Below, piece after piece: positions 1 to 64,000 of a stretch of DNA of 64,000 nt. The position numbers and the translations under genes are program-made. The DNA comes from Dyadobacter fermentans (lineage in GTDB: Bacteria; Bacteroidota; Bacteroidia; Cytophagales; Spirosomataceae), in contig NZ_JAHXBN010000014.1 of the NCBI RefSeq assembly GCF_019924045.1, positions 62,001-126,000 of the forward strand. Reading direction: 5' to 3'. The stretch's first letter is position 1. Each line of letters begins with the position of its first letter. The notes beneath the pieces were generated by a model. That model saw nothing but the letters and a program-made list of their open reading frames with translations, had not been told where the DNA came from and ran no database searches.

Positions 1-748
1 TGCGGTGGAGGTATTCCAGGCCTTCATTGATCTGGAAATTGTCGAAACTGATATGCAGGTTCTTATATTGCTGCACGAGCGGAAGCACATACCGCTGCTC
101 GTTCCAAACGGCGCCGGTGAGCAATAGCGGCAAATAGGGGTGACGGATCAGAAATTCCTCCACATCCTCCCAGGTACCGAGCTCGCTGGCGGTGGTGATG
201 GTCAGTGTTTTTGTTTTACTCAAATGCGCAAACAAAGGTGTACAATGACGCGCTTTCCAGTCCCAAGCATTGGTTTTCGGATGAATGCTCACTGCACTGA
301 CGTGATGTTCCGACATCAACTTGCCTAACTGGCCAGGCTCCGGAAACTCGCCCGTCTGGTGCGGCATCACATTCCAGATCGGGAACAGGTGCGGATAAGG
401 CTTAATTATCCGGTTCAGTTCCAGGTTGGAGTACATCAGATCATAATTGACCGACTGTGTGTAAGCCACCAGCGCCGCCGAAATGGAGCACTGGTCCATG
501 TCCTTCAAGAGATCGTCCAGCTTCCATTTTTCAGCCGGATGTTTATACTTACGCGGACCAATGCGGGTGAAGCCGTCAAAATACAGCAGCCGATCCCTGA
601 CAACTTCATGACTACCCCTGACTACCTCCTGACCACTCCTGACTACGTCCCGGCCTCCGATAACAAACCCCGGCAAAACCGTCGCCCCTGCGCTTAAAAT
701 GGCATTGGTTTTCAGGAAATCACGGCGGCTAAATGGCTGTTGCGGCAT
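1..748 (-). CDS. Tat-exported amidohydrolase-like protein (3' end outside window)
   Basis: About 249 codons are visible, starting at the ATG complementary to 746-748 and running off the left edge. The N-terminus has a Tat signal (SRRDFLKTNAILSAGA, about residues 7-22), so the protein is probably exported folded. The rest resembles the amidohydrolase-2 TIM-barrel family: motifs such as LFPIWNVMPHQTGEFPEPG and an SFDNFQINEG stretch fit barrel strands. The usual metal-binding DxHxH start of strand 1 is replaced by FDGFTRIG, so the metal site may be degenerate; the C-terminal part needed to judge this is missing. Between signal and domain lies a repetitive linker (VVRSGQEVVRGSHEVV) encoded by the TGAC decamer repeat at 596-653. 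It is last in a three-gene minus-strand run, 12 bp after the HiPIP gene. Export is fairly sure; the substrate is unknown. Confidence 0.7.
   Translation of the reverse strand, partial: MPQQPFSRRDFLKTNAILSAGATVLPGFVIGGRDVVRSGQEVVRGSHEVVRDRLLYFDGFTRIGPRKYKHPAEKWKLDDLLKDMDQCSISAALVAYTQSVNYDLMYSNLELNRIIKPYPHLFPIWNVMPHQTGEFPEPGQLGKLMSEHHVSAVSIHPKTNAWDWKARHCTPLFAHLSKTKTLTITTASELGTWEDVEEFLIRHPYLPLLLTGAVWNEQRYVLPLVQQYKNLHISFDNFQINEGLEYLHR
596..653 (+). repeat. Intragenic TGAC short tandem repeat
   Basis: Four to five units of 10-12 bp, such as TGACTACCCC and TGACCACTCC, lie on the plus strand inside the minus-strand amidohydrolase gene. They are the same repeat family as the intergenic arrays at 15382, 21141, 49430 and 59439. 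Read on the coding strand they give no stop and encode a linker rich in Val, Arg, Gly and Ser. Confidence 0.85.
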
Positions 749-760
749 ATTTGAGGTGGT

Positions 761-1111
761 TTAAACTTGTGGAGCCCAGTAAGTACAATGTCCTTCGGGA
801 TTTACCGGTCCGGTAAAAAGCAGGCAGCCGCCGCATTCTTTACCTTCTTTCGCCGGAACCCACAATTTGCAGTTGTCGCACTGGCTATCGGGTTGCGGCG
901 ATTTGTTGGTGTAACCCAATGATTTCCGCTTCTGAACGTCGGTGGGATCTACGCCCCTGAGATCGCTGCATGGGTCGGCTGCTGCGGTTGTAGCTTTGGA
1001 TACGGGCTGTTTTTTTGCGCCGGCGCATGCCATGAGCCAGGCGGTGCCGCCGGTGGCGCCCCAGGTAAGGCATAGGCGGAGGAAATGTCTGCGGTTGGCA
1101 AGTGGATTCAT
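761..1111 (-). CDS. High-potential iron-sulfur protein (HiPIP), Tat lipoprotein
   Basis: This 116-residue protein carries the HiPIP signature: C78-x2-C81, then GGCLLFTG with C96, then GHCTYW with C109. These four cysteines would hold one [4Fe-4S] cluster. HiPIPs are small periplasmic one-electron carriers. The N-terminus is a Tat signal (NRRHFLRLCLTWGATGG, from about residue 6) followed by a lipobox-like LMAC with C29, so it may be a Tat-exported lipoprotein held in a membrane; Tat export suits a cofactor inserted in the cytoplasm. C93 is an extra cysteine next to the third ligand. It lies 33 bp after the beta-propeller gene and 12 bp before the amidohydrolase-like gene, suggesting one transcript. 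Its redox partner is not evident from the sequence. Confidence 0.88.
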   Translation of the reverse strand: MNPLANRRHFLRLCLTWGATGGTAWLMACAGAKKQPVSKATTAAADPCSDLRGVDPTDVQKRKSLGYTNKSPQPDSQCDNCKLWVPAKEGKECGGCLLFTGPVNPEGHCTYWAPQV

Positions 1112-1144
1112 ATCGTTCTGGTGAATGGCTGGGAACAGGTGTCC

Positions 1145-3274
1145 TCAATGGATATTCAATGCTTTTTTGAGCTCCGAGGCTTGCTTGCGTACGGCATCTG
1201 AACTATGGTTTTCCAGTTTTTGCAGATGTTTGGAAACCTGCTTCTCTGCCTCTTTTTTGTTGGTTGATTTTTTAATGCCCTTCGAAAGTCCCGTTAGTGC
1301 GGCCACTGCCCACTGCGGATCGGCGGACGCGGCAGGGGAATTCAGCAATTCCAGAAGTGAAGCAATATCGTTCTTGCCGTTTCGTGCGCCCGCTATGTAG
1401 CCGAAGTCTTCAATCAGTTTGAGCTTTCCCGGCGCAGTAGCATTGAAAAAATGGCCACGGCTAGCCAGTAGCTGCGCCATTTCGGGCGATGAGCCGCTTT
1501 CGGAACTGAGCACCGCCAACCGCCACGAAGCATTCTCCGATTGTTTTTCGGCTACATCTGCCAAGGCAGCCAGCACCTCTTTGCCGTTGAATTGCCCTGT
1601 GCTCAATGCGGCCTGGTAAGCTACCTGCGGTGCAGGATCTGCTATCAACCGGATCACTTCGGACAAAAATGCGGGATACTTTTCGGCCAGGATCACAGCA
1701 TGCTCGCGCACGCCCGCGTGAGCGTCGCCTAATGCCTTATGGACGATTCCTTCATTCAGCCCCCCGAGTGCTTCCAGGGTATAAATCGCATGGAGGCGGG
1801 TTCGGGGATCCGCATGTTTGGTCAATTTGATTAAGTCCGGCACGATCGATTTTTCTTGTTTTTCAACCAATATCCGTTGCGCGTTCAGCCGCCACCATTG
1901 ATTGGGATGTCCGAGCAAGGCAACGAGTTCTGCGGGTGTTTTAGTCCGCAAATCGGGGAGGGTAGCCGGGCGCTTTTCGCCCGCTTTCGGGAAAATGCGC
2001 CAAATGCGGCCATACTGCTCGCCATTGGCGAAATCCATGTCTTTTTTGAGATCTTCGGGGATAGAAACGGGCGTTTCAATGTGCTGGCGGTACATATCAA
2101 CCACGTAAAGGTAGCCGTCGGGACCGGAGGTAAGGTTCGCCGGGCGGAACCACGGATCGGTGGAAGCCAGGAACTCGCGGTCTTTTTCGTGCGCATCACG
2201 ACTCGCTGTGAATGCCGGCGAACCATCAACCGGGATAAGCAGATCACGGTGAATGAGGTTCCCTGCGACCTCGCCCGTAAAAACAGACCCCTGGAATGCC
2301 CTGGGAAAGCCATCTCCGCCGTAAAAAGTACCGCCGGACGCGCCTGTGAAATGGTCGCGGGCATATTCCGTAAACCCGGTTTTCAGGGAATCGTACTTCG
2401 CCTGGCGGCGATCCGAGCGCTGCTGGCGCCAGTAAGGCGTGGTCGATTTCTGGAACATTTCCAGCTCATGGTCGGAGATATTGACGTCACTGCGGAACGA
2501 CGGCAGGTAGTTGTGCCGGTGCAGGTAGCGCCACGCGATCGGCGATTGCTGGATGTGTAATGTGTTCTGGGTATAAAAGCGGTGGCCCCATTCGTCCATT
2601 GCCAGTCCGAACTGCCCGTTGCCCGACTCGACTTCGAACAGTTTTTTATCCAGCCTGAACCTGAAATTACCTCCGGCGACATTCAGAGGCGGCATATCAG
2701 GTCGTAGCGGGGAGGTGATCATTCCGGCTTGCCCGCTATTGTTGGCGTAAATCCAGTTATCGACACCATACCGCATGCTGGTGATCTGTGCTTCGGAGTT
2801 TTTGGCAAAAAAACCGGTGAACAGCACCTCGCGTGTATCCGCTTTGAAATCACCATTGGTATCGCGCAAAAGCAGAATATCGGGTGCGGCGCAAACGATC
2901 AGACCGTCTTTGTAGGGCAAAACACTGGTAGCGCTGGGCAGGCCGTCGGCAAAAACATAGGATTGGTCAATTTTGCCATCGGCATTGGTATCTTTCAGCA
3001 GTCGGATGCGCCCTTTGAAATGCCCTGGCTGGGCGTCATAGGGATAGTCGCCCATTTCTACGACAAATGCATTGCCCGACGCATCAAAAACAAGGTCGAC
3101 GGGCGACAGTACTTCCGGCTCGGTCACGAACGGTTCGATACCGAATTCCTCGCGGAGCTGGAACGTCCTCGCTGATTCGGCCGGCGAAAGGGCTTCGGTG
3201 TACCGTTTCTGGGCTATGGTGTGAAAAGAAAGCAGTGTCAGAGCGGAGACTGCCAGTGTTTTCAGCTGCGTCAT
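1145..3274 (-). CDS. PVC-type secreted beta-propeller protein with HEAT repeats
   Basis: The chosen start (MTQLKTLAVSALTLLSFHTIAQ) gives a Sec signal peptide and a 709-residue protein; an earlier in-frame ATG at 3364 would put 30 unlikely residues in front. Residues about 30-400 match the NHL/glucose-dehydrogenase-like propeller of the PVC-type 'membrane-bound dehydrogenase' family (FGIEPFVTEPEVLSPVDLVF, GNAFVVEMGDYPYD, LTSGPDGYLYVVDMYRQHIE). From about residue 460 there are HEAT-like helical repeats (DPRTRLHAIYTLEALGG, DAHAGVREHAVILAEKYP). Many relatives end in a cytochrome c domain, but no CxxCH is present here. It is the first gene of the run leading to the HiPIP, which could take over the electron-carrier role. 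Oxidation of a sugar or polyol in the periplasm is a guess. Confidence 0.8.
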   Translation of the reverse strand: MTQLKTLAVSALTLLSFHTIAQKRYTEALSPAESARTFQLREEFGIEPFVTEPEVLSPVDLVFDASGNAFVVEMGDYPYDAQPGHFKGRIRLLKDTNADGKIDQSYVFADGLPSATSVLPYKDGLIVCAAPDILLLRDTNGDFKADTREVLFTGFFAKNSEAQITSMRYGVDNWIYANNSGQAGMITSPLRPDMPPLNVAGGNFRFRLDKKLFEVESGNGQFGLAMDEWGHRFYTQNTLHIQQSPIAWRYLHRHNYLPSFRSDVNISDHELEMFQKSTTPYWRQQRSDRRQAKYDSLKTGFTEYARDHFTGASGGTFYGGDGFPRAFQGSVFTGEVAGNLIHRDLLIPVDGSPAFTASRDAHEKDREFLASTDPWFRPANLTSGPDGYLYVVDMYRQHIETPVSIPEDLKKDMDFANGEQYGRIWRIFPKAGEKRPATLPDLRTKTPAELVALLGHPNQWWRLNAQRILVEKQEKSIVPDLIKLTKHADPRTRLHAIYTLEALGGLNEGIVHKALGDAHAGVREHAVILAEKYPAFLSEVIRLIADPAPQVAYQAALSTGQFNGKEVLAALADVAEKQSENASWRLAVLSSESGSSPEMAQLLASRGHFFNATAPGKLKLIEDFGYIAGARNGKNDIASLLELLNSPAASADPQWAVAALTGLSKGIKKSTNKKEAEKQVSKHLQKLENHSSDAVRKQASELKKALNIH

Positions 3275-3352
3275 TGCATAATAAGGGTTAGGAAAACAGG
3301 TTCGTGTACGTGCCCGAAAGTTCATCAAGATAGAAAGTGATTCGGCGACAAA

Positions 3353-3360
3353 CAAATCTA
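3353..3360 (-). promoter_or_regulatory. Candidate -7 box (TAGATTTG)
   Basis: A perfect match on the minus strand to the Bacteroidota -7 element TAnnTTTG, about 80 bp upstream of the propeller gene start. No TTG at the expected -33 distance was found, so this is a weak call. The AT-rich divergent gap to the heparinase-like gene (3275-3542) shows nothing else clear. Confidence 0.3.
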
Positions 3361-3542
3361 TCAAATAACTGTTTAGGAAAAGAATATTTTGTGATAAAAA
3401 AGTTTACAAAAATTAAATACTTTGGTTTACAAAAAATTATTACAATTTTAACTAAAAATTTCTGGTAAAGGCAGGTCCTGAGTACAAATAAGCCGATCGA
3501 AGCGTTTTCCGGATTCACTAGCATTAAAATAGCCTTGTCTCA

Positions 3543-6500
3543 GTGAAAGTATTTTGTCAACGAAAAGTAGCGAGCATTGCTCCTGGATGGTGGAGTCCTC
3601 AGTGCGTAATCAGCTTATTGATATCCGCTTTGCCTTTGCAGTTGTTGGGCCAGGGCATGGTAAATCCGCCTCGCGATGGTCTTGTAATCCCGCCATTCGC
3701 ACCCGTTGCCGAACGTGTGCCGCAGTTTCCGCTAAAAACGGCCAGGATGATTTACGCCGAAGCCGACATTATGAAGGCTCGCATGAATGTGCTGCATTAT
3801 AAAGAGGCTCAGCAAGTTCGCGACAAGATCTTGAAAGCCGCCGATCCGTGGCTGACCCGGCCCGATTCGGCCATTATAGCGCTCATGCCCGATGCCCGCG
3901 TTCCCCGCGCATTCGATCTCAACCCGAAAGGCAGCCCGGTGCACGGCGATACGGTTTTTAAAGTCGGTGGCTTTTACCCGTGGATCGTCGACCCCGATCA
4001 TCCGTTGCAAGTGAAATCGCCGATCGACGGGCAGATTTTTCCCTCGAATGATTACATGGCTTACTATCGAAGCGATTTCAAAGACAGAACAGGACTTGAC
4101 AGGACCTATGCCGACGACGGCTGGGGCTGGATCGCGCCGGATGGCGAGCGGTACTGGTTTGTGGCCTACGCCAATCAGTGGATGTGGAAAGGCCACATCG
4201 AGCCGGCATTTGCGGATCTTGCGCATGCGTACCTGCTCACGGGCGACAAGCGCTACGCGCACAAAGCGGCCGTGATGCTGCACCGCCTTGGAGAAGTATA
4301 TCCGTCGATGGACCATGCCAACCAATCGCGATACGGGCTGATGGAGAAGATGAAAGGGCATACCTACAATGGCAAAATCCTGAACCTGATATGGGAAACG
4401 AGTCTCATTCAGAACGCCGCTGAGGCCTATGACGCGGTTTGGGATAGCATTGACGGCGATGCCGACCTGCAAAAAGCGACGGGAAAGACCGGCGGGCAAA
4501 TACGCGCATTCATCGAAGCGAACGTGCTGGAAGACGCCGCCGATGCCTATATGCAACGGAAAATCCAGGGGAACTACGGCATGCACCAGATCGCCCTGCT
4601 GTACATACTGCTGGCAAGGCAAAACATGGGCACCGAAAAGTACCTCCGCATGCTGGTTGAGGAGCCCGGCGAAAGCCGTGTGCAATCGGGGCTGCGGTAT
4701 GCATTGTATAACATGATCTTTCGTGATGGCCAGCCGCTCGAATCGCCGGATTATAACTTGCTCACCGTCCAGAAAATCACCCGGTTTGCGGACATGCTGC
4801 GCACCGGAGGTACCGATCTTTTTGCCGAGCCGCGATTACGGGCACTGATCAACAGTCCGCTCGAAATAGTAGCGACCGGGAAGATTACCCCCGGCATTGG
4901 AGACAGTGGCTCGGTGCTGGGGAATTTGGTAGGACAGGACGCCGACGTGTATCAGGTAAGCTATGGCACCTACCACGACCCGCGTTACCTTACCTGGCTG
5001 GCGGCCGTCGGCAAAGTAGGTGCACAGTCGTTTTCCACGTTCGAGTCGCTTTTCCGCGATGTGCTGCCGGAGGTACGGCCCTTACCAGCCGGCAGGGCAT
5101 TGGCGAGGCGACCGTCGCATTTGCTGGCGGGTTATGGCATGGGCATGCTCAACAACCGCGCCGATGCCGTGGCGCTGACGTTCAATTACGGTTTCAAAGG
5201 CACGCATTACCATTGGGATTTCCTGAATTTCGAGCTTTTTGCCAATGGGCAGAAAATGATGCCCGACCTGGGTTATCCCGATGCGATGAATGAATATGTG
5301 AAGGAAGTGTACACGTGGTCGTTCAATACGGTGGCGCATAATACCGTGGTGGTGGACGCGCAGCGGCAGGCAGATAATGTGCCCGGCAAGCTGCACGATT
5401 TCGCTGAGGGAGCCTTTGCACGGTCGATGGACGCTTCGTCTGCGACTTATCCGCAAACGACAACCTATCGCCGGAATATGATCATGGTCGATGTCGATAC
5501 CGCGCAAAGCTACGTAGTCGATTTTTTCAGGGTAGCGGGTGGCAGGCAGCACGATTATGCATTGCACGGCCCACCGGGCAGGCTTACGGCCGAGGGATTA
5601 TGGGGCGAAAAACAACCCGGCACGCTAGCTGGCGATGATGTAGCGTTCGGAGACGTTTATGATGATGCCCAAATGGGGGTGAGGGGATATCAGGGCAGCT
5701 ATTGGAATTACAAAGGGTCTGGTTATCAATATCTTTTCAATGTTCAGAAATTGAATGGAGATAGAACCGCGCTGATGTACAGCCACGTTTCGGACGAAAA
5801 TGCGAAGCTTAAAATCCATATTCTGCCGCAGGCAGGCCAGGAAATCAGGATAGCGGATGCCTGGAACAAGCCGAGGGCGAAAAACTACCTTTTAAAATAT
5901 GTCATTACCAGGCGCAAGTCGACTGGTGACGAGCCTTTGAAAAGTACCTTCATTGGTGTGATGGAGCCATTTACGGGGAATAGGTCCCTCATTAGGGCAT
6001 TGCGTAAACTACCCGTAAAGCATGGAGCAGCCGTGGAAGTGAAGCGGCAGAATGGGACCGACGTGGTAATCAGCGATACGACCAGCGAAGTCAAAAGCAT
6101 TGAAGGGATCGAGACCGATGCACATGTAGCCGTGGTCCGTCTTGATCCGAATGGTGCGCCGGAACGTGTGTTTTTCAGCGATGGCAGTTATCTGAAAGTC
6201 AAAGGAAAAACGTTTAGGGCTAATGCGGTTACCGGCGTTGTAACGGCTATGGATGCGAAAAGCCGCCGAATATCCATTGCAATGAAGGGCGGGACAACTG
6301 GAAAGATCGAACCCGGCACGATCGCGCATTTTACGAATGCGCTCCGCGAAACCGGGCACCCCATTCAATCGGCTATCATTGTCGGGAACGTGCTGACGCT
6401 CGAAACGGCAGACGATCTGCTGGTCGGGAAAGTGCATACGGTACGGAATTCGGCCGATTCGCTGGTTACCGACACCAATCTTCCCTTCGCGCCCCTGTAC

Positions 6501-6686
6501 GCGGGAGCGACCATGCTGAACGACCGGTTTGAACCGATCGGGATACTCCGGACGGTCTCCGGTAATGCATTGAAACCGGAGGGTAAGTCAGGGAATGTAC
6601 CGGCGGATGGCACGGACATCTGGATCTCGAATATCGGCGTGGGGGACCGGGTGCAGATCAAAGCCCGGTTCGAGTGGAAACGTTAA
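3543..6686 (+). CDS. Heparinase II/III family polysaccharide lyase
   Basis: A 1047-residue secreted protein. After a hydrophobic signal (VISLLISALPLQLLGQ) comes an all-alpha toroid region, about residues 60-480, then the heparinase II/III C-terminal beta-sandwich signature: THYHWDFLNFELFANGQ near residue 553 and WSFNTVAHNTVVVDAQRQ near 590-605. The conserved His and Asn in these motifs fit enzymes that cleave uronic-acid polysaccharides by beta-elimination. The protein has about 270 residues beyond the usual sandwich, with beta-rich segments but no CxxCH or type IX sorting tail. The start is a GTG; no strong ribosome site is visible, so the exact start is uncertain. It stands alone, divergent from the propeller operon and 109 bp before an ECF sigma gene. 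The substrate (alginate-, heparin- or ulvan-like) cannot be read from the sequence. Confidence 0.82.
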   Translation: MKVFCQRKVASIAPGWWSPQCVISLLISALPLQLLGQGMVNPPRDGLVIPPFAPVAERVPQFPLKTARMIYAEADIMKARMNVLHYKEAQQVRDKILKAADPWLTRPDSAIIALMPDARVPRAFDLNPKGSPVHGDTVFKVGGFYPWIVDPDHPLQVKSPIDGQIFPSNDYMAYYRSDFKDRTGLDRTYADDGWGWIAPDGERYWFVAYANQWMWKGHIEPAFADLAHAYLLTGDKRYAHKAAVMLHRLGEVYPSMDHANQSRYGLMEKMKGHTYNGKILNLIWETSLIQNAAEAYDAVWDSIDGDADLQKATGKTGGQIRAFIEANVLEDAADAYMQRKIQGNYGMHQIALLYILLARQNMGTEKYLRMLVEEPGESRVQSGLRYALYNMIFRDGQPLESPDYNLLTVQKITRFADMLRTGGTDLFAEPRLRALINSPLEIVATGKITPGIGDSGSVLGNLVGQDADVYQVSYGTYHDPRYLTWLAAVGKVGAQSFSTFESLFRDVLPEVRPLPAGRALARRPSHLLAGYGMGMLNNRADAVALTFNYGFKGTHYHWDFLNFELFANGQKMMPDLGYPDAMNEYVKEVYTWSFNTVAHNTVVVDAQRQADNVPGKLHDFAEGAFARSMDASSATYPQTTTYRRNMIMVDVDTAQSYVVDFFRVAGGRQHDYALHGPPGRLTAEGLWGEKQPGTLAGDDVAFGDVYDDAQMGVRGYQGSYWNYKGSGYQYLFNVQKLNGDRTALMYSHVSDENAKLKIHILPQAGQEIRIADAWNKPRAKNYLLKYVITRRKSTGDEPLKSTFIGVMEPFTGNRSLIRALRKLPVKHGAAVEVKRQNGTDVVISDTTSEVKSIEGIETDAHVAVVRLDPNGAPERVFFSDGSYLKVKGKTFRANAVTGVVTAMDAKSRRISIAMKGGTTGKIEPGTIAHFTNALRETGHPIQSAIIVGNVLTLETADDLLVGKVHTVRNSADSLVTDTNLPFAPLYAGATMLNDRFEPIGILRTVSGNALKPEGKSGNVPADGTDIWISNIGVGDRVQIKARFEWKR

Positions 6687-6795
6687 GATTTTGTTAAGCG
6701 CCGGGCAGCGTTGCGGATCATTCTGTATTATTAGCAGGATATCATGATATTGTTTGATTTTTTGGTAGTATTTCAAGTAAAAAAATCAGTATATC

Positions 6796-7431
6796 GTGGT
6801 AATGTTCCCAAACCACCGATCTCCATTGAAAGAAGCAAATGCCGATATGCTCTTGTGGAGCGCCTTCCAAAATGGCGACAGGGACGCTTTTGCCTCGATT
6901 TACCGGAAATACATTGACGAACTGCTGAGCTACGGCTACCGCGTCACTTCCGACCGGCAGCTAATACGCGATAGCGTGCAGGACCTTTTTCTGCACATTT
7001 GGGTACGCCGCGGCAACCTGGCCACGACTGATTCCATCAAATTCTACCTCTTCCGCTCGCTACGCAACCGCATTATCCGCAACCTCGAAAAGCATCCCGA
7101 ACGCCTGCATGCCGATATCGGGCTGGTGGTGGAGGTAGCCGAGGAAAGCAACGCATTCGAAACGGCCATTTTCGGGCATAATGGTCCTTCTGATAGTTAT
7201 GAGAAACTGGCTGAGGCTGTAAACCGCCTTTCACCGAGGCAGCGTGAGGTTGTTCAATTGCGATATCTGCATGGTTTTTCACTCGATGAAATTGCCGAAA
7301 TGATGCAAATGAACAACCAATCGGTGCGAAACCTGCTGCACCGGGCCATTACCCAGCTCCGGCTTTTCTTTGAAACGGCGGGCGGTTTGCTCGTTTTTCT
7401 TTCCACTTTACAAAATTTTTCCGGTCGCTGA
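6796..7431 (+). CDS. ECF RNA polymerase sigma factor
   Basis: A 211-residue sigma-70 family factor with the two ECF regions: sigma-2 (LLWSAFQNGDRDAFASIYRK through the DSVQDLFLHIWVRRG core-binding segment) and sigma-4 (AVNRLSPRQREVVQLRYLHG, DEIAEMMQMNNQSVRNLLHR), a helix-turn-helix for the -35-like element. The C-terminal tail is hydrophobic. The first codon may be GTG at 6796 or ATG at 6802. It is followed after 47 bp by a FecR gene and then by an STN-domain SusC. In Bacteroidota this order marks a trans-envelope switch: ligand at SusC signals FecR, which frees the sigma factor to transcribe the susCD operon. The target genes are inferred from this neighbourhood. Confidence 0.95.
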   Translation: MVMFPNHRSPLKEANADMLLWSAFQNGDRDAFASIYRKYIDELLSYGYRVTSDRQLIRDSVQDLFLHIWVRRGNLATTDSIKFYLFRSLRNRIIRNLEKHPERLHADIGLVVEVAEESNAFETAIFGHNGPSDSYEKLAEAVNRLSPRQREVVQLRYLHGFSLDEIAEMMQMNNQSVRNLLHRAITQLRLFFETAGGLLVFLSTLQNFSGR

Positions 7432-7478
7432 GTACAAACCTGCATTCACCCGATTTAGGGGTTTGAAAGGTTTTTACC

Positions 7479-8540
7479 ATGACAGAGAAATACGAGACCT
7501 ACACATTAGCCGATTTTATTCAGGACGACGCCTTCATTCAATGGGCCAAGTCGCCCGAGGCCGGGGGAGATGCATTCTGGGAGCAGATCGCAGCATTGTA
7601 TCCTCACCAGAAGGACGTCATCGCGCAGGCGCGGCAAACCGTCGTGAGCCTCGCCGAGCTCTCACGCCCGGCGTTCGATGAGGAGGAAGCGGGTTTAATC
7701 TGGGCACAAATAAGCGGGCAAATGGACGACGCGCCGGTTTCGGAACGCGTGTTCAGGCTCGGCTGGCTGCGCTATGCGGCTGCTGCGGTGGTAGTGCTGC
7801 TGGCAACCTGGGGAATACGGCATTGGTACCGTGAACCGGAAACCCTGTACGCCCAACGCACCGAACAGCTGGAAAACATGCATGAAGAAATCAATGAAAC
7901 AGCGAACGAGCGGATTGTCCAACTGCCCGACGGCAGCCGGGTAACCCTCGCGCAGGGCAGCCGTATGAGTTTTTCCGGAAGCATGGACGGCAGCAAGCGG
8001 GAAGTATACCTTTCGGGAGAGGCGTTTTTTGATGTAAAAAGAAATCCTTCCAAACCATTTTTTGTGTACGCCGGCGAACTGACTACCCGCGTGCTGGGGA
8101 CGAGCTTCACGGTGCGGTCGTTCGAAAAGGAAAACGTCGCTTCGGTACAGGTACGTACAGGCAGCGTGTCCGTGGAAGCACGTGCGCCACGCAAGACGCA
8201 ATCGGTGGTACTCGCCCCGAACCAGCAGGTGTCGTTTTTCCGGAAGGAGGAGCGGCTGAGCATGGGGCTCGTGAGGGTGCCGCAGCCGGTGATCCCGCAG
8301 GCCGACCTGGCCGGATTTACATTCAACAATGCGCCGGTAAGCACCATTTTCGACTCACTCAGCAAAGCCTACGGAATAGAAATCGTGTATGACAAAGAGG
8401 CCGTTGCCGCTTGCAGGCTCACGTCGTCGGTGCAGGAAGAATCGCTGTTTGAAATACTCGGGGTGATTTGCGAAGCTATCGAAGCCGACTACGAGGTTAC
8501 CGGCGCGAAAATCCGCATTTCCGACCCGCATTGTAATTGA
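7479..8540 (+). CDS. FecR family anti-sigma factor
   Basis: A 353-residue inner-membrane regulator. The cytoplasmic N-terminus (about 1-90) should bind the upstream sigma factor. One membrane helix follows (YAAAAVVVLLATWGIRHWY, about 95-112). The periplasmic FecR domain runs from about 145 to 265 (RIVQLPDGSRVTLAQGSRM, YLSGEAFFDVKRNPSKPFFV, VLGTSFTVRSF). The last about 75 residues form the DUF4974 domain (FTFNNAPVSTIFDSLSKAYG), thought to contact the STN domain of the partner SusC. Its place between the ECF sigma and the STN-SusC gene fits this. Confidence 0.94.
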   Translation: MTEKYETYTLADFIQDDAFIQWAKSPEAGGDAFWEQIAALYPHQKDVIAQARQTVVSLAELSRPAFDEEEAGLIWAQISGQMDDAPVSERVFRLGWLRYAAAAVVVLLATWGIRHWYREPETLYAQRTEQLENMHEEINETANERIVQLPDGSRVTLAQGSRMSFSGSMDGSKREVYLSGEAFFDVKRNPSKPFFVYAGELTTRVLGTSFTVRSFEKENVASVQVRTGSVSVEARAPRKTQSVVLAPNQQVSFFRKEERLSMGLVRVPQPVIPQADLAGFTFNNAPVSTIFDSLSKAYGIEIVYDKEAVAACRLTSSVQEESLFEILGVICEAIEADYEVTGAKIRISDPHCN

Positions 8541-8611
8541 CTATCCTGTTCAATCCTAATCCTAACCCCCGATTCCTCTATGATCCGATAGCCTTCCATT
8601 ACCCACAAAAA

Positions 8612-8640
8612 AGCCGGCAACGGTTCAAGCGTTACCGGCT
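8612..8640. promoter_or_regulatory. Hairpin between fecR-like and susC-like genes
   Basis: The arms AGCCGGCAACG and CGTTACCGGCT can pair with one mismatch around a short loop, in the 195-bp gap before the SusC start. A run of A precedes it and no T run follows on the plus strand, so it is not a typical plus-strand terminator. It may partly separate regulator from transporter expression. The rest of the gap shows nothing clear. Confidence 0.4.
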
Positions 8641-8735
8641 CAGGCTCCTTACCGAATGTACTGTGAACATCCGACCCTCTCGGGATGCAAGGAGTGTTAT
8701 TGTCTCTTTTCAAAACAAGAACCGGTTTAAACGTA

Positions 8736-11700
8736 ATGAAAAAAAAGCTATTTAACTACCAAATACTCCACCGACTGATGCGCTTTTCCTTCATGCAGCT
8801 CTGTATTGCAGTGAGTATTGCCACCGTTGCGATAGCGGGAAAAGTAGGTGCGCAGGACCTGCTGAACCGCCGTATCAGCCTTAGCGTGCAGAACCAGAGC
8901 GTGGTGCAGATCCTGTCGACCATCGAGAAACAGGCCCAGGTACGCTTTACCTACCGCCCCGAACTGATTACCGAAACCCGCAGGTACTCCTTCGAGGTGA
9001 CGGAGGAAAAACTGGCCAAGGTTTTGGACGAAATCCTCGATCCGATGCGCCTGAAATACAAGGTAATGGGCAAGCAGATCGTACTGACGCCCGTAAAAGG
9101 CAATGGCGATTCGTCGATGAATGAGGAAATGCTGCCGGAGCTCCGAGAGGCACCCCTGCGGACAGTCACCGGTAAAGTAACCTCCTCGAAAGACGGCGCC
9201 CCGCTTCCCGGGGTAAATATCCTCATCAAAGGCACGCAAACGGGCACTTCGACGGACGTTTCGGGTAACTTCTCCATTGACGTTGCCGGCCAGGGGGCCG
9301 TGCTGATCTTTTCCTACATTGGTTTCAACAGCCAGAGCGTGGAGGTGGGGAGTCAGTCGGTGCTGAATGTGAGCTTGCAGGAAAGTGTGGAAACGCTGAA
9401 AGAGGCCGTGGTGACGGCGATGGGCATTACCCGCGACAAACGTTCGCTCGGTTATTCGGTGGGAAATGTGCAGGCTGAGGCACTGACGCAAACGCCGCAG
9501 AATAATGTCCTGAATGCATTATCGGGCAAAGTAGCCGGTGTGCAGATTTCGCAGATGGACGGAACGGCCGGCTCTACGGTGAATGTGATCATCCGCGGCG
9601 CCAACTCGCTGAACAACGACAATCAGCCGCTGTTTGTCATCGATGGCGTGCCGGTGGCCAACAAGCTGGACAACAGCTTCGCCGGGGCCGACATGGGTAA
9701 TGCGATTTCAGACATTAACCCGAACGATATTGCCAATATTTCGGTGCTGAAAGGCCCCAGCGCGGCTGCGTTGTACGGCTCGCGGGCGGGTAACGGGGTA
9801 ATCCTGATCACGACCAAATCGGGCCGGGGCGGGAAAAAGGGCCTGGGCGTTTCGCTGAATACGGCGATGGTGCTGGAAGTGCCGCTGCGCTACGTGCCCG
9901 TACAGAACAAGTTCGGATCGGGTAAAAGCGGTGCGCATATTCTGGAAGAGCAGGAGAATGAGAGCTGGGGGCCGCGCCTGGATGTGGGAGAACAATGGGT
10001 ACAATGGAACAGCAACGGCCAGAAGGTGCCGCTGGTTTCGCATCCCAACCGTTTCAAGGATTTTTTCAGGACAGGGACTACCAATACCAATAACGTGTCG
10101 GTCAACGGCAATTATGACAAAGGCAACTTCCGCTTGTCGGTCGGTAATATGAAAAACAAGGGCATCGTGCCCAACACCGACCTTTCCAGGCTGACTTTGG
10201 CATTGAATACCACCTACAATATCACCGATAAGCTACGCGCCCAAGCCAATTTCAACGTTTCCGAATCGGGGTCCGACAACCGCCCGCTCATCGATGCCAG
10301 CCGCAATTCGCCGGTACGGAGCATTTATGAAATGGGGGCGCAGGTGAATATCCTCGATTTAAAGGATTACTGGATGCCGGGGCAGGAGGGAATGCAGCAG
10401 CGTGTGTATAAAACCAAGCAGAATAACCCGTATTTCATTGCCTACGAAAACCCGACGGGCTTCAAACGCAACCGCACCGTCAGCAAGCTGCAACTCGATT
10501 ATGACATTACGAGCGAATTCTCCCTCATGGGGCGCTTTTCGCGTGATGCTTACGAGGAGAAATTGGAGGCCAAAAAGGCTTACAGCAATTATGAGGCTGT
10601 AAAAGGCGGTTATGAGGTCGAAATGAACGACCGCAAAGAAACCAACTTCGATTTCATTGCGAGCTGGAAGAAAAATTTCAACGAAACGTGGAGCCTGAAT
10701 ATCCTCGCAGGCGCCAACCGGCTCGAACAGCGTTCGAATTTTATCAATAATGCTACTACGGAGCTCGTTTCGCCAGGGTTGTATACCATTGCCAACGGCG
10801 CGCCGGGAACCATTACCTACAACAGCCAATGGACGCACAAACTGCTCTACGGCGTGTATTCGTCTGCTTCTATTGGTTTTAAAAACTACGCATTCCTGGA
10901 TCTGACGGCCCGAAATGACTGGTCGAGTACGCTGCCGAAGGATAACCGGTCGTATTTCTATCCTTCCGCGTCATTGAGTGTGATCTTATCGGACGTTTTC
11001 ACATTGCCCTCCTGGATTTCACTCGCCAAGTTCCGCGCGGGATCAGCACAGGTGGGTAACGACGTAGCGCCTTACAGCCTCCGCCAGACGTACCTCGCCG
11101 ATACCGACTGGGGCCCGACCAAGCGCATGTACCAGAACGATATTTTGAAAAACAACAACCTGAAACCGGAAATATCGAGCGCCAACGAGATCGGCCTGGA
11201 TTTGAAATTCCTCAAAAACAGGCTGGGCGTCGAGGGTACGTACTATGTTCGGAATAACAAAAACCAGGTACTCACGATCGGTATCCCTATTGAATCGGGT
11301 TCGAGCAGCAAGCTGATCAACGCCGGGCTTGTACAGAGCCGCGGGTTTGAACTCGGCATTAATGCAACGCCGGTGGAAGGCCGCAACTTCAACTGGGACG
11401 TGAATGTGTCGTTCACGCGCAACCGCACGCGCATCAAGCGTCTGGCTGAGGGGATTACCTACTTTTCGTTCAACTCGTACAGCGGCGCGGAGGTGCGCAC
11501 GTACGTAGGCGGCGATGTGGGTGATATTTACCAGCAACCCATGCTGAAAGTGACTGACCGGAACTCGCCCTACTACGGTTACCCGATCCTGACCAGCGGC
11601 GGCTTGTATCAGACCGACACCGATATTAACCATATCCAGAAGATCGGCAACTACAACCACGATTTCCTTATGGGCGTGCAGCAGACCTTCCGCTACAAGA

Positions 11701-12362
11701 ATTTCAGCCTTTTCGCGAATATCGATTGGCGCCAGGGGGGCTCATTCTATTCCAATACCATGATGTTCCTCGGCAACAATGGCCAGCTCGAAGAGTCGCT
11801 TTCGGGAGTGCCTTACGACAGGAACACGCCGATAGACCAGCAGATCAAAGCCAATCCCGAGGCATTTCTGGGTAAATGGGTAGGAGGGCGCAATGCAGAA
11901 TACGGCGGTTTCGATGCGTGGACCGCTACCAAAAAGGATACCCGCGTGCAGGATGCCAGCTTTAACGTGGGCGTGCGAACTGCCAAAGACGCAGAGGGTA
12001 AGACCACGTACATTGAAAACCTCGGCGGCGCCAACACCGTTTGGCTCGACCCTTTCAACGCCTACCGCTATTCGACGCGCCCTTTCCCGAGCGAGAATAT
12101 GTACAGTGCCACCTACGTGAAGCTGCGCGAGGTGGCTGTTACCTACCACCTGCCCAAAGGCCTGAGCGACAAGCTGAAATTGCAGAATGCATCGATATCC
12201 ATTGTGGGTAATAACCTGTTCGAATGGACTGCCGCGGGCGTAAGCATCGATCCTGAGCGGGCATTCCGGCAGGATGGCTCGGCCTGGATGCAGGGGGTCG
12301 AATACTATAATGTAATGCCGTGGACAGGCTCGGTGGGTTTGAAGCTGAATGTAGATTTCTAA
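8736..12362 (+). CDS. SusC/RagA family TonB-linked outer-membrane protein with STN domain
   Basis: A 1208-residue TonB-dependent transporter. The ATG at 8736 (MKKKLFNYQ) was chosen over one at 8685 because it starts directly before the signal peptide. Domain order: signal peptide; STN signalling domain (about 45-115, RISLSVQNQSVVQILSTIE); carboxypeptidase-D-like domain (VTGKVTSSKDGAPLPGVNIL); plug with the SusC signature (ALYGSRAGNGVILITTKSG); 22-strand barrel ending in an aromatic tail (LKLNVDF). The STN domain links it to the FecR gene directly upstream, so it should sense as well as import its ligand. The SusD gene begins 12 bp downstream. A purple-acid-phosphatase-like gene follows, so a phosphorylated ligand is possible, but this is inference. 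Confidence 0.96.
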   Translation: MKKKLFNYQILHRLMRFSFMQLCIAVSIATVAIAGKVGAQDLLNRRISLSVQNQSVVQILSTIEKQAQVRFTYRPELITETRRYSFEVTEEKLAKVLDEILDPMRLKYKVMGKQIVLTPVKGNGDSSMNEEMLPELREAPLRTVTGKVTSSKDGAPLPGVNILIKGTQTGTSTDVSGNFSIDVAGQGAVLIFSYIGFNSQSVEVGSQSVLNVSLQESVETLKEAVVTAMGITRDKRSLGYSVGNVQAEALTQTPQNNVLNALSGKVAGVQISQMDGTAGSTVNVIIRGANSLNNDNQPLFVIDGVPVANKLDNSFAGADMGNAISDINPNDIANISVLKGPSAAALYGSRAGNGVILITTKSGRGGKKGLGVSLNTAMVLEVPLRYVPVQNKFGSGKSGAHILEEQENESWGPRLDVGEQWVQWNSNGQKVPLVSHPNRFKDFFRTGTTNTNNVSVNGNYDKGNFRLSVGNMKNKGIVPNTDLSRLTLALNTTYNITDKLRAQANFNVSESGSDNRPLIDASRNSPVRSIYEMGAQVNILDLKDYWMPGQEGMQQRVYKTKQNNPYFIAYENPTGFKRNRTVSKLQLDYDITSEFSLMGRFSRDAYEEKLEAKKAYSNYEAVKGGYEVEMNDRKETNFDFIASWKKNFNETWSLNILAGANRLEQRSNFINNATTELVSPGLYTIANGAPGTITYNSQWTHKLLYGVYSSASIGFKNYAFLDLTARNDWSSTLPKDNRSYFYPSASLSVILSDVFTLPSWISLAKFRAGSAQVGNDVAPYSLRQTYLADTDWGPTKRMYQNDILKNNNLKPEISSANEIGLDLKFLKNRLGVEGTYYVRNNKNQVLTIGIPIESGSSSKLINAGLVQSRGFELGINATPVEGRNFNWDVNVSFTRNRTRIKRLAEGITYFSFNSYSGAEVRTYVGGDVGDIYQQPMLKVTDRNSPYYGYPILTSGGLYQTDTDINHIQKIGNYNHDFLMGVQQTFRYKNFSLFANIDWRQGGSFYSNTMMFLGNNGQLEESLSGVPYDRNTPIDQQIKANPEAFLGKWVGGRNAEYGGFDAWTATKKDTRVQDASFNVGVRTAKDAEGKTTYIENLGGANTVWLDPFNAYRYSTRPFPSENMYSATYVKLREVAVTYHLPKGLSDKLKLQNASISIVGNNLFEWTAAGVSIDPERAFRQDGSAWMQGVEYYNVMPWTGSVGLKLNVDF

Positions 12363-12374
12363 ACGATTGTGATC

Positions 12375-14051
12375 ATGAAAATTTCGAAAGTGATATATAG
12401 CCTGGCGGCGGTAATGGGGCTTCTCCTGATGAGCTGCGAGGATTTGAGCGAGGTTAACCAAAACCCCAACAGCCCCGAGGAAGTGTCGGCGAACTACATC
12501 ATGAGCTATGTGCTGACGCATTCGGCCAAGGCCTATTATGCGCTCGGTGCGGAAGGTTCCGACCTTTCGGGCGCGATGCAGTACATTCAGATGGGTACGA
12601 ACGAGGGGGCTATGAAAGTCAACCAATATGGCTGGTCGGCGGCAAGCTGGTCGGAGTACTATAATATTTTGAAAAACAACGATTTGATGTACCAGGCCGC
12701 GGTGCGCGACAACAATCGTTTTTTCCAGGCGATAGCCCTAACCATGAAATCGTTCGTATTTGGTTTGATGACGGACCTTTTCGGTGACATTCCCTATTCG
12801 GAAGCGCTGCAAGCCGCCAGTGAGCAATACTATCCCAAATACGACAGCCAGCTCGACGTGTACAAAGGCATTCTTACCGATCTGAAAACTGCTTCTATTC
12901 TGCTGGGCAGCCTGGGCACCGCCGACGTGGTGAGTGCCGGATCGGACGTGCTGTATGGCGGAAAGGCGGCCAACTGGAAGAAGTTCGCCAATGCATTGCG
13001 GATGCGTTACGCATTACGGCTATCGGCCAAAAAAGCCGAAGCGGCCGCTGTCGGCATCGACATTACAGCGGAATTTAAAGACGCGGCGGGTGCCACATTT
13101 GCGGCCAATGCCGACGATGCTTCGATGGCTTTCATCGGTACCACCAGAGACAACTCGGCAGCAGGCGGTTTGCTGAATGCGAGCAACCCTTTGTATTATA
13201 TCAAACCATCCAAACCATTTGTAGACAAGCTCACAGCTCTCGGCGACCCTCGCCGCGACCGCTGGTTCCAGCCCGTACTGAACAAATGGGACGCCAAAAC
13301 CACTACCGTGACCGAAAAAAGCGTAACCAATGCATTTGGTGAAACATTTACAGTGAAGTACATGCCGGCCAAAGCCGGGGCCAACGTGGATACCTCGCTT
13401 TACGTGGGCTTGCCGGTAGGCCTGGCGATCGTGGATGCGACGGGTTATAACAAGGGCGATGACGGTACCGCCTACAACCCCGAGCGCAGCCAGTACATTT
13501 CGTTCCTGCACAACCGCTACCGTACCAATACCGAGGCTTACGTGAAAATGAACCTCATTACCTACGCAGAGGTCGAATTTATGTTGGCCGAAGCGGCGCT
13601 GGATGGCAGCTGGGGCGTTTCGGGCACGGCGGAGGACCACTACAAAAGTGCGATTAAGGCATCGCTGGACAAATACAATGCACAGGTAGCGAGCGGTTTC
13701 AGTTTCGATCGATACTATGCGCAAAATGCCGTGAGCCTCGCGTCGGCCTCCAATAAACTGGAAAGGATCTCGGAACAGAAATGGATTGCGGGCTGGCTGA
13801 GCGTCGAGCCGTGGTTCAGTTGGCGGAGAACGGGCTTCCCGGCGCTTAAAACGGGCCCGGCGGCACAGTTCGGTGCGGCTATTCCCGTGCGTTTCGTGTA
13901 TCCGATCGCCAATGCGGATGCCAAATACCTGGTGAATTACAATGCGGCGGTGGATAAGCTGGAACCGTCGGGTTTCGTACCGACTGGTCAGAGCAAAGAC
14001 CATCAATATTCAAAAATGTGGCTGCTGAAAGGTACTTCGGCACCCTGGTAA
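12375..14051 (+). CDS. SusD/RagB family nutrient-binding lipoprotein
   Basis: The ATG at 12375 gives 558 residues with a lipoprotein signal (LAAVMGLLLMSC, lipid on the cysteine followed by EDL). The start of the mature protein (SEVNQNPNSPEEV) and the helix-rich TPR-like body are typical of SusD-like lids that sit on the outer face of SusC and capture substrate. The C-terminal section with EQKWIAGWLSVEPWFSWRRT is the SusD signature region. It lies 12 bp after the SusC stop and is surely co-transcribed. The ligand is not predictable from sequence alone. Confidence 0.94.
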   Translation: MKISKVIYSLAAVMGLLLMSCEDLSEVNQNPNSPEEVSANYIMSYVLTHSAKAYYALGAEGSDLSGAMQYIQMGTNEGAMKVNQYGWSAASWSEYYNILKNNDLMYQAAVRDNNRFFQAIALTMKSFVFGLMTDLFGDIPYSEALQAASEQYYPKYDSQLDVYKGILTDLKTASILLGSLGTADVVSAGSDVLYGGKAANWKKFANALRMRYALRLSAKKAEAAAVGIDITAEFKDAAGATFAANADDASMAFIGTTRDNSAAGGLLNASNPLYYIKPSKPFVDKLTALGDPRRDRWFQPVLNKWDAKTTTVTEKSVTNAFGETFTVKYMPAKAGANVDTSLYVGLPVGLAIVDATGYNKGDDGTAYNPERSQYISFLHNRYRTNTEAYVKMNLITYAEVEFMLAEAALDGSWGVSGTAEDHYKSAIKASLDKYNAQVASGFSFDRYYAQNAVSLASASNKLERISEQKWIAGWLSVEPWFSWRRTGFPALKTGPAAQFGAAIPVRFVYPIANADAKYLVNYNAAVDKLEPSGFVPTGQSKDHQYSKMWLLKGTSAPW

Positions 14052-14076
14052 TCGTTCGGCTCCGGCCGGTTTTAGT

Positions 14077-15384
14077 ATGTATTTAAAAAACAGCATTTCA
14101 AAAATCATTGCAACGGGCAGTTTGGCCCTGTGGACGCTAGCAGTGGCCGCGCAAAATGGAGAAACCTATCTGCCCACGGCGACACCCGATCGCATTGTGC
14201 TCAATGTGACGGCCGACCCGTCGACTTCGATGGCAGTCAACTGGCGAACTTCCGAGGCTATTACGGAAGGCTTCGCCGAGATCGCCGTGGCGGAGGCCGA
14301 CCCCCGGTTTGTGTCGAAGGCTAAAAAACTCAAAGCCAATACCCAAAAACTCGTTTGGGAGGATACGCCCACGGCCCACTACCATTCCATTATTTTCGAA
14401 AACCTGCAACCCGGTACCAAATATGCGTACCGGGTCGGCGGGGAACAAGGGTGGAGTGAATGGATCCATTTCACCACCGCGGGTACCCGCGACCAGAAGC
14501 TGTCTTTTATCTATTATGGTGATGTTCAGGTGAATATTTCTTCGCTATGGTCGCGTGTGGCGCGTGAGGCCTACGCGAAAGCGCCCGACGCGCGCCTGGC
14601 CATCTACGCGGGCGACCTGATCAACAAAGCCAACCGCGACGTGGAATGGGGCGACTGGTTCCGCGGCGGGGGCTTCATCCATTCCATGATCCCGGCGTTC
14701 CCGACGCCCGGCAACCACGACCATTTCGATACGCCCGAAGGTGTTAACACGACTTCCGTATTCTGGCGGCCGCAGTTTACCCTGCCCGAAAACGGTCCGA
14801 AAGGATTGGAGGAGACCTGCTACTATGCAGATGTTCAGGGGGTAAGGTTCATTTCATTAAACTCGGATCAGGTAGATGTTTCCGAGAAATGGACGAAGGT
14901 GCAGGAGGAGTGGCTGGAAGGCATTCTCCAAAACAACCCGCACAAATGGACGGTGATTACTTTCCACCACCCGATTTTTTCGCCCAAAACCACCCGCGAT
15001 AACAAACGTATGCGGGAGACTTTCAAGCCGTTGTTCGACAAATACAAAGTCGACCTCGTACTGCAAGGCCACGATCACACCTACGCACGCGGCATGGCCA
15101 ACATCCCGATGGACGGCAAAGGGGTACGGTCAGGAACGATGTACGTGGTATCCGTCAGCGGGCCGAAAATGACAGATTCCAATGTGGACCGTGCTGCCTG
15201 GATGGACCGCTCGGCCATTTATACCCAACTTTTCCATGTGGTGAATGTTGAAGGCAATAAGCTGTCATTCGATACCTATACGGCCACCGGAGAGCTGTAC
15301 GACGCATTTGATTTGATTAAACAAAAGGGAAAGATTAACCGCATCGTAGAACGCGTTCCGGCGAACGTATCCGAACGACACTGA
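14077..15384 (+). CDS. Purple acid phosphatase-like metallophosphoesterase
   Basis: A 435-residue exported protein with a Sec signal (GSLALWTLAVAA), an N-terminal fibronectin-like domain of the purple acid phosphatase type (about 30-130, TADPSTSMAVNWRTSEAITE), and a calcineurin-like catalytic domain. Metal motifs in order: YYGDVQVN (~147), YAGDLINKAN (~176), PTPGNHDHFD (~210), TFHHPIFSP (~295) and LQGHDHTYARG (~330). They predict a two-metal phosphomonoesterase or phosphodiesterase outside the cytoplasm. It follows the SusD gene by 25 bp and is likely in that operon, so the imported ligand may be dephosphorylated outside the cell. Its TGA stop is also the first TGA of the decamer array that fills the next gap. 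Confidence 0.9.
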   Translation: MYLKNSISKIIATGSLALWTLAVAAQNGETYLPTATPDRIVLNVTADPSTSMAVNWRTSEAITEGFAEIAVAEADPRFVSKAKKLKANTQKLVWEDTPTAHYHSIIFENLQPGTKYAYRVGGEQGWSEWIHFTTAGTRDQKLSFIYYGDVQVNISSLWSRVAREAYAKAPDARLAIYAGDLINKANRDVEWGDWFRGGGFIHSMIPAFPTPGNHDHFDTPEGVNTTSVFWRPQFTLPENGPKGLEETCYYADVQGVRFISLNSDQVDVSEKWTKVQEEWLEGILQNNPHKWTVITFHHPIFSPKTTRDNKRMRETFKPLFDKYKVDLVLQGHDHTYARGMANIPMDGKGVRSGTMYVVSVSGPKMTDSNVDRAAWMDRSAIYTQLFHVVNVEGNKLSFDTYTATGELYDAFDLIKQKGKINRIVERVPANVSERH

Positions 15385-15580
15385 CATACCCGACCACGCT
15401 TGACCATCCCTGACAATACCTGACCACGCTTGACAATACCTGACTACCCCTGACAATACCTGACCACGCTTGACAATACCTGACTACCCCTGACCATCCC
15501 TGACCACACTTGACAATACCTGACCACGCTTGACCACACCTGACCACCCCTGACAATACCTGACCACTTCTGACCATACC
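15382..15580 (+). repeat. TGAC decamer array, 20 units, filling the intergenic gap
   Basis: From 15391 to 15580 there are 19 uninterrupted 10-bp units, preceded by one 9-bp unit that includes the stop codon of the phosphatase gene. All except the first full unit begin TGAC; variants include TGACCACGCT, TGACAATACC, TGACTACCCC and TGACCATCCC (consensus TGACHAYNNY). The next gene's ATG is at 15582, so the array is the whole 5' untranslated region. The plus strand has stops in all frames; the minus strand is open. Confidence 0.95.
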
Positions 15581-15581
15581 T

Positions 15582-16499
15582 ATGAAACGCATCGCCCTTT
15601 TTGTTTCTTCCGTTCTGCTGGGGACGTCATTGCTAATGGCGTTACGCGTGCCGGTTTCCGACGAATTCCCCTCTGAAATAGTCAAATTCAAGGCATATTC
15701 TGGTAATCCGCTCTTCCAGGGGACCGGCGACCCGCAAACCTGGGACGAGAAAATCCGCGAACGCGGCTACATCTTGCGCGAGGGGAACAAGTACTACATG
15801 TGGTACACCGGCTACACGAAAGCGACCGGTAATGATATGAAATACCTCGGCCTGGCTACTTCCGATGATGGGTTGAAATGGACGCGTCACCCGAAAAACC
15901 CGATTCATACTTCGCTGTGGGTGGAGGATATGTGCGTGGTAAAGGAAGGCGGTACCTATTATATGTTCGCTGAAAGCAAAGACGATATCGCCCATTTGCT
16001 CACCTCCACCGACCGCATCCGATGGAAGGATCAGGGCGCTATCGACATCCGCCTCAAAAACGGTTCGCCCATCAGCAAAGGACCTTATGGGACACCGACA
16101 GTCTGGAAGGAAAAGGGCACCTGGTACCTCTTTTATGAACGCAACGACGCCGCGGTGTGGCTTGCCACGAGCAAAGACCTTAAAACGTGGACGAACGTAC
16201 AGGACGAACCGGTGCTGAATGCAGGCCCCGAAAAGTATGACGCGTTTGCCGTCGCATTCAACAAGATTATCCAATATAAAGGCCTTTACTATGCCTATTA
16301 CCATGCGTCGGCATTCAAGGACTGGCGTGAGTGGACAATGAATGTGGCCGTTTCGAAAGACCTCGTCCATTGGAGCAAATACGAAGGAAACCCCATCGCC
16401 GGTAACGATTCTTCCAGCGGATTCCCGGTTTTCGACGGCAAGCAATGGCGGTTTTACACCATGCACCCCGATGTACGGGTTTACTTCCCCGAAAAATAG
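15582..16499 (+). CDS. Secreted five-bladed beta-propeller glycosidase-like protein
   Basis: A 305-residue protein with a Sec signal (MKRIALFVSSVLLGTSLLMA). Repeated blades with the pattern 'Y-x-M-W-Y-T-G' and 'S-x-D-G-L-K-W' (KYYMWYTGYTKATG, SDDGLKWTRHPKNPI, STDRIRWKDQG, SKDLKTWTNVQ, SKDLVHWSKYEGNPI) are those of the GH43/GH32/GH117-type five-bladed propellers. Candidate acidic catalytic residues are present (for example DMCVVKEGGTYYMFAESKDD), but the exact family cannot be fixed by eye. It starts 2 bp after the decamer array and shows no ribosome-binding site. A terminator hairpin follows the gene, so it may be its own unit or the end of the upstream operon. Confidence 0.78.
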   Translation: MKRIALFVSSVLLGTSLLMALRVPVSDEFPSEIVKFKAYSGNPLFQGTGDPQTWDEKIRERGYILREGNKYYMWYTGYTKATGNDMKYLGLATSDDGLKWTRHPKNPIHTSLWVEDMCVVKEGGTYYMFAESKDDIAHLLTSTDRIRWKDQGAIDIRLKNGSPISKGPYGTPTVWKEKGTWYLFYERNDAAVWLATSKDLKTWTNVQDEPVLNAGPEKYDAFAVAFNKIIQYKGLYYAYYHASAFKDWREWTMNVAVSKDLVHWSKYEGNPIAGNDSSSGFPVFDGKQWRFYTMHPDVRVYFPEK

Positions 16500-16518
16500 A
16501 ATGCCTCTCTATGATTTT

Positions 16519-16564
16519 AAAGCATTGCGACTCGCGGTTGGGTACCCGGTTGCAATGCTTTTTT
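16519..16564 (+). terminator. Intrinsic terminator after the propeller gene
   Basis: The arms AAGCATTGC and GCAATGCTT are followed by TTTTG on the plus strand, 20 bp after the stop codon. The loop is about 23 nt, longer than usual. Confidence 0.65.
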
Positions 16565-16674
16565 GTCTTAAACTAAAAAAAAGCCTTCCAGCCGCCACGC
16601 TTGAAATGCGCCCGGGTGTCTCTGGTATTGGAATCGCAAAAACGCGGCGATCCGCTCATCAATCAGACACCATT

Positions 16675-17343
16675 ATGAAGAGATTTTTTTATTTCGGTTG
16701 CTTCATCCTGCTCGCGGCGGGGCAGTTCGGTTGTTCCAAAGACAATCCCACACCAACGCCTGAACCTGAGCCCGAACCCATCAAACTGGAACGTGAGGCT
16801 GTGAAGTTTGCACTCCAGAGTCGGCCGCAATACCTCGCGGAGGCTTACCGGTTCATTGGCAAAGACTCCGTGGACCTGTTGAAATTGGATACCAACTATG
16901 CCAAATACCGGAACATCGTTTTTTTCTCATTCCATTTTGACGAAGGGTACATTAATTTTTGGAGCGGCAGCCAATTCCCGAATACCGAAATCCCGGGCGA
17001 TGTGAAGACTTTCAACCTCGGGATAAGAGTCGACCGACCCACAGGCCTGCGTTGCTATTGGGAAGAAGAGAAGGGCACCCTAAGAATAGAAAGTGACAGG
17101 ATGACGGACTATTTCCCTATGGTTATTCTGGGTAAAAAGGCGTACCTCGAAACATCGTCGTTTATGAATCATCGTACCATTGAGATGGTCAAAGCGGCCC
17201 AGGTCAAATCGCAGGCGATTTTTATTTACGAAGACGACGACCCGAAACTGGGGAAAGTGAAATACAAGATCACGCTCAAACCGATGTACGAATATTACCG
17301 CGAGCCTAACCAGCAATGGGATGCCAACTTCGCCGTATTCTGA
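16675..17343 (+). CDS. Lipoprotein of unknown function, paralog 1
   Basis: The ATG at 16675 gives 222 residues with a lipoprotein signal ending AAGQFGC, then a Pro/Glu linker (PTPEPEPEP). I do not recognise a known family. It is clearly paralogous to the next gene: both share FRFxGKDSVD-like, EFPNTEIPG, WDEEKGTL-like and YFPMxIxGKKxYL segments and end with YEDDDPKLGKV and KPMYxYYREP. The shared pattern suggests a compact beta-rich domain on the cell surface or in the periplasm. The two genes are 13 bp apart and co-directional with the PepSY-like lipoprotein and the ECF sigma gene downstream. The function is unknown. Confidence 0.82.
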   Translation: MKRFFYFGCFILLAAGQFGCSKDNPTPTPEPEPEPIKLEREAVKFALQSRPQYLAEAYRFIGKDSVDLLKLDTNYAKYRNIVFFSFHFDEGYINFWSGSQFPNTEIPGDVKTFNLGIRVDRPTGLRCYWEEEKGTLRIESDRMTDYFPMVILGKKAYLETSSFMNHRTIEMVKAAQVKSQAIFIYEDDDPKLGKVKYKITLKPMYEYYREPNQQWDANFAVF

Positions 17344-17356
17344 AATGGGACCTGTT

Positions 17357-18034
17357 ATGAAAAAGCTGCTGTTATTTGCATTTTTGTGTATTGTCGGCGC
17401 AGGTATGTCCGCATGCGGGAAAAAAGATAACGACCAGCCGGACCCTAGGCCGGAACCTGTCCGCCTGGATCGCGATACGGTTTCCTCATGGCTCGCTCGC
17501 AATTCGTTTTTCATTACCGATGCCTGGCGGTTTGCCGGAAAAGATTCAGTGGATATGTATAAGGTGGATACATTGCTGCCGCTCTATGCGAAGGCCGCGA
17601 TCCTGAACTTTTACATTGAAAAAGGTGCGGGATCTATTATGTTCCACGGTGGCGCGAGGGAGTTTCCCAATACGGAGATTCCCGGTAATGCTCGGACGTT
17701 TGATCTGAATATCCGAATTTTCCTCCCCACGGAAATGAATCTGGTATGGGATGAGGAAAAGGGCACGCTGGGTGTCGAGACGGCGAGAACAACGAGCTAT
17801 TTCCCGATGATTATCCCGGGTAAAAAAGGTTACCTGGATCCCGCGAGCTTTAATGTGAAAATGTCGGCGGAGCAAGCGAAGGCAGCGGTCGTTAAGCCGA
17901 GTATGAAGTTTATTTATGAAGACGACGATCCCAAGCTGGGGAAAGTTACCTATAAAATTACAATGAAACCCATGTATCAGTACTATCGTGAACCGGGCCA
18001 ACAGGCGAGTGCGAAGTATTTTGTATACCCTTGA
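17357..18034 (+). CDS. Lipoprotein of unknown function, paralog 2
   Basis: The ATG at 17357 (MKKLLLFAFLCIVGAGMSAC) gives a 225-residue lipoprotein with lipobox cysteine in MSACGKK and a charged linker (DQPDPRPEPVRLDRD). It repeats the architecture of the preceding gene with roughly half of positions alike, strongest in the C-terminal third (YEDDDPKLGKV, KPMYQYYREPGQQ). This points to a tandem duplication followed by divergence. No catalytic motif is evident. Confidence 0.82.
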   Translation: MKKLLLFAFLCIVGAGMSACGKKDNDQPDPRPEPVRLDRDTVSSWLARNSFFITDAWRFAGKDSVDMYKVDTLLPLYAKAAILNFYIEKGAGSIMFHGGAREFPNTEIPGNARTFDLNIRIFLPTEMNLVWDEEKGTLGVETARTTSYFPMIIPGKKGYLDPASFNVKMSAEQAKAAVVKPSMKFIYEDDDPKLGKVTYKITMKPMYQYYREPGQQASAKYFVYP

Positions 18035-18058
18035 ATTGATTGATAGTTAGTGAATTGA

Positions 18059-18994
18059 ATGATGAAATCCCTGGCACTCATACTCATCGCGGCACTTGCG
18101 CTCGCAGGTTGTAATGACCTGAAAGACCTGCGTCCGGTGGATCCCGCAACGCAGATTCCGGAGAAGGTTGTGAACGTGGTAAAAGCGAAATTCCCGAAAG
18201 GCGAGGATCTGGTTTTCAAACCGATCCTGGAAGATAAAATCTGGGAAGTGAAGCTGAAATCGGAGGCGGACCGGTATACGTCGCTCGTCGATTATGGTAA
18301 AATGTGGGAGACGTTTAAGGTAATGCCTGATGGCGTCCCTTCCGTCTTGCAGACAACCCTGCAAAAAACCGCTTTCGGGGACGGGACATTATCAGGCTAT
18401 ACACAGGGCTATTTCGCCACGAACAGCAACAACAAGCTGCTCTACAACTATAAAAATGAAAACTATTCGTTCGAATGGGGCGGCGTATTTCCTAATGGCG
18501 TCAGCTCGGCTACGTTCGATCCGTCGCTGTACCGGATTACCACCTATGAGATCGCCGATCTGCCTGCGTTTGTGAAGGATACCATCAAGACATTTCCCAA
18601 AGCAACTTTCGTGGTGGGTTACACCTGGGTGAGGCTCGATGGTTCCAGGCGTTACTATGTGACAGGCAAACTGAACGAGGGCGGCACGTATGACCAGTTT
18701 TCAATGTTTTTCGATGATAAGGGCAAGTTGAGGTGGATGAGCAACCTGTTCACGCAGCCGGGTGTGCCGGTCGCGTCCTCGAACCTGGAACCCGTGCCGG
18801 CAGAAATTAAGCAATACCTCGATAGCACGCCCGAACTCACTGGTTACCAATATGAAAGAAAGCTGAAAAGTAACATCAACGGTCTGGATAGTTATTACAT
18901 CGTCGTGACTGTCGGAAGTGTTTCCAGGTGCGAGCTCTATTTCGACAAGGATTTTAATGTACTCAATAAAAAATACACGGTGTTATTGTATTAA
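18059..18994 (+). CDS. PepSY-like domain lipoprotein
   Basis: A 311-residue lipoprotein (LIAALALAGC signal; the start may be either of two consecutive ATGs). The mature protein shows PepSY-like / BLIP-like alpha-beta units: a helix such as IPEKVVNVVKAKFPKGEDLV followed by strands with WEVKLKSEADRY, then a second unit with LPAFVKDTIKTFPKATF and a third with VPAEIKQYLDSTPELTGYQY. Such domains in Bacteroidota are secreted, usually of unknown role. It sits after the paralogous lipoproteins (24 bp gap) and 70 bp before the ECF sigma gene, which could control this group. Another PepSY-like protein is at 62922-63458. Confidence 0.72.
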   Translation: MMKSLALILIAALALAGCNDLKDLRPVDPATQIPEKVVNVVKAKFPKGEDLVFKPILEDKIWEVKLKSEADRYTSLVDYGKMWETFKVMPDGVPSVLQTTLQKTAFGDGTLSGYTQGYFATNSNNKLLYNYKNENYSFEWGGVFPNGVSSATFDPSLYRITTYEIADLPAFVKDTIKTFPKATFVVGYTWVRLDGSRRYYVTGKLNEGGTYDQFSMFFDDKGKLRWMSNLFTQPGVPVASSNLEPVPAEIKQYLDSTPELTGYQYERKLKSNINGLDSYYIVVTVGSVSRCELYFDKDFNVLNKKYTVLLY

Positions 18995-19064
18995 AAAATA
19001 GTAATTAATTAAGTTTAAGTTACTTCCAGGTCTAAGTTTCTTTCCTGAACCCAACGTTCCCCTG

Positions 19065-19649
19065 ATGAAATTCTTTCTCTCTAAAAAATACGACAGCGTA
19101 ACAAGCCTCGTGAAAGCCTGCCAGCAGCAGGACCCGAGGGCGCAGACCGTATTTTACGAGCGATACAAGGCCAAAATGACCGGTATTTGCCGCCGCTATG
19201 CGCGGACCGTGGCTGAGGCCGACGACATTTTTCAGGACGCATTTGTAAAGATTTTTAACAACATCAGCGATTTGAAGGAACCCGAGGCCGTAGACGGCTG
19301 GGTGAAAGTGACGGTAATCCGGACGGCGATCAACTATTACAACCGCACTACCCGGCAGCAGGAGCTTCAAAGCTCGCTCGACGGCGTGGAATGGCAGGTG
19401 GAATCGGATGATTACGTGCGCATTATCGACCAGATGAACGTCCGCGACCTGGTGGACCTGATCAACGAGTTACCCGATAAATACAGGACGGTGATTAACC
19501 TGCACCTGATCGACGGCTATACACACACCGAAATTGGTGAAATGTTGTCCATGTCGGACGCTACGGCCCGGTCGCAGTTCATGAGAGGACGTAACCTGCT
19601 AATGAAAAAATTGGAACTAAAAGGAATAGTACATCATGAAAACTTCTGA
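19065..19649 (+). CDS. ECF RNA polymerase sigma factor
   Basis: A 194-residue sigma-70 family factor. The sigma-2 region is QDPRAQTVFYERYKAKMTGI through EADDIFQDAFVKIFNNI, and the sigma-4 region is LINELPDKYRTVINLHLIDG with the helix-turn-helix HTEIGEMLSMSDATARSQFM. The last 14 bp overlap the next gene, which encodes a one-pass membrane protein, so the two are translationally coupled and the neighbour is the obvious anti-sigma candidate. Unlike the other two ECF genes here it has no FecR or SusC partner. Confidence 0.94.
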   Translation: MKFFLSKKYDSVTSLVKACQQQDPRAQTVFYERYKAKMTGICRRYARTVAEADDIFQDAFVKIFNNISDLKEPEAVDGWVKVTVIRTAINYYNRTTRQQELQSSLDGVEWQVESDDYVRIIDQMNVRDLVDLINELPDKYRTVINLHLIDGYTHTEIGEMLSMSDATARSQFMRGRNLLMKKLELKGIVHHENF

Positions 19650-20970
19650 GGACAAATTGAACGAAGCGCTGCGCGACGTCCTCAAACGCAAGTTTGATGA
19701 CTATGAAGAGCAGCCCAACCCCAACGCGCTCGAACGTATACGTGCGCGCGTAAAGCCTGCGCGCACGGGCAGGTATTGGTGGTTCACGGGTGCGCTCGTG
19801 CTGCTTTCCGTGTCCGGTATTCTGCTCAATCGTTTCTTAGGCGAAAGCAAAACTTCGTTCGCGGTTTCGGAAAAAGCGGTTGTACACACTGTAAACGAAG
19901 CCGTACCGGCATCCGGCGATGCAAAACCAACGGAAGAGGCGCTCCCCGTTTCGAAAGCACCGGTGCATTCGGCTCAATCGCTTTCCCGCAAAACCGTCTG
20001 GAAAATACCCGTTTCGCGATCGGAGAAACTGGTTAAAAGTGTTTTTGTGAAAGACCCTGGTAACCAACCGGCATCGAAGGTGCATCGCGGGCAGGCCGGT
20101 AACGCTCCGGGCGCCACTGTAAGCCGGTATGAAAACTTACTGCCTGCGAACACAGGCCTTCCCGTTGCCAGAATGCAGGGGGCGGATCCCGTTTCCGAAA
20201 ATGGGAATGCAGTACTGGTGGAAGAAGCGCCCGTGCAGGTGGATTCGGCAATGGCAGCGATGCCGTTGGAAGAACTGGCCTCGATGTCGCTGAAAGAAAT
20301 GCAGGTACCGCTGCATTTGCGCGGCGTGGTGGCGCCTGCATTCAAGCCTGCGAAGGTGATTGTCACCAACCCAACGAGCGTAGCATGGCTTTTTAATGCG
20401 TCGGCATTGCATTCGTACCAGATATTGACGGTACCATCGTCGGCAGCCCAGGATTTCCAGAATTTCAGCTTCCCGACATTATTTACGGCGCGTTCGATGG
20501 GCTACAAGATAAGCGGTGGCGTGGAGCGGAACGGTATTCAATTGCAGCTCCATTTCAGCGGTTTCCGGCAGACCTATTCCTACGAAATCGCCAACAACAA
20601 CTATCTCGTCAAACCCGACGACAAAGGCCAATACCAAACCGTACGCCAGGGCGACAGGATGGAGGAGAACCGGAAATTTTCAATGCTCGGCATTGGTGTT
20701 TCCAGGCAGCTACGTTGGGGGCATTCGCCTGTCAGCCGGTTTTATGCTGCTTTGGGAGCAGAGTATTCGCATGATTTGAAAAGCAGCCAAAGCCTTGGGT
20801 GGGTTAGCCTGGGGTTGGGGAAACAATTTGCGGTGAGCCGCCATACAGCATTCAGCATCGGACCCTACGCCGAGTTTAGCCCGGTGAAGGTGAAAGGAAC
20901 CCAAAACCCGTTCTACTATCAGCCGTACCGCGTGGGGATATCGGCAGGGCTCCGCTTCGTAAGGCCCTGA
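19636..20970 (+). CDS. Anti-sigma-like membrane protein with beta-barrel-like C-terminus
   Basis: A 444-residue protein overlapping the ECF sigma gene by 14 bp. Residues 1-45 are charged and helical (EDKLNEALRDVLKRKFDDYE), like a cytoplasmic sigma-binding segment. One membrane helix follows (WWFTGALVLLSVSGILLNRF, about 49-68). Residues about 70-230 are low-complexity, Ala/Pro/Val-rich, like a periplasm-spanning linker. The last about 180 residues alternate aromatic and polar residues (SGGVERNGIQLQLHFSGF, FYAALGAEYSHDL, VGISAGLRFVRP), as in small outer-membrane barrels, and end in a typical barrel-like tail. This suggests one chain reaching from cytoplasm to outer membrane, but the barrel assignment comes only from the residue pattern. 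Confidence 0.68.
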   Translation: MKTSEDKLNEALRDVLKRKFDDYEEQPNPNALERIRARVKPARTGRYWWFTGALVLLSVSGILLNRFLGESKTSFAVSEKAVVHTVNEAVPASGDAKPTEEALPVSKAPVHSAQSLSRKTVWKIPVSRSEKLVKSVFVKDPGNQPASKVHRGQAGNAPGATVSRYENLLPANTGLPVARMQGADPVSENGNAVLVEEAPVQVDSAMAAMPLEELASMSLKEMQVPLHLRGVVAPAFKPAKVIVTNPTSVAWLFNASALHSYQILTVPSSAAQDFQNFSFPTLFTARSMGYKISGGVERNGIQLQLHFSGFRQTYSYEIANNNYLVKPDDKGQYQTVRQGDRMEENRKFSMLGIGVSRQLRWGHSPVSRFYAALGAEYSHDLKSSQSLGWVSLGLGKQFAVSRHTAFSIGPYAEFSPVKVKGTQNPFYYQPYRVGISAGLRFVRP

Positions 20971-20984
20971 ACCGCTCACAGGTC

Positions 20985-21017
20985 AAGTCCCGGCAACCAC
21001 ACTGCCGGGACTTTTTT
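20985..21017 (+). terminator. Strong intrinsic terminator
   Basis: A perfect 11-bp stem, AAGTCCCGGCA with TGCCGGGACTT, has a 7-nt loop and a T run, 14 bp after the stop of the anti-sigma-like gene. It isolates this operon from the Gfo/Idh gene. Confidence 0.92.
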
Positions 21018-21074
21018 ACGCATAAAATTTTTCTGCAACCATTTCATATCCATATGATTAAAAAATACCTACAT

Positions 21075-21094
21075 TTACGGGCACGTGCCCGTAA
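21075..21094. promoter_or_regulatory. 20-bp perfect palindrome, candidate operator
   Basis: The half TTACGGGCAC is followed directly by its reverse complement, and the symmetry continues outward with a one-base bulge (TACAT / ATGTA). It lies in the 313-bp gap between the terminator and the repeat array upstream of the Gfo/Idh gene. The lack of a loop and of a T run argues for a protein-binding site rather than a terminator. Confidence 0.55.
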
Positions 21095-21118
21095 TATGTA
21101 CTCCAAAACAACCGCAAA

Positions 21119-21283
21119 ACCTGACCATTTCATACCCACTTGACCACCCCTGACAATACATGACCACCCCTGACCATTCTGACCCACTTGCCCACCCTTG
21201 ACAATACATGACCACCCTTGACCATTTCTGACCCATTTGACCACCCTTGACAATACATGACCACCCTTGACCATTCCAAACCC
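21119..21283 (+). repeat. TGAC repeat array with 48-49 bp higher-order units
   Basis: After a partial unit there are three copies, starting at 21141, 21189 and 21238, of a block of five short units (TGACCACCCC, TGACAATACA, TGACCACCCC, TGACCATTC, TGACCCACT and variants). The third copy runs into the ATG at 21284. Same family as the array at 15382 but with compound periodicity. Confidence 0.93.
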
Positions 21284-22501
21284 ATGACCCAATCAAGAAC
21301 GAGAAGAGATTTCATTGCAACAGGCCTTGCCGCCATGGCAGGAGCGGGGCTTTCTGCCGCATTTTCACCGGCATTCGGACAGGCAGTGCGCCCGGCCGAC
21401 AGGATCCGCCTCGGCATCATCGGTACCGGCTCGCGCGGCGCCGGCCTGGCCACGCTTATACGCGAAATGCCCGACTATGAGCTGGTTGCCTGCTGCGATA
21501 TCATCCCCGAAAATTTGCAAAAAGGACTGAGCCTCGCCGCCCAAAATGCCAAAGGCTATACCGATTACCGCAAGTTGCTCGATGACAAATCCATCGACGC
21601 CGTGGTGATCGCCACGCCGCTTTACCTGCATTACCCGATGGCCGTGGCCGCATTGCAAGCCAGGAAACACATTTACCTCGAAAAATCGATGACGTACGAC
21701 ATCCCCCAGGCGATCGACCTCGTAAAGAAGGTGAAGGCTTCGGGACTCGTGTTTCAGATCGGTTACCAGTACCGGTATTACGGCCTTTACCATCGGGTGA
21801 AAGAGATCATGAAGGAAAACTGGCTGGGCAAGATCACGCATTTCGAATGCCAGTACAACCGCAACTCCAACTGGCGCTTCCCGGTGAAGGACCCTAAAAT
21901 GGAACGCGCGATCAACTGGCGCATGTACCGCGAGTACTGCGGAGGTCCGCTCTCGGAGCTTTGCGCACATGAGATCGACGTTGTGAATTACCTCACCGAC
22001 AGCCGCCCGGTAAAGGTGGTGGGCCTGGGAGGCATCAACTATTGGAAAGACGGCCGGGATACTTACGATAACATTCGCACGGTTTACGACTATCCCAACG
22101 GCGTGAAAGCCAGCGTAACCTCGGTGTTATCCAACGCCTATAATGGTTACAGCATTCGCATTCTGGGCGATAAAGCGACAGTCGAGATCCTCCGCGACAA
22201 AGCGCTCATTTATCCTGAAATCACGAACAATGCCAAAGGCGTCGTGGATGGTGTTACCGGTGCGACCATTGCCGTGACCACCCAGGGCAAAGGCGTGGAA
22301 GTGAAGTTCGGAAAGCCGGGCGAAGCGGAACTGGAACCTACCGTGTTCGCATTGAAGGACTTCGCAGAATGTATCAGAAACAAAAAAGAGCCCATTTCCA
22401 ACGTAGAAACCGGGCGTGATGGCTCTATTGCCATTCACATGGGCAATGCGGCGGCCGATACCGAGAAAGTACAGTATTGGAAACCTGAATATTCGGCCTG
22501 A
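21284..22501 (+). CDS. Tat-exported Gfo/Idh/MocA family oxidoreductase
   Basis: A 405-residue protein from the ATG at 21284, the first codon after the repeat array. The Tat signal is RTRRDFIATGLAAMAGAG. The Rossmann domain follows (IRLGIIGTGSRGAGLATLIR), with the EKSMTYDIPQA segment matching the EKP-type motif of the family (here EKS) and a C-terminal alpha/beta domain (GGPLSELCAHEIDVVNYL). Such enzymes oxidise or reduce sugars and related alcohols with tightly bound NAD(P); Tat export allows the folded, cofactor-loaded enzyme to work in the periplasm. The stop overlaps the ATG of the ApbE gene by one base, so the two are coupled. Confidence 0.9.
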   Translation: MTQSRTRRDFIATGLAAMAGAGLSAAFSPAFGQAVRPADRIRLGIIGTGSRGAGLATLIREMPDYELVACCDIIPENLQKGLSLAAQNAKGYTDYRKLLDDKSIDAVVIATPLYLHYPMAVAALQARKHIYLEKSMTYDIPQAIDLVKKVKASGLVFQIGYQYRYYGLYHRVKEIMKENWLGKITHFECQYNRNSNWRFPVKDPKMERAINWRMYREYCGGPLSELCAHEIDVVNYLTDSRPVKVVGLGGINYWKDGRDTYDNIRTVYDYPNGVKASVTSVLSNAYNGYSIRILGDKATVEILRDKALIYPEITNNAKGVVDGVTGATIAVTTQGKGVEVKFGKPGEAELEPTVFALKDFAECIRNKKEPISNVETGRDGSIAIHMGNAAADTEKVQYWKPEYSA

Positions 22502-23535
22502 TGCAATCGCGGAGGCAGTCGATCGGGCCGATGATGGTGGTAATGTGCTTTGTGCTAAGCGCATTACGTCCCTCAGCGGTACCGCGTACCTACCGGATCA
22601 CCGGCCAGGCGCAGGGTACTACCTATGCCATTACCTGGTATGCGAACCTCAAATCTGTAACGCAGGCACAGATTGACAGCATTTTCAAAAGCCTTGATGC
22701 TTCGCTTTCCATTTACCAGCCCGGCTCGCTGATCAGCCGGTTCAACGAATCGGAGACCGGCATTGAGATGGACCGGCATTTAGCGCAAGTCGTGGAAAAA
22801 TCCATGCAGATTTATCGTGAAACCGGAGGCTTGTCCGACATCACCGTGCTCCCGCTGGTGCGCGCGTGGGGTTTCGGAGTAAAAGCTGCGGATGCAATGC
22901 CCGACAGCGCTGCTATTCGCCTGCTAATGCCGTGTGTAGGCGCTGATAAATTGAAGATCGAAGGCAGCAGGCTCGTGAAAGCGGTTCCCTGCGTACAAAT
23001 AGACGTGAACGGTATCGCGCAAGGCTATTCGGTGGACGTGATGGCCCGGTTCCTGGAAGCGCACGCGATCGGCAATTATATGGTGGAAGTAGGAGGGGAG
23101 ATCCGTACTAAGGGCCGGAAGTTACCAGGTAAAGAAGCGATGAAAATTGGCATTGAAACTCCTTCCACCACAGAATTCGACGCACCTGGGATCCGGGAAG
23201 TGATTACGATCGGCGATGGGGCCGTGACCACTTCCGGCAGTTACCGCAAGTTCAGAGAGTCGGGCGGGTTGCGGCTCTCCCACATAATTGATCCCAAAAC
23301 AGGCTTTCCCGTTCAGCGTGAGATCATCAGCGCAACCGTAGTAGCGCCCGAAGCGATCACCGCCGACGGCTTCGACAACGCGCTGCTCGCCGCAGGCATC
23401 GACGGGGCGTTTGAAATACTCCGTACCCATCCTCGTATGGAAGCGTACCTCATTTACAGGAAGCCGGACGGTACTGTTGCGGATACGGCTTCGGCGGGGT
23501 TCGGCAGGTATATCGTGCCGAATGCTGACCGCTGA
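22501..23535 (+). CDS. apbE: FAD:protein FMN transferase (ApbE family)
   Basis: A 344-residue protein with an N-terminal hydrophobic segment, probably a signal or anchor. Family motifs are all present: GQAQGTTYAITWY, SLSIYQPGSLISRFNES, QIDVNGIAQGYSVDVM, YMVEVGGEIRTKG, AVTTSGSYRKF and HIIDPKTGFPV. ApbE uses FAD to attach FMN covalently to Thr or Ser of periplasmic flavoproteins, with Mg2+. No FMN-binding target domain is recognisable in this window, so the substrate protein is probably encoded elsewhere. The start codon overlaps the Gfo/Idh stop by one base. It is 243 bp before the next SusC gene; that gap shows no clear promoter or terminator. Confidence 0.92.
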   Translation: MQSRRQSIGPMMVVMCFVLSALRPSAVPRTYRITGQAQGTTYAITWYANLKSVTQAQIDSIFKSLDASLSIYQPGSLISRFNESETGIEMDRHLAQVVEKSMQIYRETGGLSDITVLPLVRAWGFGVKAADAMPDSAAIRLLMPCVGADKLKIEGSRLVKAVPCVQIDVNGIAQGYSVDVMARFLEAHAIGNYMVEVGGEIRTKGRKLPGKEAMKIGIETPSTTEFDAPGIREVITIGDGAVTTSGSYRKFRESGGLRLSHIIDPKTGFPVQREIISATVVAPEAITADGFDNALLAAGIDGAFEILRTHPRMEAYLIYRKPDGTVADTASAGFGRYIVPNADR

Positions 23536-23778
23536 CTGTGAGGCAGCTGGCCTCCCCGCCGTCGTTTCGAGAACGTTATCGGTACTATTTCCGGCGAATC
23601 CCGTGGATGCCTATTAAATTCCATGTAATATTGTTCTAAGCCAAAATTAAATACTGCCGGATGTGTAAAACGCATCACAAATGACTTCGCAGCCGCATGG
23701 CGAGGCATGTGTCGCTATGTCCCGGTTCTGGCTCTCCGTCCCTGGAAAATTCATTTTTCATTTCCTAACCATAATCTT

Positions 23779-26700
23779 ATGCATGTAAAACTACCCACCC
23801 ATCCATGGGCCCGTATTCTTGTTCTTTTTGCATGCCTCAGCCCGTTATGGCTCCACGGGCAAAATCTGAGGGATGTTACCGGCGTGATTACAGATAGTTT
23901 GAGCAAACAGGGCCTGCCCGGCGTGACCGTCGTGGTGAAAGGCACACAGCGAGGCACCACCACCGACGCCGACGGCCGGTATGCGGTACAGGCTGCCCCG
24001 TCGGATGTGCTCACATTCAGTTATGTAGGTTATGTAATGAAAGAAATGGCTGTCGGGAACCAGTCGGTGATTGAAACTACCCTGCAACCGAGTACCAATG
24101 CACTCGACGAGCTGGTGGTGGTAGGCTATGGGACGATGAAGAAGAGCGACCTCACCGGCGCGGTGATCCGCATCGATTCGAAGACGTTCAAGAATCAGCC
24201 GATGACCCAGCTTACCGACATGCTCACGGGTACCGTGGCGGGTTTCAATGCAAACCAGGCTACTTCCGCAGCGGGAGGGAGCTCGTTACAGATCCGCGGG
24301 CCTAAGTCTCTGACGGCCAATTCGAGCCCGATGGTGGTGATGGACGGCGTGATATTCAACGGCAGTATTGCCGACATTAACCCGGCCGACATCGAAACGA
24401 TGGACATTCTGAAAGACGCCAGCTCGGCGGCCGTTTTCGGTGCGCGGGCTGCGGGCGGAGTGATCCTGATCACGACTAAAAAGGGCGCCACGGGTAAACC
24501 GGTGATCAATGTATCGGCGAATGTGGGTACGGCCCAGGCGGCGAACGATTTTAAACCATTCGATAAAGACGGCTACCTGAGTTTCCGTCGCGACTTGTTG
24601 CGTGCAACCAATCCAGACCGTCCGTCTTTTTATTACGACAATCCGGGTACGCTACCGGCGGGCATCTCGCTCGAACAATGGCGCAGTGCGAGCAACAACC
24701 CGCAAGCCGACAATACCCAGGAATGGCTCAGCCGACTGCGCTTTTTTCCTATCGAAACCGAAAATTACCTGGCAGGGAAAACCGTGGATTGGTACAAGGA
24801 AGTGATCCGCACCGGGTTGCGGCAAAACTACGACGTGAGTATCGGCGGAGGTTCGCAGAATGTGACTTATTACTGGTCCCTGGGCTATCAAAACAACGAA
24901 GGCATATTGCGCGGCGACAAATTTTCCACGATTCGCTCGCGCCTCAATGTGGACTTCAAAGTGACCGACTGGCTTAATGTGGGGGTGAACAGCCAGTTCG
25001 CCGATCGCGACGAGAGCACCGTTCCGGCTAATCTGGGGCAGATGTTCATCATGAGCCCTTACGGCTCGATGTTCGATGAGAACGGCAATGCGATGTGGTA
25101 TCCCAACAGCTTTGCGGTGGCCAATCCGCTGATCAACTTTTATGGTCAGGAAAGGATGAAAAAGGTGAACACGCTCTTTGCTTCGCTTTATGGCAAGATC
25201 AAGCTGCCTTTTGGATTTGACTACAAAATATCCTTTCAACCGAGGTATGAAGCTTCGAAAGACTACAATTTCTGGTCGTCCAACACGCTTGACGGTGGCT
25301 CCACGCGCTCAGGCGGGTACAGCACGCGGGCGGACGCGTCCACGTACGAGTATATCCTCGACAACCTTTTGCATTGGAACAAGCAGTTCGGCGTCCACCA
25401 GTTCGATGTGACGTTGCTTTACAGTGCCGAGCGTAATCGGGGCTGGTATTCCAAAATCGCAAACCAGGGTTTCGTGCCTAACCAGAACCTCGGCTTCCAC
25501 GGGATGCAGTACGGCACCAGTCCGGCGATGGAAACGAACGATACCCAGATCACCGGTGACGCGGCCATGGCGCGACTCAACTACACCTTGTTTGATAAAT
25601 ACCTGATCACGGCGTCGGTCCGTCGGGATGGCTTCTCGGCATTCGGTACCAGGCAGCCGAGGGCGGTTTTTCCGGCGGCCGCGGTGGCCTGGAAGATTTC
25701 GGAGGAGAAGTTCTTCCATATTGATTTTGTAAGCCAGATGAAGCTCCGGTTGTCGTGGGGCGTAAATGGCAACCGCGATATCGGTGCCTATTCGGCGCTG
25801 GCGCAGTTGCTTTCGGCCATGTATTACGACGGTACCAATGTGCAGGTGGGCGTTTACAACACCTCGCTGGCGAATCCGAACCTGGTCTGGGAAAAAACGA
25901 AGTCGATCAATGTCGGCATGGACCTGAGTTTGTTCAAAAACCGCATCGACCTGAGCATGGAATATTACGATATGACCACCACCGACCTGCTGATGAGGCG
26001 CCTTTTGCCCGAAATCACCGGTTTCAAGGACATTACCACCAACCTGGGGCTACTGGGCAACAAAGGTTTTGAAATGACCATCAATACCATCAATACCGAA
26101 CAGGCCAATTTCTCGTGGCGCAGCGGGCTGGTTTTTTCATTTAACAGGAACAAAATCAAACGGTTGTTCGGAGATTATAAGGAGGAAACCGTGGATGGGA
26201 AAACCGTTACCCGCGAGTTGCCCGATTATTCCAATGAATGGTTCCCGGGCCAGGCCATCGATCGCGTGTGGAACTACAATGTGACGGGTATCTGGCAAAC
26301 GGCAGAAAAGGACGCCGCGGCGGTTTACAAATTACAGCCCGGCGATTTCAAAGCGGAGGATGTGGATGGCAACGGCAAATATGAAGCTTTGCTGGACAAG
26401 CAGTTTATCGGCTACCGTCAGCCCCGCTTCCGGATCGGCCTGCGGAATGAATTCACATTCTGGAAGAACTTCACCGCCAGCCTGTTTCTCCGGAGTGAGC
26501 TGGGCCATATCGCGCCGTTTACCGAAGGCTTGCGTACAGGCGGCTCCGACACGTACGACCGCCGGAACACCAACGATTTTCCATATTGGACACCCGATAA
26601 CCCGACCAACGAATATGCGCGGCTGAATACCAACACCAACGTTTTCGGAGGGGGTATTAAGGTTTACAAGAAATTGTCGTTCCTGCGCTTGCAGGATGTG

Positions 26701-26892
26701 AATGTGGGCTATTCATTGCCGGCCGACCTTTCCAAGAAGCTGAAAGTGAACAGTGTACGTGTCTTCGCTTCTGCGCGTAACCTGCTCACTTTCACCAAAT
26801 GGCCAGGCTGGGATCCCGAGGCCTGGGATAGTGACGGTACCAACGTTCCGATGCCTAAAAATTTCACCGTCGGGCTTAATCTCTCATTGTAA
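23779..26892 (+). CDS. SusC/RagA family TonB-linked outer-membrane protein (no STN domain)
   Basis: The start at 23779 (MHVKLPTHPWARILVLFAC) gives a 1037-residue protein with a signal peptide ending before QNLRDV. Directly after it is the carboxypeptidase-D-like domain (VTGVITDSLSKQGLPGVTVV), then the TonB region with ELVVVGYGTMKKSDLTG, the plug signature AVFGARAAGGVILITTKKG, and the barrel ending in VGLNLSL. It lacks the STN domain found in the other two SusC proteins here and has no ECF/FecR pair, so it is likely regulated differently. The SusD partner follows after 21 bp. Confidence 0.95.
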   Translation: MHVKLPTHPWARILVLFACLSPLWLHGQNLRDVTGVITDSLSKQGLPGVTVVVKGTQRGTTTDADGRYAVQAAPSDVLTFSYVGYVMKEMAVGNQSVIETTLQPSTNALDELVVVGYGTMKKSDLTGAVIRIDSKTFKNQPMTQLTDMLTGTVAGFNANQATSAAGGSSLQIRGPKSLTANSSPMVVMDGVIFNGSIADINPADIETMDILKDASSAAVFGARAAGGVILITTKKGATGKPVINVSANVGTAQAANDFKPFDKDGYLSFRRDLLRATNPDRPSFYYDNPGTLPAGISLEQWRSASNNPQADNTQEWLSRLRFFPIETENYLAGKTVDWYKEVIRTGLRQNYDVSIGGGSQNVTYYWSLGYQNNEGILRGDKFSTIRSRLNVDFKVTDWLNVGVNSQFADRDESTVPANLGQMFIMSPYGSMFDENGNAMWYPNSFAVANPLINFYGQERMKKVNTLFASLYGKIKLPFGFDYKISFQPRYEASKDYNFWSSNTLDGGSTRSGGYSTRADASTYEYILDNLLHWNKQFGVHQFDVTLLYSAERNRGWYSKIANQGFVPNQNLGFHGMQYGTSPAMETNDTQITGDAAMARLNYTLFDKYLITASVRRDGFSAFGTRQPRAVFPAAAVAWKISEEKFFHIDFVSQMKLRLSWGVNGNRDIGAYSALAQLLSAMYYDGTNVQVGVYNTSLANPNLVWEKTKSINVGMDLSLFKNRIDLSMEYYDMTTTDLLMRRLLPEITGFKDITTNLGLLGNKGFEMTINTINTEQANFSWRSGLVFSFNRNKIKRLFGDYKEETVDGKTVTRELPDYSNEWFPGQAIDRVWNYNVTGIWQTAEKDAAAVYKLQPGDFKAEDVDGNGKYEALLDKQFIGYRQPRFRIGLRNEFTFWKNFTASLFLRSELGHIAPFTEGLRTGGSDTYDRRNTNDFPYWTPDNPTNEYARLNTNTNVFGGGIKVYKKLSFLRLQDVNVGYSLPADLSKKLKVNSVRVFASARNLLTFTKWPGWDPEAWDSDGTNVPMPKNFTVGLNLSL

Positions 26893-26913
26893 ACAGCCAT
26901 TAACCTGAGCATT

Positions 26914-28665
26914 ATGAAAATCTTTCGATACCTCATATTATTTGTTTTGCTGCTAAGCCAGTCGGCTTGCGACAAGGACTGGCTGAAACCGGAGCCGTTG
27001 TCGTTTTTCAGCCCGGAGAAAGTGTTCGTGGACAAGGCCGGGATGGAGGCATTGCTTATTACCATGCGCAAGGACCTCAAAAACGAGAGTACCGGCACGA
27101 TGCCAAACCTGACGATGGAATTTGCCGCTTCGGATCTGGGGTCGCCGTGGTCGCAGCTGGATTTTTACAACCTTACGCCCAATACCGACCAGTACTACCG
27201 TTTCCTGACGATGTTTACGGTGATTTATTCTTCCATTAAAAACTGTAACGTACTCATCAGCAGGATCGACGATATCAAATGGCAGTCGGATCAGGAGCGA
27301 AATGCGATTCTGGCGGAGGCACTTTGGCACAGGGCTTACTGGTATTACCGGCTCGTGAATTCCTACGGCGATGTGCCGTTTCTGGGTGGTGAAATATCGG
27401 AGGCCAAGCTCGATTTTCAGACCCACAGCCGCTGGACGATCCTGGAAAAGATCAAAACGGACGTTGAGTTTGCCACCGAATGGCTGCCCGTCACCGCTAA
27501 ACCGGGCGTGATTACCAAAGGGGCTGCAAATCATTTGCTGACGAAAATTTACCTCGCCAATCTGGAATACGACAAGGCGATCGAGGCCGCTAACAAGGTC
27601 ATTAATGGTCCGTATGCATTAATGACCCAGCGTTTCGGGATCGATGCGACGAAGGGTTACCGCAACCTTATCTGGGATCTGCACCGTCCGAAGAATTTCA
27701 GCATCGCCCAAAATACAGAGACCATTCTGGCGTCTATAGACCGCTATGAGGCGCCGCCGGCTGCACGTTCCGTAGGCCTTTACACGATGCGGCTCTACAA
27801 TTGCCAGTGGTTCCAGCCGCAGGTGCTCGACAGCCAGGGCAAGCCGGGCATGGTAGCCAGCGGGCCTATGTACGATTCCTTGGGGCGGGGTAATGCCAAT
27901 ATCCGGCTGACAGGCTATTACCAATACGATATTTGGGCGCACAAAGGCAGTACCTGGCGCGATACGCCCGATTTGCGGCGGGCAGACATTAACTGGGTAG
28001 ATATTCATGAACTGAGGTACAACAACCCGGTTTCGGTTGATTTTGGTAAACCGATTAACACCCAATTCCTTGCTGCGCAGGTGGATACGTTCAAGCATGT
28101 GTACGCGATGCCGCATTATATTATGTACAATCCGCAGGACGACCCGAAGGCGACACCCATGGGCGGCAATGGCGACTGGTATATTTTCCGCCTGGCCGAA
28201 ACCTATCTGCTCCGCGCGGAGGCCTATTTATGGAAAAATCAGCTTGCATTGGCAGCTGACGATATCAATAGGGTACGAGAGCGTGCGAAAGCATTGCCGA
28301 TTACCGCGGGCGAGGTATCGATCGATTTTATTCTGCACGAGCGTGCGCGGGAGTTGTTCGCGGAAGAACCCCGCCATTCGGAGCTTGTCCGGGTTTCGTA
28401 CATCATGGCCAAGGCGGGTATCAATGGTTACAGTCTGACCAATTTCAGTGAAAAGAACTACTATTTCGACCGGGTAATGCGGTATAACAACACTTATGAA
28501 AAGAAGATACAGCTTCTGGGCAACACGGCGAACATGGCGCCATTCCACGTGCTATGGCCGATTCCTTCACTGGTGATCACGGCTAACACGAAGGGCGTGA
28601 TCAATCAGAATATCGGTTATGACGGTGCAAACAGGAATGTGCCGCCGCTGACGAAGATTGAATAG
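26914..28665 (+). CDS. SusD/RagB family nutrient-binding lipoprotein
   Basis: A 583-residue lipoprotein (LILFVLLLSQSAC signal). The mature start (DKDWLKPEPLSFFSPEKVF), the segment AEALWHRAYWYYRLVNSYGD and the C-terminal RLAETYLLRAEAYLW and HERARELFAEEPRHSELVRV are SusD hallmarks. It should form the extracellular lid of the SusC encoded just upstream. A bidirectional terminator follows. Confidence 0.95.
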   Translation: MKIFRYLILFVLLLSQSACDKDWLKPEPLSFFSPEKVFVDKAGMEALLITMRKDLKNESTGTMPNLTMEFAASDLGSPWSQLDFYNLTPNTDQYYRFLTMFTVIYSSIKNCNVLISRIDDIKWQSDQERNAILAEALWHRAYWYYRLVNSYGDVPFLGGEISEAKLDFQTHSRWTILEKIKTDVEFATEWLPVTAKPGVITKGAANHLLTKIYLANLEYDKAIEAANKVINGPYALMTQRFGIDATKGYRNLIWDLHRPKNFSIAQNTETILASIDRYEAPPAARSVGLYTMRLYNCQWFQPQVLDSQGKPGMVASGPMYDSLGRGNANIRLTGYYQYDIWAHKGSTWRDTPDLRRADINWVDIHELRYNNPVSVDFGKPINTQFLAAQVDTFKHVYAMPHYIMYNPQDDPKATPMGGNGDWYIFRLAETYLLRAEAYLWKNQLALAADDINRVRERAKALPITAGEVSIDFILHERARELFAEEPRHSELVRVSYIMAKAGINGYSLTNFSEKNYYFDRVMRYNNTYEKKIQLLGNTANMAPFHVLWPIPSLVITANTKGVINQNIGYDGANRNVPPLTKIE

Positions 28666-28684
28666 AACGCGACAGCACTGAAAT

Positions 28685-28722
28685 ATAAAGAGGCCATCGC
28701 ACACGCGACGGCCTCTTTATTG
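28685..28722. terminator. Bidirectional intrinsic terminator
   Basis: The 15-bp arms TAAAGAGGCCATCGC and GCGACGGCCTCTTTA have one mismatch and a 4-nt loop, with T-rich ends in both directions. It lies between the convergent SusD gene and the minus-strand lipoprotein gene. Confidence 0.9.
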
Positions 28723-28736
28723 GAATATCGGTTTTA

Positions 28737-29444
28737 TCAGAACAAGACGGGCCTTTTCGAAACATAAACTGTGCCGCTCCGATTGGCCTGATCACAAAAT
28801 TCGAACGTGTTTTCTTTCCCGCAAAGTGGTGCGGAGCCGGTCACATATAGCCGCGATTTTTTATCAAAATATAAACTCACCAACTGATGCCGGGCAGGAA
28901 GTTCGATTTTTCGTCCACTTTCAGATTTAATACCAATGGTGTGAAGATAGCCCTCCTCGGTCTGAATCAGGTCGATTTGAAACCGGATGCCGTTGCCGGA
29001 AAATGCATAATTGATGGGTACCTTATAATCCTCAATATCCCAACGCGCCGTGGAGCGCTCCCAGCGCAGTCCTCTGTCCGTACTGAACCAGGTAGGCAGC
29101 ATGCCGAATTTATTGTCGAACACGCTGGCGCCGGTTCTCTGGGTTTCCATCACATAGAGCGTATCCTGCTTTTCCATAAACGCAAACAGACCCACGCGGG
29201 CATTGTAATTGCCCTTTGTCCAGGTTTTGCCCTTGTCGGTTGTTACAAACACTTCGAAGCCGGTTGTAATAGTCAGCGTATCGTCGATGTTACCGTGTAC
29301 CGCCTTGATATCACGGTTGTCCGGCGACCTCAGTATATACCAGTCGGGGTGTTCGAGCATGGTCTCCGGTGCCGGTGCGTCGTTATCATTGCGGCAACCC
29401 AGGAATGTCAAGAGCGAGAATAGGATCAGAAGTAATTTTTTCAT
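28737..29444 (-). CDS. BNR/Asp-box beta-propeller lipoprotein
   Basis: A 235-residue lipoprotein (MKKLLLILFSLLTFLGC). Two Asp-box-like motifs, VTTDKGKTWTKG and FSTDRGLRWERS, indicate blades of a sialidase/YCF48-like propeller. The protein is too short for a six-bladed sialidase, and no catalytic Arg triad or Tyr-Glu pair is evident, so a binding or structural role is more likely. It is a single gene with the shared terminator at its 3' end. The true role is unknown. Confidence 0.65.
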   Translation of the reverse strand: MKKLLLILFSLLTFLGCRNDNDAPAPETMLEHPDWYILRSPDNRDIKAVHGNIDDTLTITTGFEVFVTTDKGKTWTKGNYNARVGLFAFMEKQDTLYVMETQRTGASVFDNKFGMLPTWFSTDRGLRWERSTARWDIEDYKVPINYAFSGNGIRFQIDLIQTEEGYLHTIGIKSESGRKIELPARHQLVSLYFDKKSRLYVTGSAPLCGKENTFEFCDQANRSGTVYVSKRPVLF

Positions 29445-29540
29445 GGCTGGCAGGTAAGCATAAGTTTTGTATCGGTTACAATTTAACTGCTATTCTGCTA
29501 TCCTGCATCGGTTCATTGTGAATTATATGTTAATTTTTTC

Positions 29541-30878
29541 TTATTCCCCGGCCAGCCGCTGCAAATCCGATTGTGCGAGGCGGTAATTCAATTGCGCCGC
29601 CAGCAAATCGGCTTCCGCTTTGGCCAACAGGGAGCGGGTGTTGAGGATATCTGCTTCCAGGTTCAGGCCGGATGCCTGCTTGTCGGATTGCACTTTGAGT
29701 TCCTCGGTGCGGTATTTGACGGCTTTTTCGGCTACGGCAATCAGCGCGGTGGCTTGTGTGAGTTTCCGGTGCGTCTTGGAAACATCGTTTTTGACCTGAT
29801 TTTGCGTGTTGAGCAGGTTTTCACGTGCCTGCTGGCTCAGGAAATGCCGCTGGCGGATCACCTGCTTGTTGGCGACCAAGTCCTGGATATTCCATTTGAA
29901 TTGCGCCCCTACGAACGGGTTGTTGTTCGGGAAAAGCAGGTTACCGGTCTGGTAGGAATAACCCGCCACCAGTCCGATGTCGGGCAGGTTGCCCTGCTCG
30001 GCTGCGCGGATGGCTTTCTGGGTTTTGATTTCCGTCAGACTCGCGATTTTGATATCGTTGTTGGACGTGGCCGCATTGCTCAAATAGCTATCCAGCGTAC
30101 CGGTACCCATTGCCATGTTCGGGACCGGTGCGAGCGTAACGCTATCCGTTTCGATGCCGGTCAGCTGTTTCAAATCGGCTGTGTAATCTTCGGTTTGAAT
30201 GCGGAGTTTCAGGAGATTTTGCTCCTCGTCGGCGATGTTCGCTTGCAGGCCTGCTTTGTTTACATCAATGGTTTTGCCGGAAAGTAATGCACTTTCCACA
30301 TCGTATAGCCGCATTTGCGCCAGCTTGATTTTCGCATTTGCCTCTTCCTGCTGCTTCTGCGTGATGAGCAAGCCATAATATAATTTTTCGATCGCCTGCC
30401 TGATCTGCAGCGACGCCCTCGATTGCTCATGGCGCGCAAGTTCGGCATCGGTTTTCGCCACCTCAATGCCCGTTTTGATCTTTCCGAGCTGGGTAATCGG
30501 CTGGTACAGGGTTACACCCGCATTGAAATTATGGTGTTTACCCAACGGAAAAGTCTTTTCCTCATTCGGCAATGCGATGGTCGTACCTCCGAGGGGCAGC
30601 GCGCCGAAAGAACCCTGCTCGATTACCAGCTGACCGAGATTGGCATTGTACTGGTACGAGGAGCTCACCGAGGCGACCGGATATCGCTTGATGGCGTCTT
30701 CGGCTACTTTGGCTTCCTTTTCGGCTACCTGCAACTTGCGCACGTTCAGCAAATGGTTATTCTGCAATGCCATTTCCACGGCCTGTTCGAGCGTGAGCGG
30801 TTGCGCTTGCTGTGCATACGCGGGGGCGAGGGCAACCGTGCAGAGTGTGAGTATCGGGAATATCAGCTTAGTTTTCAT
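29541..30878 (-). CDS. TolC family outer-membrane efflux protein
   Basis: A 445-residue protein starting MKTKLIFPILTLCTVALAPAYAQ. It carries the TolC/OEP repeats: two halves of long coiled-coil helices (LTLEQAVEMALQNNHLLNVRK near the start; ARENLLNTQNQVKNDVSKTH and AEADLLAAQLNYRLAQSDLQ in the second half). It forms the outer-membrane channel of the efflux system encoded upstream. Its ATG overlaps the end of the RND gene by 11 bp, showing tight coupling. The order HlyD, RND, TolC is the standard tripartite layout. Confidence 0.94.
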   Translation of the reverse strand: MKTKLIFPILTLCTVALAPAYAQQAQPLTLEQAVEMALQNNHLLNVRKLQVAEKEAKVAEDAIKRYPVASVSSSYQYNANLGQLVIEQGSFGALPLGGTTIALPNEEKTFPLGKHHNFNAGVTLYQPITQLGKIKTGIEVAKTDAELARHEQSRASLQIRQAIEKLYYGLLITQKQQEEANAKIKLAQMRLYDVESALLSGKTIDVNKAGLQANIADEEQNLLKLRIQTEDYTADLKQLTGIETDSVTLAPVPNMAMGTGTLDSYLSNAATSNNDIKIASLTEIKTQKAIRAAEQGNLPDIGLVAGYSYQTGNLLFPNNNPFVGAQFKWNIQDLVANKQVIRQRHFLSQQARENLLNTQNQVKNDVSKTHRKLTQATALIAVAEKAVKYRTEELKVQSDKQASGLNLEADILNTRSLLAKAEADLLAAQLNYRLAQSDLQRLAGE

Positions 30879-33800
30879 GGTGTTCAGCAACAGGTGTTAC
30901 CATCAGGTCTTTTTTATCATACGGTTTGATCATCGCGATGTACAGTACGGGCACTGTGAGCAGTGCCATCACCATCGACCAGATCACCCCGACGGCGATT
31001 ACGCTCGCGAGCGGGCTCCACATCGGCGATCCCGACAGGATCATCGGCAGCACGCCGATTGCCGCGGCCATCGCTGTCAGGAATATCGGACGCAGACGAC
31101 GCTTGCCGGATTCGATAGCGGCAGTACGGATGTCCATGCCGTGACCGAGCAGTTCATTGGTATGGTCCACCAGGATGATCGCATTCCGTACCACAATCCC
31201 CGAGAGGCTGATGAGGCCCACAAATGCGGTGAATCCGAAGTTGTTATGCGTGATGTAGAGGCCCATCAGCGCACCGAACAAGCTGAGCGGGATCGTGAGC
31301 ATCACGAGCGCGGCTTCTTTGAGGCTACGGAACTGGAACAGCAGGATGAAAAATATGAGTACCAGGCTGATGACCAGCACGACGATCATCTGGCTGAATG
31401 TCTCGTTCTTATTAAACTGCTCACCGCCATATTCGATCCGGTAGCCTGCGGGCAGTGGAATGTCGGCGATTTTGTCCTTCACTTCTTTCACCAGTTCGGC
31501 AGGGAGTACGTCATCCTCGGTTTCACTCAGGATAGTGAGCGTCCGTACGCCGTTGCGGTGCATGATCTTGCCGGTCTGCCATTGCGGTTTCAGGTCGGCA
31601 ACCTGGCGCAGGGGTACGTTGGCGTCGGTTACAGGCGAGGCCAGGTAAATGTTTTCCAGGTTATCGGACGACTGTCGGTTGCGTTCGTCGAGGCGGAAAA
31701 CAATGTCGAGCGGGTTGTTGCCTTCGTACATCGTCGAGATGGGGGCGCCGTTGAAACCCGTGTACACCATTTGGGAAATGCTGCCGGTAGTAAAGCCGAG
31801 CTTGTTGGCCTCGTCTTTGAGCTGAATGCTGATGCCGTAATAATCCTCACGGAAATCGGGGCGGACCATTGCACTGCCTTTCGCATTTTTAAGAATTTCC
31901 TGTACCTGCAAACCGATTGCTTTGAGGCGGGCAACGTCGTCGCCCACAATGCGCACTTCCACGGGCGATTTGTAAGGGGAGCCCTGCTGCATCAGTTTCA
32001 CCTGCGGCGATCCCTCGGGGATCAATGCGGCTACTTTACCTTCGAGTTCGTGGGCAAATGCCTCGGCCGTTTTCTCGTCGGTGGTGTTGATCAGGATCTG
32101 CGCATAGTTGGTAACCGGCACTTCGGGGGAGAAATTATAGTAAAATCTCGGTGCACTCGTGCCTGTGAACGTCGCGTAAGAGGTCACGCGCGGATCGCCT
32201 TTGACGAGTTTTTCTGCTTTCAGAATGGCCTGGCTTGTCTGGTCGAGCTTGGTACCCGTCGGCATCCATAGTTCGATCACAAACTGATTGCGCTCGGCTG
32301 CCGGGAAGAATTTCTGCTTAATGCCCTGATATACAAACAGCGACAGTACGACGGTGAGCAAGCTGACGCCGATCGTCAGTGCTGAATGCCTCACGCACCA
32401 TTCGAGGGCGGCATTGTAGCCGTTCTGCATGCGGTCGAGCAGGGTAATGCGTTTCTTTTTGTCGGATTCTTCCGCGCTGTGGTCGTGAAGGCCTTTTTTG
32501 ATGAAGGTATAGCAAAGCAGCGGGGTCAGGATCATGGCCACGATAAACGAAGCAGCCAATGCAATAGCCACCGTTACGGGCAATGCGTGGATGAACTCGC
32601 CCACGGAGCCGGTCAGGATAACCATCGGCATGAATGAGGCAATAATGGTTACCGTAGCTGCCAGAACGGGGATAACCAGGTCCGTGGCGCTGCGCCAGGC
32701 GGCTGTCCAGCGGTCGATGCCCTCATCGAGGAGCTCCACATAGTTGTCGGCGATTACAATGGCGTCGTCCACCACCATACCGAGCACGACGATCAGTGCA
32801 GCGAGCGACACCTGGTGCAGTTCGATACCGAATGCATTGAGCAATGCGAATGTAACGGCGATCGTCATCGGAATGGCCATCGCGGCCACCGCGGCAATGC
32901 GGATCGGCAGGAGCAGGATCACGACGATCACCACCGAGAAAATAGCCAGGAAAAATTCACGGATAAAGTGGGTAATGTTTTCATCCACGAGTTTTGGCTG
33001 GTTCACGATCGTCGTCAGCGTTACGTCCGACGGCAGCAGCTTCTCCACTTCGGTCAGTTTGGCATTCACTTCCTCCCCGAACTTCACGATATTGTTCCCC
33101 TCCTGCATCTGGATGGCGAGCATCATCGCATTACGGCCGTTTACGGTAGTCTTGCTGGTGGGCTCGGCGTACTCACGGTTTACCTGTGCAATGTCCCCCA
33201 GCCGGATTAGTTCCCCGGTTTTCGAGGCACCTACGATCTGGTTAGCGATTTCATTTTCGGTATTGTAATAGCCCGAGGTGTACAGTGGGGTCTGGCTCGT
33301 TGCGGTTTTGATATCTCCTGTCGGACTAATCACATTCTGTGATTGCAACACCTGCACCACGGACGACAGTTTGACATTATATTGAGAAAGTTTCTCGGAG
33401 CTGGAAGTGACCGTGATCTGTTCCTTCTGTTCGCCGATGCGCTTGATTTTGGACACCGATTTGACGGTCCGGAGAACGTCTTCCAGTTTCTGGGTATATT
33501 CTTTGAGCTGGGCATAAGTGGCCTTGTCGCTCTCAATGCCGATCACCAGCGCTTCGGTGTCGCCGAAATCGGAGTTCACGATCGGGCCGCGGACGCCTTT
33601 GGGGAAATCCACCTGCTTGGCTACCAGCAACTGGTGGCGTAGCTTGCTCCAAAAAACGTCCGGGTTCTTGACGTTTTCGCCCAATTCCACATTCACCACC
33701 ACCATGCCGTCCTGAGAAGTCGAGTAGGTTTTGTCCTTGCGGATTTCTTCGAATTGGAAAAGGTATTGTTCGAGTTTCTTGGTAACCTGGTCTTCCACTT

Positions 33801-33972
33801 GCGCGGAGTTGGCGCCGGGGAAATAGGCGAGGACCAGGCCTTGCCGGACGGTGATCTTCGGATCTTCACGCCGGGGCATGTTCAGCAGCGAATAAACGCC
33901 TACCGCAAACACCAGCAGCAATACCGACAGCGTCACCTGCGGATATTTCAGGGATGATTTGACAAAGTTCAT
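30868..33972 (-). CDS. RND efflux transporter, inner-membrane subunit
   Basis: A 1034-residue AcrB-type proton-driven pump. It begins with the usual first helix (MNFVKSSLKYPQVTLSVLLL). Transmembrane helix 4 holds the proton-relay acidic pair in GMVVDDAIVIADNYVELLDE. The periplasmic porter segments (PGANSAQVEDQVTKKLEQYL) and the second half (FQFRSLKEAALVMLTIPLSL, GIVVRNAIILVDHTNELL) are typical. Substrates cannot be read from the sequence; both drug and metabolite exporters share this form. It lies 8 bp after the adaptor gene. Confidence 0.95.
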   Translation of the reverse strand: MNFVKSSLKYPQVTLSVLLLVFAVGVYSLLNMPRREDPKITVRQGLVLAYFPGANSAQVEDQVTKKLEQYLFQFEEIRKDKTYSTSQDGMVVVNVELGENVKNPDVFWSKLRHQLLVAKQVDFPKGVRGPIVNSDFGDTEALVIGIESDKATYAQLKEYTQKLEDVLRTVKSVSKIKRIGEQKEQITVTSSSEKLSQYNVKLSSVVQVLQSQNVISPTGDIKTATSQTPLYTSGYYNTENEIANQIVGASKTGELIRLGDIAQVNREYAEPTSKTTVNGRNAMMLAIQMQEGNNIVKFGEEVNAKLTEVEKLLPSDVTLTTIVNQPKLVDENITHFIREFFLAIFSVVIVVILLLPIRIAAVAAMAIPMTIAVTFALLNAFGIELHQVSLAALIVVLGMVVDDAIVIADNYVELLDEGIDRWTAAWRSATDLVIPVLAATVTIIASFMPMVILTGSVGEFIHALPVTVAIALAASFIVAMILTPLLCYTFIKKGLHDHSAEESDKKKRITLLDRMQNGYNAALEWCVRHSALTIGVSLLTVVLSLFVYQGIKQKFFPAAERNQFVIELWMPTGTKLDQTSQAILKAEKLVKGDPRVTSYATFTGTSAPRFYYNFSPEVPVTNYAQILINTTDEKTAEAFAHELEGKVAALIPEGSPQVKLMQQGSPYKSPVEVRIVGDDVARLKAIGLQVQEILKNAKGSAMVRPDFREDYYGISIQLKDEANKLGFTTGSISQMVYTGFNGAPISTMYEGNNPLDIVFRLDERNRQSSDNLENIYLASPVTDANVPLRQVADLKPQWQTGKIMHRNGVRTLTILSETEDDVLPAELVKEVKDKIADIPLPAGYRIEYGGEQFNKNETFSQMIVVLVISLVLIFFILLFQFRSLKEAALVMLTIPLSLFGALMGLYITHNNFGFTAFVGLISLSGIVVRNAIILVDHTNELLGHGMDIRTAAIESGKRRLRPIFLTAMAAAIGVLPMILSGSPMWSPLASVIAVGVIWSMVMALLTVPVLYIAMIKPYDKKDLMVTPVAEHHEN

Positions 33973-33980
33973 AACGCAGC

Positions 33981-35012
33981 TTATTGGGTGATGGAAATGG
34001 CGGTGCCGTCGGTGAGCTTATGCTGCCCGCCGGTTACCACGCGGTCGGTTTCGGAGATGCCGGAAGTGATCTCGATCTGGTTGTCGGTGAGTTGCCCGAG
34101 GCTGACTTTTCTTTTCAACGCGATTTTGCGGTCGGGATCGGCCACGAAAACGTAACTCTGGTTGTCGAGGTCACGCAAAACAGCCTCGGTGGGGAGTACG
34201 AGCGCTTTTTTGGATTGGTTAGAGGCTAATGTTACCTCGGCGATCATGCCCGGGCGGATCAGCAGTTTGGGGTTATTAAGGGCTATTTTAATGGTAAATG
34301 CCCGGGAAGCGGCGTCGGCGGCGGAACCTACTTCAATTACTTTACCTGTAAAAGTCTCGCTCAGCGACGATACCAGCACTTTCGCCTCCTGCCCGAGTTT
34401 GATATTGTGCAATTCACTTTCGGGGATATACGCATTCACCTTCACCGTGCGGATATCCGACACGACAAAGAGCGGGGTACCCACTCCGACGATCTCGCCC
34501 ACTTCCGCCATCTTCTTCAGCATGACACCGCTGATCGGGGCAAACAGCTTCGTATCCGACAGGTTTTTAGCGTGAAGTTTCTCCTGTGCGCGGGCCTGTT
34601 GCAAGCCGAAACCGACTTTGGCAAAATCGCTTTCGCTGAGGCTGCGGCGGTCATGCATCACTTTCAGGCGGTCATATTCGTCCTGTACCTGAGCTACTTG
34701 CACATCGGCTATTTCCTTGGCAATGCTGTAATTACCGGGGTCGAGGCTCGATAGCAGCTGGCCTTGCTTCACGAGCTGGCCTTCTGCGGCGGCGATGTAG
34801 TTGATCTTTCCGCCTACCATAAAACCGAGGCGCACCGTTTTGTTGCCCTCGATGTTGCCGCTGACGGAGATCTGGTTGTTGGCTGAAATGTTCTGCGCCT
34901 GCCGGGTTATCACGGGCAGCGGCTTTTCAACGGATTTGGCCTGATCCGCGGGCTTATTGCAGCCTGCGAGCGTTGCCATCGTGAGAATGAGATAGATAGG
35001 ATTGCTTTTCAT
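33981..35012 (-). CDS. RND efflux adaptor (HlyD/membrane fusion protein), lipoprotein
   Basis: A 343-residue periplasmic adaptor with a lipoprotein signal (LILTMATLAGC). The order is lipoyl-like half (VRLGFMVGGKINYIAAAEGQ), helical hairpin (VAQVQDEYDRLKVMHDRRSL), second lipoyl half (APISGVMLKKMAEVGEIVGV), then beta-barrel (VNAYIPESELHNIKLGQEAK) and the membrane-proximal domain (GQHKLTDGTAISITQ). First gene of the efflux operon. A Crp/Fnr-type regulator gene lies 104 bp upstream on the same strand. Confidence 0.94.
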   Translation of the reverse strand: MKSNPIYLILTMATLAGCNKPADQAKSVEKPLPVITRQAQNISANNQISVSGNIEGNKTVRLGFMVGGKINYIAAAEGQLVKQGQLLSSLDPGNYSIAKEIADVQVAQVQDEYDRLKVMHDRRSLSESDFAKVGFGLQQARAQEKLHAKNLSDTKLFAPISGVMLKKMAEVGEIVGVGTPLFVVSDIRTVKVNAYIPESELHNIKLGQEAKVLVSSLSETFTGKVIEVGSAADAASRAFTIKIALNNPKLLIRPGMIAEVTLASNQSKKALVLPTEAVLRDLDNQSYVFVADPDRKIALKRKVSLGQLTDNQIEITSGISETDRVVTGGQHKLTDGTAISITQ

Positions 35013-35116
35013 AAGAATGGACGACCGTTAGGTTTAATATCCTGGTGCAAAATTGGCCCCGATTGATGGCAATGCTTTTGATCTAAATCAAAAAGTAACC
35101 TAATATTGAAAAAATG

Positions 35117-35680
35117 TCAAACTTTTCCAGCTCTGATCCGGCTCAGCGTCTCCTGCGTGATGCCCAGGTACGACGCAATATGCCCCAACGGGACGCGAAG
35201 CATGATGTCGGGGAATTTTTCGAGCATGGAATTGTACCGCTCCTGTGCCGATTGAAACTGGATGGAATACAGTTTATCCGAAAATGTCTTTACGGCATTG
35301 ATCATCACCAGGCGGCTCAGTTTCTGCAACGCCTGGTAGCCGTCGATGAACCTTTCAAGGTCGGGGTAAGGGATGGTCCGGATGGTGGTCTGTTCCAAAA
35401 CTTCCACACCGTATGGCGACGGGCTATTGAAAAAAGCACTTTCGATGGATACGAAAAAAGAGCCTTCGAGAACAAACGAATGGGTAATATCCTTGCCGTC
35501 TTTAACATAATAGGTCCGCACGACGCCTTTTTCGACATAAAAGACCTTCTGCGAAAAGTTGTCGGGTGATAACAGCCGGTGCCCCCTGGGTAATTCCTCC
35601 CGCCTGAAAGCCTCCTGGACTTGTGCTTCCATTTCGGGGGATAATAGGATGTGTTGTTTCAGAAAGTGAATCAGCTCCAT
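35117..35680 (-). CDS. Crp/Fnr family transcriptional regulator
   Basis: A 187-residue protein with an N-terminal cyclic-nucleotide-binding-like beta-roll (about 25-115: HRLLSPDNFSQKVFYVEKGV, SFVLEGSFFVSIESAFF) and a C-terminal winged helix (RVPLGHIASYLGITQETLSR). The cNMP pocket lacks an obvious GE...R cAMP signature, as is common in Bacteroidota Crp-like proteins, so the ligand is unknown. It lies 104 bp before the efflux operon on the same strand and may regulate it. No Fe-S cysteines of the Fnr type are present. Confidence 0.88.
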   Translation of the reverse strand: MELIHFLKQHILLSPEMEAQVQEAFRREELPRGHRLLSPDNFSQKVFYVEKGVVRTYYVKDGKDITHSFVLEGSFFVSIESAFFNSPSPYGVEVLEQTTIRTIPYPDLERFIDGYQALQKLSRLVMINAVKTFSDKLYSIQFQSAQERYNSMLEKFPDIMLRVPLGHIASYLGITQETLSRIRAGKV

Positions 35681-35841
35681 AATGGGAATGCGATAACCGA
35701 AGGACGTTAAGCGACGGTTCTAACATAGCTATTTCCTGCGAGATCCCCGCAGGTCGGTACCGGATTTAGGTCGGCTCTCGCCGGGTTTAAACCCAAACCT
35801 GCCTGATGTGTAGTGGATTACACGGCCCATCCGGAACGCAT

Positions 35842-35849
35842 TAGTTTTG
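35842..35849 (+). promoter_or_regulatory. Candidate -7 box (TAGTTTTG) for the LytTR gene
   Basis: A perfect TAnnTTTG match 52 bp before the ATG at 35901. It overlaps an earlier possible TTG start at 35847, which argues that translation begins at 35901. No clear TTG -33 element is seen. Confidence 0.45.
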
Positions 35850-35900
35850 AAATATCAAACTACACGTGCTATCATCCATTCAGTTCTATTCCTTTTCATT

Positions 35901-36293
35901 ATGAATTCCATCGGTACGCTCGATTCTTTTTCCCGAAACCTGCAAGCAGCTCATCCGGCGCAACTTTCGGTGCATTTCATGGGAAGAACGCTTACGATTT
36001 GCGCAGAGCAAATCACATTTCTTGAAGGCGATGGCAATTATACCTACGTATACACCTGTACGGGCAGGAAATATCTGATCTGCAAAACGCTGAAATGGCT
36101 CGCCTGCAAGCTCGACAGCAACTTCATCCGCGTACACAAGTCGTTTCTCGTGAACGCCGCTTATGTGATCGGCTACGCGGACGAAGGCCGTGCCCTCAAA
36201 ATGCGTTGCGGCAACGAAGCTGCGGTGAGCCGTCGCAAAACAAAGGAAATCATAGGCATTTTCGGAGCGTTGCCGGAGCGCATCAGCGCGTAA
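35901..36293 (+). CDS. Stand-alone LytTR DNA-binding protein
   Basis: About 130 residues from the ATG at 35901. The LytTR domain fills almost the whole protein (about 25-120: AEQITFLEGDGNYTYVYTCT, SNFIRVHKSFLVNAAYVIGY). There is no receiver domain, so no phosphorylation control is encoded here. LytTR domains bind direct-repeat sites with a beta-type fold. It is divergent from the Crp-like gene. Its last 11 bp overlap the 3' end of the convergent SGNH hydrolase gene. Targets unknown. Confidence 0.85.
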   Translation: MNSIGTLDSFSRNLQAAHPAQLSVHFMGRTLTICAEQITFLEGDGNYTYVYTCTGRKYLICKTLKWLACKLDSNFIRVHKSFLVNAAYVIGYADEGRALKMRCGNEAAVSRRKTKEIIGIFGALPERISA

Positions 36294-37533
36294 GCAAGCC
36301 TTTTTCGCCGATCATTCTGATCAATGCGTCGGATATCTTCGCATGCCCCGACGCCTTGATATGCCCGTCGACAGGATAATAATCCTGCGCTTGGAGGAGC
36401 TCGTCGGTATGCAGGAAGAACAAATGACTGTCGCCGGTATGCCGTGCCTGGGCTTCAAACGCGCGGATCATTTCCGGGCGGGTATAGCGGCCGTCGAGAT
36501 GCATAACCACGATATTGCCTTTGTAAAACTTCCGGATCTTGGCGACCGACTTGAAAAAATACTCCGCCTGGGGCTTTGTCTCGGCAGGGGTTTTGATATC
36601 CGGCGGTGTAACGACGTCGAGTTGTCGGCCATTCAACCAGGAGGACAATGCTCCGCCGATCTCGCGCGACACCTGTATGGGGCTCGTCCAGATGCGTTTG
36701 AGCAAATCTTTTTCCCGGACAAAAAAGTAGGTATAGCGCATCGGGTAATAGGTTTCGTTGATGCGGTTGAAAGTCGCCGTGTTGGCAAATGACCGGGCCG
36801 TGAGCTGCTGCGGCTCGTTCCGGGGCTCGTTGCGGGCTTCATTTTCTTCGAAGTCGTTATCGCAGTATTGCAGGACCACCAGCCTCACGGAATCCCGCTT
36901 GATTTTCGAAAAGAGCAGCATCTCGCGGTAGGTGCCATACGACGAAATCCCGGCATTCAGGGTTTTGACGCCCAGTTTCCGGCCGGTCATGTCGGCGTAA
37001 GTCTGGTTTTGGTCCACGCCCCAGCCCATGGTAAAGGAGTCGCCGAGGAATACCAGCTTGGGGTTATCCAGCGAGCTTTCGTCATCGCGTACGCCGAAAC
37101 TGTTGATTTTGAATGTATTGCTGTATTCGAGGCTTGAATGCACGCCTTCGCTGTTAGGCCGGAGCACGTAGCCGAGGTCGGGCGAGAAGCTGGCAAAATG
37201 CCGGTTGAACTGGATTACATCGCGATAGTTGATCCATTTTTCGAGTATACCCACTTCATGCCGGTCGGTATGCTGATTGACCTCAATCGTGTGCCGGATG
37301 TAAAACCAGGAAGCCGTTTCCACAAGCGCCGGGATAAGCAGTGCTGTCCAGAACGGCAGTTTCAGCAGGCGGATAACCGACCAGCAGAAGAGCACAAATG
37401 CAACGGGAACCAATGCTTTGAAGAGCAGGATGGTCCAAACGAAGTGTGTGAATAGCTGCCACCGGTACACTGTGATGGCGAGGAGCAGATAGCCTGAAAA
37501 TACGGCAATCGCCCCGATTTGTCTTTGCGTCAT
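36283..37533 (-). CDS. Membrane-anchored SGNH/GDSL hydrolase
   Basis: A 416-residue protein starting MTQRQIGAIAVFSGYLLLA. Three membrane helices occupy about residues 7-90. The extracytoplasmic SGNH domain has block I FLGDSFTMGWGVDQ (Ser nucleophile), an Asn in the block III-like LQYCDNDFEEN, and block V VDGHIKASGHAKISD with the catalytic Asp-x-x-His. A short Asn-Glu repeat (NEARNEPRNEP) lies between. Likely an acyl- or acetyl-esterase acting on envelope glycans, but the substrate is unknown. Confidence 0.82.
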   Translation of the reverse strand: MTQRQIGAIAVFSGYLLLAITVYRWQLFTHFVWTILLFKALVPVAFVLFCWSVIRLLKLPFWTALLIPALVETASWFYIRHTIEVNQHTDRHEVGILEKWINYRDVIQFNRHFASFSPDLGYVLRPNSEGVHSSLEYSNTFKINSFGVRDDESSLDNPKLVFLGDSFTMGWGVDQNQTYADMTGRKLGVKTLNAGISSYGTYREMLLFSKIKRDSVRLVVLQYCDNDFEENEARNEPRNEPQQLTARSFANTATFNRINETYYPMRYTYFFVREKDLLKRIWTSPIQVSREIGGALSSWLNGRQLDVVTPPDIKTPAETKPQAEYFFKSVAKIRKFYKGNIVVMHLDGRYTRPEMIRAFEAQARHTGDSHLFFLHTDELLQAQDYYPVDGHIKASGHAKISDALIRMIGEKGLLTR

Positions 37534-37687
37534 AGAATCACTGTAAGGATTTAGGTGCGGCAAGTTAACCGCTTACTCAAAATCTAGACACACAAAACGA
37601 CCGATATATTCACGTTATTCTCTCATTTTTTTTAAAAATATTTATAATTAATTGATAATCTGATGGGTAGAAATGGAAAAAAGTAAA

Positions 37688-37717
37688 AAACGGGTTACAC
37701 TCTCGCATAACCCGTTT
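37688..37717 (-). terminator. Intrinsic terminator of the esterase gene
   Basis: A 10-bp perfect stem, AAACGGGTTA with TAACCCGTTT, is followed on the minus strand by a T run, 24 bp after the stop of the alpha/beta hydrolase gene. The remaining gap to 37564 is AT-rich with no feature seen. Confidence 0.88.
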
Positions 37718-37740
37718 CTGTGTAGTAGTATGTTCTAAAA

Positions 37741-38721
37741 TTATTTCAAAGCCTCGCGGATAGCGGCGCCTGCGTGTAAGAGCGCGCCCTGAACGGCTGG
37801 AACATTAGCCAGCGGGTTCAGTAAGCCATAGTCGTGGATCAGGCCCTGGTATCTTGCCAATGTGGTTTTAACGCCGGCAGCTTCCAGTTTGCGGGCATAC
37901 GCTTCGCCTTCGTCACGGAGGACATCGTTTTCAGCAGTTTGTACAAGGGCAGGAGGCAGGCCTTGCAGCTGTTCGGTGGTAGCCTGCAAGGGGGAAGCAT
38001 AGCGGTGTTTTCTTTCTTCGGGATCGGTGGTGTAGTTATCCCAGAACCATTTCATCATGTTTTTGGTGAGGAAGCGGCCTTCGGCGAACTGGTTGTATGA
38101 AACGGTCTCGAAGGTGGCGTCGGTTACCGGCCAGAGGAGCACCTGCAATTTGATTTCGGGGCCGTTATTGTCTTTGGCTTTCAGGGCGGTTACGGCAGCC
38201 ATGTCGCCGCCTACGCTGTTACCGGCCACGACCAGCCTGCTGCCGTCGACGTTGATCTCGTCGCCGTGTTCGGCCACCCATTTGGTTGCCGCGTATATTT
38301 CGTTGATTGCCACCGGATATTTCGCTTCAGGTGACGGGGTGTAGTTCACAAATACGGCTGCTGCGCCGGAATAAACCACGAGGTCGCGGACAATGCGTTT
38401 GTGAGTAGGAAAATCGCCCAATACCCAGCCGCCGCCGTGGATGAAGATGAACACCGGTAGTTTTTCGGTGGTACCGGCAGGTTTCACGATATCGAGTTTA
38501 ACGGTAAGGCCGTCTTGGGTAATGGTTTTTTCGCTGGTTTCGATGCCCGACAAATCTACTTCTACGGAATTTTGAGCACCTACAAGCACGTTACGCGCAT
38601 CTGCGGGTGAGAGCTGTTCCAATGGAGTACCGCCTCCTGAGTTCAGCGCATTGAGGAAAGTTTTAACATCTTCAAAAATGGCAGGGTCGTTGGCTGGGTC
38701 GATGATATTCAGAGTTTCCAT
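37741..38721 (-). CDS. Alpha/beta hydrolase, HSL-type (family IV) esterase
   Basis: The ATG complementary to 38719-38721 (METLNIIDPANDP) gives 326 residues. Family markers are the oxyanion-hole HGGGWVLGDF, the nucleophile elbow GNSVGGDMA and the C-terminal HDYGLLNPLANVP with the catalytic His; the Asp is in the ALVQTAENDVLRDEG region. There is no signal peptide, so it is a cytoplasmic carboxylesterase or lipase of the hormone-sensitive-lipase group. It is a single gene with its own -7 box, a palindrome upstream and a terminator. Confidence 0.9.
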   Translation of the reverse strand: METLNIIDPANDPAIFEDVKTFLNALNSGGGTPLEQLSPADARNVLVGAQNSVEVDLSGIETSEKTITQDGLTVKLDIVKPAGTTEKLPVFIFIHGGGWVLGDFPTHKRIVRDLVVYSGAAAVFVNYTPSPEAKYPVAINEIYAATKWVAEHGDEINVDGSRLVVAGNSVGGDMAAVTALKAKDNNGPEIKLQVLLWPVTDATFETVSYNQFAEGRFLTKNMMKWFWDNYTTDPEERKHRYASPLQATTEQLQGLPPALVQTAENDVLRDEGEAYARKLEAAGVKTTLARYQGLIHDYGLLNPLANVPAVQGALLHAGAAIREALK

Positions 38722-38787
38722 GATCTTAAAAGGTTTTGAGATTAAATACTTATTTCGTTTTGTCTTGTTGCGATTGATTTGATATGA

Positions 38788-38795
38788 CAAAACTA
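38788..38795 (-). promoter_or_regulatory. Candidate -7 box (TAGTTTTG) for the esterase gene
   Basis: A perfect TAnnTTTG on the minus strand, 66 bp upstream of the esterase start. No TTG stands at the -33 position; instead the palindrome 38818-38831 occupies it. Confidence 0.42.
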
Positions 38796-38817
38796 GACCA
38801 GCGGGAAACGCGAAACA

Positions 38818-38831
38818 TTAACCTAGGTTAA
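38818..38831. promoter_or_regulatory. 14-bp perfect palindrome, candidate operator
   Basis: TTAACCTAGGTTAA is its own reverse complement. It begins 22 bp upstream of the esterase -7 box, where a -33 element would be expected, so a bound regulator could block or activate the promoter. Confidence 0.45.
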
Positions 38832-38857
38832 GAAAAGTGGGTAACAGCGAAATATTT

Positions 38858-40630
38858 TCATTCCGCCACGAAGAACCGGCGGGTTATACCAACCATTTCA
38901 ACCTGCAAATGACAGAAATAGGTACCTGGTCGTAAACGCTTTTGAATTCTGTATTCAAAATTGCCTGCATTATAACGGCCATCTGCAATATGGTCGATCG
39001 TATGGCCAGTTTCATCAAGTATGCTCACTCGAACGTTCCCTGCTTGGTTTATCCTGAATGTGATGTTCGCCTGTCCTGGCTGTGATGGATTAGGACTGAC
39101 CTTCAGTAGATATTGATCCTCGCTGCTACCAATGAGACTGGATTCATTGGGCGATGCTTCGGGCACCAAGCCGCAGAAGCCGGTGCGAAGGTACTTAGGG
39201 CTGAGGTACCAGTTGCCGTTTACATCTTTTACGTAACAAAAACCGTCCCCGGTCGTGATATGCGACGCAGCAGGAGCCGAGAAATCATTCCATCGGTATT
39301 CGCTATATCCGGCAACCGTTTGTAGTGAATAGCCGGGCGAATTCATAATGAAATTAGAAGTGGGCGCCACTGCGGCAGAAAAAAGCGTGCTTGGTGTGGC
39401 ATAAATGGCGGTTCGCCATAAAGTGGCATGCTGCGTGAGTCCTGACATGTAGATATGAGTCCCATCCTGACGAACGTTTATGCCGTCCGTTTGCGGCCCC
39501 GGGTGAACATTTGGGTCTGCGTTGATTAAGTTATTCTGCCCCGAAATTACATTGGCAGATGTAGCACCGTTAGTTAGCGACGCTCGGGATACGTACCATG
39601 TAAGATTTTGAGACCCAAAGTCTGTTCGCGATTTATTGATCACATATTGAAGCCTTGACTGGTAATTCGCCGCCGATGTACCTGCCTGAGTGTCTGCTTC
39701 GCCTTGATGCCAAAGCACAGCTTTTATCCCAAAAATCTTTGCGTAAAATTTCAGAGCGTTTTTCAAAGTCAGATAAGGTTGTCCAACTGCATCGGCCATA
39801 CTGGTGCCATAGTGAAAGCAGCCATAGTTTCCTGCGAATTGGGTCAGTAGCCCTTTCGCCCCTTCCTCCCAATTCAGTACAGATGTTCCACCAATGGCAG
39901 TATTGAAGAAGGCAGTTGGCACTTGCTGGTTGTCAGCAATTTCCTTACCCAACGGTGCCCAGCACAGACTATTGAAGCCGGATGGACCCACGCGAAACAG
40001 ACTAGGTTCTATTTGCGGGATCAATTTAACCATGTTGGGATAGCTCCAAATGGTTTTTTGACAAGCGCCATTGAAATTATGTACGCTCACGCAGTCGTAT
40101 GCGTCGGATGTCAGGTAGGTATTTTTATCGAATCCGTCTTTGAATCCTTTGCTTTGAGCATTGGACTGGCCGGCGATGATAAACACATCACCCACTCCGA
40201 AACGGATCGTTGCGAAGGCGAACATAGCTCCTCCGACCCCTCCCGATGTAGCCATCACTTTGAGGTCGTACCATCCAGCATCTAAGTTCGATATCGTGTT
40301 GCCGAAAAGCCCCGCCGAAGTGTTATAGAGGTAAAACGGTGTCCAGTCGATTTGATCCATTTGATAGGAACCATCTGAGAGTTTTAGCCTTTCCACCTTA
40401 TAGTAAAAGCTGAAAGCAGGGCACGGATCTGTTTCGCTTGTTGGATCATTGAAGAATTGACCTGCAAAATAGATGTTTGCTTTATTGTTCGTGTTTCGTT
40501 GCATAACCGCCCGGTTAATAGGCCACGTGATTGCCATTGTATAAGCATAGGCTGGAAGGCTTGCTGCAAACGAGCATAGTAATGCAGTAAAGATTATTGA
40601 AATGCTGAAATATGTTTTGAAAGTTTTCAT
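38858..40630 (-). CDS. Secreted sialate O-acetylesterase-like SGNH hydrolase with T9SS tail
   Basis: A 590-residue protein with a Sec signal (ALLCSFAASLPAYA). The catalytic domain has FIIAGQSNAQSKGF (Ser nucleophile), AVLWHQGEADTQ and QDGTHIYMSG (Asp and His), matching carbohydrate esterases of the SASA/CE6 type. The last about 80 residues form a type IX secretion sorting domain (LLKVSPNPSQPGQANITFRI, NVRVSILDETGH, LRPGTYFCHLQVE), so it is probably cell-surface or released. Its codon and base use is visibly more AT-rich than neighbouring genes, as in the next gene upstream, hinting at transfer. It lies 34 bp after that gene. Likely role: deacetylation of an acetylated polysaccharide. Confidence 0.85.
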   Translation of the reverse strand: MKTFKTYFSISIIFTALLCSFAASLPAYAYTMAITWPINRAVMQRNTNNKANIYFAGQFFNDPTSETDPCPAFSFYYKVERLKLSDGSYQMDQIDWTPFYLYNTSAGLFGNTISNLDAGWYDLKVMATSGGVGGAMFAFATIRFGVGDVFIIAGQSNAQSKGFKDGFDKNTYLTSDAYDCVSVHNFNGACQKTIWSYPNMVKLIPQIEPSLFRVGPSGFNSLCWAPLGKEIADNQQVPTAFFNTAIGGTSVLNWEEGAKGLLTQFAGNYGCFHYGTSMADAVGQPYLTLKNALKFYAKIFGIKAVLWHQGEADTQAGTSAANYQSRLQYVINKSRTDFGSQNLTWYVSRASLTNGATSANVISGQNNLINADPNVHPGPQTDGINVRQDGTHIYMSGLTQHATLWRTAIYATPSTLFSAAVAPTSNFIMNSPGYSLQTVAGYSEYRWNDFSAPAASHITTGDGFCYVKDVNGNWYLSPKYLRTGFCGLVPEASPNESSLIGSSEDQYLLKVSPNPSQPGQANITFRINQAGNVRVSILDETGHTIDHIADGRYNAGNFEYRIQKRLRPGTYFCHLQVEMVGITRRFFVAE

Positions 40631-40664
40631 ATCTGGTCGTAATGTGTGTTGGTGGACAATCAGA

Positions 40665-42089
40665 CTACTTCACTTTTTCCATCTCGGCTGCAAACATTCC
40701 CACATTAATTAGTGGAATTTTCGCCTGATAACTTTTATTCAACACTTTAATCACCTCATTTGCAAGCACGGCTTGGCCGATTGCGGTGGGGTGAATGCCG
40801 TCGGAGGAAAAGAAGTTGCCGTTTGGATAAGAAGGGTCGATGCGGAAGCCATCGTCGGAGACATAATCGCCATTTATGATCTTTTTGTATACGCCATAAA
40901 AATCGACCAGCGGATGGCCGAACTCTTTGGCATAGGCGGCTACCTCGGAGTCGTTATGCCATTCCGGTTTTGAGATTTCACTGGGCAAGATTACGTCTTG
41001 CTCTTCCAGCGTTTCAAAGCCTTTGCCTTGGAGCACATTGATGACGTTAACTGTTGGAAGGAATATAGTCGAATTATCCGCCAGGACACTTTTGGAGCCC
41101 CAGACAGAATAGATAGGTCGGTTCGTGCGGTTGGTTAGTTTTTTCAGTGTAAACCATTTGAAATACGGAAAGTCAAGAACATCCGGGACCGTCATATAAA
41201 TATATTTGGCCTTCTTTTTTCTGAAATAGTCGATCGCCAAACGTTCCTGTACGACTTCTCGCGGTCCAAGTAGGCCGTTCTCCCCACCGGAAATGTCCGC
41301 GATCGTGTACACGTCGGTGTTCAAATCGATAATTCCGATGTCGGGCTTCATTTCTTCTAGATGGGTCCAAACATTTCGTTTTTCTGCCGGAATAATGCGA
41401 TTAATCAAAGCAAGTGGTACCAAACCGGTGGTCCAGAGATAGTTTGCCGTCAAGGCGGAGGCTGGCAAGGGGCTCGTTCTTTCGAAAGCAATGACCTCAT
41501 TGTAAAGTACATTCAGATTCAAATCGTATTTACTGATACCATTGCCGGGAACAGAGATGTTGTGTACAAAACCGCCGGGAAATGGCCTCATTTCCTTCGT
41601 TTTATCGTTGTCAAAAGCAAGATTGTTGGTCACCTTTGACCAGCTAGGAATGTTGAAGCGGGAATCTTGCTCAAAATATCCGGTACCGTTGCCTTCCTCC
41701 TTACTAAACAGTCCCTGCTCGAAATTCGCAAGGCCCATTTGCCGGGCAACAAGGTTTGGATAGGAAGTAAGTTGGCCCTGGCGATAGAGTCCGCCGTCCC
41801 GATAACCTGCTGCGCGGGCCTCGCCGATTACCATCATTACCGGCTCATTGCCCATGGTGGTTTTCAGACCACCCAGATCGACGGTTCCGGGTTTTGGAGC
41901 CCAACTGAACGATGGGTCGGCTTTTACCGGTCTTGTTATTTCGTCGGTAATCAGCGGGTTCAGAGAATCAAGCGGTGCCGCGATATTGTCTTGTCCCTGC
42001 GGAAGAATCTCTTGCTTGACTACGTTGGAGCATGCTAGTAACGTAAATCCCGATAGTACGGCAGACAAAATAGTAATGTGTGTTTTCAT
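40665..42089 (-). CDS. SGNH/GDSL-hydrolase-fold lipoprotein lacking the nucleophile
   Basis: The ATG complementary to 42087-42089 (MKTHITILSAVLSGFTLLAC) gives a 474-residue lipoprotein. Block V is intact (FSSDGIHPTAIGQAVLANEV), and DIGIIDLNTD may supply the Asn block. At the expected block I, which in relatives reads like GDS or GNS, the sequence is MMVIGEARAAGYRDGGLYRQ: the serine position is alanine. The rest of the motif context (RDGGLYRQGQLTSYPNLVAR) is well kept. The protein may therefore be non-catalytic, for example a glycan-binding pseudoenzyme, or use another residue. It is probably co-transcribed with the T9SS esterase 34 bp downstream, and shares its AT-richer composition. Confidence 0.75.
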   Translation of the reverse strand: MKTHITILSAVLSGFTLLACSNVVKQEILPQGQDNIAAPLDSLNPLITDEITRPVKADPSFSWAPKPGTVDLGGLKTTMGNEPVMMVIGEARAAGYRDGGLYRQGQLTSYPNLVARQMGLANFEQGLFSKEEGNGTGYFEQDSRFNIPSWSKVTNNLAFDNDKTKEMRPFPGGFVHNISVPGNGISKYDLNLNVLYNEVIAFERTSPLPASALTANYLWTTGLVPLALINRIIPAEKRNVWTHLEEMKPDIGIIDLNTDVYTIADISGGENGLLGPREVVQERLAIDYFRKKKAKYIYMTVPDVLDFPYFKWFTLKKLTNRTNRPIYSVWGSKSVLADNSTIFLPTVNVINVLQGKGFETLEEQDVILPSEISKPEWHNDSEVAAYAKEFGHPLVDFYGVYKKIINGDYVSDDGFRIDPSYPNGNFFSSDGIHPTAIGQAVLANEVIKVLNKSYQAKIPLINVGMFAAEMEKVK

Positions 42090-42256
42090 GATAACCAAGT
42101 TTAGCAGTACCAGAATGTTACCGAACCGGATGAGAACAGCGCGCCCGGCCATGTCGACTTAAATCGATATGGCGCTAAACATAGATAGGTTCAAAGTGCT
42201 AAACTATTTTTTCGTGCGGAGAACCAGCAACCGGCGTCCGATGAATTATCAAACGC

Positions 42257-43498
42257 CTAATCCCCCAACCGCTTCACAATCCAAGGCAGCGTCAGCCCTT
42301 GCCCGATCAGCGTAAATAGTACCACGGCAACTGAAATGAAGATGATCGCGTCGCGCAGGGGAAAGGGTGTGCCGTCGTGCAGGTGCGTGGGGAGACCGAT
42401 GGCGATGGCAAGCGAGACGATGCCGCGCATACCCGACCAGCTGATGATGAGGCTGTTTTTGAAATCGAGCAGGGCGTTTTCGCTGATGCGGCCGCGGCCG
42501 CTTTCGAAGCCTTTTTGAAGGTTGGCCCGTTGCCAGAACACCCGCACCATGCGGAGTACGAGCGCGATAATGGTGATAATCAATGCGTAACCGATGTATG
42601 GAAGGAGCTGGTCACTGCTGATGTTCTTGATTACATAGGGGAATTGCAGTCCTATTAATATAAATATGAGTCCGTTGAGCAGGAAGATGATGATCTCCCA
42701 AATGGTTTTGGATTGGGTTTTAAGGCGGTCGGGGAAAATCTTCTTGCTGAAATCGGCGATACCAAGGCCGAGGATCACGACCGCGATCACGCCGGATACT
42801 TCGAGCTCCTCAGCCACCCGATAGGCCACGAAGGGCATCAGGAGCATCATGCCGATGGTCGCCTGCGCATTGTGGTGGATACGCATAATGATGAACCCCA
42901 GCATACGCCCGATTACCAGTCCGACGATCGCGCCACCTAACAGCAACACGGCAAATTCGGCGGAGGCTTGCCAGAATATAAATGCGGAACCCGTTACGGC
43001 TGCTACCGAAAACCGGTACGCGACCAGGGCCGACGCATCGTTGACCAGACTTTCGCCTTCCAGAATGGTGTTGGTTTTGGAAGACAGGCCGAGGCCCTTG
43101 GTAATGCTCATGGCAGCAACGGCGTCGGTGGCGGATAATATGGAGCCGAGCACGAATGCGAGCGGCCAGGTCATGCCGGGAATGAGGTAATACGACACGG
43201 CCGCAATGCCCGAAGCCGTGATGAATACGAGCGAAATGGCGAGCGTACTGATGGTATTGATATTAGTCCTGAAATCCTGGAAATTGATATTGAAAGCCGC
43301 ATCATATAATAATGGAGGCAGGAATATCAGGAATACGACCTCAGGGTTGAGCTCGATTACCGGCAAAGCAGGAATGAACCCGATGGCGATCCCGGCCGTG
43401 ATCAGCAGCACAGGGTAGGGTATCCTCACGCTGTCGGCCATGGCAGAGAGGCCGATCATAATAGCCATAATAAAGATGACGATACTGTAATTCTCCAT
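42257..43498 (-). CDS. Na+/H+ antiporter, CPA1 family
   Basis: A 413-residue membrane protein with about 11-12 hydrophobic helices. CPA1 markers are present: FLPPLLYDAAFNIN, GSILSATDAVAAMSITKGLG and EGESLVNDASALVAYRF with the ND ion-binding pair. It exchanges Na+ (or K+) for protons across the inner membrane. It ends soon after the last helix and lacks the long cytoplasmic C-terminus of some NhaP proteins. It is a single gene with a well-formed promoter. Confidence 0.92.
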   Translation of the reverse strand: MENYSIVIFIMAIMIGLSAMADSVRIPYPVLLITAGIAIGFIPALPVIELNPEVVFLIFLPPLLYDAAFNINFQDFRTNINTISTLAISLVFITASGIAAVSYYLIPGMTWPLAFVLGSILSATDAVAAMSITKGLGLSSKTNTILEGESLVNDASALVAYRFSVAAVTGSAFIFWQASAEFAVLLLGGAIVGLVIGRMLGFIIMRIHHNAQATIGMMLLMPFVAYRVAEELEVSGVIAVVILGLGIADFSKKIFPDRLKTQSKTIWEIIIFLLNGLIFILIGLQFPYVIKNISSDQLLPYIGYALIITIIALVLRMVRVFWQRANLQKGFESGRGRISENALLDFKNSLIISWSGMRGIVSLAIAIGLPTHLHDGTPFPLRDAIIFISVAVVLFTLIGQGLTLPWIVKRLGD

Positions 43499-43542
43499 AA
43501 TGCTGAACTGAGCCGGGCTGCCGGATGCCCGGCGTATAATCT

Positions 43543-43571
43543 CAAATCTAAGGATGATTGCGAAAAATCAA
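43543..43571 (-). promoter_or_regulatory. Bacteroidota -33/-7 promoter of the antiporter gene
   Basis: On the minus strand a TTG (43571-43569) and TAGATTTG (43550-43543) are separated by 18 bp, matching the TTG-N(17-23)-TAnnTTTG consensus, 44 bp before the start codon. The best promoter match in the window. Confidence 0.62.
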
Positions 43572-43633
43572 GGTTACCGGGCCGAAAAATCGGGGCTGTC
43601 GGTTTTGTTCTATTTTGAGGGACGGGCGGCGTC

Positions 43634-43641
43634 TAGTTTTG
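43634..43641 (+). promoter_or_regulatory. Candidate -7 box (TAGTTTTG) for the NmrA-type gene
   Basis: A perfect TAnnTTTG with a TTG 16 bp upstream (43615-43617), slightly closer than usual. The leader to the ATG at 43666 is short and A-rich, as is common in this phylum. Confidence 0.5.
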
Positions 43642-43665
43642 CTTTAAACTAAAACAAACAAAACA

Positions 43666-44523
43666 ATGATAGCCATCACAGGAGCAAATGGAAACCTTGG
43701 AAAAGCTACCCTTTCATTTTTATTGAAAAAAACACAGCCGGAAAACATCGTCGCGATTGTGCGCGACACAGGCAAGCTCAGCGACTATGCGGGCTCGGGC
43801 ATACACATCCGCGTGGCCGATTACGAAGATCAGGAATCGCTGGAGCACGCGCTCACCGGCGTACACAGGCTGTTACAGATATCGGCTTCGGCTACGGGCG
43901 TGCGGGCGATGGCGCAGGAAACGCGGGTGGTACATGCAGCGGTGAAATGCGGCGTGGAAGAAATTGTTTACACCAGCACGCTTTTTCCGGAGGAGTCGGC
44001 GCATTTCCACGCGGCGCACATTTGCCGGAACACCGAGGCGCTGATCCGCCAGAGCGGGATGCGCTATGTATTTTTTCGTAACAGCATGTACCATGAAACG
44101 ATTCCGCTGTTTATCGGCGAGGCTATGCACGACGGCCGGATTTTCTATCCGTCGGGTAGCGGGCATGTTAGTTTCGCTTCACGAAGGGATATTGCCGAGG
44201 CATTGTCCAACGTACTCACCGGGCCTGCATTCGACAACGCCACGCATGATATTACCGGGCCGGAAATGTTCAGTTTTGCCGATATTGCATTGGAGTTGAA
44301 GCATATAGCGGGCTATCAGGAAGCTGCGCATACCGACATTTCGCCGGAAGATTATCGCAAAGGCCTGCTCGGTTTCGGATTGGATGAAGAGGAGGCTGGT
44401 TTTTACGCCAGCATGGCCGACAGCATCCGGGCCGGGGAGTTTGCAAAGACACACACTGCGCTGGAAGGGTTTCTGGGACGTAAACCGCTTGGAGTTCAGC
44501 AGTATCTGCGGGGATTGTTTTGA
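43666..44523 (+). CDS. NAD(P)-binding NmrA/QorB-type reductase
   Basis: A 285-residue protein with the Rossmann motif ITGANGNLGKATLSFLL at the very N-terminus and the extended-SDR features of the NmrA/quinone oxidoreductase 2 group (ENIVAIVRDTGKLSDY, YTSTLFPEES, YVFFRNSMYHETI, VSFASRRDIAEALSNVL). These are cytoplasmic, either NADPH-dependent quinone reductases or redox sensors. The AraC-type gene 34 bp downstream is probably in the same transcript. Confidence 0.87.
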   Translation: MIAITGANGNLGKATLSFLLKKTQPENIVAIVRDTGKLSDYAGSGIHIRVADYEDQESLEHALTGVHRLLQISASATGVRAMAQETRVVHAAVKCGVEEIVYTSTLFPEESAHFHAAHICRNTEALIRQSGMRYVFFRNSMYHETIPLFIGEAMHDGRIFYPSGSGHVSFASRRDIAEALSNVLTGPAFDNATHDITGPEMFSFADIALELKHIAGYQEAAHTDISPEDYRKGLLGFGLDEEEAGFYASMADSIRAGEFAKTHTALEGFLGRKPLGVQQYLRGLF

Positions 44524-44557
44524 AAAAATCGGTAACTTGCCTACCTGCTCAATAGCC

Positions 44558-45367
44558 ATGAAATACCATCAGATCCAGCCGCCGCCGCATTTGCAGGACT
44601 ACGTCCGGTACTACTGGGCACTCGAGAGTTCGGGGCGGCCCGACGAACAGGTGCATTTTGTGACCATCGCCGACGGTTCTCCCGGGATCATATTCCAGCA
44701 ATCGCCGGGAGCCTCTTTTCAGGAAGGGAAGGAGCTGTCGTCCATATTCCTGTACGGGCAGTCGACCGCGCATACCCGCATCGTTTCGCCCGCCACTTTC
44801 AGCACCATCGGCGTCTACTTCTATCCGCATGCCCTGAAATCCATTTTCGGTATGGATTCCAGCGAGCTCACCGACGACTGCCTTGACCTGGATCTTTTGC
44901 TGAACGGCAAGCGACTGATGGAGAAGCTGGAAAGTACCTCCGATGTGGAAGCCAAAGCCAATATCCTTTCGGACTGCCTCTGGGAGCAGATTTGCCGCAA
45001 CGATCACGCGCTGCGAGCGGCCACGCGCTACGCATTGCAGCGGATCATCCAGTCGCAGGGGGCTGTCTCCCTGAAAGACCTCCGGCTCGAACTGCAAGTA
45101 TCGGAACGTACGCTCGAAAGGCGTTTTCAGGAAGGGATAGGCTTGTCGCCCACATTGTTTGCCCGGATCTGCCGTTTTCAGGCCTCACTCAACCAGCTCC
45201 GCAGCCAGTCGTACGACAAGCTTTCCGACATCGCCTTTGAGCAGGAATACGCCGATCAATCGCATTTCATCCGCAATTTCAAAGAGTTCACCGGGCTGAC
45301 GCCGTTCCAGTTCCGGAAGCGCATGTGCGAGACTGTGGAGAATTTCCCGGTGCTGGTTCAGTCGTAG
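44558..45367 (+). CDS. AraC family transcriptional regulator
   Basis: A 269-residue regulator from the ATG at 44558. The N-terminal about 150 residues are a DUF6597-like sensing domain (PPPHLQDYVRYYWALES). The C-terminal AraC domain has both helix-turn-helices (SLKDLRLELQVSERTLERRF; LSDIAFEQEYADQSHFIRNF, then KEFTGLTPFQFRKR). It likely controls its own operon with the reductase. Its 3' end overlaps the convergent phosphodiesterase gene by 10 bp. Confidence 0.93.
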   Translation: MKYHQIQPPPHLQDYVRYYWALESSGRPDEQVHFVTIADGSPGIIFQQSPGASFQEGKELSSIFLYGQSTAHTRIVSPATFSTIGVYFYPHALKSIFGMDSSELTDDCLDLDLLLNGKRLMEKLESTSDVEAKANILSDCLWEQICRNDHALRAATRYALQRIIQSQGAVSLKDLRLELQVSERTLERRFQEGIGLSPTLFARICRFQASLNQLRSQSYDKLSDIAFEQEYADQSHFIRNFKEFTGLTPFQFRKRMCETVENFPVLVQS

Positions 45368-46341
45368 GCGATTACATCATTCATGATTTTCCATTCAAAC
45401 CGGGCCGAAACAGGGTGATGGTCCGACAGCGGTAGCCCTTTTGCATTGGTGAACATCGCCTTCTCCAAGGCATAGGCCGACGGTTTGAGTTGAATGAATG
45501 CGCTGCTCCGAAACAGTATTTTATCGATCGTCTCGGAAGAATCGGTCAGGCTGAGGATATCGCTTGACGGAATGGCGTTGCTGCTCACGGGCAGCTGATT
45601 TTTACAATGCAGGCTGATCCACGGGTCGGCAAGGGCATTCTCCCGCAACAACCAATCCACATTATCCAGACCGAAACTATACCGGCCGTTCAAGTCGCCC
45701 ATGACGATGACGGCGTTGCCGCTTGAATGCCGGCGGATGTAGGCCGATAGCTGTTCCATGTTGTGGCGGCGCGCCAGTGTGGCACGCGGGTGGTTGTACG
45801 CGTTGGCGTGAACGTTGTAAAAGTCAATGAAGCGGTTAGGGGCGATTTCGATGCGTGTATAGGTGAAACCTTTGGGCGTAAAGCAATCCGCGCCGGTGCA
45901 GTCCGTCCACGCAATGCGGCGGAGGTGCTTTACCGGGAATTTGGAAAGGGTATTGAGTCCGTCGCCGGTCATGACAGCCCCTTTGGTAGGCGTACGGAAG
46001 CGATGGGTATTGCCTCCATTGTACAAATATTGATTGTAATTGAAATCCTCCTGTACGTGGGCAATATCGAAGCGGTTGAGCAGGCGGCCTATGGCCGAAA
46101 TGCTCTCCTTTCGGGGCGTGGTGGCACTGCAAATGACCTGGGGAAGCCCGGCGATGTTGTAGGTAATGACGGAAAAACTGCCCTCGCTGGCCGACTCCGA
46201 CGCCCATTGGGCCGGATAGACACCAGGTTGTTCGATGATTTCGCGGGTGGCAGGCGTAGCTTCGGTCAGGAAAAAGAGGATAAAAAGCCAGGAAGCAGAT
46301 TTAAGAAATCTGTTTTTGTCAGGAAATACATATGCCCACAT
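45358..46341 (-). CDS. Endonuclease/exonuclease/phosphatase family protein (sphingomyelinase C-like)
   Basis: A 327-residue protein with an N-terminal hydrophobic signal (SASWLFILFFLTEATPA). EEP-fold motifs in order: SVITYNIAGLP (Asn, ~62), DIAHVQEDFN (Glu metal ligand), DFYNVHANAYNHPRA, VIVMGDLNGRYSF (Asp/Asn), ETIDKILFRS and LPLSDHHPVSARF (catalytic Asp-His). Export and overall pattern fit Mg2+-dependent phosphodiesterases of the neutral sphingomyelinase/DNase I group rather than an intracellular nuclease. With the alkaline-phosphatase and purple-acid-phosphatase-like genes in this window it may take part in phosphate release from lipids or nucleic acids. Confidence 0.85.
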   Translation of the reverse strand: MWAYVFPDKNRFLKSASWLFILFFLTEATPATREIIEQPGVYPAQWASESASEGSFSVITYNIAGLPQVICSATTPRKESISAIGRLLNRFDIAHVQEDFNYNQYLYNGGNTHRFRTPTKGAVMTGDGLNTLSKFPVKHLRRIAWTDCTGADCFTPKGFTYTRIEIAPNRFIDFYNVHANAYNHPRATLARRHNMEQLSAYIRRHSSGNAVIVMGDLNGRYSFGLDNVDWLLRENALADPWISLHCKNQLPVSSNAIPSSDILSLTDSSETIDKILFRSSAFIQLKPSAYALEKAMFTNAKGLPLSDHHPVSARFEWKIMNDVIAYD

Positions 46342-46361
46342 ATAGCGCCGGTTGGTATGCC

Positions 46362-46369
46362 CAAAACTA
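46362..46369 (-). promoter_or_regulatory. Candidate -7 box (TAGTTTTG) for the phosphodiesterase gene
   Basis: A perfect TAnnTTTG on the minus strand 20 bp before the start codon, implying a very short leader. No -33 TTG at normal spacing. Confidence 0.38.
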
Positions 46370-46510
46370 CGGGCGGCGTGTGGTCAGGATAATTCCAAAT
46401 TGTTAAGGATACATTATTTTTCAGGCGGATAGCACCTTTTGAGATGTAATCCGCCGGTTGCAACGCTAACTTCGCGGCAGTTCAATTTTTTAACAGTGAT
46501 AACCTATTCC

Positions 46511-47416
46511 ATGACCCGTTTCCTGAACAAAATCCTTACCGGCGCTGCCTGTTTCATGGCCGCCTTCATGAGTCCCGCTTTTTCTCAGTCTATTCCAAAG
46601 AAATCCTTCCTCGTATGCGGCGATAGTAAGGTGTTGGTGGTGGACTATACCAATTCCAAGGACAGTATCCCCGAAATTATATGGTCGTGGGATGCGCACC
46701 AGGCGATGGATTTGCCGGAGCATTTCCGGACGAAACTGTTCAACACAATGGACGACTGCAAGGCTGTCCGCGGAGGGAAGCAGTTACTGGTGTCGTCGTC
46801 CAGCGGGGCCATTGCATTGCTGGATGTAAAGGACAAGAAGGTACTTTTCCACGCCAGCGTCCCCAACGCGCATTCGATCGAACTGCTACCCGACGGCCTC
46901 ATTGCCGCCGCCGCTTCGGTACAGCCTGCGGGGAACAGACTCATGCTTTTTTCAGTAAAACAACCTGACAAACCGCTGTACGCCGACAGTCTCTATTCGG
47001 CCCACGGCGTCGTGTGGAATGAAAAGCGGAAGAGCCTCTTCGCATTGGGTTACGACGTGCTCCGCGAGTACAAGATTGTTTCCGGGAATAGCCTTAAAAT
47101 GGTGGCTGAATGGGCGATCCCCGGCATTGGCGGCCATGAATTACAGCCCGCGAATGCGGCGGGCGATTTGTTCGTCACCGAGCACCATGGTACCTGGCTG
47201 TTCAGCCTGGCCACGCAGCAGTTTACCAAAATCAAAGGATTTCCCGACGCGGAGAATGTCAAAAGTCTGGGCAGAGATGCTTCGGGGCAATATATTTACA
47301 CCATTCCCGAAGAGAGCTGGTGGACATTCCATGTGAAATTCCACGAGCCTGCACGCAGCTTCGCGTTCCCGGACATGCATGTGTATAAGGCACGATGGTT
47401 CCGAAACGGGCTGTGA
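46511..47416 (+). CDS. Secreted beta-propeller protein (DUF6528-like)
   Basis: The ATG at 46511 (MTRFLNKILTGAACFMAAF) gives 301 residues with a signal peptide ending near AFSQ. The body shows WD40/YVTN-like blades: KSFLVCGDSKVLVVDYT, GGKQLLVSSSSGAIALLDVK, HSIELLPDGLIAAAASV, AGDLFVTEHHGTWLFSLAT. I recall this pattern from proteins annotated DUF6528, whose role is unknown. No catalytic motif is evident. It is a single gene ending in a hairpin. Confidence 0.72.
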   Translation: MTRFLNKILTGAACFMAAFMSPAFSQSIPKKSFLVCGDSKVLVVDYTNSKDSIPEIIWSWDAHQAMDLPEHFRTKLFNTMDDCKAVRGGKQLLVSSSSGAIALLDVKDKKVLFHASVPNAHSIELLPDGLIAAAASVQPAGNRLMLFSVKQPDKPLYADSLYSAHGVVWNEKRKSLFALGYDVLREYKIVSGNSLKMVAEWAIPGIGGHELQPANAAGDLFVTEHHGTWLFSLATQQFTKIKGFPDAENVKSLGRDASGQYIYTIPEESWWTFHVKFHEPARSFAFPDMHVYKARWFRNGL

Positions 47417-47447
47417 GGCCATCGGCCGGTTTTAAATAATTGTTATT

Positions 47448-47480
47448 AAAATGGCATTCGCGGCTTGGCGAATGCCATTT
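47448..47480 (+). terminator. Hairpin terminator after the beta-propeller gene
   Basis: A perfect 12-13 bp stem, AATGGCATTCGC with GCGAATGCCATT, has a 6-nt loop, 32 bp after the stop. Only three T follow, so termination may be partial. Confidence 0.65.
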
Positions 47481-47544
47481 CAGCGGATATTTGCGGGTAA
47501 ATCCCGGCACCAATCAGCTATCCAAACCGCCGGGGTACCGATTC

Positions 47545-49365
47545 ATGAAAGCTTTTTCCCGACTATCAATTCCCCTTTTTGCCCTTTTGCCGTGGGCAGT
47601 TTCTGCTCAGAACGGTAACCCTCTGTCGCGCGCGCATTCACACAACGATTACATGCAGGCCGCGCCGTTCACACTGGCCTACCAGCACCAGTTCGGCTCG
47701 GTAGAGGCCGATGTGCATTTCCGCAACGATACGCTTTTCGTCGCGCACGATTCGAAGGATATCAGCGCCGACCGGACGTTTGAAAAGCTGTATTTGCAGC
47801 AGATTATCAAACGAATCACTCAAAATCAGGGAAGCATATATAAGGATAAAAGCCGGGTAATGACCCTGCTGGTAGACCTCAAAACTGCCTCGCAGCCTAC
47901 CTTGCAGGCATTGGTGCAAGCACTGGCGCCGCATGAGGCATTGCTGGCCCCGAAAGGCTCTGTGAAAGTGGTGGTGAGCGGCAATACGCCCGCGCCGGAT
48001 CAGTTTGAGCATTATCCCGCGTACATTTTCTTCGATGGCCGTCCGGGCGTAAACTATACAGCCGCGCAAGCCGCCCGGGTTGGGATGATCAGCCAGGACT
48101 TTCATAAGTATTCGCAATGGAACGGAAAAGGTATTCCCGTTGAAAATGACCGCAAGGCACTGGTGGATGCGGTTGCCAACGCACATGCAATGGGCAAGCC
48201 GTTCCGTTTCTGGGCCAGTCCCGACAATATCAATGCGTGGAAAGTGCTGATGAACCTCGGAGCGGATTACATCAATACCGACCAGGTTGCCGAGCTGGGT
48301 ACCTTTCTGAGCGGCCGCAAGAGCGCCGAGTACCAATCCACAGAATTTTATAAGCCTTATCAGCCCACTTACAAAAACAATGACGCGCTCGGCAAGGTGA
48401 AGAACATCATCCTGCTCATTGGCGATGGGATGGGCCTTGCCCAGATTTACTCGGGCCTCACGGCCAACCGCGGGGACCTCCATCTCGGCCGGTTCCTCAA
48501 TATCGGTTTTTCCAAAACGGCCTCTTCGGATAATTACATTACCGATTCCGCAGCGGGTGCTACTGCTTTCGCGACGGGCCATAAAACGCGCAACCGTGCT
48601 ATTGGCGTCGATTCCAACCTCGTAGCAGTGCCGTCCATCATCCGTCAGGTGAAAGCCACGGGCCGGAAAGCGGCGTTGATCTCCGCAGGCGACATTACCG
48701 ACGCCACCCCGGCCTGCTTTTACGCACACCGCCCCGAGCGAAGCCAGATGGACGAAATCGCGACCGACTATCTGAAAGAACCTGTGGATGTCCTGATCGG
48801 CGGTGGTTACAGCCATTTTGAGAAGACGAAAACGGCCGATTCGCTGAAAGCACGCGGTTTTCAGGTATCCAACAACTGGAATGACCTGGCCGGTATGAAA
48901 ACGCCTTTTGTGTTGCTGGACGACAAACATGTGGTATCGATGCAGAAAGGGCGTGGCGATTTTCTCAAAGATTCATTTCAAAAAGCACTCCAATCGCTCC
49001 AATCGAATCCGAAAGGCTTCTTCATGATGGCCGAAGGTGCACAGGTCGATTACGGCGGCCACGCTAACATTGTACCCTACGTAGTGACCGAAATGCTGGA
49101 TTTCGACAAGCTGGTAGGAGAGGCGCTCCGCTTTGCCGATTCCAATGGCGAAACACTCGTGATCGTCACTGCCGACCACGAAACCGGCGGCCTCACACTC
49201 CTGGACGGGAACCTGAAAACCGGCTACGTCGACGGGCAGTTCAGCACCAGCGACCACACCGGCATTATGGTACCCGTTTTCGCCTACGGTCCGCACTCGC
49301 TGGATTTCAGAGGGGTGTATGAGAATACGGAGATTTTTCAGAAGATGAGGAAGGTTTTGAAGTAG
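47545..49365 (+). CDS. PI-PLC-like phosphodiesterase fused to alkaline phosphatase
   Basis: A 606-residue exported protein (signal FSRLSIPLFALLPWAVSAQ). Residues about 25-270 resemble the PI-PLC/GDPD-like barrel of the AIM6 type: RAHSHNDYMQAAPF with the catalytic-type His, GSVEADVHFRNDTLFVAHD and MTLLVDLKTASQPT. Residues about 290-606 are a full alkaline phosphatase: LLIGDGMGLAQ (metal Asp), ITDSAAGATAFATGHKT (Ser nucleophile), EGAQVDYGGHAN, VTADHETGGL and TSDHTGIMVP (zinc ligands). One chain could therefore open a phosphodiester and then release phosphate, both outside the cytoplasm. The start at 47545 is the ATG just before the signal peptide. Confidence 0.9.
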   Translation: MKAFSRLSIPLFALLPWAVSAQNGNPLSRAHSHNDYMQAAPFTLAYQHQFGSVEADVHFRNDTLFVAHDSKDISADRTFEKLYLQQIIKRITQNQGSIYKDKSRVMTLLVDLKTASQPTLQALVQALAPHEALLAPKGSVKVVVSGNTPAPDQFEHYPAYIFFDGRPGVNYTAAQAARVGMISQDFHKYSQWNGKGIPVENDRKALVDAVANAHAMGKPFRFWASPDNINAWKVLMNLGADYINTDQVAELGTFLSGRKSAEYQSTEFYKPYQPTYKNNDALGKVKNIILLIGDGMGLAQIYSGLTANRGDLHLGRFLNIGFSKTASSDNYITDSAAGATAFATGHKTRNRAIGVDSNLVAVPSIIRQVKATGRKAALISAGDITDATPACFYAHRPERSQMDEIATDYLKEPVDVLIGGGYSHFEKTKTADSLKARGFQVSNNWNDLAGMKTPFVLLDDKHVVSMQKGRGDFLKDSFQKALQSLQSNPKGFFMMAEGAQVDYGGHANIVPYVVTEMLDFDKLVGEALRFADSNGETLVIVTADHETGGLTLLDGNLKTGYVDGQFSTSDHTGIMVPVFAYGPHSLDFRGVYENTEIFQKMRKVLK

Positions 49366-49366
49366 G

Positions 49367-49515
49367 GGAGAAGGGAGTAGAGGGAGGAAAGGGAGGAAGG
49401 GGAGGAAGGCATCGCACTAGCACTACATCTGACAATGCCTGACTATATTTGACAAAACCCGAGTCCCTCCTCCTCACTCCCTTTCGTCCCTCCTCCCATT
49501 ATCCTTCTTTCCCTT
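49367..49515. repeat. Purine-rich / pyrimidine-rich inverted arms around a mini TGAC array
   Basis: A G/A-only tract (49368-49409, units such as GGGAGGAA) is followed by three exact TGAC decamers (49430-49459) and then a C/T-rich tract (49464-49520, with CCCTCCTCC). The two tracts can pair imperfectly, so the region could fold into a long hairpin, with the TGAC units in the loop, or act as terminator for the phosphatase gene. Confidence 0.7.
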
Positions 49516-49565
49516 TTTAAAAACATTTAATAACCATATTTTCCTATTTGATCGGTTTTGATGTT

Positions 49566-49573
49566 TACATTTG
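49566..49573 (+). promoter_or_regulatory. Candidate -7 box (TACATTTG) for the third ECF sigma gene
   Basis: A perfect TAnnTTTG with a TTG 15 bp upstream (49548-49550), a little short. If used, transcription starts after the upstream TTG codon, which favours the TTG start at 49596 for the sigma factor. Confidence 0.4.
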
Positions 49574-49595
49574 TGCAAATCTGCCATGTATTCCA

Positions 49596-50189
49596 TTGAA
49601 GATAGACGCGTTACATAATGAAACGGAGTTGCTGACTGATATTGCAGCCGGCAGCGAAAAGGCATTTGCCACGTTGTTTCACTGGTACCGCGACAAGGTC
49701 TATTCCGCCGCATTCCGGCTTACCCATTCCAGCTTTCTGGCCGAGGAGGTTGTTCAGGACGTATTTTTGAAATTGTGGGTTAAAAGAGAAGCATTGCTCG
49801 AAATCGCTGGTTTCGAGGACTATCTCTTCATCATGACCCGCAACCACGTTTTTTCGGCCCTCAAAAGAATGGCCCGGCAGCAACAGCTCGTCGACGATCT
49901 TCAGCTCGAATTGCCCGCCGGAGAAAACACCACTTACAACCGCCTGCTCGACCTTGAAATCGAGGAAATTGTACATCAGGCGGTGGAGCTTCTGCCTGCG
50001 CAGCAAAAACAGGTTTACCTCATGAGCAAGGAGCAGGAATTGAAGCGCGACGAAATCGCGAAAAAGCTCCGTATCTCTTCCGAAACCGTCAAAACCCACC
50101 TCGCCCGCGCATTGCGGCACATCCGCGCGTACAGCAAATTGAAGCTCGAAATCTCGATTTCCTGGCTGCTGTTTTTCCTGGTAAATTAA
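49596..50189 (+). CDS. ECF RNA polymerase sigma factor
   Basis: About 197 residues if translation starts at the TTG at 49596; a TTG at 49548 is also in frame and no in-frame ATG precedes the domain. Sigma-2: ELLTDIAAGSEKAFATLFHW and AEEVVQDVFLKLWVKREALL. Sigma-4: AVELLPAQQKQVYLMSKEQE and RDEIAKKLRISSETVKTHLA. The C-terminus is hydrophobic (ISWLLFFLVN), typical of Bacteroidota sigma factors working with FecR. The FecR gene begins 98 bp downstream and an STN-SusC follows. Confidence 0.93.
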   Translation: MKIDALHNETELLTDIAAGSEKAFATLFHWYRDKVYSAAFRLTHSSFLAEEVVQDVFLKLWVKREALLEIAGFEDYLFIMTRNHVFSALKRMARQQQLVDDLQLELPAGENTTYNRLLDLEIEEIVHQAVELLPAQQKQVYLMSKEQELKRDEIAKKLRISSETVKTHLARALRHIRAYSKLKLEISISWLLFFLVN

Positions 50190-50287
50190 TTTTTAAACTT
50201 TTTTTTGTCGCATTGTCCCCCGAAACTGCCCGGCGGGAGTCTTTACGGGTGAAGGTCGGTAACAGCCGTCCGTAATCCTGACTACTT

Positions 50288-51571
50288 ATGCAAAACCGAC
50301 GACTGGACGACTTGTTTTTCCGGTATTGTGAAAAAAGAATAACCGACGAAGAGCGGGAGGAACTGATGGCCATGCTGCTTTCGGACGATAACCGTGAGCA
50401 GATCAACGGACTGATCGATCAGTTTATCCGGAACGATGGTGAAATGCATGCACTATCCGATGAAACGGCGGACGATATTCTAAGTTCGATATTTTCGGCT
50501 ACCGGGATGCGGGGCACCAAGCGGGAGCTTGGCGCTAACGAGCGGGAGCTCGGCGCTAACGGGCAGGAACCCGACGCAAACGAGCCCGGCAGCGGCGAAA
50601 TAATTAGCCGCCCAATGTGGCTATTCAGGTTAGCGGCCGCTTCGGTGGTGCTATTTCTCGTGTATGGAAGCTACCGGTGGTTCAACAAATCGAAACCGGA
50701 GGCCCGGGTGGCGGTCCTGCATAGCGTGTACGGGGAGGATGCGGCCGCGGGAGGCAACCGGGCCAGCCTTACCCTGGCCGACGGCCGGACCTACGACCTG
50801 AACACGATTACCGAACGAAACCTTCTCGTGCAACCCGGAACCACGATCGACAAATCGAAAGGGGAGGTGATATATGGTAAAAACAATGCAAATGACGGCG
50901 CTGTGGCCTATAATGTGCTCAAAACACCACTCGGGGGACAATATAAGATCGTGCTGCCGGATGGCTCACGGGCCTGGCTCAATGCCGGGTCGAGCCTGAA
51001 ATATCCTACGGCTTTTAAAGGCGACAGGCGGGATGTTGAAATGACGGGCGAAGTATATTTTGAAATAGAACCCGATAAGACCAGGCCGTTCCTGGTACGC
51101 GTAGCGGATAAAAAACGGGGTGGTAAGGATATGGAAATCACTGTTTTAGGTACGCATTTCAACATCAGCTCCTATGGTGACGAGCCTACCATGCAGACCA
51201 CGTTACTCGAAGGCTCCGTGCGCGTGAAGAAGGACGAAGTGACCAAAGTGCTCACGCCGGGCCAGCAGGCACGTGTGGTGACGGGCGAAGCGGCGCACGA
51301 CATTGCGGTAAAAACGGTTGATACCGAGAGTGTTGTGGCTTGGAAAGAGGGGCGGTTCGAATTCAATGGGAATATCCGGGAGATTATGCGGCAGATTTCG
51401 CGCTGGTACGACCTGGATGTGAAATATGAAGGAAATGTGGAGCGAAAATCATTTGCCGGGACGATCTCGCGCAAAAACAATGTGTCGGAAGTGCTGAAAA
51501 TGCTCGAAATGACGGGCGGTATCCAGTTTCGGATCGACGACAGGAAAATCACCGTGAAAAATACAGATTGA
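50288..51571 (+). CDS. FecR family anti-sigma factor
   Basis: A 427-residue inner-membrane anti-sigma protein. The N-terminal helical domain (about 1-85) should hold the sigma factor. Residues about 80-100 contain a short repeated acidic stretch (RELGANERELGANGQ) not typical of the family. The membrane helix is LFRLAAASVVLFLVYGSY (about 115-133). The FecR domain (about 215-330) includes YKIVLPDGSRAWLNAGSSLK, GEVYFEIEPDKTRPFLVRV and VLGTHFNISSYGDEP. DUF4974 (about 350-427) begins FEFNGNIREIMRQISRWYDL. Partner of the ECF factor before it and the STN-SusC after it. Confidence 0.95.
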   Translation: MQNRRLDDLFFRYCEKRITDEEREELMAMLLSDDNREQINGLIDQFIRNDGEMHALSDETADDILSSIFSATGMRGTKRELGANERELGANGQEPDANEPGSGEIISRPMWLFRLAAASVVLFLVYGSYRWFNKSKPEARVAVLHSVYGEDAAAGGNRASLTLADGRTYDLNTITERNLLVQPGTTIDKSKGEVIYGKNNANDGAVAYNVLKTPLGGQYKIVLPDGSRAWLNAGSSLKYPTAFKGDRRDVEMTGEVYFEIEPDKTRPFLVRVADKKRGGKDMEITVLGTHFNISSYGDEPTMQTTLLEGSVRVKKDEVTKVLTPGQQARVVTGEAAHDIAVKTVDTESVVAWKEGRFEFNGNIREIMRQISRWYDLDVKYEGNVERKSFAGTISRKNNVSEVLKMLEMTGGIQFRIDDRKITVKNTD

Positions 51572-51747
51572 ATACCTTCAACTTAAAACTTCCCTGAAAA
51601 TGAGCCTCCTGAACTCCTCCTGAGCTGCTTATCGAAAAGGATGATGAGGAAATAGACCGGATGCGTTGCGACCGCACCCGGCCCGACCTGATCAGTCCTG
51701 CTATCATTGGACAACGATACATTCACTTTAACCAGGCATACAAAACT

Positions 51748-54700
51748 ATGAAATTTGTATACAAGGGCAAAACTGCCCTATGGAGAGCGTATATACTTAT
51801 CCGTTCTCGATGGGAGCTATATGCCGTAAAACACCGAACCGACTTTGGCAAAGTCCTCCTGACGATGAAATTAACCGTGTTGATATTCCTGATTGGTACA
51901 TTGCAGGTGCTGGCCGAAGACACATTCGCCCAGCAGGTATCGATCAAAAAGAAGGACGCAACTTTACTGGAAGTGCTCAGGACCGTAAGGAAACAAACGG
52001 GCTTCCTGTTTATTTGCGACCTCGAAATGCTGGACCAGGCCGAAAAGGTCAATATCAATGTGACGAACGCGCCTTTGAAAGAGGTGCTGGACGCATGTTT
52101 TGCCGGGCAGCCATTGACCTACAATATTGTCGACAAGACAATCATCGTCAAGAAAAAGCGCGAGCCGGTGCGTAAACCGAAAGAACAGGCGAGCTTGAAA
52201 GAGCCGTTTTCTTTCACCTCAGATCCGGTTTTGAAGGAAAAAATGACGGAATTGATGCGAAAGAAGGTCAACCTGCAAACGATCTTCGATATTACCGTCA
52301 CGGGTAAGGTTTCCGACGAAAAAGGCGAGCCGCTCGCGGGTGTGAACGTGATCCAGAAAGGTACCCAGCGGGGTACTTCCACCAATGAGCAGGGGGTGTT
52401 TAACATTGATATCACGGACGCCGACGCGGTGCTGACGTTCTCTTTCGTCGGATTTATGTCGCAGGAGGTGATCGTAGGCCGCCGAAGCCAGATCGACGTG
52501 ACCCTGAAAATCGACAATAAGGCGTTGGAAGAGGTGGTAGTCGTCGGTTATGGTACGCAAAAACGTTCGGACCTGACGGGCTCGGTATCGTCGGTGAAGT
52601 CGGAGGAGATCAAAAACCTGCCGGTACGTAGTGTGAATGAAGCATTGCAGGGTCGTGCGGCCGGTGTGCAGGTGACGCGCCCGGATGGTTCGCCGGGAGG
52701 TGGGTCCGATATCGTGATCCGCGGCGTAGGTTCCATCGGGGGTATGGCGCCGCTTTACATTGTGGATGGTATCCGGATGTCGGCCGGCAATAACTTCAAC
52801 TTGCAGGACGTCGAATCCATTGAAATTCTGAAAGATGCGAGTGCGGCCGCCATCTACGGCGCACAGGCGGCGGGTGGCGTGGTACTGGTCACGACGAAGC
52901 GTGGCGTGGCGGGTTCCGATAAAATGAATATCAATTTCAATGCCTATTATGGCGTGCGGAAGCCGGTGAACCTTTATTCGATGCTGAATACGCCGGATTA
53001 TATCAAAGCCAAGGCTGCTTCCGGCGTGAATACCGGCGGCTGGGGCGATCCTAACACTTTGCCGGATAACAACTGGATCGACCAGATTTACCAAAACGGC
53101 AGCGACCAAAGCTATTCACTCTCCCTGTCAGGTGCAACGCCCAAGACCAACTATTACCTCTCGGCTAACTACCAGCGGGAAGGCGGAACCATTATCGACA
53201 ACTGGTTCGAGCGCTATGGGATTCGTTCCAATGCGGATTTCAAGATCAATAACCGCCTGAAAGTGGGAGAGACGTTATACGGTTGGAGCACGCGCAACAA
53301 TCCGGTGCAAACCAGCACATTCCCGTTCCGCTCGGCGCCGGTGATCCCCGTGTACGACCCGACCAACCCCGTGGGCGGCTGGGCGAAAACCGGTACTTTT
53401 TTCACCGGACCCAACCTGGTGGCGAACGAGCTCATCAACCACGCGAAGAACAACCAGTATGCACTGGAAGGAAATGTTTACCTCGATTGGGAAATCGTCA
53501 AAGGCCTGAACTTCCGTTCGACATTCGGGGCGTCGATTTACGCGGTGAACAATTATAAATTCACGGAAGCCTATGATTTTGGTACGCTCAAAAATGTGAA
53601 TGCATTCCTGAGCCGCGATCAGAGCAATACCCGGAACTTCACCGGCAACTTCGTGCTCACCTACGCCAAGACCTTCGGACGCCACGAGATCAAAGCGATG
53701 GCGGGTTATGAGGCTTACCAGTCCAACCTGAGCAACCTGCATGGGGAAGCACAGGGTTTTCAGGTGATTACCTATAACCTGGGCATGACCACCAACCCGA
53801 GTACCTACAAAACGAGCGGTGGGGAGTTTCCGCAAACGCGCCTGCTTTCGCAGTTCGGGCGGATCAACTATACATTTGCCGACAAATACCTGTTCACAGC
53901 CAACGTACGCCGCGACGGTTCCGACCGCTTCGGGCCGGCCAACAAATGGGGCGTGTTTCCATCCTTTTCGGTGGGTTGGAAAGTAAGCGAAGAGGCTTTC
54001 GTTCGCGATAATTTTTCACAGGTTTCGAACCTGAAAGTCCGTGCGAGCTATGGTAAACTGGGGAGCACGAGCAGCATTCAGCAATACACCTATCAGGCGT
54101 CGTTTGGCGGCAGCGGCGGTACCAATATCCTCGGTTTGCCGAACGGCGACCGCTCGAAGGGCTATGCTTTGACGGCCCAGCTACCCAACCAGAATATCAA
54201 ATGGGAGCAGGTGAACCAGACCGACATCGGTATCGATCTCGGCTTGTTCAAGAATGCATTGAATATCACCGCCGACTGGTACAGCCGCCAGACCCAGGAC
54301 ATGATTTACCAGGTGCCGGTACCGGTTTCGGCCGGTTTCTATGGATCGAGTGTGTACACCAATATCGGCCAGATGAGCAACAAAGGGCTTGAACTGGCGG
54401 TGGATTACCGGGGTAAGGTGAGAGATTTCACCTACTCCGTGAGCGCGAATGCGGCATTTAACAAAAACCTGGTGAAACAGCTGAGCGGCACCAACAACAA
54501 CCCGATCAACGACGGTGCGGCAGGCGATTATCTCGAAAGTACCGTTACGCGTACGCAGGCAGGCAAGCCCTTGAGCCAGTTTTACGGCTACATTGTGGAA
54601 GGCTTGTTCCAGACCGATTCGGAAGTAGCCGCATTAAATCAGAGCGCGCAGGAAGCTGCCGCTGCGGCAGGTAAACCTACCACCGGCGTGTTCTTCCAGA

Positions 54701-55326
54701 ATGCAGGCACCGGCGCGGGCGATCTCAAATTCCGCGACGTGAACGGCGACGGCCGCATTACCATCGATGATAAAACCTACATCGGCAACCCCTGGCCTAA
54801 AATCACTTATGGCTTCTCGCTGAATCTCGGTTGGAAAGGCATTGATTTGCAGGCGATGTTCCAGGGCGTGCAGGGGGTGGATGTTTTCAATGGAAATAAA
54901 TATTACACCCAGTTTTTCGTCGGCGATTACAATACCACCAACGACATTTTTAAAACTTCGTTTTTCAATGGAAACGGCCTCACCGATCAGCCGCGTGTGG
55001 GTACAAAGGACGCTTCGGGTAACTACGTCCGCGACCCGAACTCGAACTATACCCGTATTTCCTCGTTCGTGGTTGAAAACGGTTCGTTCCTGAAATTACG
55101 CAACCTGCAAGTGGGCTATACATTGCCTTCCGCATTGGTGAAGCAATGGAAAATGAGTGGTTTGCGGGTTTATTTCCAGGCACAGAACCTGCTCACGTTT
55201 ACCGGCTACTCGGGCCTCGACCCGGAAGTGCTCGGCCGCAACGGTACCACCGCCCGCGGACTCGATACGATTTACTCGTACCCGCGCACGAGGCTGGTTT
55301 CCATGGGTATCGATCTGAATTTCTAA
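51748..55326 (+). CDS. SusC/RagA family TonB-linked outer-membrane protein with STN domain
   Basis: The start at 51748 gives 1192 residues. It has the long basic lead before the signal helix that STN-SusC proteins often have (signal core MKLTVLIFLIGTLQVLAEDT). STN domain about 60-135 (VSIKKKDATLLEVLRTVRKQ), carboxypeptidase-D-like domain (VTGKVSDEKGEPLAGVNVI), TonB region with EEVVVVGYGTQKRSDLTG, plug signature AIYGAQAAGGVVLVTTKRG, and a barrel ending VSMGIDLNF. It is the sensor-transporter of the sigma/FecR pair upstream. Genes downstream encode SusD, a PQQ sugar dehydrogenase and an acid-sugar dehydratase, so the ligand is probably a carbohydrate. Confidence 0.96.
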   Translation: MKFVYKGKTALWRAYILIRSRWELYAVKHRTDFGKVLLTMKLTVLIFLIGTLQVLAEDTFAQQVSIKKKDATLLEVLRTVRKQTGFLFICDLEMLDQAEKVNINVTNAPLKEVLDACFAGQPLTYNIVDKTIIVKKKREPVRKPKEQASLKEPFSFTSDPVLKEKMTELMRKKVNLQTIFDITVTGKVSDEKGEPLAGVNVIQKGTQRGTSTNEQGVFNIDITDADAVLTFSFVGFMSQEVIVGRRSQIDVTLKIDNKALEEVVVVGYGTQKRSDLTGSVSSVKSEEIKNLPVRSVNEALQGRAAGVQVTRPDGSPGGGSDIVIRGVGSIGGMAPLYIVDGIRMSAGNNFNLQDVESIEILKDASAAAIYGAQAAGGVVLVTTKRGVAGSDKMNINFNAYYGVRKPVNLYSMLNTPDYIKAKAASGVNTGGWGDPNTLPDNNWIDQIYQNGSDQSYSLSLSGATPKTNYYLSANYQREGGTIIDNWFERYGIRSNADFKINNRLKVGETLYGWSTRNNPVQTSTFPFRSAPVIPVYDPTNPVGGWAKTGTFFTGPNLVANELINHAKNNQYALEGNVYLDWEIVKGLNFRSTFGASIYAVNNYKFTEAYDFGTLKNVNAFLSRDQSNTRNFTGNFVLTYAKTFGRHEIKAMAGYEAYQSNLSNLHGEAQGFQVITYNLGMTTNPSTYKTSGGEFPQTRLLSQFGRINYTFADKYLFTANVRRDGSDRFGPANKWGVFPSFSVGWKVSEEAFVRDNFSQVSNLKVRASYGKLGSTSSIQQYTYQASFGGSGGTNILGLPNGDRSKGYALTAQLPNQNIKWEQVNQTDIGIDLGLFKNALNITADWYSRQTQDMIYQVPVPVSAGFYGSSVYTNIGQMSNKGLELAVDYRGKVRDFTYSVSANAAFNKNLVKQLSGTNNNPINDGAAGDYLESTVTRTQAGKPLSQFYGYIVEGLFQTDSEVAALNQSAQEAAAAAGKPTTGVFFQNAGTGAGDLKFRDVNGDGRITIDDKTYIGNPWPKITYGFSLNLGWKGIDLQAMFQGVQGVDVFNGNKYYTQFFVGDYNTTNDIFKTSFFNGNGLTDQPRVGTKDASGNYVRDPNSNYTRISSFVVENGSFLKLRNLQVGYTLPSALVKQWKMSGLRVYFQAQNLLTFTGYSGLDPEVLGRNGTTARGLDTIYSYPRTRLVSMGIDLNF

Positions 55327-55350
55327 CCGATTTAAACAGCTGGCAAGGCT

Positions 55351-57075
55351 ATGAAAATATTACACCAATTTCTCCTGCTTTTTGTGCTAACGTGCCTGCT
55401 TTCGTGCAGCAACGACTTCGTCAATGTCGAAAACCCGGGTGCACTGTCCCCTTCGCAATACCCCAACTCGGTAACCGACCTCGAACAGCTGCTGACGGGC
55501 GTATATGCTACCCAGCACGCCACGGGCCTTTATGGGCACACCATGCTGGGTAAAAACCTCTGGCTCTGGGACCACACCCTCGACCTGAGCTGGCAGGGTA
55601 CGCCGACGTGGATCCAGATGGGGCAGAACAATTCGCAGCCGAACGACAGCTTCCTGTACGACACCTGGCGCGAGCTTTGGCGCGGCGTGCAGCGCAGCAA
55701 TACATTGCTCACTTCCATCGAAACCTATCGCCAGAAAGCACCCAACGACGCTGCTGCCATTGATCTGATCAAAGGGCAAGTGCTTTTCCTGCGTGCCTGG
55801 TACTATTTCCACCTGGTATCGTTCTGGAGCGAGGGTTTCAATGCAGCTACGGATGGCGCTAAAATGGGCGTCCCTATCATTACCGAAGTAGCCCCCGGCC
55901 TCGACGCGACACAGGTACCGCGTAAAACCGTGAAGGAAGGCTGGGATTTCATTATCAGCGATCTCAAAGCCGCCGAAGGCCTGCTCAAAAGCACCAGCTG
56001 GACCGGCGCTACTGATAAACACAAGGTGTCGGGCTGGGCTGTAAAGGGCTTTTTGGGCAAAGTATACGCCTACCAGGCCGATTGGGCCAATGCCAAAACC
56101 TACCTCGGTGATGTGGTGACCAACAGCGGCAAATCGCTGGTGTCGTTCGATGTGTATAAGGATATGTTCAATGGTAAAAATGAATTTACATCCGAATCCC
56201 TTTTTGAACTGAACCTGAATGTGGACATGACCGCCCGCGGTGGCGACGACCAGTCGATGGGGTCGAGCATCGGGATGGTGATCGCGCCTACGTACGTGAG
56301 CGACAACGGAGGACAGGCGGCTTCGGCATGGTCGAACGTGTTTCCGCATGCCAAAAACATTGCCCGTTTCGGGTTTAATGAGGGGCATTATTTCAAACCC
56401 GGCACCACGAGCGCCAATATCGCCAACGTGGATCCTGCCTACATTACCCGCTCACTGGAAGCGAAGAAAAAGCAAACCGTCGACCCGCGCCTTTGGGTAG
56501 CATGCTACCAACCTTATGTGGATTCGATGGTTGTGAGCGGCAAAAAGCGACCTATTTCGCATTATCTCGACATTACCGAGTTGGATATGGAGGCTTGGAG
56601 TTTCCGCAAATTCACGAATCCGAACGGCACCGAAGCGGAGATCAACATGTCGAATGGTGCCAACTTTCCGTGGCTCCGGCTGGCCGATGTGTACCTGCTT
56701 TATGCGGAAACACTCTCGCATTCTGGCGACAATGCGGGTGCATTGGAATACATTAATAAGGTCAAAAGAAGGGCATACGGGCTGCCCGTCAACACACCTT
56801 CGGCTTTGGACTACAAGAGCCTTACCGACCAAACGAAAGCAACCGACGCCGTCCTGAAAAACGACCCGCTCAAATACGAACGTTGGGCGGAGCTTTTCGC
56901 CGAAGGCCATTGGTGGCTCGATGTCCGTCGCTGGCAGATCGGCGATAAGGAAGCGGCTTACTACCAGCGCATCCGCGGAGGCGCCATTCAGTGGGACCCT
57001 ACGGATTATGCCCAGCCGATCCCGATCAACGAAATTACTGCGAATGTGAATATGAGGCAGAATCCGGGATATTGA
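55351..57075 (+). CDS. SusD/RagB family nutrient-binding lipoprotein
   Basis: A 574-residue lipoprotein (LLLFVLTCLLSC signal). SusD features: DFVNVENPGALSPSQYP at the mature start, IDLIKGQVLFLRAWYYFHLV, FPWLRLADVYLLYAETLSHS and a final KYERWAELFAEGHWWLDVRR followed by IPINEITANVNMRQNPGY, the classic C-terminal signature. It lies 24 bp after its SusC and 20 bp before the PQQ dehydrogenase gene, so probably one operon. Confidence 0.95.
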   Translation: MKILHQFLLLFVLTCLLSCSNDFVNVENPGALSPSQYPNSVTDLEQLLTGVYATQHATGLYGHTMLGKNLWLWDHTLDLSWQGTPTWIQMGQNNSQPNDSFLYDTWRELWRGVQRSNTLLTSIETYRQKAPNDAAAIDLIKGQVLFLRAWYYFHLVSFWSEGFNAATDGAKMGVPIITEVAPGLDATQVPRKTVKEGWDFIISDLKAAEGLLKSTSWTGATDKHKVSGWAVKGFLGKVYAYQADWANAKTYLGDVVTNSGKSLVSFDVYKDMFNGKNEFTSESLFELNLNVDMTARGGDDQSMGSSIGMVIAPTYVSDNGGQAASAWSNVFPHAKNIARFGFNEGHYFKPGTTSANIANVDPAYITRSLEAKKKQTVDPRLWVACYQPYVDSMVVSGKKRPISHYLDITELDMEAWSFRKFTNPNGTEAEINMSNGANFPWLRLADVYLLYAETLSHSGDNAGALEYINKVKRRAYGLPVNTPSALDYKSLTDQTKATDAVLKNDPLKYERWAELFAEGHWWLDVRRWQIGDKEAAYYQRIRGGAIQWDPTDYAQPIPINEITANVNMRQNPGY

Positions 57076-57095
57076 CCTAACCCATTGAATATCCG

Positions 57096-59351
57096 ATGAA
57101 TCCGAAGATAAGGAAAAACATCGGCGGGCCGGCGCGTTTCTTGTGCCGGCTCGCCGCAATGGGAATCCTGCTGCCCGCAGCCGCGCTCGTTGGCCTGCAC
57201 ACCGACGACCGCAATGCCGACTGGATTGCCTACGGCGGCAACAAGGCCGGGAACCGCTATTCGCCATTGACGCAGATTAACCTGGGTAATGTAAGCCAGC
57301 TGAAAGTGGCCTGGGAATACGATGCCTCGAAACTGGCGGCAGGCGGTCCTGCCGCAGGAACGGCACCTGTCCGCCGCCCGATGGAAATCCAGTGCCAGCC
57401 CATCATCGTGAACGGCATTTTGTACGGCACCACACCACAGCTGAGCCTGTTTGCATTGAAAGCCGACACCGGAGAAGAGCTTTGGCGTTTCGACCCATTC
57501 ACAGGTGGCACACCGCGTTACCACGTGAGCAGAGGTGTGATGTTTTGGGAAGACGGGCGGGATAAAAGAATCCTTTACACAGCTGGGAACCACCTTTGTG
57601 CCGTCGATGCCGCCACTGGAAAACTCGTGCAAGGCTTCGGCGATGGCGGTAAAGTCGATTTGAGCCAGGGGGTAGCCGGTCGGCCGGGGCGTGAAAATGA
57701 TAAATTATCGGTGGATGCGACTTCGCCGGGTGTGATTTACAAGGATATGCTGGTGATCGGTTCGCGCGTGTCCGAGTACGGGGATGCCGCGCCCGGGCAC
57801 ATACGCGCATTCGACGTGCGCACGGGAAAGCTCAAATGGACATTTCACACCGTGCCCGAACCGGGAGAGCCCGGCCACGACACCTGGCCCAAAGATGCCT
57901 GGAAGCGCATTGGCGGTGCCAACAATTGGGCCGGTATGGTGCTCGACGAAAAACGGGGTGCAGTGTATTTCGGTACCGGCTCGCCGTCGGTCGATTTTTA
58001 TGGTGCCGACCGCGAAGGGAAGAATTTGTATGCCAATTGCGTGATCTCGCTAAATGCGGAGACCGGGAAAATGAACTGGTACTATCAGACCGTCCATCAT
58101 GACCTTTGGGACAGGGATATTTCGTGCCAGCCCAATCTTTTGACCGTCAGGCACAAAGGCTCAAACGGCAAGCTCCGTAAGATCGACGCCGTGGCGCAGG
58201 CGACCAAAGACGGCCTGATTTTCCTGCTCGACCGCGACACTGGCAAACCGCTGTTTCCGGTGGAGGAACGCCCCGCGTTGACGGATTACCATCTTCCAGG
58301 TGAACATCCGTGGCCCACACAGCCTTTCCCGACCAAGCCTGCGCCGTTTTCGCGGCAGAATTTTACAGAAAGTGAAATCACCGATCGCACGCCCGAAGCA
58401 CACGCATTTGTGAAGGAAAAATTCGTCCAGACCCGTTCCGGCAACAAGTACATGCCGCCCAGCAAAGAAGGAAGCCTGTACCTGGGCATCGGCGGAGGCG
58501 CTGAATGGGGTGGTAATGCGGCCGATCCGGAAGGTATTTTGTACCAAAACGCCAACGAAATGGTATGGGATCTGAAAATGATGGATTATAGCGGGAGGGG
58601 TGGTTATGCTGCCCGCCAGGCTGCGGCATCGCCTGGTCAGGGGGTATACATGCGGAATTGTGCCGCCTGCCACCGCGCCGACCGCCAGGGCAGCGGGCAG
58701 GAGTATCCAAGCCTTGTGCAGGTTGGCAACAGAATGTCGAAGGAGGAAATTGGCAATATTATCAAAAGCGGACGCGGTCGAATGCCTTCATTCCAACATA
58801 TTTCCGATAAAGAGCGGGACGAGCTGGTGGCATTCCTGGGCAACCCCGAACAAAGGGTATTGGCATCCGAAAATCACAGCGCGAGCGAAGCACCTGACGA
58901 GGCTAAATCGGCATTTCCGTACATTCCGCCATACATCAACAATGGCTGGACGCGCTTCTTCGATCCCGACGGTTACCCGGCTATCAAACCACCCTGGGGA
59001 ACGCTCAACGCCGTCGACCTCAATACTGGCGAATATCTCTGGCGTGTACCGCTGGGCGAGTTCTCTGAGCTCACCAAAAAGGGCGTTCCTATTACCGGCA
59101 CCGAAAACTACGGCGGGCCGATCGTGACGGCAGGAGGGCTGGTGTTCATTGCAGGCACCAAAGACGAGAAAATCCGCGCATTCGATCGTAAAACCGGCAA
59201 AACCGTTTGGGAATACCAGCTACCGGCAGGCGGCTTCGCAACCCCGGCTACCTACATGGTGAATGGCAGGCAATATGTAGTGATCGCCGCCGGCGGAGCC
59301 AAAAACGGGCACAAGTCCGGAGGGAAATACATCGCGTTTGCATTGCCGTGA
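57096..59351 (+). CDS. PQQ-dependent dehydrogenase with inserted cytochrome c domain
   Basis: A 751-residue exported protein of the quinoprotein glucose-dehydrogenase type. After an N-terminal hydrophobic signal comes the first propeller blade (DWIAYGGNKAGNRYSPLTQI); the PQQ propeller fills the rest, with blades containing WRFDPFTGGTPRYHVSRGVM, GTGSPSVDFYGADREGKNL and WYYQTVHHDLWDRDISCQPN. A heme c domain is inserted at about residues 510-590, with CAACH at 522-526 and a likely Met ligand in GRGRMPSF. The chain then returns to the propeller (GTLNAVDLNTGEYLWRVPLG, YGGPIVTAGGLVFIAGTKDE). It oxidises a sugar or alcohol in the periplasm and passes electrons through its own heme. No pqq synthesis genes are in the window. 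Confidence 0.92.
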   Translation: MNPKIRKNIGGPARFLCRLAAMGILLPAAALVGLHTDDRNADWIAYGGNKAGNRYSPLTQINLGNVSQLKVAWEYDASKLAAGGPAAGTAPVRRPMEIQCQPIIVNGILYGTTPQLSLFALKADTGEELWRFDPFTGGTPRYHVSRGVMFWEDGRDKRILYTAGNHLCAVDAATGKLVQGFGDGGKVDLSQGVAGRPGRENDKLSVDATSPGVIYKDMLVIGSRVSEYGDAAPGHIRAFDVRTGKLKWTFHTVPEPGEPGHDTWPKDAWKRIGGANNWAGMVLDEKRGAVYFGTGSPSVDFYGADREGKNLYANCVISLNAETGKMNWYYQTVHHDLWDRDISCQPNLLTVRHKGSNGKLRKIDAVAQATKDGLIFLLDRDTGKPLFPVEERPALTDYHLPGEHPWPTQPFPTKPAPFSRQNFTESEITDRTPEAHAFVKEKFVQTRSGNKYMPPSKEGSLYLGIGGGAEWGGNAADPEGILYQNANEMVWDLKMMDYSGRGGYAARQAAASPGQGVYMRNCAACHRADRQGSGQEYPSLVQVGNRMSKEEIGNIIKSGRGRMPSFQHISDKERDELVAFLGNPEQRVLASENHSASEAPDEAKSAFPYIPPYINNGWTRFFDPDGYPAIKPPWGTLNAVDLNTGEYLWRVPLGEFSELTKKGVPITGTENYGGPIVTAGGLVFIAGTKDEKIRAFDRKTGKTVWEYQLPAGGFATPATYMVNGRQYVVIAAGGAKNGHKSGGKYIAFALP

Positions 59352-59369
59352 GGGGGCATGGGCGTGGAC

Positions 59370-59546
59370 CATTGACCGTCGACCGCTGACCGCTGACCGC
59401 TGACCATGGACCGCCGACCGCCGACCATGGACCATTTCTGACTACACATGACCTACTGACTATTCTTGACCTACTGACTACACATGACCTACTGACTATT
59501 CCTGACCTACTGACTACACATGACCAACTGACTATTCTTGACCCAT
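59370..59546 (+). repeat. TGAC repeat array with 36-bp higher-order units
   Basis: Three 36-bp units begin at 59439, 59475 and 59511, each made of TGACTACACA, TGACCTAC, TGACTATTCT and TGACCTAC (10+8+10+8 bp, with small variants in the last). They are preceded (59370-59435) by a GC-richer block with 7-bp GACCGCT units. The array ends 27 bp before the ATG of the next gene. Confidence 0.93.
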
Positions 59547-59573
59547 TGATAACCATTCCTAATCCAAACATTT

Positions 59574-60935
59574 ATGAACAACAATACCTCTGAGCCCCAA
59601 CAGAATCGTCGTGACGCTTTGAAAATGCTGGGAGCGGGATCGGCAGCCGGGCTGCTCGGCCTGCTCGGTTCGGCAGACCGCGCTCATGCGCATGACATGC
59701 AACCCGCGTATGCGAGGGGCATGGCACCGGTGAAAATCAAGAGCGTGAAAGCGATCGTCACCGCCCCCCAGGGCTCCAACCTGATCGTCGTGAAAGTGGA
59801 AACCACCGAGCCGGGCTTGTACGGGCTTGGCTGCGCTACTTTTACTCAGCGTGCTTTTGCGGTGGTGACGGCGATCGATACTTATCTCAACGAATTCTGC
59901 GTAGGCAAGGATGTCGACAACATCGAAGACATGTGGCATTCGACCTACGTGAGTTCCTACTGGCGCAACGGCCCGGTGCTGAACAATGCATTGAGCGGGC
60001 TCGATGAGGCACTCTGGGATATCAAAGGCAAGCGCGCCGGTATGCCGGTGTACCAGTTGCTGGGCGGTAAGGCACGGTTTGCGATACCGTGTTACACCCA
60101 CGCCAATGGTAACACGCCCGAGGCAGTGGCCGATGACGTCCAGCGGATTATGGACCGGGGTTTCAAGTACATCCGCATTCAGCAGGGCGGCTATGGTGCC
60201 GTGGGCGCTACCGAGCAGAAGCCGGATTTCAAAGCAGCGGGTTTTGGCGGGACCACGGATAACTATATGAATGAACGGGCGTATCTGAAATCGGTTCCGA
60301 AGCTTTTTGAAGCGGTGCGGAAGCGCTGCGGCGAGGATATCGAGTTGTTGCACGACATCCACGAGCGTGTGCAGCCGATGGACGCCATTAACATGATCAA
60401 GGCGCTGGAAGCGTACCGGCCTTTTTTCATTGAAGATCCATTCTCGCCTGAAAACATGGGCTGGTTCCGTCAGCTGCGGCAAAGTACCACCGTTCCGATA
60501 GCCATGGGCGAGTTGTTCAACAACGTGAACGAATTCCGCGACCCGATGGCCAACCAATGGTTCGATTATATCCGTTGCCACGTGTCGCAGATCGGCGGCA
60601 TTACACCGGCCATGAAAGTGGCACGGCTGGGCGAGTGGTTTAATATCAAAACAGCCTGGCATGGGCCGGGCGACGTTTCGCCGGTGGGCCACGCTGCGCA
60701 TGCGCATGTCGATCTCGCTGTCTGGAACTTCGGGATCCAGGAGGCTGTAAGCTTCAACGACAAGACCCTGGCGATTTTCAAGGGTTGCCCGACGATGAAG
60801 GATGGGTATATGTCGGTGAACGAGGTGCCGGGACTGGGCGTGGATATTGATGAAAAAGAAGCCGCGAAGTATCCGATCACAAGCAAATCCAACTGGCAGG
60901 TTCGTAAATTTGACGGTACGAGCATCCGGCCATAA
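59574..60935 (+). CDS. Tat-exported mannonate dehydratase-like enolase-superfamily protein
   Basis: A 453-residue protein with a Tat signal (NRRDALKMLGAGSAAGLLG, about 11-29). The mature part matches the ManD/RspA group of acid-sugar dehydratases: LDEALWDIKGKRAGMPVYQL in the capping/barrel junction, CYTHANGNTPEAV, metal ligands in LLHDIHERVQP (Asp), FFIEDPFSPENMG (Glu) and IAMGELFNN (Glu), and HGPGDVSPVGHAAHAH near the end. Such enzymes remove water from aldonic acids such as mannonate or gluconate with Mg2+. Cytoplasmic location is the norm, so a Tat signal is unusual. It follows the PQQ dehydrogenase gene, whose product could make the aldonate substrate. Substrate identity is not proven. 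Confidence 0.88.
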   Translation: MNNNTSEPQQNRRDALKMLGAGSAAGLLGLLGSADRAHAHDMQPAYARGMAPVKIKSVKAIVTAPQGSNLIVVKVETTEPGLYGLGCATFTQRAFAVVTAIDTYLNEFCVGKDVDNIEDMWHSTYVSSYWRNGPVLNNALSGLDEALWDIKGKRAGMPVYQLLGGKARFAIPCYTHANGNTPEAVADDVQRIMDRGFKYIRIQQGGYGAVGATEQKPDFKAAGFGGTTDNYMNERAYLKSVPKLFEAVRKRCGEDIELLHDIHERVQPMDAINMIKALEAYRPFFIEDPFSPENMGWFRQLRQSTTVPIAMGELFNNVNEFRDPMANQWFDYIRCHVSQIGGITPAMKVARLGEWFNIKTAWHGPGDVSPVGHAAHAHVDLAVWNFGIQEAVSFNDKTLAIFKGCPTMKDGYMSVNEVPGLGVDIDEKEAAKYPITSKSNWQVRKFDGTSIRP

Positions 60936-60950
60936 TGTTTGTTGGTCGCA

Positions 60951-61020
60951 AATGCCGTCGGGCATGTAATATTGGTAGCATCAAGTTGATATTGAGAATC
61001 CCAATGCCGTAGGCATGTAA
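60951..61020. repeat. Pair of short palindromic (GCATGTAA) repeats
   Basis: Two copies of a small hairpin, AATGCC-(GTCG)-GGCATGTAA at 60951 and AATGCC-(GTA)-GGCATGTAA at 61003, frame a segment with ATATTGGTAGCA. This resembles an interspersed repeat family I recall from Bacteroidota genomes. It lies in the 91-bp gap before the SGNH-TPR gene. Confidence 0.6.
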
Positions 61021-61026
61021 CAGCGA

Positions 61027-62760
61027 ATGAAACGCGAGTCTCTATTTAAATTGATCATATTGTTAATGCCCTTTCTGGTACTGCTGGTGCTGGAAGGGGC
61101 ATTGCGGTTGTTTGGCTACGGACACGATCTGGCGGTTTTTACGGAAGATCCAGCCCGGAAAGGCTACCTGGTGCTCAATCCGCACGCTTCAAAGCGCTAT
61201 TTTGCCAATCAGCAGAATGCCACCTATGGCAATGCCGAGCCTTTCACTGCGAATAAGGCGCCGGGCGTGTTTCGCATCTTCGTATTGGGCGAATCTACTA
61301 CCATTGGTTATCCTTACATGAACAATGGGTCGTTTCACCGCTGGCTGCAATACCGGCTTCTACAAACCTATCCCGACCGTGATTTCGAGGTCATTAATCT
61401 TTCGCTGACGGCCGTAAATTCCTACACCGTCCTCGATTTCGGCAAAGCCGTGCTCGATTATGAGCCGGACGCCGTGCTGGTATACACGGGCCATAACGAG
61501 TACTACGGAGCGATGGGCGTGGCTGCTACCAAAGGCGTTGGCCATAACCGTACCCTGGCGCGCTGGCTGATGAACCTGCGCAGCTGGCGGCTTACCCAAC
61601 TGATAGCCACGGTCGCCGACAAAATTATTGGACTGATTTCGGGTGAAAACGTCGATTTACGCGAAAACCTGATGAAGCGGATGGCCGCCGACCAGCAGAT
61701 CGCATTCGGCTCGGCTGCATACAATGCCGGAATTGATCAATTCAGGACCAATATGGACGAACTCGCCGCAGCAACCAGTGCACGAGGCATTCCGCTGTTG
61801 ATCAGTAACCTTGTCAGCAATGAAAAGGATTTGAAACCCTTCGTCAGTATTCCCGACGGACGAGGGAAATCAGCTGATACGCATTATCAATCAGGCATTC
61901 AGTTATTTAATCAAGCTGATTACCCATCCGCTAAAAAGGAGTTCGTGACGGCAAAGGAGCTCGACGCATTGCGTTTCCGTGCGCCGGAGGCATTGAATAC
62001 CATTATCAAAGATATCACGCACGCACACAAGGGCGTGACGCTCGTAGACACACGCGACCTTTTTGAAAAACACGCTGCCACGGGTATTCTGGGCAAGGAA
62101 ACTTTGCTGGAACACGTACATCCCAATTTGCAGGGATATGCGCTGCTTTCGGAAGCGTTTTATCAGACCCTTCGGCAAACGGGGCTATTGCCGGCATCAT
62201 CAGCCGAAATGCCCTTAGAAGCGTTGAAAAAGCAGATGCCGGTCACCATCGTGGATTCGCTGAAAGGGGAGTATGAAATGATGATCCTCAAAGAAGGCTG
62301 GCCGTTCAATATCCCGATGCCGGCGGAAGAAAAGCGGGAGAAAACGGAAGAGGAAAAGCTGGCGGGCGCATTGGTGGTCAAACAAATATCCTGGCGCGAC
62401 GCCATGGGCCGGCTGCAACAGCATTACGCTGCCGCCAAAGATACCGCCGCAATGCTCCGCGTAGCCGAAGCGTTGGCGCTCGACGATCCGTTAAATGCGG
62501 TGTATTTCGATAATGCCGGCAAGCTCAGTATTGCGTTGGGTTTGCATCGCCAGGCAGTTAATTATCTGTCAAAAGCATTCCGAATGGAGAACAGTTTCGA
62601 ACGCGCGCGGATGCTTTTTGTGATATTACTCAAAATGGACCGGCCGGAGGAAGCATTGCCTTATGTGCGCTATGCGGCGACCAATAATACTTCGCGGTTT
62701 AATCTGAATGAACTGCTTTCGTTCGTGCAGCAGCAGGTGGAAGCTAAAAAGCGGCGCTAA
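61027..62760 (+). CDS. Membrane-anchored SGNH hydrolase-like protein with TPR region
   Basis: A 577-residue protein with one N-terminal membrane helix (FKLIILLMPFLVLLVLEGAL). The SGNH-like domain (about 80-390) has block I IFVLGESTTIGYPY with GES in place of GDS but the Ser kept, AVLVYTGHNEYYGAMG with the conserved Asn, and LLEHVHPNLQGYALLSEAFY with the His. The C-terminal about 150 residues form TPR-like helices (MLRVAEALALDDPLNAVYFD, HRQAVNYLSKAFRMENSFER). This combination is known from exported proteins linked to envelope-glycan modification, but the substrate is unknown. It starts 6 bp after a palindromic repeat. Confidence 0.82.
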   Translation: MKRESLFKLIILLMPFLVLLVLEGALRLFGYGHDLAVFTEDPARKGYLVLNPHASKRYFANQQNATYGNAEPFTANKAPGVFRIFVLGESTTIGYPYMNNGSFHRWLQYRLLQTYPDRDFEVINLSLTAVNSYTVLDFGKAVLDYEPDAVLVYTGHNEYYGAMGVAATKGVGHNRTLARWLMNLRSWRLTQLIATVADKIIGLISGENVDLRENLMKRMAADQQIAFGSAAYNAGIDQFRTNMDELAAATSARGIPLLISNLVSNEKDLKPFVSIPDGRGKSADTHYQSGIQLFNQADYPSAKKEFVTAKELDALRFRAPEALNTIIKDITHAHKGVTLVDTRDLFEKHAATGILGKETLLEHVHPNLQGYALLSEAFYQTLRQTGLLPASSAEMPLEALKKQMPVTIVDSLKGEYEMMILKEGWPFNIPMPAEEKREKTEEEKLAGALVVKQISWRDAMGRLQQHYAAAKDTAAMLRVAEALALDDPLNAVYFDNAGKLSIALGLHRQAVNYLSKAFRMENSFERARMLFVILLKMDRPEEALPYVRYAATNNTSRFNLNELLSFVQQQVEAKKRR

Positions 62761-62767
62761 TACGATT

Positions 62768-62913
62768 GGCGCGAAGCGCTTGGCAGCCGGTGCGAAGCTC
62801 TTGCTTTGCACACACCATTCGCAGGCCTCCGGCCGGTCAACACAGCAAGCTTATTGCAATACCGACCGGCCGGAGGCCTGCGAATATCAGGCACGAAGGT
62901 TTACCTTCGCGCC
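62768..62913. repeat. Composite palindromic element between convergent genes
   Basis: The core is a perfect 22-bp inverted repeat (62817-62838 with 62864-62885; arms contain GCAGGCCTCCGGCCGG) around a 25-nt loop. It is flanked by smaller hairpins at 62790-62811 (GTGCGAAGC/GCTTTGCAC) and 62891-62912 (CGAAGGT/ACCTTCG), and an outer 9-bp pair GGCGCGAAG/CTTCGCGCC encloses it all. It probably terminates both genes; the form is like REP/BIME elements. Confidence 0.8.
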
Positions 62914-62921
62914 ACCCGCCA

Positions 62922-63458
62922 TCATTTACGAAGGGTGCTGAAAAAAGATATTTCACCGTCGGTTTTGACCATCAGCACATCGGCTTCTTTGCCTTTGGAA
63001 ACGGTCACGAAATAGTGATCGGCGTCTTCGAACTGGGTGCCGTAGAGGAGCATGTTGGTGTCGTTATTCTCGTTGTCTTTGTACTCTACCACCGCGCCGA
63101 TTGCGTAGCCTTTAAATTGTTTCTGGATCTCTTTTTGTGCTTTGGCTGGAACATCGGAGAATTTCTTGTCGGTGGTGGTACCTACCAGCATGAAATGGTT
63201 GTCGTAGTAGGCGGTCTGTTGCTGGCCGTCTTTGGTGAATGTAACTTCATCGAACTGCGGACCTCTTACCCATTTGGCATCGAGTACCTGGCCGAAATCG
63301 GCGTAAAAGCTGTCTTTGGAGCGGGAACTTACTTCCTGACGCGCTGCGGCGTGTTTTTCGGCGCGGTGTTCTTTTTTGATGTCTTTGGCAAGGGTTTGTG
63401 CCTGAGCTCCTGTGATCGCCAGTGCGGCGATGATGGCGGATGTGATGAAAGTTTTCAT
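62922..63458 (-). CDS. Secreted PepSY-like protein
   Basis: The ATG complementary to 63456-63458 (MKTFITSAIIAALAITGAQA) gives a 178-residue exported protein. After a charged helix rich in Lys, Glu, His and Arg (LAKDIKKEHRAEKHAAARQE), it has a PepSY/BLIP-like fold pattern: DSFYADFGQVLDAKWVRGP, DEVTFTKDGQQQTAYYD, KFSDVPAKAQKEIQKQFKGY and a final strand series ending FFSTLRK. Such small periplasmic proteins are common in Bacteroidota and often stress- or two-component-linked, without a proven role. It is divergent from a response regulator 185 bp away. Confidence 0.75.
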   Translation of the reverse strand: MKTFITSAIIAALAITGAQAQTLAKDIKKEHRAEKHAAARQEVSSRSKDSFYADFGQVLDAKWVRGPQFDEVTFTKDGQQQTAYYDNHFMLVGTTTDKKFSDVPAKAQKEIQKQFKGYAIGAVVEYKDNENNDTNMLLYGTQFEDADHYFVTVSKGKEADVLMVKTDGEISFFSTLRK

Positions 63459-63499
63459 TGTGATGCTATGTTTTTTGGTGATTGATCGTTTGAATGATC

Positions 63500-63507
63500 C
63501 AAAACTA
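63500..63507 (-). promoter_or_regulatory. Candidate -7 box (TAGTTTTG) for the PepSY-like gene
   Basis: A perfect TAnnTTTG on the minus strand 41 bp before the start codon; no -33 TTG at normal spacing. Confidence 0.42.
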
Positions 63508-63643
63508 CCCGATGCGGCCAACCTGGGAAACAGCGCGTGGGCAGAAGGGCAGAAACTATCGGTGAAAAGGGCAAAAGTGTCTTTGTGATTTCTTTTCGCT
63601 ACATTGGTTTTCGCATTCCTCCCACCAAACCGGATCTTTAATT

Positions 63644-64000
63644 ATGAATTGCCTGGTGATCGACGACAATATCATTGCCCGCACCACATTGAAGCAGCTT
63701 GTCAAGCACGACAAAGAGCTGGTGCTCATCGGGGAATGCGACAATGCCATGGACGCCTACCGCAGAATCATGGACGAGCAGGTCGACCTGTTGCTGCTCG
63801 ACATTGAAATGGAAGGAATGACGGGCATCGAATTGGTGAAAAGTCTGGGTAGTAAAAACCCGGTGATCATATTCACAACCTCCAAAAAGGAGTATGCCGC
63901 AGAGGCATTCGAGCTCAATGTAGCCGATTATATTACCAAGCCGGTAACGCCCGCCCGCTTCTTGCAGGCCATTGAAAAGGCCAGGGAGATTTTCAGGAGC
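63644..64000 (+). CDS. Response regulator (receiver domain; C-terminus outside window)
   Basis: The first 119 codons are visible, from the ATG at 63644. They encode a complete CheY-like receiver: acidic pair in MNCLVIDDNIIAR, phospho-acceptor Asp in VDLLLLDIEMEGMTG, conserved Thr in VIIFTTSKKEYAAEAF and Lys in ADYITKPVTPARFLQAIEKA. The IEMEGMTGIEL and FELNVADYITKPV wording is typical of LytTR-type (AgrA/AlgR) regulators, so a LytTR output domain probably follows beyond the edge; that part is inference. Confidence 0.9.
   Translation, partial: MNCLVIDDNIIARTTLKQLVKHDKELVLIGECDNAMDAYRRIMDEQVDLLLLDIEMEGMTGIELVKSLGSKNPVIIFTTSKKEYAAEAFELNVADYITKPVTPARFLQAIEKAREIFRS

Follow-up and report, generated by a model that had tools for sequence, protein, structure and literature searches.

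Why should the entire gap between two adjacent genes consist of decamers beginning with TGAC? The window, that is, the whole 64,000-nt stretch of Dyadobacter fermentans DNA analyzed here, contains such an array on its plus strand at 15382–15581. An initial annotation described the array as perfect and as the entire leader of the downstream gene, with a 10-bp period that would keep every TGAC on nearly the same face of the helix.

The TGAC array and its flanking genes

The array opens with a 9-bp unit, TGACATACC (15382–15390), whose first TGA is the stop codon of the upstream gene, and continues through 19 decamers (15391–15580) and a single T to the ATG at 15582, wholly occupying the 197-bp gap between two same-strand genes. 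TRF detected it (best score 264). As originally described, the array is real and its 10-bp phase runs without slip from 15391 on, but it is not perfect: the decamer at 15391 begins with CGAC, such that TGAC heads 18 of the 19 decamers and 19 of the 20 units. Its 200 nt contain 81 C and 24 G, and its RNA is structure-poor (MFE −1.3 kcal/mol, z 0.69), in agreement with the little structure that had been proposed. No Rfam covariance model matched positions 15000–16000 at E≤0.1.

The upstream gene (14077–15384, plus strand) is an ORF for a purple acid phosphatase-like metallophosphoesterase (Pfam PF16656/PF00149). The downstream gene (15582–16499, plus strand), whose ATG starts 1 bp past the array, encodes a glycosyl hydrolase 43/32-like (GH43/GH32) protein (PF04616/PF00251), and its seven closest named relatives are all from Dyadobacter. 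A TonB receptor gene and a SusD-like gene precede these two (Pfam) and, because of these neighbors, the four genes probably constitute one operon. The promoter-like motif TAnnTTTG is absent from 15001–15700 and TTTG is absent from the array itself, while the gap between the same two genes, judged by eye, is only ~45 bp in the relatives L121 and L123. For these reasons, the array looks like an intercistronic spacer, and the proposal that it forms the entire leader of a gene is doubtful.

Distribution of the arrays

We searched for five TGACs at 10-bp spacing, with the reversed pattern as control. The 8.0-Mb window genome (G000) contains 440 matches (216+224) and none of the reversed pattern; with these counts and the TRF score, the array is not a chance occurrence. 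It also occurs in relatives, since 33 of the 48 genomes of the genus match the pattern, with 1 to 440 matches each and no control match. Counts are uneven even among close species (440 in G000, 3 in G028). Of 200 genomes sampled from the family, 36 contain the pattern, 22 of them Dyadobacter, and any genome outside this genus has at most 9 matches. A sample of the phylum gave 3 genomes of 392 (the window's own, G575 and G232); in this sample, one genome had two matches to the reversed control. The unit in G575 is different and G-rich. The distant genome G232, from another family, contains two TGAC-h-A-y arrays (C7:12458 and C22:53701), either by transfer or by convergence. The consensus of the decamer unit is TGAC-h-A-y-n-C-n.

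Several contigs of the G000 draft end in or beside TGAC arrays (the end of C116, the start of C131, the end of C105 and the start of C100), which may make the array copy numbers of this draft unreliable. Locus L220 of G016 matches both the end of C116 and the start of C131.

Architecture of the array-bearing intergenic regions

Arrays of at least 4 units were mapped in three sets of sequence: the window, 800 kb of contig C9 and 40 additional loci selected because they carry arrays. These loci were picked, on either strand, among the TGAC matches listed (~100 of 440), with 40 of 118 candidate regions scored. Genes were called with our own hexamer-score caller in place of the annotation (659 genes, 90% coding in the 800 kb). 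Only gaps of ≥60 bp flanked by two called genes enter the counts of intergenic regions (IGRs), which excludes arrays at contig ends with no second gene. The background for IGR types comprises the 252 gaps of ≥100 bp in the 800 kb of C9.

Arrays of 4–33 units form the arms of a paired architecture. Under the 4-unit rule, 33 of the 51 array-bearing IGRs have arrays in both orientations, nine have plus arrays only and nine have minus arrays only, the window array being a single, unpaired plus arm. In all 33 paired IGRs, the minus array lies on the left and the plus array on the right, and the TGAC strand thus reads outward into both neighbors, regardless of gene direction. Eight of the 18 single-arm IGRs have an opposite run of 2–3 units, and all eight keep the polarity of the pairs. 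The same polarity was found in 18 of 18 pairs at loci of G016, G031, G043 and G044, which are partly orthologous to the G000 set. No common center between the paired arms could be recognized by eye in 16 gaps inspected.

The arrays are also unevenly placed with respect to genes. Divergent IGRs are depleted (4/51, compared to 80/252 in the background, p 0.0003), and convergent IGRs are enriched (12/51, compared to 22/252, p 0.006). The outer edge of an array is at a median distance of 16 bp from a gene 3′ end (n=49) and of 43 bp from a gene 5′ end (n=35), with edges facing 3′ ends being the more numerous. Orphan arms in tandem gaps point in the direction that a polar roadblock would permit, leaving the gap into the gene, in 9 of 14 cases. 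The view of the window array as a one-off gene leader is not supported by this architecture, in which most IGRs carry the array as one arm of an inverted pair and divergent IGRs are depleted.

A compositional rule of gaps was considered and rejected: at 73 array-free 3′ ends, TGAC reads outward 19 times and inward 21 times with no G-poor bias, and at 135 array-free 5′ ends it reads outward 29 times and inward 41 times. Array-free gaps are G-poor only in the last 20–40 nt before starts.

Other unit families share the architecture

A tandem-repeat scan of the C9 gaps identified the further families TAAGCNN/NNGCTTA, AGTTTAG/CTAAACT, AGGAGG/CCTCC and GACCGCC/GGCGGTC, and GAATGATT/ATTCAATC is another family among the gap arms. 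The unrelated units TAAGC, GACCGCC and AGGAGG build a paired architecture like that of TGAC. As families with 7- and 8-bp units share this architecture, the helical phase of a 10-bp period cannot generally account for it. Arms of one gap are mostly of one family. Across 58 gaps, the arm-to-arm complementarity is 16.1 for arms of the same gap, compared to 9.8 (sd 0.75) for permuted arms, and none of 20000 permutations was as high; for the 19 gaps without TGAC, the values are 15.1 and 7.2. The exceptions, with own scores of 3–5, have unmatched or mixed arms. Two families are nested in mirror order in C9 at 762.9k and in L115.

Polarity is set per family. By eye, 19 of 19 neighboring TARGC pairs among the matches listed are plus followed by minus, and the polarity of GACCGCC is the reverse of that of TGAC. 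A universal rule in which the G-rich strand comes first is broken by GACCGCC (by eye) and there is, thus, no such rule. Stop codons in all frames were also rejected as the reason for the unit sequences; they are present for TGAC, but TAAGC has TAA/TAG on the other strand (by eye). The vocabulary differs between species: the TGAC/TARGC matches number 251/0 in G044, 0/122 in G015, 3/78 in G028 and 440/114 in G000, and TARGC is present in 14 of the 48 genomes of the genus.

One gap of the window combines two families: a GACCGCT heptamer array (59366–59433, plus strand) on the left side of the IGR is followed on the right by a TGAC array whose spacing alternates between 10 and 8 bp (59438–59543, plus strand) and by an ATG at 59574 (TRF, sequence, gene calls). 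The arms of this gap are unmatched. In a Siphonobacter locus (L126), head-to-head heptamer-like arrays were seen by eye at ~2825–2950 and 958–1153, one of them directly before an ATG; their units are of the GAAAACAGCAAACC type, and GGCAGTC/GGCTATA with TAAAGCC.

Array growth and constraint on the core

Copy number at the window site changes between species, as had been suggested. The comparison covers four loci (L119, L120, L121 and L123, with L122, L124 and L125 left out). Against the 20 units of the window, L120 (93% protein identity) has five, the last two of which are the same as those of the window, L119 (D. jiangsuensis) has seven TGAC units, and one or two are present in each of L121 and L123. 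In unit lattices that require TGAC at their ends and, thus, miss broken end units (as also in the core-difference and single-mismatch counts below), the similarity is 0.51 for units two apart and 0.55 for units four apart, compared to 0.37 for neighbors and 0.38 between arrays. Because units at even steps are alike, whereas neighbors are only as similar as units of other arrays, growth seems to have proceeded in steps of 20–40 bp.

In units aligned between G000 and G016, with columns drawn from 12 of 15 orthologous IGRs (three gave no in-phase columns), the T, G, A and C of the core differ in 0.7, 2.9, 0.7 and 2.2% of cases. Position 6 (A) differs in 3.0%, position 9 in 9.5% and the other four positions in 28–33%, with 13% in the flanks. 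As misaligned units could mimic such a contrast between core and spacer, we recounted on units with exactly one mismatch. Of 115 aligned units, 30 have one mismatch, none of them in TGAC (12 expected) and 25 in the four free positions. The TGAC core is therefore maintained, either by selection or by a copying process sparing the spacer. Such constraint is what a recognized site would show and, in this respect, fits the protein-binding array proposed at the outset. The core is equally intact in single arms (0.950) and in paired arms (0.948), so that its preservation is not due to pairing in cis.

Close species with and without arrays at the same gene pair provide natural comparisons. At one convergent gene pair, the arrays of G000, G016 and G044 flank a terminator that is shared with array-free species, among them G009, G011 and G026, and a TAAGC pair is found at the same place in G003, G028, G031 and G043 (by eye). 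At a second convergent pair, also inspected by eye, the array-free loci L196, L198, L199 and L203 have a simple terminator, which is missing in seven array-bearing relatives; the G028 array there has only about two and three units, and other array-free species have different hairpins or neighbors. Elsewhere, a paired gap is almost unchanged between G000 (L110:2300–2476) and G016 (L240:2064–2240), with no difference in 108 in-phase columns, while the surrounding 6 kb are 88.5% identical.

Predicted folding and terminators

The 28 paired IGRs examined for predicted folding are far more stable than their shuffles, with a median z of −7.7 and 27 values below −3. In L100, for example, one stem is predicted across nearly the entire gap (MFE −101 kcal/mol, z −7.2). 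The median z is −3.7 for single-arm gaps (9/16 below −3). For the array-free controls, comprising 12 convergent gaps, the first 25 tandem gaps and the first 25 divergent gaps, it is −4.9 (8/12 below −3), −2.0 (9/25) and −1.3 (5/25), respectively. Convergent gaps are thus predicted to fold well even without TGAC arrays.

Intrinsic terminators are rare at 3′ ends that face paired TGAC arrays (3/48, compared to 93/464 elsewhere, p 0.019). In this comparison, 3′ ends that share an IGR are not independent, and the finder accepts loops of 3–10 nt only and misses long-loop hairpins, such as that at C9 443k. By IGR type, the deficit has p 0.078 for convergent and p 0.021 for tandem gaps. A short stem with a U-tract, as expected of an intrinsic terminator, had no match at the other 45 of the 48 paired 3′ ends, and no U-tract was noticed after the arrays in the gaps inspected. 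The terminator deficit and the folding are consistent with elements that end or protect transcripts at the borders of genes in place of such terminators.

An origin of the arrays from terminator arms, with TGAC as a usual terminator stem, was rejected, as TGAC occurs in 3 of 99 terminator 3′ arms. Locus-specific compensatory pairing is likewise unsupported within the TGAC family, whose arms are not more complementary within a locus than between loci (p 0.77 for the inner 44 nt, p 0.21 for longer stretches).

Comparison with known repeats

We file the Dyadobacter arrays with the heptamer repeats of Xanthomonas, Nostoc and the Beggiatoaceae, and the TGAC decamer as a new form of this kind. The initial annotation knew of no named element with this form, which is half correct, as kindred heptamer classes are described in two reports (PMC4692102, PMC4679880).

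According to the first of these, GGGAATC in Xanthomonas and GGGGA(C/T)T in Nostoc form many intergenic short-unit arrays, most near-gene copies lie within 50 bp of the gene, and copies are under-represented between divergent genes (PMC4692102). Close to gene ends the G-rich strand points into the gap, coinciding with the coding strand where the copy is downstream of the gene and with the non-coding strand where it is upstream; GGGAATC forms convergent inverted pairs, 70 in one genome and 75 in another (PMC4692102). The report also states that most heptamer repeats keep the same flanking genes while the arrays vary, that transcripts in Xanthomonas start or stop in quadruplex-capable copies more than in controls, and that the function of the Xanthomonas repeat is still to be found (PMC4692102). 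The likeness lies in a rule of layout, comprising the position at gene ends, inverted pairs and few divergent gaps. Dyadobacter follows this rule, with intergenic short-unit arrays in many copies, in which the G-richer strands of the inverted pairs are convergent. The heptamers are G-tract units for which quadruplexes offer an explanation, and inverted pairs are few in Nostoc. In contrast, the Dyadobacter unit is 10 bp long, combines a constrained core with a spacer that is free to vary and almost devoid of G, and does not correspond to GGGAATC or GGGGATT. The TGAC and TAAGC consensus sequences have no fixed run of three Gs, unlike the Xanthomonas unit, and Dyadobacter has several unrelated unit families per genome, the two arms of a locus being mostly matched.

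TAACTGA direct repeats are reported from marine Beggiatoaceae, some Cyanobacteria and five Bacteroidetes, with 169 direct sets of 2–6 copies and one inverted repeat in a Beggiatoaceae genome and up to 43 copies in some Bacteroidetes and Cyanobacteria (PMC4679880). They too are intergenic short-unit arrays, many of which end ~1 nt before a start codon, their forward reading gives stop codons and they have no RNA structure of their own. They differ in being heptamers and mostly direct sets, and are not reported to have a core/spacer pattern. The Dyadobacter unit sequences do not match the TAACTGA heptamer.

REP/BIME and REPIN sequences are also abundant intergenic inverted repeats near gene ends, with proposed roles at transcript ends. 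However, they are single palindromes of 20–40 bp, rather than oligomer arrays of 4–33 units as in Dyadobacter. A link to RAYT, the Y1 transposase associated with such repeats, was not seen by eye, as PF01797 is present in 47 of the 48 genomes, with 0–8 copies in the 15 array-free ones. The cyanobacterial STRR repeats constitute a further known class of short tandem repeats. BrickBuilt of Porphyromonas gingivalis is a MITE with a 23-nt minisatellite, a leader and a tail (PMC4596501). It shares with the Dyadobacter arrays the phylum Bacteroidota, an intergenic tandem array and inverted ends, but it is one defined element, whereas no common center was seen by eye in the 16 Dyadobacter gaps inspected. 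No paper on such arrays in Dyadobacter was found among the titles and abstracts of the open-licence literature.

Possible functions

We tentatively favor, as possible but somewhat short of probable, the reading that the TGAC arrays are gene-boundary (3′-end) elements made from oligomer arrays, of which the window array would be one arm. A paired element would act as a two-way transcription boundary and as a 3′-end structure, replacing or surrounding an intrinsic terminator. A transcript across the pair is predicted to form one very long imperfect hairpin, in which the shared core would let any unit pair with any other, such that the stem could survive changes in copy number, and interrupted pairing would avoid long perfect palindromes. 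The arrays would arise from one- or two-unit seeds through duplications of 20–40 bp. The window has the outward plus arm alone, in a probable operon, where this hairpin would be impossible; its direct effect would be a longer intercistronic spacer, with ~197 nt of untranslated RNA, poor in G and rich in UGA, where the gap had been short. We consider the window copy most likely to be an expanded orphan arm within the operon gap. Counting against the gene-boundary reading, 18 of the 51 IGRs, including that of the window, are single-armed, several IGRs mix families, and array-free convergent gaps and single-arm gaps also fold well. In addition, the depletion of divergent gaps could reflect mere tolerance of insertions.

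The arrays could instead be neutral or selfish satellites without a host function, whose inverted oligomer seeds spread, grow through slippage and persist only at gene ends, where they are tolerated. We regard this as somewhat unlikely, yet as a serious rival. The very uneven counts between close species, the species-specific unit families, the even-step similarity that indicates duplication in 20–40 bp steps and the change from 5 to 20 units between close relatives at the window site all speak for satellites, and one ancestral inverted element per family would give a fixed polarity. However, a constrained core with a free spacer is unexpected under neutral slippage, and the matching of arms across unrelated families, the terminator deficit at paired 3′ ends and the lack of a visible transposase link are further points against them. 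Because TGAC arms match no better within a locus than between loci and single arms keep the core, pairing in cis does not seem to explain everything, and a factor that reads the core on DNA or RNA is another serious rival. In one form of this, a sequence-specific protein on the TGAC core in DNA would act as a polar roadblock, allowing polymerase to exit the gap into the gene but not the reverse. Ribbon-helix-helix proteins, such as plasmid ParR and omega, bind direct-repeat arrays, and the core constraint in single arms, the fixed outward polarity and the permissive direction of most orphan arms in tandem gaps are consistent with such a protein. Nevertheless, we consider it unlikely, as the candidate protein is only hypothetical, several unit families per genome would require several proteins, GACCGCC has the opposite polarity and 9 of 14 is near even.

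Control of the downstream gene by a leader array, through cooperative protein binding or translation tuned by copy number, was the original proposal. The array does stop 1 bp before the ATG, varies in copy number among relatives and has unstructured RNA, and the largest single category of TAACTGA repeats in the Beggiatoaceae genome studied ends 1 nt before a start codon (PMC4679880). Even so, arrays of this class face 5′ ends no more often than 3′ ends and are depleted between divergent genes, and there is no promoter-like TAnnTTTG in or near the array at 15382–15581, which makes a leader very unlikely. Rho loading prefers C-rich, G-poor RNA, and, with the outward polarity, transcripts leaving the gap carry the C-rich sequence; the C-rich, unstructured window array could, in principle, load Rho and end transcripts that enter the neighboring gene from the gap. 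The chance of this appears remote, since arrays also occur in the sense strand just before start codons and would silence the gene there, and the skew of the GACCGCC family is reversed (by eye).

A broader version of the gene-boundary reading would be a general, convergently evolved code in bacteria, written around gene ends in mirror-image arrays of species-specific oligomers (TGAC decamers, TAAGC heptamers and others) whose core is read one way by a trans-acting factor. We consider this decidedly unlikely; if true, transcription could pass out of a gap into a gene but would be barred in the opposite direction, and the quadruplex formation proposed for Xanthomonas would be incidental.

The function of the short-unit intergenic arrays of Xanthomonas, Nostoc and Beggiatoaceae is not agreed upon. 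Dyadobacter combines unrelated units, several families per genome, matched arms and a measurable core constraint under one layout. Because this Xanthomonas-like layout is built from unrelated units, quadruplexes alone are unlikely to explain such arrays in general. Should the arrays be transcript boundaries, they would represent a large class of bacterial 3′-end elements that finders of stem and U-tract terminators would not be expected to catch.

Other arrays in the window

A second, degenerate TGAC array, of plus orientation only, was located at 21122–21284 (plus strand; TRF, sequence, Pfam). It extends into the beginning of a Gfo/Idh/MocA gene, for which the call starts at 21257 and an alternative in-frame ATG lies at 21284, and is preceded by an intrinsic-terminator-like hairpin (by eye). 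A five-unit TGAC array at 595–650 (plus strand; TRF, sequence, gene call) lies in a minus-strand coding region, ~100 bp past the start of the gene called at 1–748, where it is read in the stop-free GTCA sense. This repeat would be translated, perhaps as a linker.
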